From an uncultured Bacteroidota bacterium (GTDB lineage Bacteria > Bacteroidota > Bacteroidia > Bacteroidales > F082): a DNA stretch of 64,000 nucleotides. The position numbers and the translations under genes were made by a program. The stretch is taken from the NCBI GenBank assembly GCA_913009685.1, contig CAJVXP010000003.1, forward strand, positions 45,999-109,998, in the 5' to 3' direction. Positions 1-64,000 of this stretch are shown here, one piece after another. How positions within the stretch are numbered: the first letter of the stretch is position 1; every line of letters begins with the position of its first letter. The notes under the pieces were generated by a model that ran no database searches, had not been told where the DNA came from, and saw only the letters and a program-made list of their open reading frames with translations.

Positions 1-566
1 ATCCCATCGAAAAATTTTATCAACAGTACTCCCTCCAAGTCATAACCTTCTGAAAAATAGACGCTTTTTTCCTCGTAATAGGATTTTAAAAGGTCAAAAT
101 CCATCATGAGCCGATCCACCACTTTTATGAGAAACTTTTTATCTTCTTCGAGCGATGTGTGGGTATCAGCCAAATAGTCCTTGTAAAAATCAGCATCCCG
201 CAAGAGTTTGTAAAATTTAAGAATCATATTCTGCTCCTGCTTCCAGTTGACTTTAAAAAGAGCCGCCTTTTTCTGAAAATCTTTGTTTTCTTCAAGAAGC
301 CTTAAAGCCTGGTTTTGAACAAATTTCTGGTTAGGGTTCAGGTCATCTTCCGTGGGGAAATATTTCTTTTTGTTAAGCTCCATGCGTGTCAGGGCAAAAT
401 CTTTTACTTCCAACAAAAACGAAAGCTGGTAGATAAAAAGTTCATATAACTTATCAATACTTTGGAATAACTGTTTTTCGCCTGAAGGAAGGTCGGTATT
501 ACTACCTGAATACCATGAGTATAAGGCTTGTAAGACTTTAATGCGGAGATGTCTGCGGTATAACAT
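1..566 (-). CDS. nusB: Transcription antitermination factor NusB (partial, C-terminus runs off window)
   Basis: Reverse strand from ATG at 566 reads MLYRRHLRIKVLQALYSWYSGSNTDLPSGEKQLFQSIDKLYELFIYQLSFLLEVKDFAL...KKYFPTEDDLNPNQKFVQNQALRLLEE, the Bacteroidota-type NusB N-terminal pattern. Confidence 0.85.
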   Translation of the reverse strand, partial: MLYRRHLRIKVLQALYSWYSGSNTDLPSGEKQLFQSIDKLYELFIYQLSFLLEVKDFALTRMELNKKKYFPTEDDLNPNQKFVQNQALRLLEENKDFQKKAALFKVNWKQEQNMILKFYKLLRDADFYKDYLADTHTSLEEDKKFLIKVVDRLMMDFDLLKSYYEEKSVYFSEGYDLEGVLLIKFFDG

Positions 567-763
567 TATAGCTGTAATATTTTATGAACGCTATTTTGGC
601 GGCAAATTTAGAAATAATTCATTTGCCGGCCATACTTTTTTTATGACAAAAATTTTATCACACATTTGTGTAGTTTCTCAGTTTAACTTTAAACAACTTT
701 GTATTGCCACATCCCGGCACTTTGCCGGCAGTTTAGTATCTTTGCCGGCAAAATACGTGAACT

Positions 764-1837
764 GTGGAAATTTTAGAGAAGCTGGAGGCTATTAAGAACC
801 GTTGGGAGGAGCTTGCCGAGCAAATGAGCGATCCTGCCGCTATGGCGGATATGAAGCATTTTGTGAAGCTTAACAAGGATTACAAAGAGCTGGAACCGGT
901 GGTTCATGCGTATAAAACGTATAAAAACCTGCTCGGAAACATCGAAAATGCGAGGGAGATTCTGGAGAAAGAGAAGGACCCTGAATTTCGGGAAATGGCC
1001 AAAGAGGAGTTAGAAGAACTTCAGCCGAAGCTGAAAGAAATGGAGGAGCAGATAAGGTTGCTGCTGATTCCCAAAGACCCGCAGGACAGCAAAAATGCGG
1101 TCATGGAAATCAGAGCAGGCACGGGTGGCGACGAGGCTTCCATTTTTGCCGGCGACCTGTTCCGGATGTACCAGAAATATTGCGAAACGAGAGGCTGGAA
1201 AGTGGATGTGGTGGAGTTGAACGAAGGAACTTCCGGCGGTTTTAAAGCCATCGTGTGTAACGTGATTGGCACCGGAGCCTACGGAACATTGAAATTTGAG
1301 TCGGGTGTGCACCGCGTACAACGGGTTCCGAAAACGGAAACACAGGGACGTATTCATACTTCGGCAGCTTCGGTGGTGGTACTTCCGGAAGCAGATGAGT
1401 TTGATGTGGAACTGCACGACAAAGACATTAGAAAAGATACTTACTGTTCTTCCGGACCGGGCGGGCAGTCGGTGAATACCACCTATTCCGCCATCCGGCT
1501 CACGCATATCCCGTCGGGCATTGTGGTTACCTGTCAGGATGAGAAATCGCAGATTAAAAACCTGGCCAAAGCCATGAAAGTATTGCGTACCCGCCTTTAC
1601 GAAAAGGAATACAACAAGTATCTGGAAGAGATGTCCTCCAAACGGAAGACTATGGTCTCTACCGGTGACCGCTCTGCAAAAATCAGGACTTACAACTGGC
1701 CGCAGGGCAGGGTTACTGATCATCGTATCGGCCTGACACTCTATAATTTGCAGGCGATTATTGATGGCGACATCCAGGAGCTTATCAACAAACTGCAAAT
1801 GGCGGAAAATGCCGAGCGGCTGAAAGAAGAATTCTAA
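764..1837 (+). CDS. prfA: Peptide chain release factor 1
   Basis: GGQ motif in context ([27 protein letters not shown]) and full RF1 architecture. Confidence 0.97.
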
Positions 1838-1864
1838 TGACAAAAACACCTTAACCGGACAACT

Positions 1865-2695
1865 ATGACCTACGAGGAACTTTTCGGACAGATTCAGAAA
1901 AAACGCTCCTTCCTGTGTGTGGGACTGGATACCGACAGGGCCAGAATTCCAAAACATTTGCTTCCGGAAGACGACCCTGTATTCGCTTTTAACCGCACCA
2001 TTGTGGACGCTACGCTGCCTTTTGCCGTTGCCTACAAACCCAATCTGGCTTTTTATGAGGTTTTGGGTGCTGCGGGCTGGGAAAGTCTGAAAAAAACGGT
2101 GGATTATATCCGGTCGAAAAGTCCTGAAATTTTTTTGATTGCCGATGCCAAACGCGGTGATATCGGGAACACCTCCGGCATGTATGCCCGTACTTTTTTT
2201 GAACAACTTGATGTGGATGCTGTAACACTTTCACCTTATATGGGACGGGATACGGTGATGCCGTTTTTGCAGTTTAAAGGTAAATGGGCTGTTTTGCTGG
2301 CGCTGACTTCCAATCCTTCAGCTGCTGATTTTCAGTATTTTGAAGATAAAAGCGGGAAGAAGCTTTTTGAAAAGGTATTGGAGACTTCGCGTGACTGGGG
2401 AACGCGCGACCAGCTTATGTATGTGGTAGGAGCCACACGGGCGCAGGAGCTGGCGAAAGTGCGTAAGCTGGTGCCGGAACATTTTCTGCTGGTTCCGGGT
2501 GTGGGCGCACAAGGTGGCAGCCTGGAGGATGTGGCCCGTTACGGAATGAATGACCATTGCGGACTGTTAGTCAACTCGTCGCGGGGGATTTTGTATGCTT
2601 CTTCTCAGGAAGATTTTGCCATTAAAGCAGGTGAAAGAGCACGGGTTTTACAACAACAGATGGAACTTATACTCCGGAGTAACGGATTGCTGTAA
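1865..2695 (+). CDS. pyrF: Orotidine 5'-phosphate decarboxylase
   Basis: [10 protein letters not shown]...[13 protein letters not shown]...[12 protein letters not shown], typical of the long PyrF type. Confidence 0.93.
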
Positions 2696-2856
2696 AACCA
2701 ATTAAGATGTAAAAGAAGTTTTCACTTCTTATGTTGTAAATATTTTATATTTTTGCGCTGCCAATTTATCGGGCGTCTTGTTCAAAGAAGTTATGGGTCT
2801 GCCACACATCACGAAAAAAAGCGGGCGATGGTTTGACTCCTGATTTATAGCGTTTT

Positions 2857-2930
2857 GGTCCAGTAGCTCAGTTGGATAGAGCAGCAGCCTTCTAAGCTGC
2901 GGGTCGTGGGTTCGAATCCCGCCTGGATCA
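2857..2930 (+). tRNA. tRNA-Arg (anticodon TCT)
   Basis: Cloverleaf by eye: acceptor GGTCCAG/CTGGATC, anticodon stem GCAGC/GCTGC with loop CTTCTAA, T-arm GTGGGTTCGAATCCCGC. Confidence 0.96.
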
Positions 2931-3120
2931 CAGATAAGAGTGAAAGGTTTGTGCAGTTTTTTCTTCATGGCCATTTTGTTAAACAATACAATTTATATCG
3001 CCAATTCAGGATCATTGTTGGTATAACATGCAAGGCATAAATTTTTCTGAATAGCCGTAGTTATTGAGAAAAATTTCATCGTCTATAAAAAACTCTGAAA
3101 ATCTTGATGCAAAGTAATTA

Positions 3121-4305
3121 TTAGAAGCCCCCTTCAATAAGATTCTCAACATCCATCCTCATACTTCCTGGGACTTCTGAGACAGGCTCACCAATTCTAA
3201 AAAGCATTAAGATTGTTTCACCTTCTTCTGTCATGTCTTTATGGATGTTGTCATAAATATTTTTCATTTCCGGATATTCTTCAATGGCCTGAGACAATGG
3301 CTGGATGGCGAGACCTAATGTATGCGCTGTTAGTTGAATCCTGCTGTAAAGTCTGCCCGCGTTAAATTGTTGGTGTCTGGAATTACCCTTGCTGATAATT
3401 AAAAAAAATCCTGCATTGTTTTCAGCAGCCATTTTTGTTTGGGTCATAAATGCGTCCCTGGCGGCGGCTAAATTACTCATCCCTGGAAATACCGTCAGAA
3501 GAGCTTGCATTAAATGCATCTTAAATCCTGTTATTGCAGAACCTTCAAAGGAAAATCCATACCGGTACCTGTTTTTTTCTCTTTCGTTTTTTCTGAATAA
3601 TTTTATGCTTTCCCGCATTATTCTTTCAATTCCTGATTCTATTTCCGCACTTTTGATAACATAGTTTTTTATTTTGTCATATTTTTCGCCCTTGCCGATA
3701 TAAACAACTCTGATATTTTTAAAATTGTTCTGACTTTGGAGAATTTCCATATCTCCCGGAGATAATCGGCTCTTTTTGTATGCCACCCTGTAAGTATCCG
3801 GCTTAAACATTTCAATATAGAGCGGGCTTTGTTGTTTTTCGGTTTTTTCCAATTCAATATGAGCGACTCTTTTTTGCTTCAATTCTTCCTTTGAAGCGTC
3901 CCTGGAATATTCTCCGTCAGGAAATAATGTTATTTTTAAATCATACCCTAACTTATTGCCGGCCAGTGCCATGTATTCAAACATTGTTCCCTGGCTTATG
4001 GTTGCCTGCGTGTAATAAGGATCGACTTCAGTTGCAAGACGGTTTGTCTCCAGATACACATCAAAATTTTTATCATTGTCCGGAGCATATTTGAATTTCC
4101 AATTCTGCATATTGTGCCCATTTGCAGCTAATATCCCATGGGCAATTATCTGAGTGCGCGGGTCGTTGTATTTTTTGTAATAATCTTTGTTCCAGGGGTC
4201 GAGATACGACTTGTGCATATAAAATCCCTCTGCAACAAACGAAAACACCGCTAGCAGCAGAAACGCGCTCACTATAATTAAAATAACATTGGTCATTTTT
4301 TTCAT
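3121..4305 (-). CDS. Membrane-anchored Acg/nitroreductase-like protein
   Basis: N-terminal TM segment; HGILAANGHNMQNWKF and AGRLYSRIQLTAHTLGLAIQPLSQAIEEY resemble nitroreductase/Acg-type FMN proteins. Confidence 0.75.
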   Translation of the reverse strand: MKKMTNVILIIVSAFLLLAVFSFVAEGFYMHKSYLDPWNKDYYKKYNDPRTQIIAHGILAANGHNMQNWKFKYAPDNDKNFDVYLETNRLATEVDPYYTQATISQGTMFEYMALAGNKLGYDLKITLFPDGEYSRDASKEELKQKRVAHIELEKTEKQQSPLYIEMFKPDTYRVAYKKSRLSPGDMEILQSQNNFKNIRVVYIGKGEKYDKIKNYVIKSAEIESGIERIMRESIKLFRKNEREKNRYRYGFSFEGSAITGFKMHLMQALLTVFPGMSNLAAARDAFMTQTKMAAENNAGFFLIISKGNSRHQQFNAGRLYSRIQLTAHTLGLAIQPLSQAIEEYPEMKNIYDNIHKDMTEEGETILMLFRIGEPVSEVPGSMRMDVENLIEGGF

Positions 4306-4407
4306 TTTTTATGTATTATTTTTTAAAGTTTAGAAATTTACAGGTCTGTTTAATCTTGTTACAATAGCGGAGAAAGCACAACATTGTCCCCTTCCGGTAT
4401 TATGCAT

Positions 4408-4980
4408 TTACTGTTTTTCTCCAATGTCTTTTATCAATTGTCTCCCTGATATTATTTCAAATCCCTTTTCAATCTTCTTTTGTAGTTTGTTGTTCTTTGT
4501 TGCTGTACAGTCAGAAACTAAAATGCAATGAAAGCCTTTGTCAATTAAACTATCCATTGTCTCTTTCACGCAATGATCTGTTGTAAAGCCACATACATAA
4601 ATAGTATTAATTCTGTTTTCTTTTAAAAGTTGTTCCATGTCGCTACCCTCACAAGCATCAAAACCATACCTGCCCCGGACTATAATATCTGTGTCTTGAT
4701 AAACTCCGTCTGTAAATTCGGCTTTCCATGTTCCTTTTGTAAAGCGTTTTAGCAACCTTGCAGGGAAAGGCGTTTTTTTATATCTCTCTTTGTCTGTTTT
4801 GTCTAAAATTAAGGGGGCCTGCATTACCTTTATCCCTTGCTTTCTTGCTGCTGCAACAACCTCTTTTGTATTACTCAGGACATTTTTTGACGTATATTCT
4901 TTCCTGATTATTTTATGGAAAATACCTTTTTCCGTCCATGTTTTTTGAAATTCAATTAACAAAATTGCTGAGTTATCCAT
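4408..4980 (-). CDS. Cysteine hydrolase, isochorismatase-like family
   Basis: AILLIEFQ...YVCGFTTDHCVKETMDSLIDKGFHCILVSDCTA: catalytic Cys context of isochorismatase-like hydrolases. Confidence 0.88.
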   Translation of the reverse strand: MDNSAILLIEFQKTWTEKGIFHKIIRKEYTSKNVLSNTKEVVAAARKQGIKVMQAPLILDKTDKERYKKTPFPARLLKRFTKGTWKAEFTDGVYQDTDIIVRGRYGFDACEGSDMEQLLKENRINTIYVCGFTTDHCVKETMDSLIDKGFHCILVSDCTATKNNKLQKKIEKGFEIISGRQLIKDIGEKQ

Positions 4981-5042
4981 ATCATTTATTTTTATGATTA
5001 AATATTCACAGCAAAATTACTCATGGCTTTACTAAAAGTCAT

Positions 5043-5642
5043 TTACATTTGTTGATACGTATTCATTTTCTTTCTTAATCGACTGAGCTGGGTTGGTGTA
5101 ATTCCAAGATAACTTGCAATGTGATAGTGTTGGATTTTACTTTCTAAATCCGGAAATGCATTCCTGAACAACAGATAATTGCTCATTGCTTCTTCTGATA
5201 GCAATCTTATTTCTCTAACCTGCTTTTGTTCCAAATACGCAAAAGTCAATTTTTGTATGAACGCGTTAATCTCTTTGTGTCTGGTCGATATTTTTATTAG
5301 TTCTGTATATGGGATACATAAGATCATGGTTTTCGATAATGCCTGAATGTTTGTAATAGATTTTTTTTCAGGTGAAATGCCTGCTGCTACAAAATCGTTT
5401 TTTTGTAAAAAAAGTTTATTCCATTCTTCCCCCTTTTCATTCAGGTAGAATATTCTTAAAATCCCATTACTGATAAGCCCTAAATCTCTTGTCAATTGGC
5501 CTTCTTTTGAAAAGTAATTGTTTTTGTCAAGCTCTTTTATGTAGATGAGAGGTTCTATTTCAGACCAACATTCATTACCCAATGGATAAACTTTGTCTAT
5601 TGAAACTCTTAATTGTATTTTATGTTTATCTGTCAGCTTCAT
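5043..5642 (-). CDS. Crp/Fnr-family transcriptional regulator (cNMP-binding-like)
   Basis: Length about 199 aa, cNBD-like N-terminus (GILRIFYLNEKGEEWNKLFLQKNDFVA) and C-terminal HTH (YHIASYLGITPTQLSRLRKK). Confidence 0.85.
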   Translation of the reverse strand: MKLTDKHKIQLRVSIDKVYPLGNECWSEIEPLIYIKELDKNNYFSKEGQLTRDLGLISNGILRIFYLNEKGEEWNKLFLQKNDFVAAGISPEKKSITNIQALSKTMILCIPYTELIKISTRHKEINAFIQKLTFAYLEQKQVREIRLLSEEAMSNYLLFRNAFPDLESKIQHYHIASYLGITPTQLSRLRKKMNTYQQM

Positions 5643-6065
5643 ATTTCTGCATGCAGTTACGTTTCAGGCAGTAAGTAGCGTGTGTTTTCGGAGCCTCCAC
5701 ATCCGATTTACCGTAAACTCGGATTAACATTTAATCTTCAAATTTAGTAAATTTTTCCATATAGCTTTCAAGCCTCATATTGGTAATTGTACCCATTAGT
5801 ATTAAATTTCAATCATTTCATTACCGGAAATATTTTCTTCTCTGTTCCATTTATTGAACAGACAGCCCGGATTGCCTCTTGCTGGTAGCGGTAAACGACA
5901 TTATCCAGGCTCAGCGTACACAATTGTTTTCGGGACAATAGCTGCTATTTGTACTGGTTTTTTCCTTAATTCAAGTCGAAACTTTCGTTAATTATTTAAC
6001 AATAGCGTTACTTTATTAACTATATTTGCAAAGTGATGTTCAGTTACCTCTTCAAATGCTTAAGG

Positions 6066-6255
6066 ATGCGTAAGAACCTAATTTTGTTACCACTGTTGTT
6101 TGCGATAACTTTTAGTTCCTGTTCGTACTATGACAACAAAACTGTTACGGTTGATTTCAAAGAGCAGAAATCCGGCAACCCACCATCGAAACCCGACTCT
6201 GAACCGGTATATGTTGCCATTGCATCGATGACTTCCCCAAAAGTAACTTATAAAC
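6066..6255 (+). pseudogene. Truncated PhnD-like substrate-binding lipoprotein (N-terminus only)
   Basis: MRKNLILLPLLFAITFSSCSYYDN...PSKPDSEPVYVAIASMTSPKVTYK: lipobox plus the conserved N-terminus of PhnD-like binding proteins; reading then changes to unrelated sequence. Confidence 0.6.
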
Positions 6256-6269
6256 TCAAGTTTCGCATC

Positions 6270-6753
6270 CCAGAAACACTAATATTTCCGTGTAAAAAAA
6301 CAAAAAAAGACCACCAGAGATAAAAAGTTACCGGTATATAAACGGTTTAAAGAATTGAATTCCAAGAAGACCGAAATGGTAGTTCAAATGTTCCGCAGGA
6401 TAAATCAGCGGAAGATTCCTGTTAATTATATTTTGTTTGATAGTTGGTTTACCTCCATGAGTCTGATAAAGAAATTACTATCCGTAAACAAAAATGTCAA
6501 CATTATTGGAATGTACAAATACAACAGTAAACTTTTGATTAGCGGAAAAGAATTGACCATAAAGCAATTAAGAAAATACCGAAACAAAATGAAAATCTCA
6601 AATCAAATCAAATCAAATCAATTCAAGACAATAGATTTTGCCAATCATTATGCGGTTATCAGGTCGGTAATTGACACAAGCCTGAAAAATTCTCAAAACG
6701 TTTTCGGTACGCTATCGTGTTTGGCTAATCAAAACTTAATCGCTGCTGAGTAG
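6270..6753 (+). pseudogene. Transposase fragment (IS4-like DDE superfamily)
   Basis: KLPVYKRFKELNSKKTEMVVQMFRRINQRKIPVNYILFDSWFTSMSLIKKLLSVNKNVNIIGMYK is transposase-like (LFDSWF motif); N-terminal part absent. Confidence 0.75.
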
Positions 6754-7078
6754 TAACAAGAAAAAACTTTTTTTATGCGTGGGTAATGAAGCAGGAAAGC
6801 TGTGACTACGTAAGTTTTCTTTAGCCTGGTTCAGCCATACGAAATCTGGATGGGGCATTGGCCATCAAACAGATAGGTGATCTTCTGTTACAAAAACGGC
6901 AAATGTTTGTGACAGAATTTGCTCGCGCTCTTTTCCTGCTCTTTCCCTGCTCTTTCCCCTGGAAAAGTGTAAAATGATAAATTATGCTTATATTCGCAAC
7001 ATAAACGAACAATAGCTTAATTGATAAACTTCACCCTGCCTGGTTTCTTAGGAACAAGCAATCTGATCTATTTTAATT

Positions 7079-10000
7079 ATGGTAAAAGAACACACTCCAT
7101 ATGTTTATGACAACAACCACTGGAAAGAGTTGGTTGACCTTTTACCGGTTATGATTTTTGAATCGGATCTGGCCAATGAAATAATTTATACCAGTGAGAA
7201 TGTCAATGAAACCCTGGGCTATCGTCCGGATGAGTTAATTGGTAAAAGCGGGTTTGAGCTCTTTCACCCGGAAGACAAACAATATTTACTGCAAAATATC
7301 CGTAAAAAGCTGGAAGGCAAAATGCTTAAGCCGGCCAAATACAGAATTCGAAAGAAGAACGGCGAGTATATTACTGCTGTTTTTCGTGCGGTTCCTGTGA
7401 TGAAAGATGGGAAACAGGTTGGGATGATAGTAGCAGCTATCGATATTACCGCACAAGAAGAGAAACAACTTCAGTTAGAGAAAGAGAGTTATCTGCTCAG
7501 AAAATCCCAGGAACTGGGGCGTATAGGAACCTGGGAACTTAATCTGAAAACAAAGCAGGTAAAGGCTTCTGAGGTGCTTATTAAATTGTATGGGTTGCCC
7601 CAAAAAGCACACTATACCATAGAGGATTTTATGCAGCATATACACCCGGAAGACCTGAAAGAGTGCAGCCTGGCGTGGGATGACCAGGGTGTGTTGAAGA
7701 AAGGTACTTTTAACAGCACTTACCGCCTGCTGGTGAATGGAAAGGTGGTATGGATTAATGCTGTCGGTGAGGTGAAGTACGATGAAAAAGGAGACCCCCA
7801 TTCTGTTATTACTGCTGTACAGGACATTACACGACAGAAACTGGCAGAGATAGAATTGAAAGAATTGGAACAGCAAAAAGCTGCCATTCTGAATGCCATC
7901 CCTGACATGATATTTGTGATAGATAAGGAGGGCGTTTATCAGGATTATGTGGCAGGGGTAGATATTCAATCCATTGTGTCTCCGGAGCAATTTCTCGGTA
8001 AAAAGATAACAGAGGTAATGCCATCCGAAGTGGCAAAAGAACACCTGACGTTACTCCAAAAAGCTTTTGCTACCGGAAATATACAAATTGCCGGTTATCA
8101 GTTGGAAGTAAATGGTGAAACAAGCCATTTTGAAGCCAGAATTAGTCCTGTGGATGATAACAAAGCGGTGGTAGTAGTGCGCGATGTGACCCAACGGGAA
8201 AATGACCGCAAAGCGCTTCTCGAAACCAATGAAAACCTGAAACTCTATTACAAAGCCATGGATGAGAGTCCTGCTTCAGTTGTTATTACGGATGCACAAG
8301 CCAATATTCAATATGTAAACCATCACTTTACAAAAATTACCGGTTACCTGCCGGAAGAAGCTATTGGACAAAACACCCGGATACTAAAATCGGGCTTCCA
8401 GGATTCCTCTTTTTATCAAGACTTGTGGAAAACCATTCTGTCCGGAAAGACCTGGCGGGGTGAATTCCATAATAAAAAGAAAAACGGTGAACTTTTTTGG
8501 GAAGCGGCCAGCATCAACCCCATTTACAATCAGGAAAATGAGATTACTCATTTTGTTGCGATTAAAGAAGACATTACCCAAAAGAAAAAGGATATGCAGA
8601 CTGTGCGGGAAATGGCTTCCATAGTGGATTCCTCCGATGCCATTATTATCGGAAAAACCATGGATGGCATCATCCGTACCTGGAACCGGGGCGCCGAGCG
8701 CGTGTATGGTTACAAGGCGGAGGAAGTTATCGGCCTTCCTGTAAATATTATTGTCCCTCATGCTTTGAAAAACGAGCTGGAAACAATTACAAATAAAATT
8801 AAAGCCGGCGAACGGGTGGAAAATTTTGAAACACACCGTATTTGCAAAAACGGAAAAGAGGTTGAAGTATCTCTTTCCCTTTCGGGAATTAAAGATGAAA
8901 AGGGAGCATTGACAGGTATCTCAGTTGTGGGCCAGGATATTACCCGCCAAAAGCAACTGGAACGGGAGCTAATCACAGAAAAAGAACGGGCAGAAGAAGC
9001 CACCCGTGCCAAAAGCTTGTTCCTGGCCAACATGAGCCACGAAATCCGCACGCCCATGAATGCCATTCTGGGATTTGCTGAAATTTTGTCTCAACGCATT
9101 AAAGACCCCGTACAGCGTGAGTACCTCTCATCCATGCAAAGCAGCGGTAAAGCCCTGTTGAACCTGATTAATAATTTACTCGATTTTTCTAAGGCGGAAT
9201 CGGGTAAGCTGGAGCTACACGAGCAAAGCACCGATGTTCGCTATCTTGTGCATGATATTGAAAGCATTTTTCGTTTGAAAGCACGGCAGAAAAACCTGGA
9301 TTTTGTTGTGGAAATTGACAAAAATGTTCCCCGTGATATGTTTTTGGATGAGTTGAAGATACGACAGGTGCTGTTGAATCTCACCGGTAATGCCATTAAG
9401 TTTACAGAGAAAGGATTTGTGAAAATTAGTGTGAGAGCTGAAAATATTAAAAAACACACTGCTGACCTGGTACTGGAAGTTCAGGACACCGGGAAAGGTA
9501 TTCCTCCGGCATATCATAAAAAGATATTCAGGTTGTTTGAACAGCAGGATACAGAGATAAGTTCCCGGTATGGTGGAACCGGTCTGGGACTAGCCATAAC
9601 TCACCAGATTGTATCACAGATGAACGGAAGTATCGGCTTGGAAAGTGAAGAAGGCAAGGGCAGCCTCTTCAGGGTTTATTTGCCGGCAATTTCATTAACA
9701 GGTGTAATACCGACGAAAAAGGTTCCGCCAAAAATAGCCTCATCGCCGGATGTCCGGTTTGAGCCTGCCACTATTTTGATTGTCGATGATACTCTTAATA
9801 ACCGTTTTGTGTTAAAAGCTGCTTTCGAAGAATACCCTTTTCACGTTCTCGAAGCAGAAAACGGCCGGCAAGCACTTGAACAAATGGAAAAGAACAAAGT
9901 TGATCTGGTGTTTATGGATATTCGTATGCCGGTTATGGATGGTATGGAAACTACTAAAAAAATACGTGCCCATGAGGAATGGTCACATATCCCTATTGTA

Positions 10001-10450
10001 GCCCTCACAGCATCTTCCAGTGAATTTGAAGGTAAAAAGCTGGAACGGAAAGGATTTAATGCCTATTTACGGAAGCCGGCTTCTTTGACACAAATCGAAA
10101 ACGCTTTGCGCGATTTTCTCAAGTATAGCCCGGTGGTACAGGAAAGTGAAACCACTGTTCTGTCAGAAGGAACCCTGAAAAATTTCAATACCCTTGTGGA
10201 AGAGTTGGAAAAAAAGGTGATGCCGTTGCAAAAGGAACTGTTGGGTATTAAACCCAGGCAAAAAGTGCGTGCCATGGCACAGGCATTGCTGGATATCGGA
10301 CAAGCCCTGTATTCAGTGGAAGTTAAACGTTATGGAGAGCGGCTGATGACCGCCAACGCAAACTTTCAACTCGTGAAAGAAAAAGAATTAATTGAACAAT
10401 TTCCGCAATGGTTAGAGCAATTGAAAAAAACCGTAGCGGAGAAATCGTAA
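7079..10450 (+). CDS. Multi-PAS hybrid sensor histidine kinase with C-terminal receiver domain
   Basis: Several PAS/PAC segments, H-box MSHEIRTPMNAILGFAEIL, HATPase GTGLGLAITHQIV, receiver ILIVDDTLNNRFVLK...VDLVFMDIRMPVMDG. Confidence 0.95.
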   Translation: MVKEHTPYVYDNNHWKELVDLLPVMIFESDLANEIIYTSENVNETLGYRPDELIGKSGFELFHPEDKQYLLQNIRKKLEGKMLKPAKYRIRKKNGEYITAVFRAVPVMKDGKQVGMIVAAIDITAQEEKQLQLEKESYLLRKSQELGRIGTWELNLKTKQVKASEVLIKLYGLPQKAHYTIEDFMQHIHPEDLKECSLAWDDQGVLKKGTFNSTYRLLVNGKVVWINAVGEVKYDEKGDPHSVITAVQDITRQKLAEIELKELEQQKAAILNAIPDMIFVIDKEGVYQDYVAGVDIQSIVSPEQFLGKKITEVMPSEVAKEHLTLLQKAFATGNIQIAGYQLEVNGETSHFEARISPVDDNKAVVVVRDVTQRENDRKALLETNENLKLYYKAMDESPASVVITDAQANIQYVNHHFTKITGYLPEEAIGQNTRILKSGFQDSSFYQDLWKTILSGKTWRGEFHNKKKNGELFWEAASINPIYNQENEITHFVAIKEDITQKKKDMQTVREMASIVDSSDAIIIGKTMDGIIRTWNRGAERVYGYKAEEVIGLPVNIIVPHALKNELETITNKIKAGERVENFETHRICKNGKEVEVSLSLSGIKDEKGALTGISVVGQDITRQKQLERELITEKERAEEATRAKSLFLANMSHEIRTPMNAILGFAEILSQRIKDPVQREYLSSMQSSGKALLNLINNLLDFSKAESGKLELHEQSTDVRYLVHDIESIFRLKARQKNLDFVVEIDKNVPRDMFLDELKIRQVLLNLTGNAIKFTEKGFVKISVRAENIKKHTADLVLEVQDTGKGIPPAYHKKIFRLFEQQDTEISSRYGGTGLGLAITHQIVSQMNGSIGLESEEGKGSLFRVYLPAISLTGVIPTKKVPPKIASSPDVRFEPATILIVDDTLNNRFVLKAAFEEYPFHVLEAENGRQALEQMEKNKVDLVFMDIRMPVMDGMETTKKIRAHEEWSHIPIVALTASSSEFEGKKLERKGFNAYLRKPASLTQIENALRDFLKYSPVVQESETTVLSEGTLKNFNTLVEELEKKVMPLQKELLGIKPRQKVRAMAQALLDIGQALYSVEVKRYGERLMTANANFQLVKEKELIEQFPQWLEQLKKTVAEKS

Positions 10451-10566
10451 AGTGTTAATAGAAATGACGAATAGAAATATCAAATCAAATGCTGAATTTA
10501 AGCTGCAAATGCAACTTTTTGTTGATATAGTATCTTCATAATTTTATTCGGGATAAACTTTGAAAA

Positions 10567-13458
10567 ATGACTATTCTTAAAAATACAACTGCAGCCGCCC
10601 TGTTTCTAATATTTGCACTGATTATCATTGCCGGAGTAAACTGGTATGCCATTGAAAACATGTCTGCCTTGCATAACAAAGAAAACATGGCAAGCCATAT
10701 CCGCGAGGTAGTGCAAAAAACCACAAAAGCTGAAAAGCTGACAGCCCGTATAAATACCGGATACACCGGATTTTTGCTTACCAATGACGAAAAATTCCTG
10801 GTTCCCTTTGTAAAGGATATTCCCGCATTAAAAGAAACCGTTGCCAGTTTAATCCAATCTACGGCTGATAATCCGTTACTACAAGAAAATGTTAAGCAAT
10901 TAAAAGTATTGCTTAACAGCCTTTCGGCTTATGCAGGGAAGCTTGTCCAAACCTACCGCGAAACAGGGGTGAAAGCAGCAGTTAAAATTATGAACACTGC
11001 TGAAGAACAGCATTTGTTAACAGAAATTCAAAATGTTTTCTCTAAAATTGAGCAGGAAGAAAACCACTTGCTGGCACAACATACAACCAATGTTCGCCAC
11101 CGGGTAAAAATCATTTTTCGCATCCAGATTCTGGGCATGCTGATTATGGTGATATTCCTGTTGCTGGCCTATTGGCTTATAAGAAGAGAGCTGATACGGC
11201 GCAGACGTGCCGAGGAAGAAACCAGGCAGGCAGCCAAAGAGCTGGACCACTTTTTTGCCTTGCTGCCCGGTTTGTCGCTTATTATTGATTTTAAAGGCAG
11301 GGTGCTTAAGCTAAATCCATGGTGGCAGCAGGAGCTGGGCTACACCCGTGAAGAGATGGATGAAATACGGTTTTACGATTTGGTTCATCCCAAAGACCAA
11401 AAGTTGGCCCTCAGTGCTGTGAAATCCCTGTTCAGGGGAAAAACGGTGACCGGTCTGGAAATCCGTGTGCTAAACAAACAGGGTAAATTCCAATGGTGGG
11501 CATGGGCTGCCGCTGCCGATCTGAACAGAAGATTGATTTATACCTTTGCTCACAACATCCACGAATTAAAAACTGCCCGGGAATCAATAGGCATGCTTTC
11601 GGAACGTTTTCAGTTGGCTACCCGTATTGGGAAAATTGGTGTTTGGGACTGGGATTTGAAAACCAGGGAATTAGCAGTGGATGGAATTCTAAAAGAAATT
11701 TATGGCGTAAAGCCGGGGGATAAAAATCTGGTTCGGATGTGGGTTGAGCGAACCCATCCGGAAGACCGGCATTTTATGCTGGATAGAATTCAGGAATGTA
11801 TCCGGAACCATGAAGAATTGAGCGAGACTTTCCGGATTGTCCATCCCGTTGATGGAGTGAAACACCTCCAAACCATTGGGAAGGTGATGTTTGACGAGAA
11901 TGGAACGCCCTATAGAATGATTGGTGTAAGCTGGGATATTACGGAGAAAAAGAAAAATGAAATAGCTTTGCAGGAGGCTCGTGAAAAAGCCGAGAAAGCC
12001 ACCCGTGCCAAGAGTTTATTCCTGGCCACTATGAGCCACGAAATACGCACGCCCATGAATGCCATTCTGGGATTTGCTGAAATCTTGTCTCAACGCATTA
12101 AAGACCCCGTACAGCAAGAGTACCTTGCTTCCATGCAAAGCAGCGGTAAAGCCCTGTTGAACCTGATTAATAATTTGCTGGATTTTTCCAAGGCGGAATC
12201 GGGCAAGCTGGAGTTACACGCACAAAGCACCGACGTTCGCCATCTCGTGTATGAAATTGAAAGCATCTTCCGTTTGGAAGCACGGCAAAAACAACTGGAT
12301 TTTAAGATTAGTATTGCCGAAAATGTTCCCCGTAATATGTTGTTGGATGAGGCAAAAATACGGCAGGTGTTAGTAAATCTGACCAGCAACGCCATTAAGT
12401 TTACCGAAAAGGGCAGTGTGAAAATCAGTGTGCGGTCCGATAATATTGATGACATCAGAGCCGACCTGATTTTAGAAGTGTCTGATACAGGAAAGGGTAT
12501 CCCACCCGAATATCATGAAAAAATCTTTCAGCTTTTTGAACAACAGGGTGCCGGCATTACGCGAAAATATGGCGGAACCGGCCTGGGTCTGGCCATTACC
12601 ATGCAAATTGTTCAGTTGATGAAAGGACGTATCAATCTAATGAGTGAGGAAGGAAAGGGCAGTACCTTTCAGGTAGTTTTGCCGGCTATTCTACTTGCGG
12701 GAGAAAAAGCTATTCGAGATGGTTTGCCAGAGTTGGATTTTGAGAAACTGGTGTTTGAACCGGCCACAATTTTAATTGTAGATGATACTCCGGGTAATAT
12801 CGAAGTGTTAAAGGCGATGTTTGAAAACCAGCCGTTTGTATTACTGGAGGCACAAAATGGCAGGGCTGCCCTCGAAATTATGGGTAAAAATAAAGTGGAC
12901 ATGGTATTTATGGATATCAGTGTGCCCGAAATGGACGGTATCACGGCTGTAAAGGCTATCCGTAACCACAAAGAATGGTCGCATATTCCGGTGATCGCTT
13001 TGTCTGCATCGTCAACTGATTTTAGTCCTGCTCAACTAATAAAGAAAGGTTTTAATGGTTACGTGCGGAAACCTGCTTCCCGGGACGAAATTTTAAGGAC
13101 GTTAGCAAAATATCTGAAATGTGACATAAAGGATGAAAGCAGTAACGATGATATCAAAACATTAAGCCGGGAAACAGTCCGGAACTTTTCCCGAATAATG
13201 GAAAGTCTGGAAAATAAAATTCTTCCGCTTCAGCAAAGCCTGCTCGGCATCCGTCCACGCAAGGAAGTAGAAAATCTGGCTAAATTTCTTATGGGCATTG
13301 GTAAGAAGTATAAGTCAGAAGAAGTGTTGCGTTATGGGGAAAAATTATTGGCTGCCAATGAGTATTTTCTGTTGGAGAAAGAAAAAATGTTGATTGAAAA
13401 TTTACCTGATTTTGTGAAACAGTTAAAAGATATGTATAATGATTACAGAAATAAATGA
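10567..13458 (+). CDS. Membrane hybrid sensor histidine kinase (CHASE3-like N-terminus, PAS, HisKA, HATPase, receiver)
   Basis: N-terminal TM/extracytoplasmic region, second TM LGMLIMVIFLLLAYWL, H-box MSHEIRTPMNAILGF, GGTGLGLAITMQIV, receiver VDMVFMDISVPEMDG. Confidence 0.93.
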   Translation: MTILKNTTAAALFLIFALIIIAGVNWYAIENMSALHNKENMASHIREVVQKTTKAEKLTARINTGYTGFLLTNDEKFLVPFVKDIPALKETVASLIQSTADNPLLQENVKQLKVLLNSLSAYAGKLVQTYRETGVKAAVKIMNTAEEQHLLTEIQNVFSKIEQEENHLLAQHTTNVRHRVKIIFRIQILGMLIMVIFLLLAYWLIRRELIRRRRAEEETRQAAKELDHFFALLPGLSLIIDFKGRVLKLNPWWQQELGYTREEMDEIRFYDLVHPKDQKLALSAVKSLFRGKTVTGLEIRVLNKQGKFQWWAWAAAADLNRRLIYTFAHNIHELKTARESIGMLSERFQLATRIGKIGVWDWDLKTRELAVDGILKEIYGVKPGDKNLVRMWVERTHPEDRHFMLDRIQECIRNHEELSETFRIVHPVDGVKHLQTIGKVMFDENGTPYRMIGVSWDITEKKKNEIALQEAREKAEKATRAKSLFLATMSHEIRTPMNAILGFAEILSQRIKDPVQQEYLASMQSSGKALLNLINNLLDFSKAESGKLELHAQSTDVRHLVYEIESIFRLEARQKQLDFKISIAENVPRNMLLDEAKIRQVLVNLTSNAIKFTEKGSVKISVRSDNIDDIRADLILEVSDTGKGIPPEYHEKIFQLFEQQGAGITRKYGGTGLGLAITMQIVQLMKGRINLMSEEGKGSTFQVVLPAILLAGEKAIRDGLPELDFEKLVFEPATILIVDDTPGNIEVLKAMFENQPFVLLEAQNGRAALEIMGKNKVDMVFMDISVPEMDGITAVKAIRNHKEWSHIPVIALSASSTDFSPAQLIKKGFNGYVRKPASRDEILRTLAKYLKCDIKDESSNDDIKTLSRETVRNFSRIMESLENKILPLQQSLLGIRPRKEVENLAKFLMGIGKKYKSEEVLRYGEKLLAANEYFLLEKEKMLIENLPDFVKQLKDMYNDYRNK

Positions 13459-14647
13459 AAACAAAAAGATCCTGATTGTTGACGATAATCCCCGCAATGT
13501 GGAGGTTGTTGCTAATTTGCTTTCAGGGAATAATTACGACATTGAATTTGCCGTGAGTGGGGAGGAGGCGCTGGAATGGGTCGAAAAAGCGGCTTTTGAT
13601 CTTATTTTGATGGATATCATGATGCCGGGCATTGATGGTTATGAAGCCTGCCGGCAGATAAGGGAAAAGGAGGCATGCCGCGATGTCCCCGTAATATTTC
13701 TCACGGCCAAAACCGATACGGAAAGTCTGTCCAAAGCCTTTCGGGCAGGGGGTGTGGATTACGTTTCCAAACCGTTTCGTTCGGAGGAGCTGCTGGCCCG
13801 CGTTGCAACCCATCTGGAGCTGAAACAGCGGCGTGAAGAACTGAAGGAACTCAATGCCCGTTTAGAAGAAAAAGTGCGTGAAAGAACCCGTGAATTGCAG
13901 GAATCCAACACAAAACTTTCCATTGCCCTGAAAGACCTGAAACAACTCGATAATACCAAAACAGACTTTTTGCACATGGTAAGCCATGAGCTGCGGACAC
14001 CGCTTAACGGTATCATGGGAGGAATGGAACTGTTGAAAACACACTCTTTTTCCGATGAAGTTATGGATTATCTTAGTATCCTGGATTTATCTACCCGGCG
14101 GTTAGAGAGTTTTTCCTATAAAGCTTTAGATATTACACAGTTGCAAACCATGGGTGTATCGATAATGCATTTGAATAGAATTTCCCTGTCTGCCTTTGTG
14201 GAAACCTTTATAAGGGAATATGAGAAAGTAAATAATATTCAGCCCGGCCGCTTGCTGTTTCATTCAGATACTTCGAAGAATCTGGTGGAAGCCGACAATA
14301 ATTATTTTCGGAAAGTATTGGAAATCATTGTGGAAAACGCGCTGCAATATTCTCCGGAGGACAAACCTGTCCGGATTATCGTGGAAGAAAAAGATGATAA
14401 TGTAGTGTGTACAATAAAAGATCAGGGGAGTGGCTTTCCCGGGTCTATGCTTGAGTCAAGTATGATGGCCTTTTCACCCGGTGTGGAACATCAGGATCAA
14501 AGGACGGGCTTAAGCCTGCACCTTGCACGGATGGTTATGCACTATTTAAATGGCGAACTGCAACTTTCCAATGCACCGGAAGGCGGGGCTGTTGTCAGGT
14601 TGGTTTTACCAAAAATAGTACCCGAAGAAGAAAAAGAAGATAAATAG
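13439..14647 (+). CDS. Response regulator-histidine kinase (N-terminal receiver, coiled coil, HisKA, HATPase)
   Basis: KKILIVDDNPRNVEVVANLL...DLILMDIMMPGIDG...FLHMVSHELRTPLNGIMGG; overlaps the end of the preceding CDS by 20 nt. Confidence 0.93.
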   Translation: MITEINENKKILIVDDNPRNVEVVANLLSGNNYDIEFAVSGEEALEWVEKAAFDLILMDIMMPGIDGYEACRQIREKEACRDVPVIFLTAKTDTESLSKAFRAGGVDYVSKPFRSEELLARVATHLELKQRREELKELNARLEEKVRERTRELQESNTKLSIALKDLKQLDNTKTDFLHMVSHELRTPLNGIMGGMELLKTHSFSDEVMDYLSILDLSTRRLESFSYKALDITQLQTMGVSIMHLNRISLSAFVETFIREYEKVNNIQPGRLLFHSDTSKNLVEADNNYFRKVLEIIVENALQYSPEDKPVRIIVEEKDDNVVCTIKDQGSGFPGSMLESSMMAFSPGVEHQDQRTGLSLHLARMVMHYLNGELQLSNAPEGGAVVRLVLPKIVPEEEKEDK

Positions 14648-14806
14648 TTTACAGCGTTGCCGGGATGTTTTTTTTGGCTTTTGCTGTTGGCTTTGATTTG
14701 GTCCTTTTCGGACTGAAAAAACGGGATTTCTTACAGGATGGAAAAAGAAAAAGCCGCTCAAATCCAATGGTTCAAGCGGCTAATATATTTGCTATGAGTA
14801 GTTTAG

Positions 14807-14878
14807 TGATCCCGCCGGGATTCGAACCCGAATCATCAGAACCGGAATCTGACATTCTATCCGTTGAACTACGGGACC
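14807..14878 (-). tRNA. tRNA-Arg (anticodon CCG)
   Basis: Reverse complement GGTCCCGTAGTTCAACGGATAGAATGTCAGATTCCGGTTCTGATGATTCGGGTTCGAATCCCGGCGGGATCA; loop TTCCGGT. Confidence 0.95.
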
Positions 14879-14939
14879 GGTTTGGAATGAATAATGTTGA
14901 GGGATGAATGTTGAATGAATGGCTCCGACATAAATTGGC

Positions 14940-15296
14940 TTAAACTTTATTCCTTTGTGCTGTTTTTCTTGAAGCGATAAAAATTGAAGTTAATTCATGG
15001 GCCTCTTTCAAGAGGTCTTTTATATTATCATCATTCCCAAACTTAAAAAGCAACAAAAAATCTAACCAAAATTCACATTCATCCGACTCTTCGACCACAA
15101 TACTCAGTTTTGAAATGAAACCTGCTGTCGTTTGTGCCAATCGTGTTGCTCTGTAATTTGCAGCAACAGAAGTTGCACATCTGATAAGCTGACCTTTCAC
15201 ATGATTTCCAAAATAAGAATGGGGAAGTGTTTCCGAAAATTTCACACATTCATAAGCAAAAGATTTTGTCCTTGCTACTAAATTCTCGCCGCGCAT
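14940..15296 (-). CDS. Four-helix bundle protein (23S rRNA intervening-sequence-protein-like)
   Basis: SFAYECVKFSETLPHSYFGNHVKGQLIRCATSVAANYRATRLAQT...EESDECEFWLDFL is the typical signature. Confidence 0.9.
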   Translation of the reverse strand: MRGENLVARTKSFAYECVKFSETLPHSYFGNHVKGQLIRCATSVAANYRATRLAQTTAGFISKLSIVVEESDECEFWLDFLLLFKFGNDDNIKDLLKEAHELTSIFIASRKTAQRNKV

Positions 15297-15360
15297 AATT
15301 AACAGTTCTAGATTTCTAAACTTATAAAATTTATTGTAGTATCCATTTGTTCCCCTTCAT

Positions 15361-15445
15361 CACTCCTTCATCATCATTCTTTCATTCATTCATCATTCAT
15401 TCATTCATCATTCTTTCATTCATCATTCTTTCATTCATCATTCTT
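15361..15445. repeat. Degenerate low-complexity tandem repeat of ATTC/ATC units
   Basis: ttcatcatcattctttcattcattcatcattcattcattcatcattctttcattcatcattctttcattcatcattc. Confidence 0.9.
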
Positions 15446-15449
15446 TTTG

Positions 15450-15847
15450 TGGAGCTGGAGGGATTCGAACCCTCGTCCAAACATGAAACCAATATGCTTT
15501 CTACATGCTTAGTTTGTCATTGATTGTCGGGAAATACACGGGGACAAACACCCAAAATATTTCCTTAGCCTCTAAAATTTCATTTTGGCCGTGAGGCGAA
15601 GCCAAAATTAGTCTGAAGTTGCTTGCGACTCGTTATCAGGCCGGAATCAGACATCTCCACCTGCGAGCCGTCTCGTCCCCCGTACTTCGACGGAGAATGA
15701 AGCCTGTCTACTATAACTTCGATCAGGCTGCGAGAGCGTAATTAGGTTCGCCAAATAAAATAGTGTGTAACGCGGTTTTACGGGTTGTGTTACCTTGCCC
15801 GGCATGCTTACCTATCCGTTCAAATGCTGTCAAAACCAGTCAGCCCC
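15450..15847 (-). ncRNA. ssrA: tmRNA (transfer-messenger RNA)
   Basis: Reverse strand starts GGGGCTGACTGGTTTTGACAGC, ends GGACGAGGGTTCGAATCCCTCCAGCTCCA; tag frame GGC GAA CCT AAT TAC GCT CTC GCA GCC TGA = GEPNYALAA* at 15723-15752. Confidence 0.97.
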
Positions 15848-16014
15848 TCATGTCAAAGAACATTCCCCAATCGGGATGGCAAAAGTAATAAAATTGTTCG
15901 GTTGCCACTGTTTCTATCAGCAATTTTTATGCCAACGGCGAAAAAAGCTATGCCGGATGTGTTTTATTCCGGAATAGATTTACAAAAAGTTCAGGACGAG
16001 ACAAGAGCATGTTC

Positions 16015-17178
16015 TCACAGCATCAACGGCTTTACAAAAGTCTCAATATCTTTTTTGGTGATTTCTTTTTCGCAGAGGATGAGCAACCGTTCCACGACAT
16101 TGTGCAACTCCCGCACATTGCCGCTCCAGTGAAAAGTTTGTAGCATTTTCAGTGCGGCATCGGTAATTTTTTTCGCCGGCTTTCCCTGTTCCTGAGTCAA
16201 TTCATTGATAAAATACTCTACAAGCAATGGAATATCGTCTAACCTGTCGCGCAGCGGCGGCACCTGTATGACAATAACACTCAACCGGTGATAAAGGTCT
16301 TCACGGAAGTTTCTTTTTTTGATTTCTCCGGGCAGGTCTTTGTTGGAAGCGGACAACACACGAACATCAACCGTAATTTCTTTCTCTCCGCCAACACGTG
16401 TAATCGTATTTTCTTGTAAAGCCCGTAAAACTTTAGCCTGAGCCGACAAACTCATGTCCCCGATTTCATCGAGAAACAAAGTCCCGCCATGGGCCAGTTC
16501 AAAATCGCCGCGTCGTTGTTTTACAGCCGAAGTAAAAGAACCCTTTTCGTGTCCAAAAAGCTGACTTTCGATCAGCTCGGAAGGAATGGCGGCGCAGTTG
16601 ACCTCAACAAAAGGTGATTTCTGCCGGTTGCTTTGTTCGTGAATCTGTCGGGCGACCAGCTCCTTGCCGGTACCATTTTCGCCTTCAATAAGCACCCGTG
16701 CATTGGTTGGCGCCACACGGGCAATCATCTCTTTCAGTTGAACCATGACAGGTGAGGTACCCACGATTTCATACTTCTTCTCAATCTCCTTTCTCAGTGT
16801 TTTTGTCTGGTTCACCAAATCTTTTTTATCAATGGCATTGCGTAGTGTAATGAGCAGCCGGTTCAGATCAGGGGGCTTCACAATGAAATCGTATGCGCCT
16901 TTTTTGATGGCTTCCACTGCCGTTTCAATAGTTCCGTGGCCTGAAATCATTATGACCGGACAGTCAGTGAACTGTTGCAGAGCTGTCAGCACTTCCATGC
17001 CATCCATTTCGGGCATTTTTATATCCAGCAGGATGACGTCATAAGCCGTGGCTTTGGCCAGCTCCAGACCATCCATGCCGTTGGCAGCCAAATCCACCTC
17101 ATATTTTTCAAATTCCAGAATCTCTTTCAATGTCCGGCGTATACTGCTTTCGTCATCGATGACCAATACTTTTGTCAT
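16015..17178 (-). CDS. Sigma-54-dependent NtrC-family response regulator
   Basis: [21 protein letters not shown] receiver; [25 protein letters not shown] (GAFTGA-type loop), [12 protein letters not shown]. Start moved to ATG at 17178 from the ORF-track 17217. Confidence 0.95.
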
Positions 17179-17284
17179 AGGTCGTAATTTTTCTTCAAAA
17201 TTAAGCATTCTTTGCATTTACGGCCGGGAACTTTTTTGCCTGTCTGCTATGAATTTTTTACATTCGCAAAAAACTGTTGACACC

Positions 17285-18094
17285 ATGGCAAAATATTCGT
17301 TTAAAGATAAGGTGATCGTTATCACCGGCGCTTCTTCAGGAATAGGGAAGGAGCTGGCTTTTCGGATGGCAGAAGCTGGCGCCTCGCTGGCCCTCGGCGC
17401 ACGGAATATGGAGAAATTGGAGGCCGTGGCTGAAGTGTGCCGGCAAAAAGGCAGCCGTGCCATCGCTATTCCTGTGGACGTTTCCGACAAAGAAGATTGT
17501 AAAAATTTCATCGAAAAGACAGTTGATAAATATGGGGAAATCGATGTCCTCGTAAATAATGCCGGGATAACCATGTGGGCTTATTTTGAGGAGTTTACCG
17601 ATTTGACGCCGTTTGAACAGATTATGCAGGTAAACTATTTCGGGAGTCTGTATTGCACGTTTTATGCGTTGCCTTATCTGAAGAAAACCAAAGGCCGTTT
17701 GGTGGGCGTTTCCAGCCTTACCGGGAAGACCGGTGTCCCCACACGAAGCGGTTATGCGGCGAGTAAACATGCCATGGCCGGATTCTTCGACACGTTGCGC
17801 ATCGAGTTGAAAGACACCGGTGTGAGTGTAACTATGATTTACCCGGGATTTGTCTCCACCGAAGTGCGTGCACATGCCATGGGTAGCGATGGGAAACCGT
17901 TGGGCAAAAGCCCGTTGAATGAAGCCGGAGCCATGTCGGTCGAAAAATGTGTTGACCTTATGATTCCTGCTATTGCCGGACGAAGACGGGAACTGGTTAT
18001 GACGACCAAAGCCAAAGTTGGATTATGGCTTAAGCTGATTGCCCCGTCATTGGTAGATCGCATTGCCCTAAAGGCTGTGTCGAAGAAGAAATAA
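17285..18094 (+). CDS. Short-chain dehydrogenase/reductase (SDR)
   Basis: VIVITGASSGIGKELAFRMAEAGA, NNAG, SGYAASKHAMAGF (YxxxK). Start taken as MAKYSFKDK. Confidence 0.93.
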   Translation: MAKYSFKDKVIVITGASSGIGKELAFRMAEAGASLALGARNMEKLEAVAEVCRQKGSRAIAIPVDVSDKEDCKNFIEKTVDKYGEIDVLVNNAGITMWAYFEEFTDLTPFEQIMQVNYFGSLYCTFYALPYLKKTKGRLVGVSSLTGKTGVPTRSGYAASKHAMAGFFDTLRIELKDTGVSVTMIYPGFVSTEVRAHAMGSDGKPLGKSPLNEAGAMSVEKCVDLMIPAIAGRRRELVMTTKAKVGLWLKLIAPSLVDRIALKAVSKKK

Positions 18095-18118
18095 AGGCTT
18101 TACAAAAGCCTTTATTTC
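18088..18118. terminator. Bidirectional terminator hairpin overlapping the SDR stop codon
   Basis: Perfect inverted repeat GAAATAAAGGCTTT-aca-AAAGCCTTTATTTC, A-rich on one side and T-rich on the other. Confidence 0.75.
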
Positions 18119-18176
18119 ACACAAAAAGCGATGATTAACATGGTCTTTTAGGCCAAACTCAGGTTAAAAGGTTTTT

Positions 18177-21100
18177 TTATCCCTGCAACTTTTTAAGACG
18201 TTGTTCGTTATAATATGCCCCAATTACCGCTAATATAATGATTCCCAGTGTGTAATAAACAAAATTGGGAATAGGAACAGGGTAGCCACTGGCGTAGGAA
18301 TGCAATCCTGAGAGATAGTAATTTACCCCGAAATAGGTCATTAAAATGGAGAAGAAGCCGATGATGGAAGCAAGATTAAAGGCGAACCTGGATTTCATCC
18401 CCGGGATATATCGCATATGTGCGATAAAGCTGTAAACCAATATACTGGCCAATGCCCAGGTTTCTTTGGGATCCCAGCCCCAATAGCGTCCCCAGCTTTC
18501 GTTAGCCCATACCCCGCCGAGAAAAGTCCCGATGGCAAGCATATACAAACCGACAATGAGCGTTCGTTCGTTGATAGTAGTCAGCTCTTTAATGTGTTCG
18601 GCCATAATCAAACGATTTTTGGGCGTTTTCATAATCATTAAAATCAGGTTGAAAAAGCCCAACAGAGCACCCAAAGCCAGGAATCCGTAGCTCGCTGTGA
18701 TTACGGAAACGTGAATAGTCAGCCAGTAGGATTTCAATACGGGTACGAGGTTGGTAATTTCCGGATCCATCCAGCTTAAATGTGCCACAAACAGGATAAT
18801 GGAAGCGAGTAAAGTAGTGGCGGCTATCGTCATTTTCGACCGTCTTGAAAACAGTAAACCCGCCAGCACTGTAACCCATCCAATGTAAATCATTGACTCA
18901 TAACCATCGCTCCACGGGGCATGTCCCGAAATATACCAGCGAAGTCCAAGCCCGAAGGTCTGTAATAAAAATCCTATAAAAATGATGCCCACAAAGAAAT
19001 TCAAAATTATCCGGAGAGCTTTATTGTCTTTAAAAATGGCGACAAACGTCAGGACAATCATAATCAGGCCTATTATGCTATACGCAATGGCGAGTCGAAA
19101 GAAAATCGTCCAGCGGTTGTAAAGAATTTCGGCATCGATTTTCCTCTGCGAAGGAATCAGTGTGGCGCCGTATTTCTTTTGATATGAAGCAAAATCTGTC
19201 AACAGCTTATGGGCCAGTTTTGTCTCCCCATTTGCCAGCGACTGTAAATATTGAGGGATAACACTGACAACCATCAGCGAATCTTGTCCTGACAAGGTAG
19301 TGGGCTTCGATGCCGGTGAGTACCAGGCATGATGCGGGTCTTTCGAATCAGGTATCATTTTAAGAAATCGTCCCGTATAAATCATGTAGGCAATGTTCAT
19401 ACGTTCGTCCACTTTCATAACCTCCTTATCGAACATGCCTCTCTGTGAAGGGTTTTCAGAATAAACCTCCGAAACGTATTTTTGAAGTTTGTACGTATTA
19501 TTTCTCATGTCGATAAAGTCAAAATAGGAGGCGTATTTTCCTTTTATGCCAATAATCTTAGCCAGTTTTTTACTGGAGACTTTAATCATGGGAACCTGTT
19601 GCCAGTACATTGGATTGCTCATCATTCCCAGCAAAACCTGGTCGGGAGTCAGACCGTGGAAACTGCTTTTCCATGTTAGCTTTCTCAATATCTCACTTGC
19701 CAAAGTGTTCACCGGCTTTATTCTGCCGTCGTTGGATTGTACCAAAAGATGACCAAATTGATTAGCCTCCGTTTTGTTTATTTTCGGAATCTTATTAAAA
19801 TTCAAATGCCCGTGCTGGTGGGCATAACCGGCTGTTGAAAAAGTGGCTGTGAAAAACAGTATAAGAAGAATTGCTTTGGCTGTTGCCGAGGTTTTTCTCA
19901 AATATCTTCCCAGGGCAGAAAAATGGCTGTTGGCGTTCAGTAGTGACAGGAACATACCCAAAGCCATCAGAAGATAACCCAAATACGTAAAGAAAGTTCC
20001 CCAATAGTCGTGGTTTACCGAAAGAATGCTGCCGTGCTCATCCCGGTCGTAAGAAGATTGGAAAAACCGGTATCCTCTGTAATTTAAAACATGGTTCATA
20101 TAAATATGGTAAGGCATATTAAGATTTTTTTCTTTATCAATAACGATCACACGACTGGCATAACTCGAAGGGCTCATGGAACCGGGATAACGCTTCAGCT
20201 CAAATTTTTTCAGTTTAATAGAAAAAGGCAGCTTTATCTCATTAGAGCCATAATCCATTTTTATATTGATGTCGTTAAGTGTGAAAGAGTTTTCCTTCCC
20301 ACGATAACCTTTTCCTCCTCTGAGCATAACCTCTTTTGACTGGTTCCCCGACGTGGCTTTCACAACCAGCACGTCCATCAAATTGGCATTTTTGTTCCCA
20401 TTGGGCACGTAATCTATTTTGCCATGAGCATAAAAATTAGTCAAAACAATATCCAGTCCGTTTTCGCTGTATAGTTTTCCTTTTTCCAAAGGATAGGGTT
20501 TGCCGGGAGCCAGATTAGCAGATGGTCCGCCCTGCATATAGGAGGTGATGCGAATCGAATCCGGAGACGTAATGAAAAGCAAGCCCTCTTTTAAGGAAAT
20601 ATTCACCGCTGTGGTGTCATTTGCTTTTCCAAATTTTATCACATGATGTCCCACTTGTTGTTCATCACCGTTTTTAAGATAAAGATTCTGTCTGCCCTTA
20701 CCGGTTGAGACAACCAAAGTAATCAGAGGGGCTCCGCTTTTGCCTTCGGAAATTACTTCATGGGCATTGGGAATGAATCTAACTGCTTCTAATTCAATGC
20801 GTTTGTCGCCAACCTTCAAATTTTGGTGATAGGCATCTGGTGTTAGAACGGAAATAAGCACATGTTTCTCTGCTTTAGCAGAAGCTTCACCGGTTACGGC
20901 GCTGACCTGTACATAGGTACGGTTGGAAAGTATAGAGCCGGAGGTTTCTCCTTCACGCAAATGCATCATGCCGTCAAAGCTTACAAAACGGGTGATGGCT
21001 GCTCCCAAAAGGATAATCAGAAAAGCGAAATGGAAAAGGAACATCGTAAATTTCCCCCTGCGATACATGCGAAACCGGATAATGTTGGCAATCAGATTTG

Positions 21101-21275
21101 CAGCCAGCAAACCAAGCAAAACATCAAACCATGTAGCATTGTAAACCACAGCCTGGGCTGCCGTACTGCCAAAATCGTTTTCGATAAAGGTAGCTGCTCC
21201 AATGCTAAAGGTGAAAATCAGAATTAAAACGCCCATGCTCTGCATGGAAAAAAATATATTGGATAACTTTTTCAT
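18177..21275 (-). CDS. Cytochrome c biogenesis fusion protein, ResB/CcsB + CcsA type
   Basis: 1032 aa; N-terminal ResB-like region, C-terminal CcsA with tryptophan-rich heme motif WANESWGRYWGWDPKETWAL. Confidence 0.93.
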   Translation of the reverse strand: MKKLSNIFFSMQSMGVLILIFTFSIGAATFIENDFGSTAAQAVVYNATWFDVLLGLLAANLIANIIRFRMYRRGKFTMFLFHFAFLIILLGAAITRFVSFDGMMHLREGETSGSILSNRTYVQVSAVTGEASAKAEKHVLISVLTPDAYHQNLKVGDKRIELEAVRFIPNAHEVISEGKSGAPLITLVVSTGKGRQNLYLKNGDEQQVGHHVIKFGKANDTTAVNISLKEGLLFITSPDSIRITSYMQGGPSANLAPGKPYPLEKGKLYSENGLDIVLTNFYAHGKIDYVPNGNKNANLMDVLVVKATSGNQSKEVMLRGGKGYRGKENSFTLNDINIKMDYGSNEIKLPFSIKLKKFELKRYPGSMSPSSYASRVIVIDKEKNLNMPYHIYMNHVLNYRGYRFFQSSYDRDEHGSILSVNHDYWGTFFTYLGYLLMALGMFLSLLNANSHFSALGRYLRKTSATAKAILLILFFTATFSTAGYAHQHGHLNFNKIPKINKTEANQFGHLLVQSNDGRIKPVNTLASEILRKLTWKSSFHGLTPDQVLLGMMSNPMYWQQVPMIKVSSKKLAKIIGIKGKYASYFDFIDMRNNTYKLQKYVSEVYSENPSQRGMFDKEVMKVDERMNIAYMIYTGRFLKMIPDSKDPHHAWYSPASKPTTLSGQDSLMVVSVIPQYLQSLANGETKLAHKLLTDFASYQKKYGATLIPSQRKIDAEILYNRWTIFFRLAIAYSIIGLIMIVLTFVAIFKDNKALRIILNFFVGIIFIGFLLQTFGLGLRWYISGHAPWSDGYESMIYIGWVTVLAGLLFSRRSKMTIAATTLLASIILFVAHLSWMDPEITNLVPVLKSYWLTIHVSVITASYGFLALGALLGFFNLILMIMKTPKNRLIMAEHIKELTTINERTLIVGLYMLAIGTFLGGVWANESWGRYWGWDPKETWALASILVYSFIAHMRYIPGMKSRFAFNLASIIGFFSILMTYFGVNYYLSGLHSYASGYPVPIPNFVYYTLGIIILAVIGAYYNEQRLKKLQG

Positions 21276-21355
21276 ATTATTTTGGTTGTTTTGATGAAAT
21301 AGTAACTCATGTCCTTATTTTTTTAAAAGATGATTAATGTTTTAAAAGCATGTTA

Positions 21356-21410
21356 CAAAATTAATTTACCATCCGGGGTACATGTTACATAATTATGGCA
21401 AAAACTTATA
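21356..21410 (-). promoter_or_regulatory. Shared 27-bp motif plus TAATTTTG -7 element upstream of the cytochrome c biogenesis gene (site A)
   Basis: Reverse strand TATAAGTTTTTGCCATAATTATGTAAC, 20 nt, TAATTTTG; closely similar to 49324-49379. Confidence 0.75.
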
Positions 21411-21459
21411 TATTTTCAAAATCATAAAGCAACTGAATTCAAGCATCTATTGTTGAATT

Positions 21460-22536
21460 TTAGTTTTTATTTTTATTTATGGACACCTCCAGCGCTCCTA
21501 CACCAAATTTGATGATGGATGCCATGGAATCTTCCAAATGTTCATATTCTTTTAATTCTTTAATAATAGCATTTTTTAATGTTCCGTTTCCCACGCCGTG
21601 AATAAAAGTGATTTTGCGATAGCCTTCGGCAATGGCACTTTCCAGCGCTTTTCTGAAATAGTTCATTTGTAATTGAAACATGTCGCGACTTTCCAGACCG
21701 GCAATATTATCAACTATTTCGCCAATATGTAAATCGACAACTGCTTCACCAACATCCGTGCGAAATTTTTCAATGAAAGGGATTTCGCGTTTAACGGCGG
21801 TTTTCGCCTTTTTCGGTTCGATGTCAAACTTTTGTTGCGCAGCGTTTTCCACTGCTTCGCGGAAAGTTGAACGCAGGGCAATGACCGAAATAATAGCTTT
21901 CCCGTTGGTGAGGGTGTTGGCCTGGTAACTGCCTTCTTTGAAAAACCTGTTTGCCCGGATGTCGATTACAGAATGGATTGGGAAAAATATCCTTCCGGGA
22001 TTTGTTTCGTGCATCATGATTTGAATAACGCCCCGAAGCCAATTGTCAATTTCATCGCGGGTGATGGTTGCCAGTATAATTTTTGATTCCGGGGGAACCG
22101 AGCCGTAGTCGACTCCTTCCAGCTTTTCGTTTTGTTTCAGGAAAAGGTTGTAAAGTATATCGAAAGGCGAGTGATTCACCAACAAGACATCCAGGTCGCC
22201 TGTGAGGACCCATTGCTGTTCGTGCGGCTCAAAAAGCAGATAAAACCCCTCCTCTTCCTTTGCCCGTGCCCAGGGACTGATTTCGCTTACGTTGTTTCCT
22301 TCAACCGGGGGATCCTCCTCTTTTGGAAGGTGTTCTTTAGGTGGATTCCCCGAAGAAAAAATTATTTGTTCTGCCTCTTGTTCGCGGAAATCAGGGATTA
22401 AATCTTTGCTGAGAACGGGTATCTCAAACCCATCTTGAGTTTCAACTTTTACTAACTTATTATCTATTATTGCGGTAACCACCCCGCCCCCTGTTTCATT
22501 TAGAAATCTGACTTTTTCACCAATCTTAAACCGCAT
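21460..22536 (-). CDS. DUF2027/Smr-domain protein
   Basis: N-term KIGEKVRFLNETGGGVVTAIIDNKLVKVETQDGFEIPVLSKDLI; C-term Smr DLHIGEIVDN...ITFIHGVGNGTLKNAI. Confidence 0.9.
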   Translation of the reverse strand: MRFKIGEKVRFLNETGGGVVTAIIDNKLVKVETQDGFEIPVLSKDLIPDFREQEAEQIIFSSGNPPKEHLPKEEDPPVEGNNVSEISPWARAKEEEGFYLLFEPHEQQWVLTGDLDVLLVNHSPFDILYNLFLKQNEKLEGVDYGSVPPESKIILATITRDEIDNWLRGVIQIMMHETNPGRIFFPIHSVIDIRANRFFKEGSYQANTLTNGKAIISVIALRSTFREAVENAAQQKFDIEPKKAKTAVKREIPFIEKFRTDVGEAVVDLHIGEIVDNIAGLESRDMFQLQMNYFRKALESAIAEGYRKITFIHGVGNGTLKNAIIKELKEYEHLEDSMASIIKFGVGALEVSINKNKN

Positions 22537-22897
22537 TTTCTTTTTTTGCTTTAGACAGCAAATGTAAGAAATAATAATTTGGCAGAGTAATTATTTTGTT
22601 GTTTCTAATAAAATTGTGTGCCGGGATTTGCTGTGCTTTTAAGAATGATGAATTGAACGTTCTCTCACGACTTCTTTGCTAATTTACTATTCGCACACCC
22701 GCCACTGGCCGTGGTTTGCAAACCCGACTTTTATCGAACCGGGGAATTTCCAAACCCGGATGGTAAATCCGGAAGAGACTTCAAACGGTTGTTCTACGGG
22801 CGAAGATGGACAGCTTTCTGACGAATTCCATTTTTCAAGACCAAAAAAGTTTCAGGATGAAAAATAATTATGTTTATATTTGACTTTTGATTTTCCT

Positions 22898-24019
22898 ATG
22901 AAAAAGACGCTGAAACTTCCGCTTATTCTCCGGCTTACAATTGTATTGCTGTTTTTATGGCTTACGTACTTCATTCTTACCGAGTTTCGTAATTATCTTT
23001 ATCCTATTACGTTAGGCGGCCTTTTTGCTTATTTGCTCTATCCCGTCGCAAGCTATCTTGAAAAGCACAGTGTTCCGCGAATCTTTGCCAATATTCTGAG
23101 CATTATTTTGGGTATTGCCGTGGTTAGCGGAGTGTTTTTTTTCATTTACAAGCAAATGGGTCTTTTCATCGAAGACCTTCCGGGATTAAAAATCACGGCA
23201 TCAAGAAACATCAATTCGATTTTTAAATATTTAACGCAGTTGACCGGCGTTGAAACACCTCTGTTGAAAGAACAATTTAAACTCTTTGCGGGAAACCTGC
23301 TGAGTTTTAGCGGAAACAATTTTAAAAATACATTCGGAGCTACATTCCAAACGGTTTTTACCGTGGGTATTATGCCTGTTTATATTTTTTTCCTGCTTTT
23401 CTATCGCAATAAGTTTCACAATTTTATACTCATGATTGTTCCCGCAGAAAAGCATACCATTGCGCGGAAAATTCTTGATGAGGTGAATCAGCTTGTGGTA
23501 CATTACATGACCGGCGTTTTTATCGTGGTATCCATACTGGTGGTTTTAAACAGTACGGGTTTTGTCATTATTGGTATGAAACATGCCTTACTGCTCGGCG
23601 TTTTAGCAGCAATAATGAATTTTATACCCTACTACGGAACCATTATCGGCTACATGTTTCCGCTATTTATTGCTGTTTTTACTATGGGCTCACCACAATA
23701 TGCCTTTCTTGTGATTGTCCAGTTTATTATTGTACAATTTACTGAAAATAATATTCTTACCCCAAATATTGTGGGTTCGCATGTGAGTATTAACCCTTTT
23801 ATGATTATTCTTGCCATCACTTTCGGGGGATTTATCTGGGGATTACCGGGAATGTTTATTGCCGTTCCCGTGGCTGCGGTTTTTCGTGTTCTCGGCGAAA
23901 ATCTTCCCGAACTTGCTCCCATATCTTATCTGCTGGGGTCGGAAGGAATGGAGGAACACAGCATTTCGCGCAAGAAGCTGGCCAAATTTTTTTTTAGAAA
24001 AAATAAAAACTTTAAATGA
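22898..24019 (+). CDS. AI-2E family transporter (PerM-like)
   Basis: Multi-TM, PYYGTIIGYMFPLFIA...NNILTPNIVGSHVSINPFMIILAITFGGFIWGLPGMFIAVP. Confidence 0.92.
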   Translation: MKKTLKLPLILRLTIVLLFLWLTYFILTEFRNYLYPITLGGLFAYLLYPVASYLEKHSVPRIFANILSIILGIAVVSGVFFFIYKQMGLFIEDLPGLKITASRNINSIFKYLTQLTGVETPLLKEQFKLFAGNLLSFSGNNFKNTFGATFQTVFTVGIMPVYIFFLLFYRNKFHNFILMIVPAEKHTIARKILDEVNQLVVHYMTGVFIVVSILVVLNSTGFVIIGMKHALLLGVLAAIMNFIPYYGTIIGYMFPLFIAVFTMGSPQYAFLVIVQFIIVQFTENNILTPNIVGSHVSINPFMIILAITFGGFIWGLPGMFIAVPVAAVFRVLGENLPELAPISYLLGSEGMEEHSISRKKLAKFFFRKNKNFK

Positions 24020-24315
24020 TGCTGAAACATATTGTTATGATAAAATTCAATGCCGATCAGGATGTTGAGAAACTTTCGGGCGAATTTAAACAGCTTTTGG
24101 ATGCGCTTTTGTCTTCGGTGGAATCGTTAAAATCCATGGAAGTAGGACTAAATATCAGCAAAAAACCATCGGCGTACCATCTTGTACTCACCGCAGCCTT
24201 TGACAATGAAACCGGATTGGATACTTACCGTTTGCATCCCGACCATGTCAAAATCCTCGACCGCATGAAAGATACAGTGGAAAAGGTGGCGGTGGTGGAC
24301 TATCTTGTTTCGTGA
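24016..24315 (+). CDS. Dabb-family (stress-response A/B barrel) protein
   Basis: MLKHIVMIKFN...LESL-type core...YRLHPDHVKILDRMKDTVEKVAVVDY. Confidence 0.9.
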   Translation: MMLKHIVMIKFNADQDVEKLSGEFKQLLDALLSSVESLKSMEVGLNISKKPSAYHLVLTAAFDNETGLDTYRLHPDHVKILDRMKDTVEKVAVVDYLVS

Positions 24316-24515
24316 TGATTTCTTTCTGCTTTAGCGTCCGTGCTTAAAGCATTTCTCATCGCAAAGGCACATTAAACGTCTTACTCTCGTCCGCATCTGT
24401 AACGCAGGCGCATTTGTATTGTCTTTAAACATCCTTTTACTCCTGTTTCTGAAATCCTTTGCTCTCATCCGGTATTTTTATTACTTTTACCTTCCAAATT
24501 GAAAAAGTGATTAAA

Positions 24516-25103
24516 ATGGCCGAGATCAAATTGAAAAAGTTGTTTATTAAAAATATGGTTTGTAACCGATGCATTATGGCTGTGGAAATCGAACTGAAAA
24601 AACTAAATTTAAAACCGGTTTCTGTGATACTCGGAGAAGCTGTAATTGAAGCCGAGCCGGATTCCATAGCTCTTGCGAAGCTGAACAAAAACCTGCAATC
24701 CATTGGCTTTGAGCTTATCGATGACAGAAAAAGTCAACTGGTCGAGCAGATGAAAACAGAAATCATCCGGTATATCCATTATGATAAGGAGATTGACGGA
24801 TACATAAATTTCTCTGAGCATTTGTCCCGTACCTTAAGGCTCGAATATTCCTATCTTAGCAATCTTTTCTCTTCCGTAGTGGGGACAACCATTGAGAAAT
24901 ATATCATCCTGCAGCGTATCGAAAAAGTCAAAGAGCTGCTGGTTTATGGCGAGCTTACCCTTTCCGAAATCGCCTGGCAGACCGGCTACAGCAGTGTGCA
25001 GCACCTTTCCAATCAGTTTAAGAAAATCATAGGCATGAGTCCTATGGCCTATAAAAAAATGCAGGAATATAACCGGAAGACGCTGGACCAGGTGGGGAAA
25101 TAA
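24516..25103 (+). CDS. AraC-family regulator with N-terminal heavy-metal-associated (HMA-like) domain
   Basis: LFIKNMVCNRCIMAVEIELKKL (CxxC metal-binding loop) followed by AraC HTH LSEIAWQTGYSSVQHLSNQFKKIIGMSPMAYKKM. Confidence 0.88.
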   Translation: MAEIKLKKLFIKNMVCNRCIMAVEIELKKLNLKPVSVILGEAVIEAEPDSIALAKLNKNLQSIGFELIDDRKSQLVEQMKTEIIRYIHYDKEIDGYINFSEHLSRTLRLEYSYLSNLFSSVVGTTIEKYIILQRIEKVKELLVYGELTLSEIAWQTGYSSVQHLSNQFKKIIGMSPMAYKKMQEYNRKTLDQVGK

Positions 25104-25299
25104 TTCAATTTATTTATCGCCAACTCAGGGTCGTTGTTTGGTATAATAAGCTGGTTTGTCTGTTCCATGCCCATTTATTTCCCTTTCTGCCGGATCTTGC
25201 CGTGCTCCAAAAATGCCTAATTTTGCAGATTGAAAATTCCGGCGTATCCGCAAGCTTTACACGGAATCTTAAATCGTTTTAAAAGTATTTTCTTTTTTT

Positions 25300-25959
25300 A
25301 TGAAAAGTTTTTTCAAGGCAAATGCCTTTGTTTTAAGTGCGTATTTCGTCCTTTTCGTAACGGGCGTTTTTTTCGTGGTTTCTTATTCCAAAGCAGACTT
25401 GCATCTCATTATAAACCAATGGCATACAGGGTTTTTCGATATCTTCTTTAAATATGTTACTTTCCTTGGAAACGGATGGATGGTCTTAGTATTGTTTTTG
25501 GTGTTTTTGCTTATCAAAACCCGGTATGCAGTTATTTTTCTTGCCGGTAACTTTCTGATTACCCTGTTGGTACAGGGGACAAAACACTTGATTTTTCCGC
25601 ATGCTTTACGCCCGGTTGCTTATTTTAAAGGCGTTCACGTGTTACATCTTATCCCGGGTGTCGCCATGTATTCCAATAACAGCTTTCCTTCCGGACATGC
25701 AGCCACAGCCTTTGGTATTTTTGTGATGCTGATTTATATAACGAAAAACCGAACACTGAAGTTTCTCTGGCTGATAATAGCATTGCTAACAGCTTATTCG
25801 CGGATTTATCTTTCCCAGCACTTTATGGAGGACATCCTGGCAGGTTCGCTCATAGGAGCCATCGTCATGTTCTTAACCGTTTATTATTTTAACCGTTATT
25901 TTCGGGACCTTTATAATTATTCCATATTGTATCGTTTGTTTCCTAAAAGTAAAGTATGA
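25300..25959 (+). CDS. PAP2-family phosphatase (membrane)
   Basis: KHLIFPHALRP...NSFPSGHAATAFGI...YSRIYLSQHFMEDILAGSLIG. Confidence 0.92.
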   Translation: MKSFFKANAFVLSAYFVLFVTGVFFVVSYSKADLHLIINQWHTGFFDIFFKYVTFLGNGWMVLVLFLVFLLIKTRYAVIFLAGNFLITLLVQGTKHLIFPHALRPVAYFKGVHVLHLIPGVAMYSNNSFPSGHAATAFGIFVMLIYITKNRTLKFLWLIIALLTAYSRIYLSQHFMEDILAGSLIGAIVMFLTVYYFNRYFRDLYNYSILYRLFPKSKV

Positions 25960-27632
25960 AACGAAAACATATCGACCTGTTATTTATTGCCCTCGCAGCC
26001 GGCCTGTTGTTTGTGCCGTTTCTTGGGGGAGTGCATCTATTCGACTGGGATGAAATTAATTTTGCGGAATCGGCTCGTGAAATGCTTCAAACGCACGACT
26101 TTCTGACAGTTCAAATTAATTACCATCTCTTTTGGGAAAAGCCGCCTCTTTTTATCTGGATGCAGGTGCTTTCGATGAAACTATTTGGGGTGAACGAATT
26201 TGCCGCCCGTTTTCCCGATGCCATGGCCGGCGTAGTTACGCTCATGGTGCTGTATTTGATAGGAGAGAAGTTATTCAGTCGCCGTTTCGGACTTATCTGG
26301 GTATTGGTGTATGCCGGTTCCATTTTACCACAACTTTATTTCCGGTCGGGGATTATCGACCCCTGGTTTAACCTGTTTATTTTTCTCGGAATCTATTTTA
26401 TGGCTTTGTATCTCGAATCCCGTAAAAACCGGAAAGAGGATCTGAATATTTTTCTGTCGGCGGCTTTTATAGGACTGGCCATTATGACCAAAGGGCCGGT
26501 GGGGCTGCTTGTTTTACTACTTTCGCTCACGGTTTGGCTCATTCTGCGCGGGTCGTGGAAGAAGGTCTTTCGCTGGCGTTTCCTGCTGATTTATGGTTTT
26601 ACACTGTTGATAGTGGGGGGATTTTGGTTTATTCTTCAAATTGCTGATGGAAGAGCCTCCCTGATTATGGATTTTATTCAATATCAGATTCGCCTGTTTT
26701 CTCAGAAAGATGCAGGCCATGGTGGTTTTCTCTTTTATCATTTTGTAGTCCTCTTTTTTGGCGTTTTTCCGGCTTCGGTGTTTATGCTTCCTGCTTTCAG
26801 AAGATTACATGACAAAACGGATAAGCAAAAAATTTTCCGTAACTGGATGATGATAAGTTTCTGGGTTGTGCTCATTCTGTTCACCATTGTGAAAACTAAA
26901 ATTGTGCATTACTCTTCTTTTTGCTATTTCCCCATTACCTTTTTTGCAACCTATATCATTGTCAAAATGATAAAAGGAGAGCTGAGATTCCCTTCCTGGC
27001 TCAAAGTCGCACTAATAGCCACTGCTGCTGTTGAAGGGTTGGTATTCATAGTATTACAACTGTTTATTCACTACAAAGACCGGATTATTGCCAAAGGCTG
27101 GATTCACGATCCTTTTGCAGCAGGCAATCTTCAGGCAAATGTTCACTGGTCGGGATTTGAATTTTTGCTGGGAGTCTTTTTGCTTGCCGGGGTCCTGATT
27201 TCACTCTTTTCCTTTCGGAAGAATATTCAAAGAATGGTCACAGGAATCTTCATTACCACTCTGATTTTTACCACACTTTCTGTGTTTATCATTACCCCGA
27301 AGGTGGAAGGCTATTCGCAAAATGCTGCCATTGATTTTTACGCCAGACATGCCGGAGAGAATGCTTATGTTGATGTGTGGGGATTTAAAAGTTATGCACA
27401 GTATTTCTATTTTCGCAAAAAGCCTCCGGAAACTTTACCGGCTGTCAGCCCGCAAATGCAGTTAAACGGAGAGGTTTCCAAACCTGTGTATGTGGTTACG
27501 AAAATTACCTCAAAAAAAGCATTTCAAAAACGATATCCCTCTTTTCGTTTGCTTTATGAAAAAAACGGATTTGACTTTTTCAAACGAAATCCGGAATCAA
27601 AAACCAAAATAAAACCTGACATAAATGATTAA
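25956..27632 (+). CDS. Glycosyltransferase family 39-like (ArnT/PMT type)
   Basis: HLFDWDEINFAESAREML...EKPPLFIWMQ...MTKGPVGLL; multi-TM. Confidence 0.9.
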   Translation: MKRKHIDLLFIALAAGLLFVPFLGGVHLFDWDEINFAESAREMLQTHDFLTVQINYHLFWEKPPLFIWMQVLSMKLFGVNEFAARFPDAMAGVVTLMVLYLIGEKLFSRRFGLIWVLVYAGSILPQLYFRSGIIDPWFNLFIFLGIYFMALYLESRKNRKEDLNIFLSAAFIGLAIMTKGPVGLLVLLLSLTVWLILRGSWKKVFRWRFLLIYGFTLLIVGGFWFILQIADGRASLIMDFIQYQIRLFSQKDAGHGGFLFYHFVVLFFGVFPASVFMLPAFRRLHDKTDKQKIFRNWMMISFWVVLILFTIVKTKIVHYSSFCYFPITFFATYIIVKMIKGELRFPSWLKVALIATAAVEGLVFIVLQLFIHYKDRIIAKGWIHDPFAAGNLQANVHWSGFEFLLGVFLLAGVLISLFSFRKNIQRMVTGIFITTLIFTTLSVFIITPKVEGYSQNAAIDFYARHAGENAYVDVWGFKSYAQYFYFRKKPPETLPAVSPQMQLNGEVSKPVYVVTKITSKKAFQKRYPSFRLLYEKNGFDFFKRNPESKTKIKPDIND

Positions 27633-28389
27633 CGAAAAAAAAATTATTGTTGTGCTGCCCGCTTACAATGCAGCACAGACTTTGGAACAGACGTATAAGG
27701 AGATTCCCTTTGATGTTGTGGATGATGTGATTTTGGTGGACGACCACAGTAATGATAAAACCCTGCAGGTCGCTACTGAACTGGGGATCCGCCATATTAT
27801 CGAACATGAGAAAAACAAAGGTTATGGCGGAAATCAAAAAACCTGTTATAACAAAGCCTTGTCGCTTGGCGCCGATATGGTTGTGATGTTGCATCCCGAT
27901 TACCAATACACGCCCAAGCTCATTCATTCCATGTGCTATTTAATTGCCAATGGAGTGTACGACGTGGTGATTGGCTCGCGAATATTGGGGAAAGGCGCTT
28001 TAAACGGCGGGATGCCCTGGTATAAATATGTGGCCAACCGGGGACTTACATTTTTCCAGAATCTGGTGATGAACCAAAAACTTTCGGAGTATCACACCGG
28101 TTACCGTGCTTTTTCGGCCCGTGTCTTGAAGAGTATCCTTTACAATAACTGTTCCGATGATTTTGTTTTTGATAACCAAATGCTGGCGCAGATATTTTAT
28201 GCAGGATGGGAAGTAGCTGAAATAACGTGTCCTACCAAGTATTTCGAAGAAGGTTCCTCCATAAATTTTAGTCGCAGCGTTGCTTATGGACTGGGTGTTA
28301 TCAGGGTCTCGTTAATGTATTTTGCCCAGAAGGCCAAATTGGGAAACTTTGAAATTTTTAAAGGAATCGAACCCCGGAAAGAGGTATGA
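27625..28389 (+). CDS. Glycosyltransferase family 2 (dolichyl-phosphate mannosyltransferase-like)
   Basis: VVLPAYNAAQTLEQTYKEIP...ILVDDHSNDKT...EKNKGYGGNQKTCY...YHTGYRAFS. Confidence 0.92.
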   Translation: MINEKKIIVVLPAYNAAQTLEQTYKEIPFDVVDDVILVDDHSNDKTLQVATELGIRHIIEHEKNKGYGGNQKTCYNKALSLGADMVVMLHPDYQYTPKLIHSMCYLIANGVYDVVIGSRILGKGALNGGMPWYKYVANRGLTFFQNLVMNQKLSEYHTGYRAFSARVLKSILYNNCSDDFVFDNQMLAQIFYAGWEVAEITCPTKYFEEGSSINFSRSVAYGLGVIRVSLMYFAQKAKLGNFEIFKGIEPRKEV

Positions 28390-28468
28390 TGTTGCTGTTA
28401 ACAGTCGTGATTCTTCCGCTTTAGGCATCTATACCTAAAGTTATTGCCTTTTTTCTGTACAAAAATCC

Positions 28469-28524
28469 TATAACTCTTTTCCAAAATTGTGTAACAGCAA
28501 CCTGCTGGTACTCATCTAATTTTG
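28469..28524 (+). promoter_or_regulatory. Shared 27-bp motif plus TAATTTTG -7 element upstream of the cusCBA-like operon (site B)
   Basis: TATAACTCTTTTCCAAAATTGTGTAAC, 21 nt, TAATTTTG. Confidence 0.65.
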
Positions 28525-28637
28525 CGTCATAAAACGGAAGTAATTCTCTGTCCGGTTTTTATTATGGTTAAAGAATAATAATTTACGACAGAGAGCCGAC
28601 TTCTTACTTTTCAATCAAATCAACTTAAATACATATC

Positions 28638-29906
28638 ATGAAAATAAAGACATTGCTGTTTCTAATGACTTCCCTGTTTTTAGGGGGCGTATTGTCGGCC
28701 CGAAACACCGGGTCGTTGCAGGAACTGGTAAAGAAGGCCGTGGAGGTCAATCCCAAAATCAAATCGTTGCAGGCCAAATTAAATGTTGCCAGAGAAAACA
28801 TTTCCATTGGGACAAATCTTCCTGACCCTGTTTTTACGGTAGGATTGCTCAATGTGCCTGCTAACACGTTTTCGTTCAGGCAGGAAGCCATGACCGGTAC
28901 TGCGCTGAACCTCTCGCAAACTATTCCGTTTCCCGGCGCGCTAAAAGCCAAAGCCGAAGTAAAAGCCATGGATACCCTGATTGTCAAACAGGAAATTGGT
29001 GACCTGAAAAATCAAATTGCACAGCAAATGGCCATACTTTATTATACCCTTCAGGAGAAACGGCGCGAAATAGTCCTGACCAAAGAGAGTGTGGATTTGT
29101 TGAAACAGATCTCTCTGGTGGCCAAACGAAAATTTGAGGTGGGAACAGCCAGCCTCGAAAATATTGTACAGGTAGAGGTGCAGATAACCCGTGTAAAAGA
29201 TAAAATAGAGGCGCTGAAAGGAGATGCACAGTCGATGCAGGCGCAGATGAATGCCTATCTGCTACGCGATGAACGGACTACCATTGCTACGCCGAAAATC
29301 CGGCCTATAAGCCATGAAATTTTTGTGACCGATACCCTGTTAAAACTTGCTGCCCTTAATCGCCCCCTGTTAAAAGGAATAAAACTCTACCAGACCAAGG
29401 CAGTGTTACAGCAAAAAGAGGTTGAAAAAAAATACTATCCTAATTTTAAAGTTGGCCTGCAATATACTCTACGGAGCTATAACCAGACCACCGGTAAAAA
29501 TTATCCTGATTTTCTCGGACTTGTTGTGGGGGTTACCATTCCTCTGGGCTACGGCGGAAACATAAAAGCTCAGGTAAATAAAACACGGTATCTGCAGGAT
29601 TATTATGGTCAGCAATTTCATTCTTCCCTGCAAATCCTGCAACAGTCGTTTGGAAAAATCAATGCTAAAATCAACGAACTCCGCAGCCGTGAGAAACTTT
29701 TATCTAAAACCATGTTGCCGCAAACCATTCAGGCTTATCAGGCTGCCCTGGCCGATTACCAGGTGAATAAAATTGATTTTGTGAATGTAATCAAAGCGGA
29801 AGACGATATCTTAAAAATAAAAACAGAGCTGGCAAAACTGCGTACCAGTTATACTATTCAGATTGCGCAACTCAAATTCTTAACCGGTTCAAAATTAACC
29901 TATTAA
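28638..29906 (+). CDS. TolC-family outer membrane protein (CusC-like)
   Basis: LQELVKKAVEVNPKIKSLQAKLNVA...LSQTIPFPGALKAKAE...; adjacent to CusB and CusA homologues. Confidence 0.92.
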   Translation: MKIKTLLFLMTSLFLGGVLSARNTGSLQELVKKAVEVNPKIKSLQAKLNVARENISIGTNLPDPVFTVGLLNVPANTFSFRQEAMTGTALNLSQTIPFPGALKAKAEVKAMDTLIVKQEIGDLKNQIAQQMAILYYTLQEKRREIVLTKESVDLLKQISLVAKRKFEVGTASLENIVQVEVQITRVKDKIEALKGDAQSMQAQMNAYLLRDERTTIATPKIRPISHEIFVTDTLLKLAALNRPLLKGIKLYQTKAVLQQKEVEKKYYPNFKVGLQYTLRSYNQTTGKNYPDFLGLVVGVTIPLGYGGNIKAQVNKTRYLQDYYGQQFHSSLQILQQSFGKINAKINELRSREKLLSKTMLPQTIQAYQAALADYQVNKIDFVNVIKAEDDILKIKTELAKLRTSYTIQIAQLKFLTGSKLTY

Positions 29907-29923
29907 TTGAAAAAAGCAAAAAC

Positions 29924-31300
29924 ATGAATAAGAAATTTTTTATCTACACAACTTTAATAGTAATCGGTGCTGCACTTGGCGCCGGAGGATACTATTTTTA
30001 TGCGGGAAAAACCTTGAAACAAGAAGCTTCTTCCACAAAAAGTGAAACAAACCAAAAGTCAGGCAAAACCAAAAGAAAGGTCTTGTTCTGGCGTGCCCCC
30101 ATGAATCCGAATGAGATACATGATGCTCCGGGCAAATCATCCATGGGCATGGAATTAATTCCTGTTTATGCCGACGCTTCCGGTGCAGCCGGTGTTGTTT
30201 CCGTCAACCCTGTTATGCAGCAGGATATGAACGTGAAAATCGCAACAGTTAAAGCGGGTGAGTTAAATGCCGATGTGCTGACAAACGGTATTCTGGATCC
30301 TGATGAACAAAAAGAGTATGTGGCTACTACAAAGATTGGTGGCTGGATTGATAAGATGTACATCAACTACACCGGACAAAAAGTACACAAAGGCGATAAG
30401 CTGATTAAGATTTATTCGCCCGATCTGGTGGCGGCACAGGAGGAATACCTGACTGCATTAGCCTATGATAATGCTATGAGTACTTCTGGAGCAAGGAGTA
30501 ATTTAACAAAAAATGCTATCCGGAAATTGCAACTGCTCGATGTTACAAATGCCGAGATTCAACATCTGAAAGAGACAAAAAAGGCAAAGAAATACATTAT
30601 TCTCACCGCTCCTTTCGATGGAACCGTCTTGTACAAGGGAGTTGACGAAGGTGCCAAAATCAACAGAGGGACACCCTTACTAAAAATTGCCAACTTGCGT
30701 AGTTTATGGATTCTTGCCGATATTTATGAGTACGAGTTGTTTAAAATCGGACTGGGTGATAAGGTACAGGTGACGTTTGATTACCTTCCGGGTAAAGTTT
30801 ATACAGGAAAAGTTTCTTTTATTTATCCTACACTTGATACAAAAACGCGTACCATCAAGGTACGTATTGATCTTCCCAACCCCAATGGAGAGCTAAAGCC
30901 GGGTATGTTTGCTTCGGTTGACATCAAAGGGAAAAGTTTTGGTGTTCATCCTCTTGTTCCCGAGCAGGCCATATTACGCAGCGGAAGGGTGAATACGGTT
31001 ATTGTCGCTTTGGGAGGCGGAAAATTTAAGCCGGTACAAATTGAGCTTGGCGCTTATTCCAAAGGCTATTATCAGGTACTGAGCGGGTTGAAAGCCGGAA
31101 CACGCATTGTGACCTCGGCACAATTCCTCATTGACTCCGAGTCTAACCTGAACGCTGCATTAAGTGGTTTCATACCTTCCTCATCAAACAAAAATGCCAA
31201 AGGCAGGCAGGCTGATGTCAAAAAAGAAAAGAAGGATATGAAAGGCATGGACATGAAAAAGGCAGCTGGTAAGAAGGTCAAAGGGAAAGGAAGCCGTTAA
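29924..31300 (+). CDS. RND efflux periplasmic adaptor (CusB-like)
   Basis: WRAPMNPNEIHDAPGKSSMGMELIPVY metal-binding segment plus HlyD-like adaptor body; Met/Lys-rich C-terminus. Confidence 0.94.
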   Translation: MNKKFFIYTTLIVIGAALGAGGYYFYAGKTLKQEASSTKSETNQKSGKTKRKVLFWRAPMNPNEIHDAPGKSSMGMELIPVYADASGAAGVVSVNPVMQQDMNVKIATVKAGELNADVLTNGILDPDEQKEYVATTKIGGWIDKMYINYTGQKVHKGDKLIKIYSPDLVAAQEEYLTALAYDNAMSTSGARSNLTKNAIRKLQLLDVTNAEIQHLKETKKAKKYIILTAPFDGTVLYKGVDEGAKINRGTPLLKIANLRSLWILADIYEYELFKIGLGDKVQVTFDYLPGKVYTGKVSFIYPTLDTKTRTIKVRIDLPNPNGELKPGMFASVDIKGKSFGVHPLVPEQAILRSGRVNTVIVALGGGKFKPVQIELGAYSKGYYQVLSGLKAGTRIVTSAQFLIDSESNLNAALSGFIPSSSNKNAKGRQADVKKEKKDMKGMDMKKAAGKKVKGKGSR

Positions 31301-31491
31301 TTTGAAAGCCATTGACAAAAGCGGAGACATCAACCCTTATGACATTATGAATCAGAGTTTAATATCATATAATTCAGGTGCTTATATCGTTTGGAGCATG
31401 AAACTTCGTAATAAACGTGTTGGTTATCTAAAAAATAATTTGAAAAACACGGGCTCTCTTATAACTAAACTCATATAAAAAAGGAGATAAA

Positions 31492-34400
31492 ATGACACCT
31501 ATAGAAAATAAAAAGGAAGGCTTTTTAGCTAAAATTATAGAATGGTCTCTCAACAATAAGGCGATGGTCATTATTCTGACTGTGGTCTTAATATTAGTCG
31601 GTGGTTACGCTATAAAAAATACCGCCGTGGATGCCATCCCCGACCTCAGTGATGTGCAGGTAATTATTCTTACAAAATTTCCCGGACAGGGTCCTCAGAT
31701 TGTGGAAGATCAGGTTACTTACCCCATCACTACCAAAATGCTTTCAGTTGCCGGAGCCACAGATGTAAGGGGCTATTCTTTTTTCGGCTTCTCGCTGGTT
31801 TATATCATTTTTGATGATAATACCGACCTCTACTGGGCACGAAGTCGTGTACTGGAATATCTGAGTTCAATGCGAAGTCAACTGCCTAAAGGAGTTTCGC
31901 CCGAACTGGGGCCTGATGCCACAGGCCTGGGGTGGGTATATGAATATGTATTGAAATCTAAAAAGAGAAGTCTCGCACAATTACGTTCCATACAGGACTG
32001 GTTTTTGCGCTACCAATTATCTGCAGTCCCGGGCGTAGCTGAGGTGGCCAGTATCGGTGGCTTTGTAAAACAGTATCAGGTGAACATCAATCCAATAAAA
32101 CTGGCCTCTTACAACATTTCTCTCGCCAAGATAAAAAAGGCCATTCAGCAGAGCAACAATGATGTAGGCGGCAGATTGCTTGAGATGGGAGAAATGGAGT
32201 TTATGGTTCGTGGTCTGGGCTACATAAAAAGCGTTAAAGACCTCCAAATGATTGCTATTGGGGTAAACCAGGCCACAGGTACCCCCGTTTATCTGAAAGA
32301 TGTGGCAAATATTGACATTGGTCCTGAATTACGCCGGGGAGTGGCTGATTGGAACGGCAAGGGTGAAGTGGTAGGTGGTATTGTGATCCAGCGTGTTGGA
32401 GAGAACGGCTTAAAAGTTATAGAACGTGTCAAGAAAAGGCTGGCGGAATTGAAGAAATCACTTCCGGCTGATGTGCAAATCCTTACGGCTTATGACCGAT
32501 CCGGACTCATTGACAGGGCTATCGACAACCTTAAAGATAAGTTGCTCGAAGAGATACTGATTGTTTCATTGGTTATCTTTGTCTTTCTTTTTCACTTCCG
32601 AAGTTCGCTGGTGGCTATTTTTACACTTCCCGTGGCAACGGTGGGCGCATTGCTTATCATGCACTTGCAGGGACTTAACGCAAACATCATGTCGCTTGGG
32701 GGGATAGCGATTGCCATTGGGGCCATGTCGGATGCTGCCATTATCATGGTTGAGAATGCGCAGTTTCATGTGTTGCACAACCAGTTGAAGCCGAAGGAAG
32801 AGCAGAAACCGCACTGGGCAGTTATTTTGGATGCTTCAAAAGAAGTAGGCCCTACAATCTTCTTCGCTCTACTCGTTATTGTTGTTTCTTTCCTTCCGGT
32901 ATTTGCACTTCAGAATCAGGAAGGCCGGTTATTCAAACCTCTGGCTTATACGAAATCCTATTCTATGGCCGTTGCAGCTCTTCTCGCTATCACCATTGTT
33001 CCCGTTTTAATGCACTTTTTTATTCGTGGGAAAATGGTGAAGGAAGAAGATAATCCGATTACAAGATTCCTGATGAATATTTATCATCCCATTGTCGATT
33101 TTGTAATGAAAAAGAGATGGCTTGTGATAATTTCAGCCTTGTTGATTGTTGCTGCTACCTTGTTCCCATACAAAAAGCTTGGCTCGGAATTTATGCCGCC
33201 ACTCTTTGAGGGTGATCTGCTTTACATGCCCAGTACTTTACCTGGAATTTCCATTACGAAAGCCCGTGAGCTGTTACAGCAAACCGATAAAATCATTAAA
33301 TCATTTCCCGAAGTAGAGTCCGTCTTTGGTAAAATAGGAAGAGCAGAGACTGCCACCGACCCGGCTCCTTTGTCGATGATTGAAACTGTGGTCAGGCTAA
33401 AACCGAAGAGTGACTGGCCCAAGGATATTACGGTTAAAGACTTGATCAGTAAAATGAATGGTGCCCTCAATATACCAGGTGTTACCAATGTGTGGACTAT
33501 GCCTATCAAGGCAAGGACGGATATGCTTTCCACCGGGATAAAAACTCCCGTAGGTATAAAAATTGGTGGCCCCGATTTGGGTGTACTCCAACGTCTTGGG
33601 AAAGAAATTGAAAAGGTGATTCGAAAAGTCCCCGGAACACGATCGGTTTATGCCGAACGCTCCGAAGGGGGTAATTATGTTGACTTTGACATTGATCGGG
33701 ATGCCATCGCTCGTTACGGTCTTACCGTTGGCGCTGTGCAGGATGTCTTTATGTCTGCTGTAGGCGGGATGAATATAACCAAAACAGTGGAAGGGCTGGA
33801 GCGTTATCCTGTTAATTTAAGGTACCAACGCGACTACAGAGAAAATATACCTGCCTTGAAGCGGGTATTGGTTTCACTTCCCAAAGGGGGAAATATTCCG
33901 CTTGACCAGCTGGGAACTTTTGTGGTGAAGAAAGGCCCTCCCGCCATCAAATCGGAAGATGCTATGCCTAATGCCTGGGTTTATGTTGATATAAAAAATA
34001 CAGACCTCGGTTCCTATGTAGAAAAAGCAAAGAAAGCTGTCGAAGCGCAAATACATCTTCCTCAGGGATATTCATTGATATGGAGCGGGCAGTTTGAATA
34101 CATGGAGCGTGCCAACAAAAGACTGGCACTCGTTATTCCAATTACGCTGTTTTTGGTGAGTTTGCTACTCTATTTTAACACTAAGTCATTTGTGAAAACA
34201 GGTATTATCTTACTCTCACTGCCTTTCTCTCTCGTGGGTGCTATTTGGTTCCTCTATTTTGCCGGCTTCCACATGAGTGTTGCTGTTTGGGTAGGTATGA
34301 TTGCCTTGCTGGGTGTGAGTGCCGAGATTGCGGTTGTTATGATGCTCTACCTTGACATTGCCTATGACAAGGCAGTAAAACAAGGCAAAATGCATTCGTT

Positions 34401-34668
34401 GAAAGATTTGCGCGAGGCAATCTTTGATGGTGCGGTAAAACGTATCCGGCCTACTATGATGACCGTTCTGGTGCTGGCTCTTGGTCTGTTGCCAATTATG
34501 ATTGGGAATGCTACCGGTAACGATGTGATGAAACGGATTGCAGCACCTATGATCGGTGGTATTTTTACCACTATGCTACTGGGACTAACTATTTTCCCGG
34601 CGATCTTCTATATTATTAAAAAAAGAAAATTTAAGAAAACTGCTTTAATTGAGGAGCAGCAGAACTAA
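31492..34668 (+). CDS. Heavy-metal RND efflux pump (CusA/CzcA family)
   Basis: 1058 aa, NTAVDAIPDLSDVQVIILTKFPGQGPQIVEDQVTYPITTKMLSV, GGIAIAIGAMSDAAIIMVENA. Confidence 0.96.
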   Translation: MTPIENKKEGFLAKIIEWSLNNKAMVIILTVVLILVGGYAIKNTAVDAIPDLSDVQVIILTKFPGQGPQIVEDQVTYPITTKMLSVAGATDVRGYSFFGFSLVYIIFDDNTDLYWARSRVLEYLSSMRSQLPKGVSPELGPDATGLGWVYEYVLKSKKRSLAQLRSIQDWFLRYQLSAVPGVAEVASIGGFVKQYQVNINPIKLASYNISLAKIKKAIQQSNNDVGGRLLEMGEMEFMVRGLGYIKSVKDLQMIAIGVNQATGTPVYLKDVANIDIGPELRRGVADWNGKGEVVGGIVIQRVGENGLKVIERVKKRLAELKKSLPADVQILTAYDRSGLIDRAIDNLKDKLLEEILIVSLVIFVFLFHFRSSLVAIFTLPVATVGALLIMHLQGLNANIMSLGGIAIAIGAMSDAAIIMVENAQFHVLHNQLKPKEEQKPHWAVILDASKEVGPTIFFALLVIVVSFLPVFALQNQEGRLFKPLAYTKSYSMAVAALLAITIVPVLMHFFIRGKMVKEEDNPITRFLMNIYHPIVDFVMKKRWLVIISALLIVAATLFPYKKLGSEFMPPLFEGDLLYMPSTLPGISITKARELLQQTDKIIKSFPEVESVFGKIGRAETATDPAPLSMIETVVRLKPKSDWPKDITVKDLISKMNGALNIPGVTNVWTMPIKARTDMLSTGIKTPVGIKIGGPDLGVLQRLGKEIEKVIRKVPGTRSVYAERSEGGNYVDFDIDRDAIARYGLTVGAVQDVFMSAVGGMNITKTVEGLERYPVNLRYQRDYRENIPALKRVLVSLPKGGNIPLDQLGTFVVKKGPPAIKSEDAMPNAWVYVDIKNTDLGSYVEKAKKAVEAQIHLPQGYSLIWSGQFEYMERANKRLALVIPITLFLVSLLLYFNTKSFVKTGIILLSLPFSLVGAIWFLYFAGFHMSVAVWVGMIALLGVSAEIAVVMMLYLDIAYDKAVKQGKMHSLKDLREAIFDGAVKRIRPTMMTVLVLALGLLPIMIGNATGNDVMKRIAAPMIGGIFTTMLLGLTIFPAIFYIIKKRKFKKTALIEEQQN

Positions 34669-34696
34669 TCCGTTAAGGGTGTGCCAAACAGATTTT

Positions 34697-34725
34697 AGGG
34701 AGAAGAGAACCAGCCTCTTCTCCCT
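34697..34725. terminator. Hairpin downstream of cusA-like gene
   Basis: Perfect stem AGGGAGAAGAG-aaccagc-CTCTTCTCCCT; weak T-tract. Confidence 0.55.
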
Positions 34726-34790
34726 TGATAAAAACAGATTTTAAAAGTTTATACTGCTGGCATAAAGTTTAATCCTTAAAAAATAATACG

Positions 34791-35126
34791 ATGAAAGAAA
34801 TTAAAGCATATGTCAGAAAAGAACAAGCTGAGATTGTGATACGAAAGCTTGAAAGGGCAGGTGTGACAGGAATGACTGTCCTTGATGCAAATGCTCTGTC
34901 TCAATGGGCTGATAGCGAATATTTTAGTTATTCTATTGATCTGGTCCAGAAATATTCCACTGTGGTAAAAATAGAATTGATTTGTGCTGCAAATCGAGTG
35001 GATATACTTACGGAAGTGATTAAAAAATATGGATATACAGGGAAAAGTGGTGATGGCTGGATTTTTGTTTCAAATGTTGAAAAATCCATCCGGATCAGAA
35101 CCGGTGAAATCAATGTGATCAGCTAA
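34791..35126 (+). CDS. PII-like signalling protein associated with metal efflux
   Basis: MKEIKAYVRKEQAEIVIRKLERAGVTGMTV...VKIELICAANRVDILTEVIKKYGYTGKSGDGWIFVSNVEKSIRIRTGE: PII fold pattern with B-loop-like TGKSGDGWIFV. Confidence 0.88.
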   Translation: MKEIKAYVRKEQAEIVIRKLERAGVTGMTVLDANALSQWADSEYFSYSIDLVQKYSTVVKIELICAANRVDILTEVIKKYGYTGKSGDGWIFVSNVEKSIRIRTGEINVIS

Positions 35127-35250
35127 GCTCTGGCTAAGATTCTTCCCTTTTTGTCAATAAGATGCTCTTATAAAGCCTGCCCTTTATTTATGGTTGTGGT
35201 ATTGTATCAGGTGCTGTAATCATCAGGTTATTATTACATTGAGTAATATT

Positions 35251-35267
35251 ATCAGAAGTCCCCTTAA
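35251..35267 (+). repeat. Copy of dispersed 17-bp motif ATTAGAAGYCCCCTTAA
   Basis: atcagaagtccccttaa. Confidence 0.6.
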
Positions 35268-35539
35268 ACAAGTATCTCCCTAATTTTAGAAGTAGCCATC
35301 GTCGTTTTTTGTTAAAGAATTGTTTATACCAATTTGATATCAGAATTTATAACGGTAATTTTGGTGTCAATTTGGTATTAATGGGCAGTTGACGTTATTG
35401 GTATTCTGCTTCAAAATGGTAAAAAGTATTGCCTCCACAAATTGATTATCATTTACTTCTGTATTGTTCAAAGAGTTTCCAAACTTTAATTATGGACAAA
35501 TCTCTTTTTTTTTATACTTTTGCGTAGTAACTTTTTTTG

Positions 35540-35590
35540 GAAAGAATGATACAATTTTTTGAGTTTAAAATATTCTTGTATCATTCTTTC
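35540..35590. repeat. Perfect 15-bp inverted repeat with 21-nt loop upstream of a Crp/Fnr gene
   Basis: GAAAGAATGATACAA ... TTGTATCATTCTTTC. Confidence 0.9.
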
Positions 35591-35632
35591 TTTTCAATAG
35601 CTAACTTTTGACAATTTCAAAACTGAATAAAT

Positions 35633-36325
35633 ATGGGATTTGATAAGACTTTAGATTGTTCCAACTGTTCATTGGCATCATCGGTTTTTTGTCATTTAGA
35701 GCCTGATGAACTGGATAGAATTGAGAATTCCCGAATAGAAGTAACCTATCGTCCCGGAGAAACCATCATTAAAAACGGGACGCCGAATACTCATGTGATT
35801 TCATTCAACCAGGGATTGGCAAAAGTAACTCTGGAGGGGAAGAATGGGAAACATTTCATCCTTGACTTTATCCGGCCACAATCTTTTTTCTCAGGTCCCG
35901 GTTTATTTATTGATAAAAAGCATCATTTTACTATTACTGCTGTTGAGTCATGCAAATTATGTTTGATAGAAATGGGCACTTTTCTTGATATTATGAAAGG
36001 AAATGCCAGGATGGCTTTTGACTATATAGAAAACTCAAATTACTTCATCCTAAACATGGCAAATAAGATGGAAAGCCTTTTGGTAAAGCATCATCATGGC
36101 AGGGTGGCTGAAGCATTGCTTTATTTAAGTGGGAAAATCTATAAAAGCAATCCATTCGATCTGAGTATTTCAAAAAGTGATTTATCTGAAATGACCGGAT
36201 TATCCAAAGAAAGCGTCTCCCGCATATTGCATGAATTCACTAACGAAGGCCTCATTCTGGTTACGGGCAAAACCTTTCATCTTCTTAAAGAAGATTTGCT
36301 TGAGCAAATTAGCAGGAACGGATAG
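35633..36325 (+). CDS. Crp/Fnr-family transcriptional regulator with N-terminal Cys cluster
   Basis: DCSNCSLASSVFCHLE N-terminus; cNBD; HTH SKSDLSEMTGLSKESVSRILHEF. Confidence 0.92.
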   Translation: MGFDKTLDCSNCSLASSVFCHLEPDELDRIENSRIEVTYRPGETIIKNGTPNTHVISFNQGLAKVTLEGKNGKHFILDFIRPQSFFSGPGLFIDKKHHFTITAVESCKLCLIEMGTFLDIMKGNARMAFDYIENSNYFILNMANKMESLLVKHHHGRVAEALLYLSGKIYKSNPFDLSISKSDLSEMTGLSKESVSRILHEFTNEGLILVTGKTFHLLKEDLLEQISRNG

Positions 36326-36443
36326 CCCTTCTTCTTTTTTAAGAGAACAAAGGCTTGACCCCGATAAAAATTTCCGAAATCGCCAATTATTTCGTCGATT
36401 CCCGTCACTTTATTTGTTACAAATCTTTAGATGAAAAACTTAA

Positions 36444-37952
36444 TTAAAACAGATTTTTATGGCATGTTACACAAGCTAAATTTTTCCATTCTCCACCAAT
36501 ATCGACAGGGTGTTTAAATTCAAGGCTTGACTTAATATTAGTCGTTTCCATTTTGCCCGGAATCCCCTGTCTTATTATTTCGTGACACAGGTTGCAGTCT
36601 CTGGAAATTACATCCCCCTCTTCATCGACAAAGGAATTATTATGGCAACGAAAGCAACCATTTGTTTCAAGGTGTCCGACATAATTGAGATGCGAACTCC
36701 ATTGGGCTTTCATCTCGGGGAAAATATTCTGTTTGTAGGCAGTTTGAACACCTTCTATTGCCTTGTCTATTAGTGCTTTGCTGCTGTCATATATTTCCGG
36801 GTACATCGACTGATAATAGTCTGTAAATTTAGAACGAATAAATCGATTTGCGCTGTCAGGGGTGGGAAACGAATTGTTGTATAAAATATCCATTGCTTCC
36901 ATTTTAACATCCGGCAGATTTTTTGGGATTTTACCCGCACTCATCGCCTCATCAAAAAATCTAATAGGCGATTTAAAATCATGAGAAGGACGGTTATGAC
37001 AATCGATGCAATCCATTACGCGATGTTCTAAAGTGTCGATTTGGGTGTTAGTGTAAACATTAGCCGTATCCCGATAAGTAAAAACTTTCCCGGTCTTAAG
37101 GTTCGTATATTTTACTAAAGCAATTGTGTCGCGCTTGAAGTTGGCAGACACGTATTCTATTTTAACTTCCGGGTTCACATGCCAGTGAATGCCACTCATT
37201 AGGCCTAAAGCTTTATGTGCGGGTCCTGTTTTCATCAACATGGTGATATCCCACTCTGTATTTTTCTCGTCTGACAGATAATATCTTTTTGAAATCAGCT
37301 CTCTGTTGTAGAATTTTTCAGGCCAATGGCATTCTTCGCAAGTTTCTCTTGCAGGGCGCAGAGAGTAAACCGGTGTTGCTATGGGTATTGGATAAGTATT
37401 GGTTAAAACAGCATAAACCTGATGTAAACCTGAAAGTTTAGATTTTATATACCAACCGGCACCTGAGCCCACATGACATTCTACACAAGCTACCTTTGCA
37501 TGAGCCGACTGGTGATAAGTGGTGTATTCGGGAGACATCACTTTGTGGCACAAAGTCCCGCAAAATTTATTAGATTCGGTATAATGAAAAGCTTCGTAAC
37601 TACCCAGGGCAGTAAACAAAACAATGGCCGCAGAGCCTAATAAAAAAATAAAAACAATCATCCGCTGCCCGGGGTCGTTCAAATCAACTTTTGGAAATTT
37701 CAATTCCCGCTGAACCTGCCGTTTTTTATCTCGTTTAAATTTCCGCCATGTCCCAATCGGGATTAAAAGCAAACCGATTATCAGGAAAACCGGCAGTATG
37801 ATGTAGGTAAATAGTCCGAGATACTGACTAACCCCTCTCGGGAAAATAGTAGAAATCAGAATCAGGAACAGTATTATTAGAAAGCTAACAGAGGCCAGCA
37901 CAACACCACTAATGGTTGTCCAGCTATAAAATGATTTTGGCAATTTTTTCAT
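36444..37952 (-). CDS. NapC/NirT-like membrane multiheme c-type cytochrome (7 heme motifs)
   Basis: FCGTLCHKVMSPEY (CX3CH) plus CVECH, CEECH, CIDCH, CFRCH, CNLCH, CVTCH; N-terminal TM segments. Confidence 0.9.
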   Translation of the reverse strand: MKKLPKSFYSWTTISGVVLASVSFLIILFLILISTIFPRGVSQYLGLFTYIILPVFLIIGLLLIPIGTWRKFKRDKKRQVQRELKFPKVDLNDPGQRMIVFIFLLGSAAIVLFTALGSYEAFHYTESNKFCGTLCHKVMSPEYTTYHQSAHAKVACVECHVGSGAGWYIKSKLSGLHQVYAVLTNTYPIPIATPVYSLRPARETCEECHWPEKFYNRELISKRYYLSDEKNTEWDITMLMKTGPAHKALGLMSGIHWHVNPEVKIEYVSANFKRDTIALVKYTNLKTGKVFTYRDTANVYTNTQIDTLEHRVMDCIDCHNRPSHDFKSPIRFFDEAMSAGKIPKNLPDVKMEAMDILYNNSFPTPDSANRFIRSKFTDYYQSMYPEIYDSSKALIDKAIEGVQTAYKQNIFPEMKAQWSSHLNYVGHLETNGCFRCHNNSFVDEEGDVISRDCNLCHEIIRQGIPGKMETTNIKSSLEFKHPVDIGGEWKNLACVTCHKNLF

Positions 37953-38038
37953 ATCAATCTTATTAGTAGTGAATTACACTCAGCATAACCCTGTAATAAT
38001 ACCATTTTTATTATTTTACTTTATTGTTAATTTATCTG

Positions 38039-38923
38039 TTAAAAGTTCCATAATCTTGTGATTGTAAACCCAATCATGAAGTCTTTTTTTGTCCAGTCAT
38101 GATGGTTATTCATATAGATGTCCTGGGGCAGTATTCCGTCAGCAGTTGTAAAATAAATCTGGAAAGAGTGTCCTGCTGTTTCAACCTGATATCCGAAACC
38201 AAAATTTGGTTTTGCCGAATTGGTTTCGGTAAAACTCGTTTGTTCGGAAATACCCTGAATCTTCAAAGGGATATCATATTGAAATATAATGGAGGATTCG
38301 GGTGAAAATTTTATTTGACCGTTCATCCCCACACCAATGTTATCATGATTCCTTTTCGGGGCGACCATATTATAATGGGTAAAACTTCCTGTAACTTCCA
38401 GAGATAACCACTCGCTAAATTTTCTACTCACAATCAATTGGCTAAAATAGGAGAACCTGTCGGTAAATTTATAGCTTGTACCAAACGCACTGTTGCTTCT
38501 TCCATCAATGGCAAAATCACCAAATACGGCAACGGCAACGGGAATTCGATTTGACCGTGTTTGCTCAAGGATTACCCATTTTGCCTGAAAGTCGTTGTAC
38601 ATATTTTTTTTGGTGAGGCCATAGCCAATCGTCAGGTTTTTAACAGGGGTATAATTCAGTCCAAGGCGTATGTTTGCCCCGGGAGCATAGATACCAAAAA
38701 GGTCAGATATTCCCTTTTGGTTTACCAGACCGAACCTGTGTTGGATAATACATTCCAGTGTTTTTGCCTGTGGAGAAAGCGTTGTTTGGTTATCAATCAG
38801 CAACTCACTATCCCATGGATAGTTTACCGGTTTATCACTTTTCTTTTTTTTCGAAGTATTTTGTGCAAACCCTGCGCTTGCGATTAAAAAAATAAGCAGA
38901 AAACTTAATATTAATTTTTTCAT
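38039..38923 (-). CDS. DUF5777-like beta-barrel/outer membrane protein
   Basis: Signal peptide MKKLILSFLLIFLIASAGFAQ; TLECIIQHRFGLVNQKGISDLFGIYAPGANIRLGLNY. Start moved to ATG at 38923. Confidence 0.75.
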   Translation of the reverse strand: MKKLILSFLLIFLIASAGFAQNTSKKKKSDKPVNYPWDSELLIDNQTTLSPQAKTLECIIQHRFGLVNQKGISDLFGIYAPGANIRLGLNYTPVKNLTIGYGLTKKNMYNDFQAKWVILEQTRSNRIPVAVAVFGDFAIDGRSNSAFGTSYKFTDRFSYFSQLIVSRKFSEWLSLEVTGSFTHYNMVAPKRNHDNIGVGMNGQIKFSPESSIIFQYDIPLKIQGISEQTSFTETNSAKPNFGFGYQVETAGHSFQIYFTTADGILPQDIYMNNHHDWTKKDFMIGFTITRLWNF

Positions 38924-39071
38924 CCGTTGATAATTTTGTGTCATTAAAAAAAATTTAAAAACTATATCTGAACCATGCAAAGCCTGTTTCTGTTGTTTCC
39001 AAAAGAAAATCACATGCTTTCAGATAAAAGACCCCTTTATACTATTTTCATGATCGTTTCATAAACCGTAC

Positions 39072-39464
39072 TTAATTGTTTAAAGCGCCTTGTTTAATCC
39101 ATTTTAAAACATACTGAGCCTGAGCGTCTGTATATTTTTTCCAGGTATGACTTGAACTATTATCCGGATCAGGAGTCCAATAGATTGCACTGGATGCAGG
39201 ATCTGATGTATTTACCAGCCCCATACTTATAATGCTGTTAAAAGCATTTCCGGTGGTTAAATCAGGAGCCTGTCCTCCCGTGTTATGACAGGCTGTGCAA
39301 TTCGAGCTATTATTAAAGATAGGTTCGACATCCTTTACAAAACTAATTGTATCCGTAGGGGGGGGTGGGGGAGTTGGCTTTACAAGGATGTCATATTGGC
39401 ATGAACTCACCAACACTATTGATAGTAAAAGCATAAATGCCAGAAAATTACGATTTGTCTTCAT
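39072..39464 (-). CDS. Lipoprotein c-type cytochrome, single heme
   Basis: Lipobox VLVSSCQ; NCTACHNTGGQAPDL. Confidence 0.8.
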   Translation of the reverse strand: MKTNRNFLAFMLLLSIVLVSSCQYDILVKPTPPPPPTDTISFVKDVEPIFNNSSNCTACHNTGGQAPDLTTGNAFNSIISMGLVNTSDPASSAIYWTPDPDNSSSHTWKKYTDAQAQYVLKWIKQGALNN

Positions 39465-39567
39465 CCGTTTATTTATAAATTTATAATGGCATTATAAAAC
39501 TGCGCAAAGGTCATATTATGCAGTATGACCATTTGCGCAGTGTTTGGTGTTGATTAACATTTAAAAC

Positions 39568-40626
39568 TTATTTACTACCTAAAGCCTGAATGCTGTTGTT
39601 GAGAAGTGTCTTAACATAGTCGGCGTTGTGAACACCTTCACTTCCGTCTGCTTCTACCATATTATAATTAAGTAAGGCTCCGGCAACATTAGCAGACATT
39701 TTCCCGGTAATAATTCTACCACTTGCAGACATTGCTCCATGGTTGACCAAAAGTGTTTTAAGCTGTGCCAATAAATCAAGCACCTCTGTTTGCGTAGCTG
39801 CAATTTTTGCATCTAACCCTGAAGGGTGACAAGTGATACAACCTGCGGTGTTAATTTTTTCATGACCGTGATACAGATAAGTCATTCCCATTTGGTGTCC
39901 GCCAGCCTGTGTGCCAAAAGGTTCTGCCATGTGACAGGTAACACACCCATTGGTAACAACGGTGGTGTGAAATGAGTTTGAGTACCCGCTTCCAATTTCA
40001 TACCCGCCGCTTCCTGCTAAAATACCTGCCTGAGGGCCATGGTGTACACCCCAATAGGGTGAGGTAACAGTAACGGAGTCGCCGCCTACAACCGGCAATG
40101 GGTTAGGAACGCGGGGTTGGTGACAATTGGCGCAAAGGTTTCCTTTGCCAAAATCCACGGTTTTGCCACTGATCCATAATTTCACAGGGGCTGTTGTTGT
40201 ATTAGTCCAGTCGGCAGGCGTATAAGTTTGATGAATTTCATGACAGGTGTAGCAATTTTGAGGGGCAGGGTCTTCGATGGTAGCGGCTGTCGTATCTGGT
40301 CTTTCTCCTCCGGAGGGTGTGTTTTCTACAGTTTCAAGAAATCCCTGGCTTGTGTGGCAGGGAGCGCAGGTTTTGGTGTTTCTTTCAAAGTCACCGCCTG
40401 TGGCATGAACAGAGGCTTCCCATTGTAATGATTTTGCCAGGATAGTCTGAGAGTTGTCATGGCATTTAATACAACCGGCCGTTCCATCAGTCCCATTGGT
40501 GCCATTGGTACCATTGGTGCCGTCTTTCCCCGCAGGTCCTGCTGGCCCAACTTTAGTACATGACGTTATAACCCCCACAGATAGTATGAGTACGAACATC
40601 AAATAAGAAGTGATTTTCTTTTTCAT
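39568..40626 (-). CDS. Hexaheme c-type cytochrome lipoprotein with short collagen-like segment
   Basis: GVITSCTK lipobox; GPAGPAGKDGTNGTNGTNGTDGTAG; CIKCH, CAPCH, CYTCH, CANCH, CVTCH, CITCH. Confidence 0.88.
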   Translation of the reverse strand: MKKKITSYLMFVLILSVGVITSCTKVGPAGPAGKDGTNGTNGTNGTDGTAGCIKCHDNSQTILAKSLQWEASVHATGGDFERNTKTCAPCHTSQGFLETVENTPSGGERPDTTAATIEDPAPQNCYTCHEIHQTYTPADWTNTTTAPVKLWISGKTVDFGKGNLCANCHQPRVPNPLPVVGGDSVTVTSPYWGVHHGPQAGILAGSGGYEIGSGYSNSFHTTVVTNGCVTCHMAEPFGTQAGGHQMGMTYLYHGHEKINTAGCITCHPSGLDAKIAATQTEVLDLLAQLKTLLVNHGAMSASGRIITGKMSANVAGALLNYNMVEADGSEGVHNADYVKTLLNNSIQALGSK

Positions 40627-40764
40627 AGTTTGTAGTTTTTTATTGTTAAAAAATATTAAAGACTATTAATGAATGTTAACACAAATTTAAAATAAAAAGA
40701 ATCCATTGAATGTTTTGGTGATTGATGTTTATTCTTAATAAAATGTTTATTTTTGGAAAACAAA

Positions 40765-40778
40765 GTGATATATATCAA
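40765..40778. promoter_or_regulatory. Candidate FNR/DNR-type palindrome in divergent promoter region
   Basis: GTGATATATATCAA, containing perfect palindrome TGATATATATCA (TGAT-N4-ATCA). Confidence 0.55.
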
Positions 40779-40867
40779 CAAATGATTGGTTTTTAAATTT
40801 ATACTTTTTCGTTTTGCCTGTCACCTTATAAATCAATCTTTTGCAGGTAATATATCAAGGCTCACCA

Positions 40868-41569
40868 ATGGATTTAAATAAGCCGGAAATGCAAAACAAG
40901 GTAAATAGATGTGAAGCAAAGCCTGTATTTTTTAATTCGTTAAACAATGAACAATTAAAAACAGTAAATGCAAGTCGATTTGTCGTACACTTTAAAGCCG
41001 GTGAAACAATCTTTAAGCAGGGTAGTGCGCTCACTCATATCATCTATATCATAGAGGGGAAAACAAAGGTCTTATTGGAAGATTCCAATAACCGGACTAT
41101 TCTCCTGAAGATCCTAAAACAGCCTGATATTATTGGCGGGCCGGGGTTTAGTACAGATTACCGTCATCATTTCTCTGTGGTAGCTCTGGAGGACACAAAA
41201 ACCTGCTTTATTGATGTTATTCTTTTTAAGCGGCTTGTTTTATCGAACCAGCCGTTTGCAATGAGCCTGATTGCGTATTTAAACCATGAGATTATTGATT
41301 TGTTTGACAAGTTAAAAGACTTGACAAACAAACATATGAATGGCAGGTTGGCCGATACTTTGATTTACCTCTCGGACGATGTCTATCAAAGTCCGGAGTT
41401 CACCACGCTGCTTAGCCGGTCAGACATTGCAAACATGTCGTGTATGACCAATGAAAGCGTTATCAGAACATTAAAAGACTTTAAAGCTGACGGCATCATC
41501 AATTGTAAAGGTAGTTATTTCAAAATTTTGAAGAAAGACGTTTTGTTAGATATAAGCAAAAAAGGATAA
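40868..41569 (+). CDS. Crp/Fnr-family transcriptional regulator
   Basis: cNBD ALTHIIYIIEGKTKVLLED; HTH SRSDIANMSCMTNESVIRTLKDF. Start taken as ATG 40868. Confidence 0.9.
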   Translation: MDLNKPEMQNKVNRCEAKPVFFNSLNNEQLKTVNASRFVVHFKAGETIFKQGSALTHIIYIIEGKTKVLLEDSNNRTILLKILKQPDIIGGPGFSTDYRHHFSVVALEDTKTCFIDVILFKRLVLSNQPFAMSLIAYLNHEIIDLFDKLKDLTNKHMNGRLADTLIYLSDDVYQSPEFTTLLSRSDIANMSCMTNESVIRTLKDFKADGIINCKGSYFKILKKDVLLDISKKG

Positions 41570-41603
41570 CAGCCTTTCCATTAAAGAAATTATTTCTAAC
41601 CAC

Positions 41604-41808
41604 TAAGGGATTGCTACGAAATAACCTAACGGTTTCGGCTTGTTCTTTTACGCTTTTTCTTCGTTGCAAAAGTTTTAAATTCACCCTGTGAAATATTAGC
41701 TTTGCTATTTCACGGGGTAAACAGTGGCTATTCGCAGCTTTTGCGTCTTGAAAAACCGCAATCTCGTTTTAAACGAGACCCGTCACTTTATTTCGTTACA
41801 ATCCCTAA
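41604..41808. repeat. MITE-like or structured intergenic element with imperfect terminal inverted repeats
   Basis: Left TAAGGGATTGCTACGAAATAA, right TTATTTCGTTACAATCCCTA (near reverse complement); internal inverted repeats CACCCTGTGAAATA/TATTTCACGGGGT and TCTCGTTTTAAACGAGA. Confidence 0.55.
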
Positions 41809-42494
41809 AGGAAGATGGCAAAACCGATAACGGCATTTAAAAACCGAATGGGCTTCCTCTCGTAACGTACACCTTCCCATGTATTAAATCCAAACCGCAT
41901 TGTTCGCCCCAACAGCTCAGCATCTGCTTTTAAGGCAAAACAGGAGGAAATTTTGTATTCAATGCCTATGCCGGGCTCAAGGACAAATTTATGGTCTCTT
42001 GCGGTGGTAATCTCATAATAACCCGGGCCGGTCATGAAATAGGTTGGCTTATATAATTGGTAGGCGGTGTTTGCCCATAATATTCCTCCCAGCAATTTAG
42101 CATTCGCCGAAAAGTTTTTACCTATGTTCCAATGGGTATAAATTCCCAGCGTAGCATTAATTACCCGAAAGGGGTCTGACCGGATGGTCAGGTCGCTTAA
42201 AAACGGGTCTGCATCCACTTTTGCTCTTGCTAAAGCAGACACATTAATGGGATGCAAATTAAGCCCGACTTGTCCGCCAATTCCATAATGCTTAGTAAAA
42301 AACCAAGCCCCATCTGCGCTCAGATTTATTCCGGGCTGAGTAAAACTTCCTTTTTCCAAATCATGAGAATTATATGGTTTCAAAGGTATTGAAATACCGC
42401 TACGTAATGAAATGAAAGAGTTGGTGCGCTGAGCAAAGCTTTGCAGACTCAGAAAAACCATCAACAGGAAGAGTAATCTGTTTCTCATAATCAA
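41805..42494 (-). CDS. Outer membrane beta-barrel-like protein
   Basis: Signal peptide LLFLLMVFLSLQSFAQ; alternating barrel-like strands; aromatic C-terminal region. Confidence 0.65.
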   Translation of the reverse strand: MIMRNRLLFLLMVFLSLQSFAQRTNSFISLRSGISIPLKPYNSHDLEKGSFTQPGINLSADGAWFFTKHYGIGGQVGLNLHPINVSALARAKVDADPFLSDLTIRSDPFRVINATLGIYTHWNIGKNFSANAKLLGGILWANTAYQLYKPTYFMTGPGYYEITTARDHKFVLEPGIGIEYKISSCFALKADAELLGRTMRFGFNTWEGVRYERKPIRFLNAVIGFAIFL

Positions 42495-42588
42495 ACACTT
42501 AAATCAAAGCTGAAATTTCTCTTTTATAATAAAAATTACAAAAAGAGTATTTCACGAAAAACACAATACACTGACAGTACAAAAATAT

Positions 42589-42626
42589 CAAAATATTGGT
42601 TCTATGTCGATTTGTGTGGATAGCGT
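42589..42626 (+). repeat. Copy 1 of dispersed repeat TGGTTCTATGTCGATTTGTGTG(G)ATAGCGTTTT
   Basis: Second copy near 63735. Confidence 0.8.
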
Positions 42627-43075
42627 TTTGTGTCAATACCTGCTTCGCCTCTTTGGCAAGGTCATTTCCTGCCAAAAAGTGACAGGTTTTAAAATATAAC
42701 GTACTAATAACCAGAGTTGATATAAGATTTCCTTGATTACGATCAGCTGCCTGTTGTGTCGTTGTACAGATACTTGTTTTTGTGTGGCTTTTGTTGAGGC
42801 TAATAACCTGTCGCCCTTACAGGGCTGTGAATACACTGTTTGGCAATATCAATTGCCGAAACACGCTGTTGGATGTATCATAAGAAAGAATGCCATTGGG
42901 TAGTTGGAGAAACTTCTGTAAAATCTTTCTCTGGCAATGGCATCCTTCCTGATATTATTCCGGGTTTCCGCACTGTATAATCCCTACAACAATCTCCGGA
43001 AGAAAAGAATGCGTATAATTTGTGAAGTTTCGTTACAGTACGTCCGGGGGCAGTCTCCTTAAAAACAACAAATAT

Positions 43076-43567
43076 TTATTGAATGGATGGGACTGGGTGC
43101 GCAATCTTTTTTACATACTCATCATAATTAAATTTTTTGTAATGCTTGCTTTCTGTATTATGGCAACGAATGCATACTTCTTTTGTAGGAAGAATAAGTC
43201 CTTTAGCCAACGATTTTTTACGGCTTCTCATTACAGAGTACGATTTGTAACCACTACCCGGGCCATGGCAAGATTCGCAAGATACACCTTCGCTCATTTT
43301 TAATCCTGCAAGCAAATCTTTATTAACACTACCGGCAGTGGAATGGCATTTAATGCATTTTGGGTCTTTTTTTTCAGTAGCATTCAGCGATTCCATAGCT
43401 TTTGCATGCTTTGATTGCGCCCATATTTTGTACTGGGCACCGGTAGAAGTTTTGTTATGACACATTTTGCATTTGGCTACCCCTACATATTCATAATTCT
43501 GGGCGGTCAAATAGTTTCCTCCCAGAAAAAAGAGGAAACAAGCGATTAATAAACTTTTAATGTACAT
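43076..43567 (-). CDS. Tetraheme c-type cytochrome (cytochrome c554-like)
   Basis: Signal peptide; CKMCH, CIKCH, CESCHG, CIRCH. Confidence 0.9.
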   Translation of the reverse strand: MYIKSLLIACFLFFLGGNYLTAQNYEYVGVAKCKMCHNKTSTGAQYKIWAQSKHAKAMESLNATEKKDPKCIKCHSTAGSVNKDLLAGLKMSEGVSCESCHGPGSGYKSYSVMRSRKKSLAKGLILPTKEVCIRCHNTESKHYKKFNYDEYVKKIAHPVPSIQ

Positions 43568-43700
43568 GATTTTAAAAATTTAAGGTTAATAATTATTTAA
43601 ATTTACAACATTACTTTTTATCAAAAACTATCGCTTAAGCGAAAAAATTAAACCGATTATCGGATGAGCATTTTATTATTATCAGATCATTATGAACAAG

Positions 43701-46508
43701 TTAATAAACTCCGGCAATTAATGAATATACAATAAGGACAACCAGGGTGATGCCGAGTGATAAAAACAGGAAGCCAAAAAATTTGTCTGTATTAATCCAT
43801 GACCTCGGTATTTCTTTTTCAACCACTACCTCATCCAGCTTTCCTGATTCAACCAATTCTTTATACTCACGTGGCCGGTCTTTCTTGTATTCTTCAAGAG
43901 GAACATAGCCGGTAAATATTACAGTATCCATTGGAAATGATTCGGGACGCAGGTGGGTATTAAAGAAATGAATGGTAAAGATAAACCCGACAGCCAGCAG
44001 GGCCTCATCACTATGAATAATTTGAGCCACATTGATTGCCCATCCCGGGATAAAGCGTGTGAAAAATTCAGGAAACCAGAGAATCAAACCGGATAAACCA
44101 ATAATTGCCACGCCCCAAAAAACTGCAAAATAGTCAAACTTTTCCCAATAAGTCCAGCGTCCATATTCAGGCCGTGGGCCTTTGCCAAGAAACCATTTGA
44201 TTGATGCACCGAAATCCTTGATGTCCTGCTTATTGAACATCAGCGAGTTCTTTCCAAAGATGAATTCTTTAAAACCAATACCTTCTTTGGCTTTCAACTG
44301 GAACAAGGTAACCAGGTGAAAAGCAAAATAGCCAAAAGTGATAACTGCCGCAAACCGGTGAATCCTACCCGCAGACCTGACTCCGCCCAACAATTGAGCA
44401 ACCCATGAGGCCCATTCCATGTGCGCAAACTTTAGTGTCATGCCCGTTAAGGCAAGCAACAGGAAGCTCAGAATAACCAGAATATGAGTGAGCCGTTGTG
44501 TGTTGTTGAACCGTTTGTAATATTTCGTCAGGCCAACAGGGGTGGTATATTTGTTAATCTTTCGTTGTTTAAGTGAAGAGGGTAACCACAACAGTGTATG
44601 TATCCCAAAGAAACCAAATACAGCCAAAAGCAAACTGGTCATTGCCCAAAATGACCAGGACAATACCGGGTTATTACTGTGAGTGGCATGTGTCAGATAA
44701 CCGGTAAATTCAAGGGTGGCATTTGCGTGGCATTTCTTACAGGTGCTCACAATGTTTTTAAAGCCCACCTTCGAATTGGGATTGTTTACTTTAAGAATGT
44801 GATGCGAGCCGTGGCAGTTAGAACATCGGGCAGCATTCATATCTCCCAACAAGTAGGCCTTTCCATGAAAAGTATATTTGTAGGATTCAGCAAGCTTTTT
44901 ATGACAGGAACCACACTGAACAGTGATCTCATTCATAAATTTATCCCTATCCGTTTCACTTATCAAATGCGGTGAATGGCAGGTGGCACAAGTAGGATAA
45001 GTTTTGGTTTTATCTTTATTTTTATTAAGGACTGAATGAACACTGGAAATATATTTTTCATAGATGCTCTTATGACATTTTGCACATGTGCCGGGGACAT
45101 TTTCAGGATACACCGAAGAAAGAGAATCACTTTCCTTTAATTCATGATGTGTGGTATGACAGTCAGTACAAACTGCGCTTACCAGCAACCCCTGCTGAAT
45201 CAACCCCTTACCATGAATGCTGATTGAATAGTCGTGGTAAGCATTAACTTCGTTCAATTTTGCTACTTCATTTGCCTTACCTCCGGTTTTATGGCATTTT
45301 CCGCAAAGTTTGGGTATATTCATCCGGTATATTGGTGAACTGTCGTCAAACCTGGATTTAATTTTGTGCGTTCCATGGCAATTGGTACAATATGGTGCTT
45401 CTTTAACCTTTCTTAAATAATCCTTCCCGTGACCACTGGTAAAATATTTATTTGAGACTTTGACGTGACAGTTAGAACAATCCACGCGACCAACAGTCTT
45501 ACAAGGACGTGCCAGGTTAGGAGAAGCTCCGATATGACATTTGACACATTGTATTTTGGAATGTACCGAATTGGCCAGATCAGACAAATTAAATTGCAGC
45601 GTATCACCCGCTTGTGATATTAAATATTTACCTTTTGAAGAATCTTTCAGATGACATTTTAAGCAGGATCTATTAGGGATAACATTTTCAATCTTTTGTT
45701 TCTTAACTTTATGAGGCGTATGACAAGCAGTACAGGCGGGAATAGCACCCGGTGCCTTTTCCCACAATTCACTTCTGATTACCTTTTTGTGCGTTCTTTC
45801 AATATTGACGTGGCACTTCATACAGGTGTGGGCAATCCGTTTGGGGTTAATGGATGAATTTGGACTTTCAGGTGGCAATATCAAATGGCTGTTGTGGCAA
45901 TCATTACAAGTTGCAGTAACAAGCAAGCCGAATTGAAAAAGACCTTTTCCATGTATCCCCTGGCTGTAATTTTTGATGATGCTATGCTCATCAAGTTTAT
46001 AAATTCTGGCTACCGGAGCCCCTTCCTTATGGCATTTTCCACATAAGTAAGGAATGTTCATCTTATAGGTCCTCGAATTGGGGTTATCACGTGGAATAAC
46101 ATTGTGAGCGCCATGACATTCTTTACAACTAGGGGCATACCGGACATCTAATTTCATTGCCTGCCCGTGAACACCGGCATCATATTTAATTTTATTTGCT
46201 TTGTGGCAACTTCCGCAGTCAACAGTTTTTAATTTCTTTAATTTATCGGCATGTGGATAGTCCTCTGTATTAACATCATCATGGCAGGCAATGCACTTAA
46301 CATCTTTATGGACTGATTGTTTTAATATGCTGGTATTAACAAACACTGAGACCGTTTTTCCAGTTACCACTGCTGTTAATTCAGGGTCTTCGTGGCACAT
46401 CATACAGTCGTCATTAGACTGTGCGACTATGCAAGTGAAAGAAAAAAGGAAAAGAAAAAGAAGATAAAACTTTATCATGCTACCTGAAAATACTTTACCT
46501 CTTTTCAT
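43701..46508 (-). CDS. 19-heme c-type cytochrome fused to C-terminal cytochrome b-like membrane domain
   Basis: 935 aa; 19 CXXCH motifs counted before residue 610; C-terminal TM region with His (RLTHILVILSF, GRIHRFAAVITFGYFAFHLV, IHSDEALLAVGFIFTIHFFNTH). Confidence 0.93.
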   Translation of the reverse strand: MKRGKVFSGSMIKFYLLFLFLFSFTCIVAQSNDDCMMCHEDPELTAVVTGKTVSVFVNTSILKQSVHKDVKCIACHDDVNTEDYPHADKLKKLKTVDCGSCHKANKIKYDAGVHGQAMKLDVRYAPSCKECHGAHNVIPRDNPNSRTYKMNIPYLCGKCHKEGAPVARIYKLDEHSIIKNYSQGIHGKGLFQFGLLVTATCNDCHNSHLILPPESPNSSINPKRIAHTCMKCHVNIERTHKKVIRSELWEKAPGAIPACTACHTPHKVKKQKIENVIPNRSCLKCHLKDSSKGKYLISQAGDTLQFNLSDLANSVHSKIQCVKCHIGASPNLARPCKTVGRVDCSNCHVKVSNKYFTSGHGKDYLRKVKEAPYCTNCHGTHKIKSRFDDSSPIYRMNIPKLCGKCHKTGGKANEVAKLNEVNAYHDYSISIHGKGLIQQGLLVSAVCTDCHTTHHELKESDSLSSVYPENVPGTCAKCHKSIYEKYISSVHSVLNKNKDKTKTYPTCATCHSPHLISETDRDKFMNEITVQCGSCHKKLAESYKYTFHGKAYLLGDMNAARCSNCHGSHHILKVNNPNSKVGFKNIVSTCKKCHANATLEFTGYLTHATHSNNPVLSWSFWAMTSLLLAVFGFFGIHTLLWLPSSLKQRKINKYTTPVGLTKYYKRFNNTQRLTHILVILSFLLLALTGMTLKFAHMEWASWVAQLLGGVRSAGRIHRFAAVITFGYFAFHLVTLFQLKAKEGIGFKEFIFGKNSLMFNKQDIKDFGASIKWFLGKGPRPEYGRWTYWEKFDYFAVFWGVAIIGLSGLILWFPEFFTRFIPGWAINVAQIIHSDEALLAVGFIFTIHFFNTHLRPESFPMDTVIFTGYVPLEEYKKDRPREYKELVESGKLDEVVVEKEIPRSWINTDKFFGFLFLSLGITLVVLIVYSLIAGVY

Positions 46509-46822
46509 ATCTGATTATATATTATTAAATGTGGCATTTAAATTAGAAATTTAATATTGAAGTTGTTTAAAGCTGACCTGATAAAATAACGCGAAAAGCT
46601 ATTAGATTCAGTGCCTTCCAATGACTTTTGTTTGTTTTGAAACGCACTAAATCAGCCTTCATTAAAAGCATCAGGCCAGGCATTGCCCCCCCAATAATAA
46701 ATTGAAACATAAACTAATGACTTTTAAAGTTGCTAACACCAAATCTAAATCAAAAAGAATTCGTTGAATGTTTTGGCGGGCGATATTTTCACTTTAAAAA
46801 ATGTTTATTTTTGGAAATCAAA

Positions 46823-46836
46823 GTGACATATATCAA
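46823..46836. promoter_or_regulatory. Degenerate copy of the FNR-type palindrome in front of the crp pseudogene
   Basis: GTGACATATATCAA versus GTGATATATATCAA at 40765. Confidence 0.5.
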
Positions 46837-46927
46837 CAGGTGATTGGTTTTTAGATTTATACTTTTCACTTTGTCCATCTCCTTTATAAGCAACTTTTTG
46901 AGAAATAATATATCAGGGCTAAGCCGA

Positions 46928-47076
46928 TAGTTTTAAGTATATCCGAAATACAAAATATAATAAACAGATATGTGGCAAACCCTGTGTTTTTTAATTCTCT
47001 TAACAATGAATAATTAAACGAAGGTAGCCGCTCACATATCATCTATATCATAGGAGTAAAAACAAAGGTTTTGTGA
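46928..47076 (+). pseudogene. Degraded Crp/Fnr gene copy (paralogue of 40868-41569)
   Basis: aaatacaaaatataataaacagatatgtggcaaaccctgtgttttttaattctcttaacaatgaa and ctcacatatcatctatatcatag.agtaaaaacaaaggtt align with the start of the 40868 gene, with a deletion and lost start. Confidence 0.85.
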
Positions 47077-47251
47077 TAATTCGAGTCCTCTGTAAAACTT
47101 TCAGTTACCATCCAAAGTAAAACGATATATCTTTTAAAGAACAAATAATCAATATTGTGAAACTTCTCCTCCCATTTCGAACGGGATTCAGTATATGACA
47201 AAGTTCTTTAAAGTCACGTAATGTGTCAGAGCAGCAATATGGTTATTTTAC

Positions 47252-47860
47252 CTAATGCCAGCCATCAATCATGCTCTTAAAATTACTCGTTGCAGTTTTT
47301 CCCACGGTACAGAAGTACAAATGAATCAGCCAAAATATAGTTAGAAAGAAGCCCAAAAACTGATGGAACAGATCTGTTAACCAGATACCACTCTTGCCAA
47401 ATAAGACGGTCAGTGTTAATTCAGGAAACATCAGGCCAAGGCCGGTGATAATGATCAATGGAAGAAGAAGGTACATGGCAATAACATAACTAAGTTGTTG
47501 CAAAGGGTTGAATTTCCTCTCTTTGGTTACAGGAAAAGGATGGGGTTCCTTTTCGAAAATTCCCCAGGAATAAAACTTAATTTGCTTCCACAGATCCCTT
47601 CCATACCCTTTCAACTGGATTTTATAGTATTTTCCGTTCCATGTAAAGCGGTTTGCAAACGCAAAAAACAAAAAGTTAATAACGAGGATTATTCCGCAAA
47701 TATTATGGATTGTAACAGAAAAATTAAATGGAATCAAATGAGAATCCTTAGCTGCATATTGCATACTGAGTCCTGTAAAGACTAATAAAAAGAATAGCAA
47801 AGCGTTCAACCAATGCCAGACCCTTACCCAAACGGGATATAAATAAATTTTTTCTTCCAT
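47252..47860 (-). CDS. Cytochrome b/b6 (Ni/Fe-hydrogenase or thiosulfate-reductase cytochrome b type)
   Basis: VWVRVWHWLNALLFFLLVFTGLSMQY...VTIHNICGIILVINFLFF...DLFHQFLGFFLTIFWLIHLYF. Confidence 0.88.
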   Translation of the reverse strand: MEEKIYLYPVWVRVWHWLNALLFFLLVFTGLSMQYAAKDSHLIPFNFSVTIHNICGIILVINFLFFAFANRFTWNGKYYKIQLKGYGRDLWKQIKFYSWGIFEKEPHPFPVTKERKFNPLQQLSYVIAMYLLLPLIIITGLGLMFPELTLTVLFGKSGIWLTDLFHQFLGFFLTIFWLIHLYFCTVGKTATSNFKSMIDGWH

Positions 47861-47861
47861 A

Positions 47862-48824
47862 TCATTTTTTTATTATACGCAGAATTCCATGAATAATAAG
47901 CACAATAATTACCAATGCGAATAAAACCACACTCACTACATTCAGAATATAATTCCTGTTGGCACCTATCACATATGAATTGTTTAAAATAGTGGCATTC
48001 AGGAAACCGAATTTACTCCTGTGCCTTCTTGACTGAAATTTATACAGTGTGGCCATGAGAAAAGTATTTTTCGAATGGCAATTTACACACTTTTTAACTG
48101 CTTTTCCTTTAGGTAATATGTCGTGATCGACCATCGTACCGTTCTGTACCTTCGCATGGCAGTCAAGGCATCTTACATGTTGAAAATGAAGTTTCTGATT
48201 GGGAAGCCAATCATGGGCAGCAATCATATTTTTAGGTGCGGAATCAGAAAGTACCGAGAAATTGATCTCTTTTGAATGACAACTTAAACACATTTCATTG
48301 TCATAAATAATTACCTTGCTGATATCTTTACTTTTCCTTGCGGTAACTTTATATTTGTGGGGATTATGACACAACCAACAACTGAAATTGCTGCCGAATT
48401 CTTTGAAGTGGATACTAGCCTTATATTCTTTGTAGATATTCTCAAAATGAAACTTTGCCGTATTCTCATCCCCTTCATGGCAATCAATACAAGTGGGCAT
48501 CTCTTCCATTTGCAACTGTCCGTTGTGTGGGAATTTAGCGTAATCGGCGTCGTGACAATCAACACATTGAAATGTGCAATGGTTTTGTTTGTAAAACGAC
48601 GCTGAATCAATAACATAAAAAGGATTCATCCTTCTTATCACATTCTTATCGCTCAAGTCATTATAGTAGGTGTAAAATCTATGCTCGTGACATTTAAGGC
48701 ACTTATGGTTTGCGGCAGCATTTTCAAACTTATTTTGTTTAAGAGTATCCTGAGCAAAAGCTGAATGAAAAACAACAAATAAGCTCATGAATATAAGCGT
48801 ACTGATAAGGATACTATTCTTCAT
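47862..48824 (-). CDS. Heptaheme c-type cytochrome with C-terminal TM anchor
   Basis: CLKCH, CVDCH, CIDCH, CWLCH, CLSCH, CLDCH, CVNCH; C-terminal VVSVVLFALVIIVLIIHGIL. Confidence 0.92.
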   Translation of the reverse strand: MKNSILISTLIFMSLFVVFHSAFAQDTLKQNKFENAAANHKCLKCHEHRFYTYYNDLSDKNVIRRMNPFYVIDSASFYKQNHCTFQCVDCHDADYAKFPHNGQLQMEEMPTCIDCHEGDENTAKFHFENIYKEYKASIHFKEFGSNFSCWLCHNPHKYKVTARKSKDISKVIIYDNEMCLSCHSKEINFSVLSDSAPKNMIAAHDWLPNQKLHFQHVRCLDCHAKVQNGTMVDHDILPKGKAVKKCVNCHSKNTFLMATLYKFQSRRHRSKFGFLNATILNNSYVIGANRNYILNVVSVVLFALVIIVLIIHGILRIIKK

Positions 48825-49323
48825 AATCTTTCAAGATCTTTTGTTTAATAATTTATGCTCAACTGTTAATTGGTGAACACCTATAATATTGGCGGCAAAA
48901 CTACTACCTTTTTTTAAAAAAATCTCTCTTCTGATAAATTTTTTTTAATTATTTCAACAACTTTATCTGATGTAGTAAAGTTACTGATTCAAACTCAGCG
49001 GAATGAGCGGCCCGGCTACTCCGGAATAGGCGACACGAGATGGGGCAGCTCCCCCAATGGGGGTTCTGTTCTTTCCTGTTGTCTGCTAAATACCAGTTTG
49101 TTACGCTCCTTAATTAATTCGCCCGGGGTGCTCACGTTTTCGGGAAAAATTAGTTTTTAATATCAGCAAAAAAGCGATGGAAAGCAGGCAGGTTTTTTGA
49201 CAAGTTCCGGCTTGTGCCGATGGTATTTGGGCGACTTGGCTTAATTTTTTTTGTTCATCCCGGCGAAGCCTGTTTTCTATTCAATATCTGCAAGATACTT
49301 TAAAAATCCGGTTATAAGAAACA

Positions 49324-49379
49324 TATAAGTTTTTACCATAATTATGTAACATGTAACGCCGGATGATGAATTAATTTTG
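49324..49379 (+). promoter_or_regulatory. Shared 27-bp motif plus TAATTTTG -7 element upstream of DUF302 gene (site C)
   Basis: TATAAGTTTTTACCATAATTATGTAAC, 21 nt, TAATTTTG. Confidence 0.78.
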
Positions 49380-49422
49380 TGACATGATTCAAAAAGTATT
49401 AATCATCTAAAAAAACAAAGAC

Positions 49423-49809
49423 ATGAGTTACTATTTCACCAAAACATTAAAAGGAGCTTCTTTTGAAGAAGCCATCGACCGCACAAAAAAAGCATTGAAA
49501 GAAGAAGGCTTTGGTGTGGTTGCCGAAATTGATTTTCAAAAGACATTAAAGGAAAAGTTAAACGTGGATTTCAGGAAATACCGGGTTTTGGAAGCCTGCA
49601 ACCCTCCTTACGCTTTAAAGTCCCTGACGGCCGATGACAAAATCGGAACTATGCTTCCCTGTAACCTTATCGTTCAGAAAAACGGGGGCCAGGTAGAGGT
49701 GAGCTCTATAGATCCTGTTGCCGCGATGGCGGAAGTCGATAATGAAGAGATGAAAGGCATTGCCTTGGAAATAAGCGAAAAACTAAAGAGGGTGGTTGCT
49801 TCTTTGTAA
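49423..49809 (+). CDS. DUF302-domain protein
   Basis: SFEEAIDRTKKALKEEGFGVVAEIDFQKTLKEKLNVDFRKYRVLEACNPPYALKSLTADDKIGTMLPCNLIV. Confidence 0.95.
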   Translation: MSYYFTKTLKGASFEEAIDRTKKALKEEGFGVVAEIDFQKTLKEKLNVDFRKYRVLEACNPPYALKSLTADDKIGTMLPCNLIVQKNGGQVEVSSIDPVAAMAEVDNEEMKGIALEISEKLKRVVASL

Positions 49810-49926
49810 AAATATTGTCCCCGATTTCCGAAAGAAGCTTGCTTTGAAAACAGAATGCTGTTCATAAGCAGGCTCTTTTGGGTTTTGAACTTTTCTCATG
49901 TCGCCATTTCCCGAATCAAAAAAACA

Positions 49927-49982
49927 TATAAGTCTTTCCCATAATTGTGTAACGCCTAAGAGACTGTTTGATACTATGTTTG
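49927..49982 (+). promoter_or_regulatory. Shared 27-bp motif plus TATGTTTG -7 element upstream of 49999 (site D)
   Basis: TATAAGTCTTTCCCATAATTGTGTAAC, 21 nt, TATGTTTG. Confidence 0.75.
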
Positions 49983-49998
49983 TAGAAAATTAAAAGCC

Positions 49999-50316
49999 AT
50001 GAAAAATTATCTGAATACAGTACGGTTTCAATCGGAAAAGATTATTTCCGGGGAATATGAAAACAACGTTCAGCAAGAGTTAAACGGATTAGAAGGGGTT
50101 GAAGGCCTGCATTTTGGCCTGGATTTTGTAGATGTTGATTACTACCCGCAACTGGCATCCCCTGACTCTCTCAGAAAAGCCTTGTCGAGGGTTCCATTTG
50201 ATTTTCGGGAATCGCCTGCCAAGCGTAATCGCGGACTTTTTAGCGGTCTGATTTCAAACATGGCAAAGGAAAACAAAAAAACGTTTGGGAAAAAAGGCCC
50301 TTCCTGCTGTGGATAA
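49999..50316 (+). CDS. Hypothetical protein with C-terminal SCCG
   Basis: Own promoter-like motif upstream; ORF of 105 aa ending KKGPSCCG. Confidence 0.7.
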   Translation: MKNYLNTVRFQSEKIISGEYENNVQQELNGLEGVEGLHFGLDFVDVDYYPQLASPDSLRKALSRVPFDFRESPAKRNRGLFSGLISNMAKENKKTFGKKGPSCCG

Positions 50317-50348
50317 GAAAAAAAGAATAAATCAATAAAAATTAAGTC

Positions 50349-50567
50349 ATGTTGCTCAAATTGTTCATTCTCACACTTGTCATTGTTGCTGCTGCTTTGC
50401 TGGCTATGAGCTTTGCGTTGGTTTGGAAGAAACCGGCTGAAAGTTGTGAACGGGATAATTCCGGGTTGGGCGAAGTCTTTTCCTGCGATACTTGCGGCAT
50501 GAATGAACCGGGGTCTTGTACCCCCGATAGAAAGAGACAGACATTAAATAAAGTATTAACCGTTTAA
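50349..50567 (+). CDS. Small membrane-anchored Cys-containing protein
   Basis: N-terminal TM LLKLFILTLVIVAAALLAMSFALVW then CERDNSGLGEVFSCDTCGMNEPGSC. Confidence 0.7.
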   Translation: MLLKLFILTLVIVAAALLAMSFALVWKKPAESCERDNSGLGEVFSCDTCGMNEPGSCTPDRKRQTLNKVLTV

Positions 50568-50579
50568 AAAATTAAAGTC

Positions 50580-50798
50580 ATGATGAATTTTGGGAATATG
50601 GGCTGGGGAATGGGTTACTGGTGGATAGGTGGCCTGGTAATGATGGCTCTCTTTGTCTGGTTGCTGTATACCCTCTTCGGCAGAAATTCTGTTGAAAACA
50701 GATATCGTATGGAAACGGCTCGTGATATACTGTTAAAAAGGTATGCCCGCGGCGAAATTACCAAAGAAGAATATAACAGCATTTTAAAGGATATTTAA
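50580..50798 (+). CDS. SHOCT-domain membrane protein
   Basis: TM segment then ARDILLKRYARGEITKEEYNSILKDI. Confidence 0.88.
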   Translation: MMNFGNMGWGMGYWWIGGLVMMALFVWLLYTLFGRNSVENRYRMETARDILLKRYARGEITKEEYNSILKDI

Positions 50799-50870
50799 AA
50801 AATCTTCGGTATTGTTTTCCTGTAAAAACTACCAGATTAAAAAGTTTCAAAACATATAATTGATAAACAA

Positions 50871-53366
50871 ATGGATACTCATTCAAAAGCAAATAAAAAA
50901 GGGGAGGAGGGAAACATAAATTATTTCTGCTCCATGCGCTGCGAAGGCGACAAAACTTACGATCATCCGGGCGATTGCCCTGTTTGCGGAATGCATTTGG
51001 TTCCTGTGGGCGGTCCCTCGGGAGCACACGGTGAACAACACAGCCACACGCCGGCACCTCATGTGCATACACACGACGAACATGATCATACACACGAGAT
51101 GAAGAAGCCGGCACATTCGCCAATGGCTTCAGATTCCGGAAAATACTACTGTTCCATGCGCTGCGAAGGCGACAAAACTTACGATCAGCCGGGCGATTGT
51201 CCGGTTTGCGGAATGCATCTGATAAAGGAAGTAAGTCTGAAAAGCAAAAAACAGGTGGTATATTCCTGCCCTATGCATCCTGAGGTAAAAAGTGATAAAC
51301 CCGGTTCCTGTCCAAAATGCGGGATGGACATGGTTCCGGAAAAAGGAGTTGAGAAAAGCGAGGAGGAAATAGCCTATAAGAAAATGGCGCATCGTTTTTG
51401 GTTCGCCCTGATTCTCTCTGTACCCGTCCTCATCATCTCCATGTCCGATTATGTTTCTTTCCTTGATTTCACAAAAATAGCACCCGAAATGGTTTGGCGG
51501 TGGATTCAGTTTGCTTTGACAATCCCTGTAGTCTTTTATTCAAGCGGTGAATTCTTTGTCCGGGGCTGGAATTCAATAAGGAGGTGGTCGCCAAATATGT
51601 GGACGCTTATCTCTCTCGGCGTGGGAGCCGCTTTTCTGTTTAGTGTGTTGGGAATGTTTTTTCCCGGATTTTTCCCCGTTCAATTCAAGGATGCCCAGGG
51701 TTATGTTCATCTCTATTTTGAAGCGGCAGCATTTATCCTTACACTGGTACTTTTAGGTCAGGTTCTGGAATTACGCGCCCACAGCAAAACCAACACAGCC
51801 ATAAAAGCGCTGCTAAACCTCGTTCCTCCAATAGCAAGGGTAATTCGCAACGGGAAAGAGCAGGAAATTCCCGTTGAAGAGGTCATGGTCGGTGATATCC
51901 TTCAAATCCGTCCGGGAGAAAAGATCCCTGTGGATGGTACTATTTTCGAGGGGGCTGCTGTCGTTGACGAAGGCATGATTACCGGAGAATCCATCCCGGT
52001 AGAAAAACTTGAGGGAGAAAAGGTCATCGGTGGCGCTGTTAATGGCAGAACGACCTTTAAAATGAAAGCCGAGAAGGTTGGCTCTGATACGTTGCTTGCT
52101 CAAATCATTGAGATGGTGAACAAAGCAAGTCGCTCCAGAGCGCCTATCCAAAAGCTGGCAGATACGGTAGCAAAATATTTTGTGCAGGTGGTGATTTCGA
52201 TTGCTGTTATAACCTTTGCTGTCTGGTATTTCTGGGGACCTGAGCCGGCACTTGTGTATGCCTTTGTGAATGCTATTGCAGTACTGGTGATTGCCTGCCC
52301 TTGTGCTCTGGGCCTGGCAACCCCCATGTCTATTATGGTTGGTACCGGACGGGCAGCCCAATCGGGTGTGTTGGTGAAAGATGCCGCAGCTATAGAAGAA
52401 ATGAATAAGATAGATACCGTTATTGTGGACAAAACAGGTACGCTGACCGTAGGGAAGCCTGCTTTGAGATCCTATGTCTCTTTCAACAATAATAAAAAGG
52501 ATGATGAAATTTTGCAACTCGCGGCTTCGGTTGATAAGAACAGCGAACATCCTGTGGCCGAGTCCATAGTGAAAGGAACTCGTGCCAAAAACATTCCTCT
52601 TTTGGAGGTAGATGATTTTGAGGCGGTTACAGGAATGGGAGTTCAGGCAAAACTAAACGGAAAAAAAATTGGGCTGGGAAATTTGCGTCTCATTGAATTT
52701 TTTGGAGCAGAATTACCAAAAGAGAATAGAGCGTTGGCAAAAAAATGGCAGCAGTCCGGGCAAACTGTTATGTTTCTGATTATTGATAAAAATGTGGAAG
52801 GGATGGTAAGTGTAGCCGATAAAATTAAAGAGACTTCTGCAGCAGCCATAAAATCGTTGCACAAGTCCGGACTTAAGGTGATAATGCTTACCGGTGATAA
52901 CGAATTTACGGCAAAAGCCATTGCTACCGAAATGGGTATTGATGCCTATCAGGCCGATTGCCTTCCGGAAGACAAATACAATAAGGTAAAAGAATTACAG
53001 GAACAGGGACATGTTGTAGCCATGGCCGGAGATGGTATTAACGATGCGCCGGCACTGGCATTGGCCAATATTGGCATTGCCATGGGTACCGGTACCGACA
53101 TCGCCATGCAAAGCGCCGAGATTACCCTTGTAAAAGGCGATTTGAACGGAATTGTAAGGGCACATGACCTGAGCAGGAAGGTGATGCGTAATATAAAACA
53201 AAACCTGTTTTTTGCCTTTGTTTATAATTCTATTGGCGTTCCCATAGCTGCTGGTGTACTCTTCCCGTTTTTCGGAATTCTATTGAGTCCTATCATTGCC
53301 GCAGCTGCCATGAGCTTTAGTTCAGTTTCGGTTATTTCGAATGCCTTACGGCTTAAAAATCAATAA
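50871..53366 (+). CDS. Copper-type P1B ATPase with three N-terminal Cys-rich metal-binding modules
   Basis: CPCALGLATP, DKTGTLTVGK, HP motif SEHPVAESI, GDGINDAPALA; N-term CSMRCEGDKTYD-PGDCPVCGMHL twice, CPMHPEVKSDKPGSCPKCGMDMV once. Confidence 0.96.
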   Translation: MDTHSKANKKGEEGNINYFCSMRCEGDKTYDHPGDCPVCGMHLVPVGGPSGAHGEQHSHTPAPHVHTHDEHDHTHEMKKPAHSPMASDSGKYYCSMRCEGDKTYDQPGDCPVCGMHLIKEVSLKSKKQVVYSCPMHPEVKSDKPGSCPKCGMDMVPEKGVEKSEEEIAYKKMAHRFWFALILSVPVLIISMSDYVSFLDFTKIAPEMVWRWIQFALTIPVVFYSSGEFFVRGWNSIRRWSPNMWTLISLGVGAAFLFSVLGMFFPGFFPVQFKDAQGYVHLYFEAAAFILTLVLLGQVLELRAHSKTNTAIKALLNLVPPIARVIRNGKEQEIPVEEVMVGDILQIRPGEKIPVDGTIFEGAAVVDEGMITGESIPVEKLEGEKVIGGAVNGRTTFKMKAEKVGSDTLLAQIIEMVNKASRSRAPIQKLADTVAKYFVQVVISIAVITFAVWYFWGPEPALVYAFVNAIAVLVIACPCALGLATPMSIMVGTGRAAQSGVLVKDAAAIEEMNKIDTVIVDKTGTLTVGKPALRSYVSFNNNKKDDEILQLAASVDKNSEHPVAESIVKGTRAKNIPLLEVDDFEAVTGMGVQAKLNGKKIGLGNLRLIEFFGAELPKENRALAKKWQQSGQTVMFLIIDKNVEGMVSVADKIKETSAAAIKSLHKSGLKVIMLTGDNEFTAKAIATEMGIDAYQADCLPEDKYNKVKELQEQGHVVAMAGDGINDAPALALANIGIAMGTGTDIAMQSAEITLVKGDLNGIVRAHDLSRKVMRNIKQNLFFAFVYNSIGVPIAAGVLFPFFGILLSPIIAAAAMSFSSVSVISNALRLKNQ

Positions 53367-53413
53367 AATTAATAGATATAAAAAATAAATTATTACTAAA
53401 AAAATAAAGAAAA

Positions 53414-54004
53414 ATGGAAACGATTCATCCCATGATTGTCCACTTTCCCATTGCACTTTTGCTAACAGCAACGCTTATCAGTTTTTTGGCTGTTCTGTTC
53501 AAAAAGAAGAGAGAAGAGCTGAAGATCGTTCTCTACTGGATAATGATTCTGGGGGCTATCAGTGTCCTTGCGGCGTTAGCCAGCGGACTCTATGAAGATG
53601 CAAGAGGTGTCGTTCATGACGATGCAATCCATAAAATTATGGAAGTCCACAAGCTTTTGGGCTTCATTATTACTACTGCTTTTGTTTCGGTTACTTTGTG
53701 GTTTGTCTTTAGAAAGAGTAAAATTAAATACAAGGAGTTATTGATTATCACCTTGTTTTTAATTGCTACCTCTTCTGTTCTTGTTTACTCAGCTTACCTT
53801 GGTGGTAAAATGGTTTATGAAGAAGGAACAGGCGTTAAGCCCATGGAAAAATATATAATGGAAATGCCTGGCGGAAGTATGTATGATCATGGGGGAGGAG
53901 CTATGTACAATGCCGGTGAACAGGTGGAACATAAACATTCCGGAGTGGAAAAAGGTGCAAATTCTCCCCGGGACTCAACGGACAGCCATGAACATTCGCA
54001 CTAA
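53414..54004 (+). CDS. DUF2231-like membrane protein with His/Met-rich C-terminus
   Basis: HPMIVHFPIALLLTATLISFLAVLF...ASGLYEDARGVVHDDA...VHKLLGFI. Confidence 0.88.
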   Translation: METIHPMIVHFPIALLLTATLISFLAVLFKKKREELKIVLYWIMILGAISVLAALASGLYEDARGVVHDDAIHKIMEVHKLLGFIITTAFVSVTLWFVFRKSKIKYKELLIITLFLIATSSVLVYSAYLGGKMVYEEGTGVKPMEKYIMEMPGGSMYDHGGGAMYNAGEQVEHKHSGVEKGANSPRDSTDSHEHSH

Positions 54005-54050
54005 CAAATAATTAAGATGAAGATTATTAACAAATTAAAAAAACAAAGAA

Positions 54051-54491
54051 ATGAAAAAACAAATTTTAACACCCATGATCCTGGTATTTTTCTTCCTTAT
54101 CGGGGAAGTCTTTGCCGGGAACGGAATGATGAACAGAGCTTTTGTTAATTCAAACCTGATGCCGAATTTGGGAATGCAATACCAACAACCTGATTCAGCT
54201 TCCATGAAAACGCATCCCAACATGAAAAGCGGAAACATGATGATGAAAGGAAATAAAACCATGAAATGCTGCGATAGCGCCAGACGAATGAAAATGATGG
54301 AACAGATGGGCAATATGAACATGCAGGGGATGGACTCCGCAAGCCGTAGCAGGGTGATAAAAAAACATATAGCTATGATGAAGAAGATGATGAATGGAAA
54401 TAAAACCATGAAATGTGACAGCGCCATGCGCATGAAGATGATGATGGAACAAATGGGAAAAATGCATGGCGACAGCACCAAACACAAGTAA
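54051..54491 (+). CDS. Secreted Met-rich protein, probable metal binding
   Basis: Signal peptide; repeats GNKTMKCCDSARRMKMMEQMG and GNKTMKCDSAMRMKMMMEQMG. Confidence 0.75.
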   Translation: MKKQILTPMILVFFFLIGEVFAGNGMMNRAFVNSNLMPNLGMQYQQPDSASMKTHPNMKSGNMMMKGNKTMKCCDSARRMKMMEQMGNMNMQGMDSASRSRVIKKHIAMMKKMMNGNKTMKCDSAMRMKMMMEQMGKMHGDSTKHK

Positions 54492-54577
54492 TTGGATGTC
54501 AATAAAATAATACATTATAAACATATAAAAAATCTAATAATAATCATAAATTATTGAAGCAAAAATTATTTTGATAC

Positions 54578-54594
54578 ATAAGGGGACTTCTAAT
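54578..54594 (-). repeat. Copy of dispersed 17-bp motif (reverse)
   Basis: ataaggggacttctaat. Confidence 0.6.
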
Positions 54595-54698
54595 AAGTGC
54601 TTTCTGAGATTCTTTCGGAGATTGTGATGTGCAACAAGAATTAATTTGCAGGCTTCTGAATATATTTATTAACAACAAAAAAATCAAAAAATCAAAAA

Positions 54699-56093
54699 AT
54701 GAAAAATTTTTATTATCGGGGAAAAGGTAAAAAGGTACCAGTTTCCTCCAAAAGAAGGTTAGGCATTGTAGGAGCAATTATTTTATTTATTGCTTTTGCA
54801 ACAACGCCTGTTCCGGTCAAAGCAATTCCCAGCTTTGCGAGGCAAACAGGTTTATCATGTTCTGCCTGCCATACGGTATTCCCGGAGCTCACTTCCTTTG
54901 GAAGGCAGTTTAAGTTAAACGGTTATAACATGACGAACATAAAGACCATTGTACAAAAGGAGTCTTCTTCAAACGGGAAAAGTAGCAGGGACGTATTAAA
55001 ACTGCTTCATATCCCACAGATATCTTTGGGTTTTAACACCGGGTTTACCCGCCTGGCAAAAAATATACCCGGAACACAGAATAATAATGTTGAATTTCCA
55101 CAATCAGTGAGTCTCTATTATGGAGGTATAATCGCTCCTCATTTGGGTTCCTTTATACAACTTTCCATGGAGGACGATGAGGGAACTTTTGGAATTGATA
55201 TGCTTGATATTCGTTATGCCAACACTACCCGGATTGGCAAGACGCCACTTTTATATGGTTTAACCCTGAATAATGGTCCTATGATGGAGGATGTATGGAA
55301 TACCGCCTCACCATGGAGCTATCCTTATTCGGCTTCGGGCGTGGCGCCGGCTCCATCGGCAGGTACAATTGTTGAAGGAGGCCTTATGGGGACATTGGGT
55401 GCTGGTACCTACGGGCTGTTTGGCAACACCCTCTATCTCGGTTTTAGCGTGTACCGGACTGCACCCTTTGGAACGGTTTTCCCTCCCGACAATTCATCCG
55501 TAATGACGATTAAAGGATTAAGTCCGTACTGGCGCGTTGCTATACAACACCAATGGACAAAAAGTTACCTCGAAGTGGGTACTTTCGGATTATCAACCAG
55601 GTTGTATCCCATAGGGGTTTCAGGGGCAACGGATAATTATGCTGATTTTGGATTTGACCTTCAGTATGAACATTCTTTTGCAAAGTGTCAATTTACCCTG
55701 CATAGCAGTTATGTTGCAGAGAAACAAGAGCTTAATGCCAGTTCCCAAGCCGGTGACAGTCAGTTTTTGACAGATAAGATTAATTCCTTTAAAACGGACG
55801 CCAGTATCTACATCCGGAAAGGTTATAAGTTTACTCTCGGGTATTTTAACTATAATGGTAATTCAGACAATATTATTTATGCTCCGGCTTCTGTATCAGG
55901 AAGCAGAATGGGACTTCCAAACAGCAGCGGCCTAATGACCCAAATTGATTTCCTGCCATGGGAAAATACTAAAATATCCCTGATCTATACCGCTTATAAT
56001 AAATTTAATGGAGCGACAGATAATTATGATGGCTTTGACAGGAACGCCGGTGATAATAATTCAATTTATCTCCAGCTTTGGTTTCTTTTTTAA
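54699..56093 (+). CDS. Outer-membrane-type protein with single N-terminal heme motif
   Basis: CSACHTVFPELTSFGRQFKLNGY followed by a barrel-like body ending YLQLWFLF. Confidence 0.82.
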   Translation: MKNFYYRGKGKKVPVSSKRRLGIVGAIILFIAFATTPVPVKAIPSFARQTGLSCSACHTVFPELTSFGRQFKLNGYNMTNIKTIVQKESSSNGKSSRDVLKLLHIPQISLGFNTGFTRLAKNIPGTQNNNVEFPQSVSLYYGGIIAPHLGSFIQLSMEDDEGTFGIDMLDIRYANTTRIGKTPLLYGLTLNNGPMMEDVWNTASPWSYPYSASGVAPAPSAGTIVEGGLMGTLGAGTYGLFGNTLYLGFSVYRTAPFGTVFPPDNSSVMTIKGLSPYWRVAIQHQWTKSYLEVGTFGLSTRLYPIGVSGATDNYADFGFDLQYEHSFAKCQFTLHSSYVAEKQELNASSQAGDSQFLTDKINSFKTDASIYIRKGYKFTLGYFNYNGNSDNIIYAPASVSGSRMGLPNSSGLMTQIDFLPWENTKISLIYTAYNKFNGATDNYDGFDRNAGDNNSIYLQLWFLF

Positions 56094-56126
56094 ATTGCTT
56101 GAAGTTAATGGGATAACAATATAAAT

Positions 56127-56143
56127 ATTAGAAGTCACCTTAA
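56127..56143 (+). repeat. Copy of dispersed 17-bp motif
   Basis: attagaagtcaccttaa. Confidence 0.55.
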
Positions 56144-56160
56144 CTAAAAAATAAAATATT

Positions 56161-56682
56161 ATGAGAAAGTTTGTTTTTTTCGCAATATCAATGCTGTTTG
56201 CCCTTTTGCTGGCTTCGTGTAGCAAGAGTATTCCCGCAAAATATTATTCAGCCCGGGATGTGGCCGGAACATATAAAGGTTCGCTGGTTACCGGAAACCT
56301 TAAACATGACGGAACAGCAGATGTTTCTGCAGTAAACGATTCAATTATCAACATCCATTGTTATGATAGTGTCGGTTTCGACACCACTTTTGTCATGGAA
56401 TTGTATCAAAATGGAGACTCGGTCATGCTTTGCAGTACGGGCCAGGATTTTTACAACCAATATGGTCATTACATGACCGGGCAACATCATATGTATGAGA
56501 TGGGCAACATGATGGGAGGGAGCTCAGGAATGACGGACTGGCAACAGCATATTAGCAGTCAGCATCAGGCCGGGGATATGCATTATGGGGATTTTGATAT
56601 GGAACATGGAACCTTCAACTATTGGTTTGATAATCATTCAGGAGCTCAAAATGGCACTACATTTTATGGCAAACGCCAATAG
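56161..56682 (+). CDS. Lipoprotein, NlpE-like N-terminal half with His/Met-rich tail
   Basis: Lipobox LLASCSK; AGTYKGSL...; HHMYEMGNMMGGSSGM. Confidence 0.6.
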   Translation: MRKFVFFAISMLFALLLASCSKSIPAKYYSARDVAGTYKGSLVTGNLKHDGTADVSAVNDSIINIHCYDSVGFDTTFVMELYQNGDSVMLCSTGQDFYNQYGHYMTGQHHMYEMGNMMGGSSGMTDWQQHISSQHQAGDMHYGDFDMEHGTFNYWFDNHSGAQNGTTFYGKRQ

Positions 56683-56701
56683 CTGACAAATCATTATCTT
56701 A

Positions 56702-56733
56702 AAAGACGGCTGCCGAGGGTAGCCGTTTTTTTT
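56702..56733 (+). terminator. Rho-independent terminator
   Basis: ACGGCT-gccgagggt-AGCCGT followed by T8. Confidence 0.9.
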
Positions 56734-56876
56734 ATTCCCATACAAATGCAATAAGCCGGTTTTCTCAGCTGAAAAATTATCCTCTGGATATTGGAGTTCT
56801 GTATTTTCACGGGGCCAACAATGTATTTTATGCTGAACATCAGTCAGATATTGGCCGGAAATAGAGAAAAAATGTT

Positions 56877-56884
56877 TAGTTTTG
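56877..56884 (+). promoter_or_regulatory. Candidate Bacteroidota -7 element (TAGTTTTG) for the 56946 operon
   Basis: TAnnTTTG match about 60 nt before the first large ORF, after the terminator. Confidence 0.45.
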
Positions 56885-56945
56885 AATTCTAAAAACAAAA
56901 TGACCGACGAAGAGGGCCTGTCAAATACTTCTGAAACACATTAAC

Positions 56946-58163
56946 ATGTATTATTTCACCCAAATAGATCCCGATTTTAAACTAAAAGGGTCACGTGATC
57001 CTCTGGGGTTCCAGAGCGTTTGGGCACATGCCGGCCACAAGTTAATAGCTCACCTGTCAACGGTCTCTACCAGCCTTGTCGATTTTCAGATATTGTGTTA
57101 TGCCCAATTTTGGTATAAAAACAGGAGTAAGGATGATAATGGGTTTGTCTCTTTTTTTATTAAAATAGAGCAAGCCTTTGCTTATGCCCGAAAAATATAT
57201 TTAAATCAAACAGGTTTTAATGGAATTACGGTAATCTCGAAAAGAGTAACGGATAATAAAATAGTAATTAGCGAAAATCAAAAATTCCTGTTAGCGAATA
57301 ACGACACGCAAAACATACTTACCAATCAACGAACCTACGGTATTTATGGTAAATACATTCGTCCTTTTAGGGATATGAAGTTATTAGAGTATCCGGATTT
57401 TGATAAAATTATTGAAAATTCTGTAGGTGAAAAAACAGCCTCTAATGCAATTGCAAAGATAGTTGATGAGATTTTTTATAAAGAGAAATACAATATAAGT
57501 ACTTCTAATCTAAAATTTTTTGCCAGTTTAATTGAAAGAATAACTGAAAGTGAACAGAAATTATTTACCGAACGCATCTTAAAAACGGAAAACCGGAATC
57601 ATGTTCAGGATTTGCTTTTTGAGTATATACAGAAACAGGAAAGAAACTATTTAAAAGATTTTAATCTATACTCGTTTACCCGAAAACTGAGGACAGATCC
57701 TCTTTTAGAAGATAGCGTTAAACCTGTACTTGAGGAAATAGAAAACACAGAACGTATCGTAAGTGTCTGTAATCATGCTTATAATAAACTATTGAGTAAA
57801 GCCGGTTGGAAAATGGCAGAATTAAAAAAGGAAAACGATTTTTGGGCTAACATTAGACCATACGGAGGTGCTGAAAATTATGGATATTCCAATCAGGTTT
57901 TGTATAATTTAAGAGATGTCCTTAAACTTGATACCGAGAGCAAAGTGAAAGGCCTGATAGCCAGAAACCAGGTGGTTAAGAGTTTTAATGGTAACCATCG
58001 GGGCTGGACAGAACTAAAAGATAATAAAGTAATCATTTTATATGGGCAGACAGATAATTTTATGCCTGTAAACGACTATCCTGATTATTTTGAAAACAGC
58101 TATTTTATCGATGGTTATCTCAGCCTGTATAGTCAGATATTAGATAAAAAATGGAAGAACTAA
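56946..58163 (+). CDS. Uncharacterised protein, first gene of candidate defense operon
   Basis: 405-aa ORF, overlaps the next gene by 13 nt; no family recognised by eye. Confidence 0.85.
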   Translation: MYYFTQIDPDFKLKGSRDPLGFQSVWAHAGHKLIAHLSTVSTSLVDFQILCYAQFWYKNRSKDDNGFVSFFIKIEQAFAYARKIYLNQTGFNGITVISKRVTDNKIVISENQKFLLANNDTQNILTNQRTYGIYGKYIRPFRDMKLLEYPDFDKIIENSVGEKTASNAIAKIVDEIFYKEKYNISTSNLKFFASLIERITESEQKLFTERILKTENRNHVQDLLFEYIQKQERNYLKDFNLYSFTRKLRTDPLLEDSVKPVLEEIENTERIVSVCNHAYNKLLSKAGWKMAELKKENDFWANIRPYGGAENYGYSNQVLYNLRDVLKLDTESKVKGLIARNQVVKSFNGNHRGWTELKDNKVIILYGQTDNFMPVNDYPDYFENSYFIDGYLSLYSQILDKKWKN

Positions 58164-60118
58164 TACTAATAGAGAAACTTGAAGAAAGCCTGCGAGGAAG
58201 GAAAGTAACAGCAGCACTTTTCTATACTTATAATTTTGATTCCCGATTTTTTGAGAATTATCTTCTGCCAATTTTTTTCTCAGGCGTTCCGTTTAATAAT
58301 AACGAAATACAAAATACTATTCTTTGGCGACATTATCAAAAATATCTTCCTCCCATTACTGTCTATTGCGATTTCTTCGCAAAAGATAAAATTGCGCCCT
58401 CATTAGCTTACGATGTCAGACCGATTGTCTTGAAAAAGAATGATGTAAGATGGCCGGCTTTTCACCCAAAACTGAGTTACTTACTTTTAAATGACTCTGG
58501 TTTAATTATTATTTCAGGTTCGAATAATCTAAGTTTTGCTGCCTGGACAACCAACCTGGAAGTGTTTACGATTACTGAATTTAAGAATGGCGTATATTAT
58601 CCAAGAGCCATAAAAGATGATTATAAAAGGTTTATTGAGTCTGTAAATGATATTTATGGAAAGGAATATACCGATGCCGAAACGGCAATTCATGGTTTCT
58701 TTCGCAAGGTTTTGTATACGAAAAAGATTGGGCAATATAAAGGTAATTACAGCTCTGTTCAATCTTCATTTTTTGATAAATTAGAGGAATTAAAAGCAGA
58801 AAATCATGCAAAAAAATTTAAATCTGTAGAAATTATCAGCCCATATTTTTCATCGGCGGCTGTGGTGCAAAACATTAGAAAATATGTAGATGGTGATATT
58901 AAAATATCAATACCATATAGTGCGAACAACGTCGCTTCTATCCCAAAAGAGTTATTTGAATCCTATCAAAAAGAAAATGTTCAATGGAGTGATATCAATG
59001 TGTTAAATAAAGAAAAAACATTTCGATTTAACCATAGTAAAATATTTCGATTTTATGGAGAAGACAAGGTGTTTACAATTATTGGCTCTGCTAACCTGTC
59101 TGCCGCAGCTCTTAATGGATATCATAGCAAAGGAAATGTTGAATTCGCTACAATTTTCTCTGATATGAAAAACGGGAGAGAAACGGATCTACTGAAAGTA
59201 AGAAGTGGTTTTGAAGATATTGTTTTCGAGAAAGGAACTGCGGAATCGGAATTTGATGAAAGAAGAAATCCTCCGGAATTAGATTTTACTTTGGATTGGT
59301 GTAAGAAAGAATTAGTTGTCGAAAATCCGGGCAAAATTCAGGCAGCTATTTATTTGTCAGAAGATGAGCGTTTTAGTTTGTGTGAACATCGGAAGAAAAG
59401 TAAAACATATATTGATTTGTCAGATAATCCTGATTTAATAATAATATTGTCAGATAATCCTGTAATTAAAGTAAAGTATCAAGATGCATTTTTTGAATTT
59501 TATCCAAAGCAAATATTTATCGAACATAGGCCTCTTCCTCCTAAAATAAGGATTAATGATATTGAGCTTATTAAGCTTTGGCAATTATTAGAAAATGACG
59601 TTGAAATTGACAAAACAAAAATAACCAATTACATTGAACGCTTCATAGAGAAAAAATATGATGAATTTGGTAATGAATTCCGGATAAAAGAGAATAACGA
59701 AAGTATTTTGAATTATATGGCTACACATTTGGCAGCAATTATAGGCCTGGAAAAGAAACTTTTTAAAGAATGTCCTTATTCCACACAAAGAGACCGCAGA
59801 GCTTTTAATCAGAAACAAAAATCACTTATAGAATATTATCTTATAGCTGACAATATTGATACGGTAACCGGCTACCGGCGCATTCTTGCAAAAAAATATG
59901 AAGAAAAAGAGATGATTGGTGGCTTTTACTGGCTTTTACTAAAAATATTGCGGCAAAAACTATACAAAAATCAACGCACCAAACAGATTTTAAAAGACCC
60001 GGACATAAAAAAATCTTTTAACAGAGCTTCAAAAGAACTTTCAGGCGAATTACAAAAAATAGAAAAGCTAATAAAAGTAGATCCGAAAATATTAATTTGG
60101 GTGGAAAAGAACTTATAG
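58151..60118 (+). CDS. Phospholipase D-like (PLD) nuclease-family protein
   Basis: Two HxK...GSxNLS motifs: HPKLSYLLLNDSGLIIISGSNNLS and NHSKIFRFYGEDKVFTIIGSANLS. Confidence 0.9.
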   Translation: MEELILIEKLEESLRGRKVTAALFYTYNFDSRFFENYLLPIFFSGVPFNNNEIQNTILWRHYQKYLPPITVYCDFFAKDKIAPSLAYDVRPIVLKKNDVRWPAFHPKLSYLLLNDSGLIIISGSNNLSFAAWTTNLEVFTITEFKNGVYYPRAIKDDYKRFIESVNDIYGKEYTDAETAIHGFFRKVLYTKKIGQYKGNYSSVQSSFFDKLEELKAENHAKKFKSVEIISPYFSSAAVVQNIRKYVDGDIKISIPYSANNVASIPKELFESYQKENVQWSDINVLNKEKTFRFNHSKIFRFYGEDKVFTIIGSANLSAAALNGYHSKGNVEFATIFSDMKNGRETDLLKVRSGFEDIVFEKGTAESEFDERRNPPELDFTLDWCKKELVVENPGKIQAAIYLSEDERFSLCEHRKKSKTYIDLSDNPDLIIILSDNPVIKVKYQDAFFEFYPKQIFIEHRPLPPKIRINDIELIKLWQLLENDVEIDKTKITNYIERFIEKKYDEFGNEFRIKENNESILNYMATHLAAIIGLEKKLFKECPYSTQRDRRAFNQKQKSLIEYYLIADNIDTVTGYRRILAKKYEEKEMIGGFYWLLLKILRQKLYKNQRTKQILKDPDIKKSFNRASKELSGELQKIEKLIKVDPKILIWVEKNL

Positions 60119-60120
60119 CC

Positions 60121-63100
60121 ATGGTAAAAATAATTAATGATATTCTTGATCTGAAATCACATGAGTTAATTGACCAACAAGTTGCTGACAGACAAAAGAA
60201 TGTTATTCTTAAAGGATTTAATTATTTACAAAAAGATGGTAATGATTTTTTGTATATTGGAGATGAGGTTGGGTTAGGCAAAACCTATATTGCCATAGGG
60301 ATAATGTCTTTGCTTCGTCACTTCTCTTCAAAACGGGACTATAAGGATTTGATTATTGTTCCGAAAAGCAATTTGCAAAAAAAATGGCAAAAAGAGATAA
60401 ATAAATTTGTAAAAACAAATTGGAAATATAAAGATACCCGCGTCAAATCACTAACTAATACATCGGTAGGGTTAAATGATAACAGGACTTTGTTCGGGAG
60501 GCTTTCTGTTAATTCATCTTTTGATTCGGCATATTTAATCTTCCGTATGTCTTCCTTTAGTTTAGGGATAAATAATAATAATTGGAATGATTGGATAAAT
60601 GAATTAAATGATAGATTAGGAGGCAATGAAATAGCTTTAAAATATTTTAAATGTGGCGAAAAAAAAGGATATTTCAGACAACCTAAGGATAGTAAAGAAA
60701 GGGATAGAAAACAAATTAAGAGACTCAAGCGATTTTATGCCTATTTGCTTAATATTATAATGCCGGAGATTGACTGTTTGGTGGTTGATGAGGCGCACAA
60801 TTACCGCAAAGGGAACTCAGATGCTGATATGTCTTCAAGAAATGCTGTAACTTCTTGTTTGTTTGGAGTGAAAAAGGACTCTTTACAGGAGGGTATTTTT
60901 ATCGATGATGAGAAATTAAGAAAAGAGTTCTTCGGATTGATAAAATCTAAAGCAAGGAAGGTGGTGCTTTTATCAGCAACCCCTATAAAATCTTCATTAA
61001 CAGATATTATTAACCAAATTGATTGTTTTAAGGAACATAACTATACTTCTGAAAATATTAAATCCGGTATAGATGGGTTTATGATTCGGGGAATCATGAA
61101 TATGAACATTAACGGTCAGATTTATTCACGAAATCAATACAGGTATGAACACCGAAATGGGGGCGTTATAGAAGCCGATCCGGAGAAACCGCTTAAGCTT
61201 GATAACGATACAGATGCGATTACTTTTGGGCTTTTTCAATATAAACTTATAGAAAAACTTCATAAGCCTCGTTTCAATAAATCTTTTGAAATCGGGATGC
61301 TTGCTGGTTTTGAGACATTTTGCCATGATTCCAAAAGAATAATTGAGAAAGAATTCGAAGAGGTAAATTCATTAAGCCACAGGCCCCAAGACTCAGTAGA
61401 TTCTGATATTATCAGGGAATTAATTGAAAGTTATCAGATAATAATGAATGTTGATGACTATCCCCGACACCCAAAGCAGGAAATTTTGATTAATGAGTTG
61501 TATAATATGGCCATCAGGCAAAAAAAGGCTTTGGTTTATGTTCGCCGAATTGCCACTGCCTATGAGTTGGAACAACGTTTAATGAAAAAATTTGAACAAG
61601 AATTTATTTTTCCAAAACTTCAGAAATTAAACAACGCAAAAAAGTATAAAAGTGGCGATTTAGACCGTTTAATCATGCGCTTTAAAGAGAAAAAGAATGA
61701 GGATATCTTACCGAAAGTTTATGAGGTTCTATGGAAAAGACTAAAAGGTAGTTTTAATGAAGAAATAATTCACTTTTTTGATGAATATACATGCAGTTAT
61801 TACGATTCGCTAAGTGATACGCAAAAGACTATCTCCGGAAAAATTGCTTTATGGTTTGAATATCTCTACGACAGAGATACAGAATTTAAAAATATAATTC
61901 TCAGGTTTATAAAACGATACATAAAATCTAATAATTCTTTTCGGATAAACTCACAAGATAAAGCCACAATTAAAAATAAAATTGAGATTACTATTGAATA
62001 CTGGAAAAAAGAATTAATAAATCGTTCCGAGCAAATTGACCCCGATGCTGACGAAGAAGATTCGTTAGAAAATGAAAAATATTTCTTCAATAGATTCTTT
62101 ATAAAAAATGAAGGCCTGGCATTTAAAAACAGAGTGAGAATCCAAGATTGGCTGGAGTTTAATTATTTTTTGATAAATAAGGAATTCTTAATCTTTGGAT
62201 TCGATGAAACCAAATTAACTATACCACAAATTAATAGTAAAACAAAAAAAAACAAGATCATTGATATTTATACGGATATATTTGTGAGTGCTCTTAATGA
62301 AAAAGGTTATGTTCCGGATATAAACGTTCCTGATGAATATAACAATAATACTTTTTTAACAAGGTTAATTACAGAGAAATGTCGTGCAGAGTTTGGCAAT
62401 TGGCTTAAAATTATAAGGGGTAAAAATAGGCGAAAAGAATTTATTATTAATGAAATTGATATTCTTGAGGCAATTCTAAAAAATATTTTTAGAAATGGAT
62501 CTGGTTTATTACCAGCATTTATTGCGGATAAAGCCGGCGATTCATTTGATGAGGTATTATTCGAACTTATAAGTGATGAAAAATATTTTGGATTTGTCCT
62601 TGACGAAATAAAAAACGTTCTGGATAACTATACAATATTGAGGAATACAAATTTCTCTGATGTTAACACATTAAGTGAAGACGCAACAAAGATTCATAGT
62701 CTTTTTAGAAATATTTCTCCAATAATAGGGACAACGGGTCAGGATAGATTAAAAAAGAACAGAGTTGCCGCTCAATTTAGGCTCCCTGGTTTTCCATACG
62801 TATTAATAACAACTGATGTTTTAAAGGAGGGAGAAGATTTACAAACGTTTTGTAAAAACATTTATCATTATGGTATTGCCTGGAGTCCAATTGATATGGA
62901 ACAAAGAACAGGACGTATTGATAGAATTGGTTCTTTTGCGGAGAGGTTGATGAAGGCAAATGATGAAATAAACTATAGCAACGATATTCAGGTTTATTTC
63001 CCATACATATCAGATTCAATCGAGGTCAATCAGGTTTCGAAATTATTTCAAAGCATGAATAATTTTATTAAAACTTTTTATGATTTTACTATAACGGCTA

Positions 63101-63735
63101 ATAATGATTCAACGGTAAGTTCGGAAGAAAGCGTTAATAAGATACCAGAACAGACTAAAGTACTATTAAAATCAAAGTATGAATATAAGCCGGATGGTTT
63201 GGCAGATATTCGGAATAGGATTTGTAATCAGGAATTATGCTCAGGGGAAAGCATTTTAATTAAGATGAGAGAAATCTTTGAAAAAATTAAATCTCTCGAA
63301 TATTGCCTTAATCTTCGTCATACTTTAAATAATGCAGATTATTCAATCTCAGGGACATTTTTGCTCCCGGGCCAGCGCATTCGATCTCCATTATTTAAAG
63401 ACCTAAAACCACCTCCGGAAACGTCTGTCCTAAGACGGGGGCCTTTTAAAATTGCACTTGTATTTGATCCCATAGAACAGGAATATATCTTTAATATCTA
63501 CTCTAAAATCGGAAAATGTACCCCAGGAGAAGTAACGCAGATTGGAGGTTATGTAAATAATGTTAGTGATAAAGTTAATACCATAGAAGTAAATGAGAAT
63601 CTCTTATTATATAAAGGAATTAGCATTCATTCCTCCATCGAGGACATAATTTCATTATTAAAAGAGATTATTATTAATGCAGATATTTTAGAGTATCATT
63701 TCTTTAAAGGGGCTGATGACCAAGATGATATTTAA
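60121..63735 (+). CDS. SNF2-like superfamily 2 helicase
   Basis: Walker A GDEVGLGKTYIAIG, DEAH VVDEAHNYRKG, motif III LLSATPIKSS, motifs V/VI TTDVLKEGEDLQ...WSPIDMEQRTGRIDRIG. Start at ATG 60121. Confidence 0.93.
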   Translation: MVKIINDILDLKSHELIDQQVADRQKNVILKGFNYLQKDGNDFLYIGDEVGLGKTYIAIGIMSLLRHFSSKRDYKDLIIVPKSNLQKKWQKEINKFVKTNWKYKDTRVKSLTNTSVGLNDNRTLFGRLSVNSSFDSAYLIFRMSSFSLGINNNNWNDWINELNDRLGGNEIALKYFKCGEKKGYFRQPKDSKERDRKQIKRLKRFYAYLLNIIMPEIDCLVVDEAHNYRKGNSDADMSSRNAVTSCLFGVKKDSLQEGIFIDDEKLRKEFFGLIKSKARKVVLLSATPIKSSLTDIINQIDCFKEHNYTSENIKSGIDGFMIRGIMNMNINGQIYSRNQYRYEHRNGGVIEADPEKPLKLDNDTDAITFGLFQYKLIEKLHKPRFNKSFEIGMLAGFETFCHDSKRIIEKEFEEVNSLSHRPQDSVDSDIIRELIESYQIIMNVDDYPRHPKQEILINELYNMAIRQKKALVYVRRIATAYELEQRLMKKFEQEFIFPKLQKLNNAKKYKSGDLDRLIMRFKEKKNEDILPKVYEVLWKRLKGSFNEEIIHFFDEYTCSYYDSLSDTQKTISGKIALWFEYLYDRDTEFKNIILRFIKRYIKSNNSFRINSQDKATIKNKIEITIEYWKKELINRSEQIDPDADEEDSLENEKYFFNRFFIKNEGLAFKNRVRIQDWLEFNYFLINKEFLIFGFDETKLTIPQINSKTKKNKIIDIYTDIFVSALNEKGYVPDINVPDEYNNNTFLTRLITEKCRAEFGNWLKIIRGKNRRKEFIINEIDILEAILKNIFRNGSGLLPAFIADKAGDSFDEVLFELISDEKYFGFVLDEIKNVLDNYTILRNTNFSDVNTLSEDATKIHSLFRNISPIIGTTGQDRLKKNRVAAQFRLPGFPYVLITTDVLKEGEDLQTFCKNIYHYGIAWSPIDMEQRTGRIDRIGSFAERLMKANDEINYSNDIQVYFPYISDSIEVNQVSKLFQSMNNFIKTFYDFTITANNDSTVSSEESVNKIPEQTKVLLKSKYEYKPDGLADIRNRICNQELCSGESILIKMREIFEKIKSLEYCLNLRHTLNNADYSISGTFLLPGQRIRSPLFKDLKPPPETSVLRRGPFKIALVFDPIEQEYIFNIYSKIGKCTPGEVTQIGGYVNNVSDKVNTIEVNENLLLYKGISIHSSIEDIISLLKEIIINADILEYHFFKGADDQDDI

Positions 63736-63769
63736 TGGTTCTATGTCGATTTGTGTGATAGCGTTTTTT
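63733..63769 (+). repeat. Copy 2 of dispersed repeat TGGTTCTATGTCGATTTGTGTGATAGCGTTTTT
   Basis: 22-bp exact match plus ATAGCGTTTT to 42589. Confidence 0.8.
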
Positions 63770-63843
63770 TGATTAAATAACAAATAACAATCTCCAAATA
63801 TCAAATAATAATCAATGATTCAAAAATCAATAGCCAAAACCGT

Positions 63844-63860
63844 ATTAGAAGCCCCCTTAA
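63844..63860 (+). repeat. Copy of dispersed 17-bp motif
   Basis: attagaagcccccttaa. Confidence 0.6.
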
Positions 63861-63866
63861 GATTAG

Positions 63867-64000
63867 AATCATAATGTGCTGATACACACACTTCAAAAAG
63901 AAGTGCTAAAAGGAACTGAGTTTTGTAAGGCTACTATGAAGACAATACAACTCAAGCTGATTAAAGTAGCTGCAAGGGTAAAAGTGTTGAAAACAAAGAT
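63867..64000 (+). pseudogene. Transposase C-terminal remnant (DDE, IS1380/IS4-like), continues past window
   Basis: Frame reads NHNVLIHTLQKEVLKGTEFCKATMKTIQLKLIKVAARVKVLKTK after an in-frame TAG; TIQLKLIKVAARV resembles the C-terminal tail of IS1380-type transposases. Confidence 0.6.

Follow-up and report, generated by a model that had tools for sequence, protein, structure and literature searches.

Cytosolic Cu(I) is sensed by regulators such as CueR, a member of the MerR family, and CsoR, which both control genes of the copA type. The carrier CopZ and the HMA domains of ATP7B and CopA share a ferredoxin-like fold with an MxCxxC motif. Tandem direct repeats with a pitch of 21 bp constitute the target of E. 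coli AraC, an activator of the AraC/XylS family that acts at araI1-I2 and contains a sugar-binding cupin as sensor. Finally, promoters recognized by the primary sigma factor of Bacteroidota are defined by a -7 element with the consensus TAnnTTTG, described in B. fragilis and F. johnsoniae, and a -33 element with the sequence TTTG, the former being established for the phylum whereas this is much less the case for the latter (PMC7366714).

In the stretch of 64,000 nucleotides analysed here, which we refer to as the window, a single gene located between sites A and B of a recurring 27-bp element codes for a protein termed HMA-AraC. Its N-terminal domain has the fold and the MxCxxC motif in common with CopZ and the HMA domains of ATP7B and CopA, but it is fused to a DNA-binding domain and would act as a sensor instead of a carrier. 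With E. coli AraC, the protein shares an AraC-type DNA-binding domain and two promoter-adjacent half-sites at a pitch of 21 bp, whereas an HMA domain takes the place of the cupin and the second half-site (box 2) is located about 10 bp closer to a -7 element of the Bacteroidota type than in pBAD. The proposed likeness to CueR and CsoR would concern the sensing of cytosolic Cu(I) and the control of copA-type genes, whereas their fold and operator are unrelated to those of HMA-AraC. To the reading that HMA-AraC is a one-component copper regulator, probably responding to Cu(I)/Ag(I), and that the 27-bp element serves as its operator, we assign a probability of about 0.8. The features of the window are listed in Table 1.

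Table 1. Operator sites, -7 elements, regulator and predicted target genes in the window, sorted by position.
Feature	Position	Strand	Remark
ResB-CcsA fusion, cytochrome c assembly (predicted target)	18177-21275	-	same site at the orthologue in G003
12-codon remnant of DUF302 gene start, MSYYFIKTTKII plus stop codon	21272-21310	-	stop overlaps resB start codon as ATGA
-7 element TAATTTTG	21356-21363	-	20 nt after operator A
Operator, site A	21384-21410	-	consensus match
HMA-AraC regulator; AraC DNA-binding domain preceded by a CopZ-like ferredoxin fold containing MVCNRC	24516-25103	+	sole homologue in G000
Operator, site B	28469-28495	+	consensus match
-7 element TAATTTTG	28517-28524	+	21 nt after operator B
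cusCBA-like operon	28638-34668	+	OEP 28638-29906, CusB 29924-31300, CusA/CzcA RND 31492-34668
Operator, site C	49324-49350	+	boxes TATAAG (49324-49329) and TGTAAC (49345-49350); precedes DUF302 gene
-7 element TAATTTTG	49372-49379	+	21 nt after operator C
DUF302 protein (predicted target)	49423-49809	+	same promoter in orthologues of relatives G003, G004, G009, G011
Operator, site D	49927-49953	+	consensus match
-7 element TATGTTTG	49975-49982	+	21 nt after operator D
105-aa protein, C-terminal CC motif (NCBIfam NF040898, putative metal-binding 'LDCC')	49999-50316	+	first gene toward Cu-ATPase
SHOCT small protein	50580-50798	+	own operator in several relatives
Copper-translocating P-type ATPase, three HMBD domains	50871-53366	+	TIGR01511 above cut-off

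A search with the 27-bp consensus TATAANTNTTTNCCANAATTRTGTAAC, tolerating up to three mismatches, recovered four matches in the window, each of them exact, at the very places where a first-pass annotation of this DNA had located them. The total of four given in that annotation has to be raised for the 2.1-Mb genome (G000), where a fifth exact match is found on the minus strand (G000:C6:71513-71539) and no sequence matches with one to three mismatches, as determined by a mismatch-tolerant pattern search in an assembly of 87.8% completeness from which sites may be missing. There was no match in 100 dinucleotide shuffles of the window, nor did the reversed control pattern match anywhere in the 2.1-Mb genome. 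All five sites are intergenic, each precedes a gene in its own orientation, and none is contained within a coding sequence. The objection anticipated in the first-pass annotation, a motif that would be widespread or extend into coding regions, does not apply to an element that is rare and found only upstream of genes. Chance or the spread of a dispersed repeat could be invoked to explain the similarity between the sites, and the extended identity of sites A and C, which originates from a promoter duplication, would be in line with it. Nevertheless, the probability of such an artefact is negligible: beyond the motif, the remaining sites show no relationship (with 50-60% identity over 105 nt in the other promoter pairs of the genome), and shuffles, control patterns and the conservation of the architecture across the phylum rule it out.

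The element consists of a tandem direct repeat TRTAAC-N15-TGTAAC with a pitch of 21 bp from start to start. This organization had escaped the first-pass annotation, which had correctly delimited the 27-bp motif, and it is evident from relatives, since the first box reads TGTAAC in many of them. Matches to the consensus with up to three mismatches are present in 35 out of 100 genomes of relatives. Fixed parts in 62 sites of the Cu class include TRTAA in boxes 1 and 2, whose constancy is partly imposed by the search pattern, TCTTTTCCA between the boxes and AATT preceding box 2. The upstream flank of this class often reads AAAATCA, which is replaced by GTGTGAATGA in a second class. A palindromic reading of the segment CAYAATTRTG, as would be appropriate for CRP- or MarR-like proteins, was rejected, since a full palindrome is found in only three of the five sites whereas relatives conserve the direct repeat.

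The position of the operator relative to the -7 element is fixed, with a spacer of 20 nt at site A and 21 nt at the other four sites, and the primary-sigma consensus TAnnTTTG is present at all five. The constant spacing claimed for the window is thus borne out, and a peak at a spacer of 21 nt is recovered in the loci of relatives. While sharing the -7 element with primary-sigma promoters of Bacteroidota, the operator promoters lack the TTTG at -33 and contain a TGTAAC box there instead. None out of 88 sites has a TTG 18-22 nt before the -7 element, indicating that the -33 box is absent and that box 2 (TGTAAC) is found in its place, as had been proposed initially. With its fixed spacing, TGTAAC could also represent a -35 box containing AAC, in which case the element would be the extended core promoter of an alternative (ECF-type) sigma factor and contain no activator site. 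We give very little credence to this idea, since the downstream element conforms to the primary-sigma -7 consensus TAnnTTTG (PMC7366714), a similar box 21 bp further upstream would be needless for a sigma factor, and the motif tracks HMA-AraC.

The relationship to the regulator was quantified in 79 loci (0.74 Mb) surrounding HMA-AraC genes, which were chosen regardless of the motif and in which TRTAA repeats were counted for pitches of 10-40 and spacers of 10-40. The combination of pitch 21 and spacer 21 to nAnnTTTG accounts for 31 counts, compared to 45 in the other 960 combinations together, and the same cell is empty in ten shuffles of these loci. In a second set of 77 loci, fetched independently from a genome collection and belonging to Bacteroidota and Ignavibacteria, including Pedobacter, Mucilaginibacter, Pontibacter, Dysgonomonas, Dyadobacter, Segetibacter, Phocaeicola and others, this combination was counted 34 times versus 111 times over the 958 other cells. 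Many sites share the orientation of the HMA-AraC gene and are located 7-80 bp downstream of it, ahead of the following gene. A weaker second peak at pitch 30 and spacer 21, with 4 matches in the 79-locus set and 10 in the 77-locus set, stems from a word reading TGTAA or TGTGA that precedes box 1 by 9 bp and might represent the distal contact point of half-site 1.

Regulator and motif also co-occur at the level of genomes. Within the family of the window, 29 out of the 47 genomes that encode HMA-AraC contain the motif, as opposed to none of the 13 that do not (p = 5e-5, a value that is inflated by kinship). Among 398 Bacteroidota genomes, which are partly incomplete and in which sites of close relatives are not independent, those containing HMA-AraC show 306 matches to the architecture versus 75 for the reversed control, and those lacking it show 25 versus 41. 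The absence of an excess in genomes without HMA-AraC is the telling part of this co-occurrence. The motif accompanies the genes and genomes of the very protein that had been singled out by the first-pass annotation, in which the spread across the phylum and a Cys-less branch without a link to metal genes had been missed. With a strict pattern, a site is detected near 29 of the 83 HMA-AraC genes around which loci were collected and within 5 kb of 10 out of 51 regulators of the CxxC type, suggesting that many of the latter use distant or degenerate sites or none of this type.

A genuine activator site could also be bound by another regulator, such as the CRP/FNR protein encoded at 35633-36325, the one following site 5, or a response regulator, with HMA-AraC being a passenger in metal clusters. 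The adjacency of CRP/FNR genes to the cus operon and to the fifth site and the full palindrome found in some of the sites would be consistent with this proposal, which we nevertheless regard as quite improbable. What is conserved is the architecture of a direct repeat, of the kind bound by AraC proteins, and not that of a CRP-type palindrome, and its excess is confined to genomes with HMA-AraC. Moreover, an excess is also observed in loci of Cys-less HMA-AraC proteins without metal genes, to which the passenger idea is inapplicable.

The properties of HMA-AraC as preferred candidate were characterized by sequence and structure comparison. The protein matches HTH_18, the DNA-binding domain of the AraC/XylS family, above cut-off (E 1.2e-18), whereas the match to Pfam HMA (E 7.7e-4, 20.2 bits) is by itself below the cut-off of 24.8. 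A profile of 36 relatives detects ATP7B (1.2e-11), CopZ (1e-3) and also the metal-binding domain of CopA, and the HMA domains of known structure that come closest belong to copper proteins. Both C16 and C19 are invariant in an alignment of HMA-AraC proteins (A4), although in the collection-derived set this conservation is partly due to selection, since the search favoured MVCxRC. An AlphaFold2 model calculated from 36 relatives (mean pLDDT 88) displays a beta-alpha-beta-beta-alpha-beta unit followed by an all-helical AraC domain, and Foldseek aligns it to the DNA-binding domains of AraC, MarA, SoxS and AdpA with a TMt of about 0.7-0.8 and, more weakly, to CopZ and MerP. The regulator is hence of the AraC type and not of the MerR or CsoR type. 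Public records name such proteins just 'AraC family' or 'helix-turn-helix', and a literature search covering open-licence papers, with subscription journals outside its scope, found no paper on this regulator. A distant group of homologues (L194, L197, L192 and L196, for example L194:5010-5567) contains CDCC in the metal loop and none of this operator nearby.

The genes downstream of the operator are predominantly related to copper handling. Among 71 first genes following Cu-class sites, 28 encode HMA domains and 24 P1B ATPases, and further targets comprise OEP/CusC, DUF302 and HMBD proteins, multicopper oxidases, ArsP-type permeases, SHOCT proteins, cytochrome c and ResB-CcsA. Relatives thus place the operator before CopA ATPases, CusC, DUF302 and multicopper oxidases, and this conservation of copper-gene targets lends substance to the metal regulon proposed from the window. 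The 105-aa protein with the CC motif, whose promoter is the same in G003, G009 and G011, has no Pfam match and is likely to bind metal. The fifth site (in L005) is located 5' of a gene for a CRP/FNR-type regulator of 211 residues, which suggests a second regulatory layer under metal control. The usual sensors of cytosolic copper are almost missing: CsoR was not found in G000 and is restricted to 8 out of 100 relatives, in none of which a CueR equivalog was detected that exceeds its cut-off. Proteins of the MerR family that score lower than this cut-off do occur, and further copper sensors could be among them.

The target genes also bear on the identity of the signal. HMA-AraC might use the operator but sense another thiophilic metal (Zn, Cd, Hg), or thiol or redox stress via its CxxC motif. 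The range of soft metals bound by HMA domains is not limited to one, and neither pumps of the CusA/CzcA type nor SHOCT/HMBD proteins are specific for copper. Moreover, the targets include three ArsP-like permeases, with an HMA domain in one of them or more, and a protein involved in cytochrome c assembly. Since multicopper oxidases and P1B-type CopA ATPases are copper-specific targets, the latter being represented in the window by a protein that scores above the cut-off of TIGR01511, and since the nearest solved HMA domains are those of copper proteins, we consider a different signal unlikely.

The first-pass annotation had noted the site but had overlooked the origin of the region upstream of the ResB-CcsA gene. 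Over 105 nt encompassing promoter, leader and first codons, it shares 80% identity with the DUF302 gene. Judged by this identity, the ResB-CcsA promoter and leader (21272-21410) are a copy of the DUF302 region (49324-49450), which represents a case of promoter capture. The 12-codon leader open reading frame that overlaps the resB start might possibly confer translational coupling. The orthologue in G003 is equally preceded by an operator site and a related leader, so that the capture is probably older than the split between G000 and G003. The view that cytochrome c biogenesis is an unrelated function weakening the regulon was ruled out by the copied DUF302 promoter and the site in G003. Copper damages the cytochrome c assembly pathway, and a control of this pathway by copper would fit such damage.

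A separate branch of the family has an altered metal site. In a clade of 27 HMA-AraC homologues (support 100/99), the first cysteine is replaced by serine in 25 proteins, turning MVCxRC into MVSxRC. This SxxC branch includes L163 (5004-5558, with its site at L163:5566), L164, L168, L175, L179 and others, whose sites contain the same core together with the GTGTGAATGA extension and a cAccTTTG -7 element. Regions of the recognition helices are nearly alike in the two branches (YLSNLFS/SSVQHLSNQF compared to YLSNIFS/SSVAHLSNQF), as would be expected for a shared DNA code. The targets of the SxxC branch encode ice-binding, YtxH, cupin, OmpA/Gly-zipper, ferritin-like, rubrerythrin and CsbD proteins, a composition that could possibly reflect a general-stress regulon, and in two loci the HMA-AraC gene itself is a target. 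Since the same operator core is used before non-metal genes in this branch, the operator alone is no proof of a metal response.

At the level of sequence, the motif, its repeat, the fixed phasing, the missing -33 box, the classes of targets and the association with the regulator are established. We infer from these features that HMA-AraC binds the element, activates transcription and responds to copper, and propose the following mechanism. The AraC domains of two HMA-AraC monomers would bind in tandem to half-sites resembling AATnnTRTAAC, which are separated by 21 bp and thus by two helical turns. The promoter-proximal box, ending 20-21 nt before TAnnTTTG, would position one of them in place of the -33 box in a class-II-like geometry. 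Metal binding to the MxCxxC motif of the N-terminal HMA domain would switch the protein to its activating state, with the DNA-bound dimer or pair of monomers being the entity that is switched next to RNA polymerase, and the activated regulator would recruit RNA polymerase with the primary sigma factor. The predicted regulon of G000 encompasses five promoters, those of cusCBA, DUF302, the run of 105-aa protein, SHOCT protein and Cu-ATPase, ResB-CcsA and the CRP/FNR-type regulator.

Operator and HMA-AraC together probably constitute the on-switch of the copper response in Bacteroidota. A broader proposal, to which we give even odds as a whole, is that the phylum would rely on HMA-AraC as its principal sensor of cytosolic copper, separate from CueR, CsoR, CopY and CusR and acting on a precisely phased operator that is found phylum-wide, and that a branch, in changing MVC to MVS, would have kept the operator core and re-used it for a general-stress-like regulon (YtxH, CsbD, Gly-zipper OmpA, ferritin-like and ice-binding proteins). 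Copper sensing is little described in Bacteroidota, which are dominant in the gut and in many soils and waters. With a sensor, an operator and a phasing rule at hand, the question becomes directly testable in cultured Pedobacter, Mucilaginibacter, Dysgonomonas and Pontibacter, and the same features predict a design of metal-inducible promoters for a phylum with few such tools. If the proposal is correct, a metal sensor would have turned into a stress regulator that reads an unchanged DNA code, providing an example of how a branch of such sensors can forgo the metal site and still retain the code.
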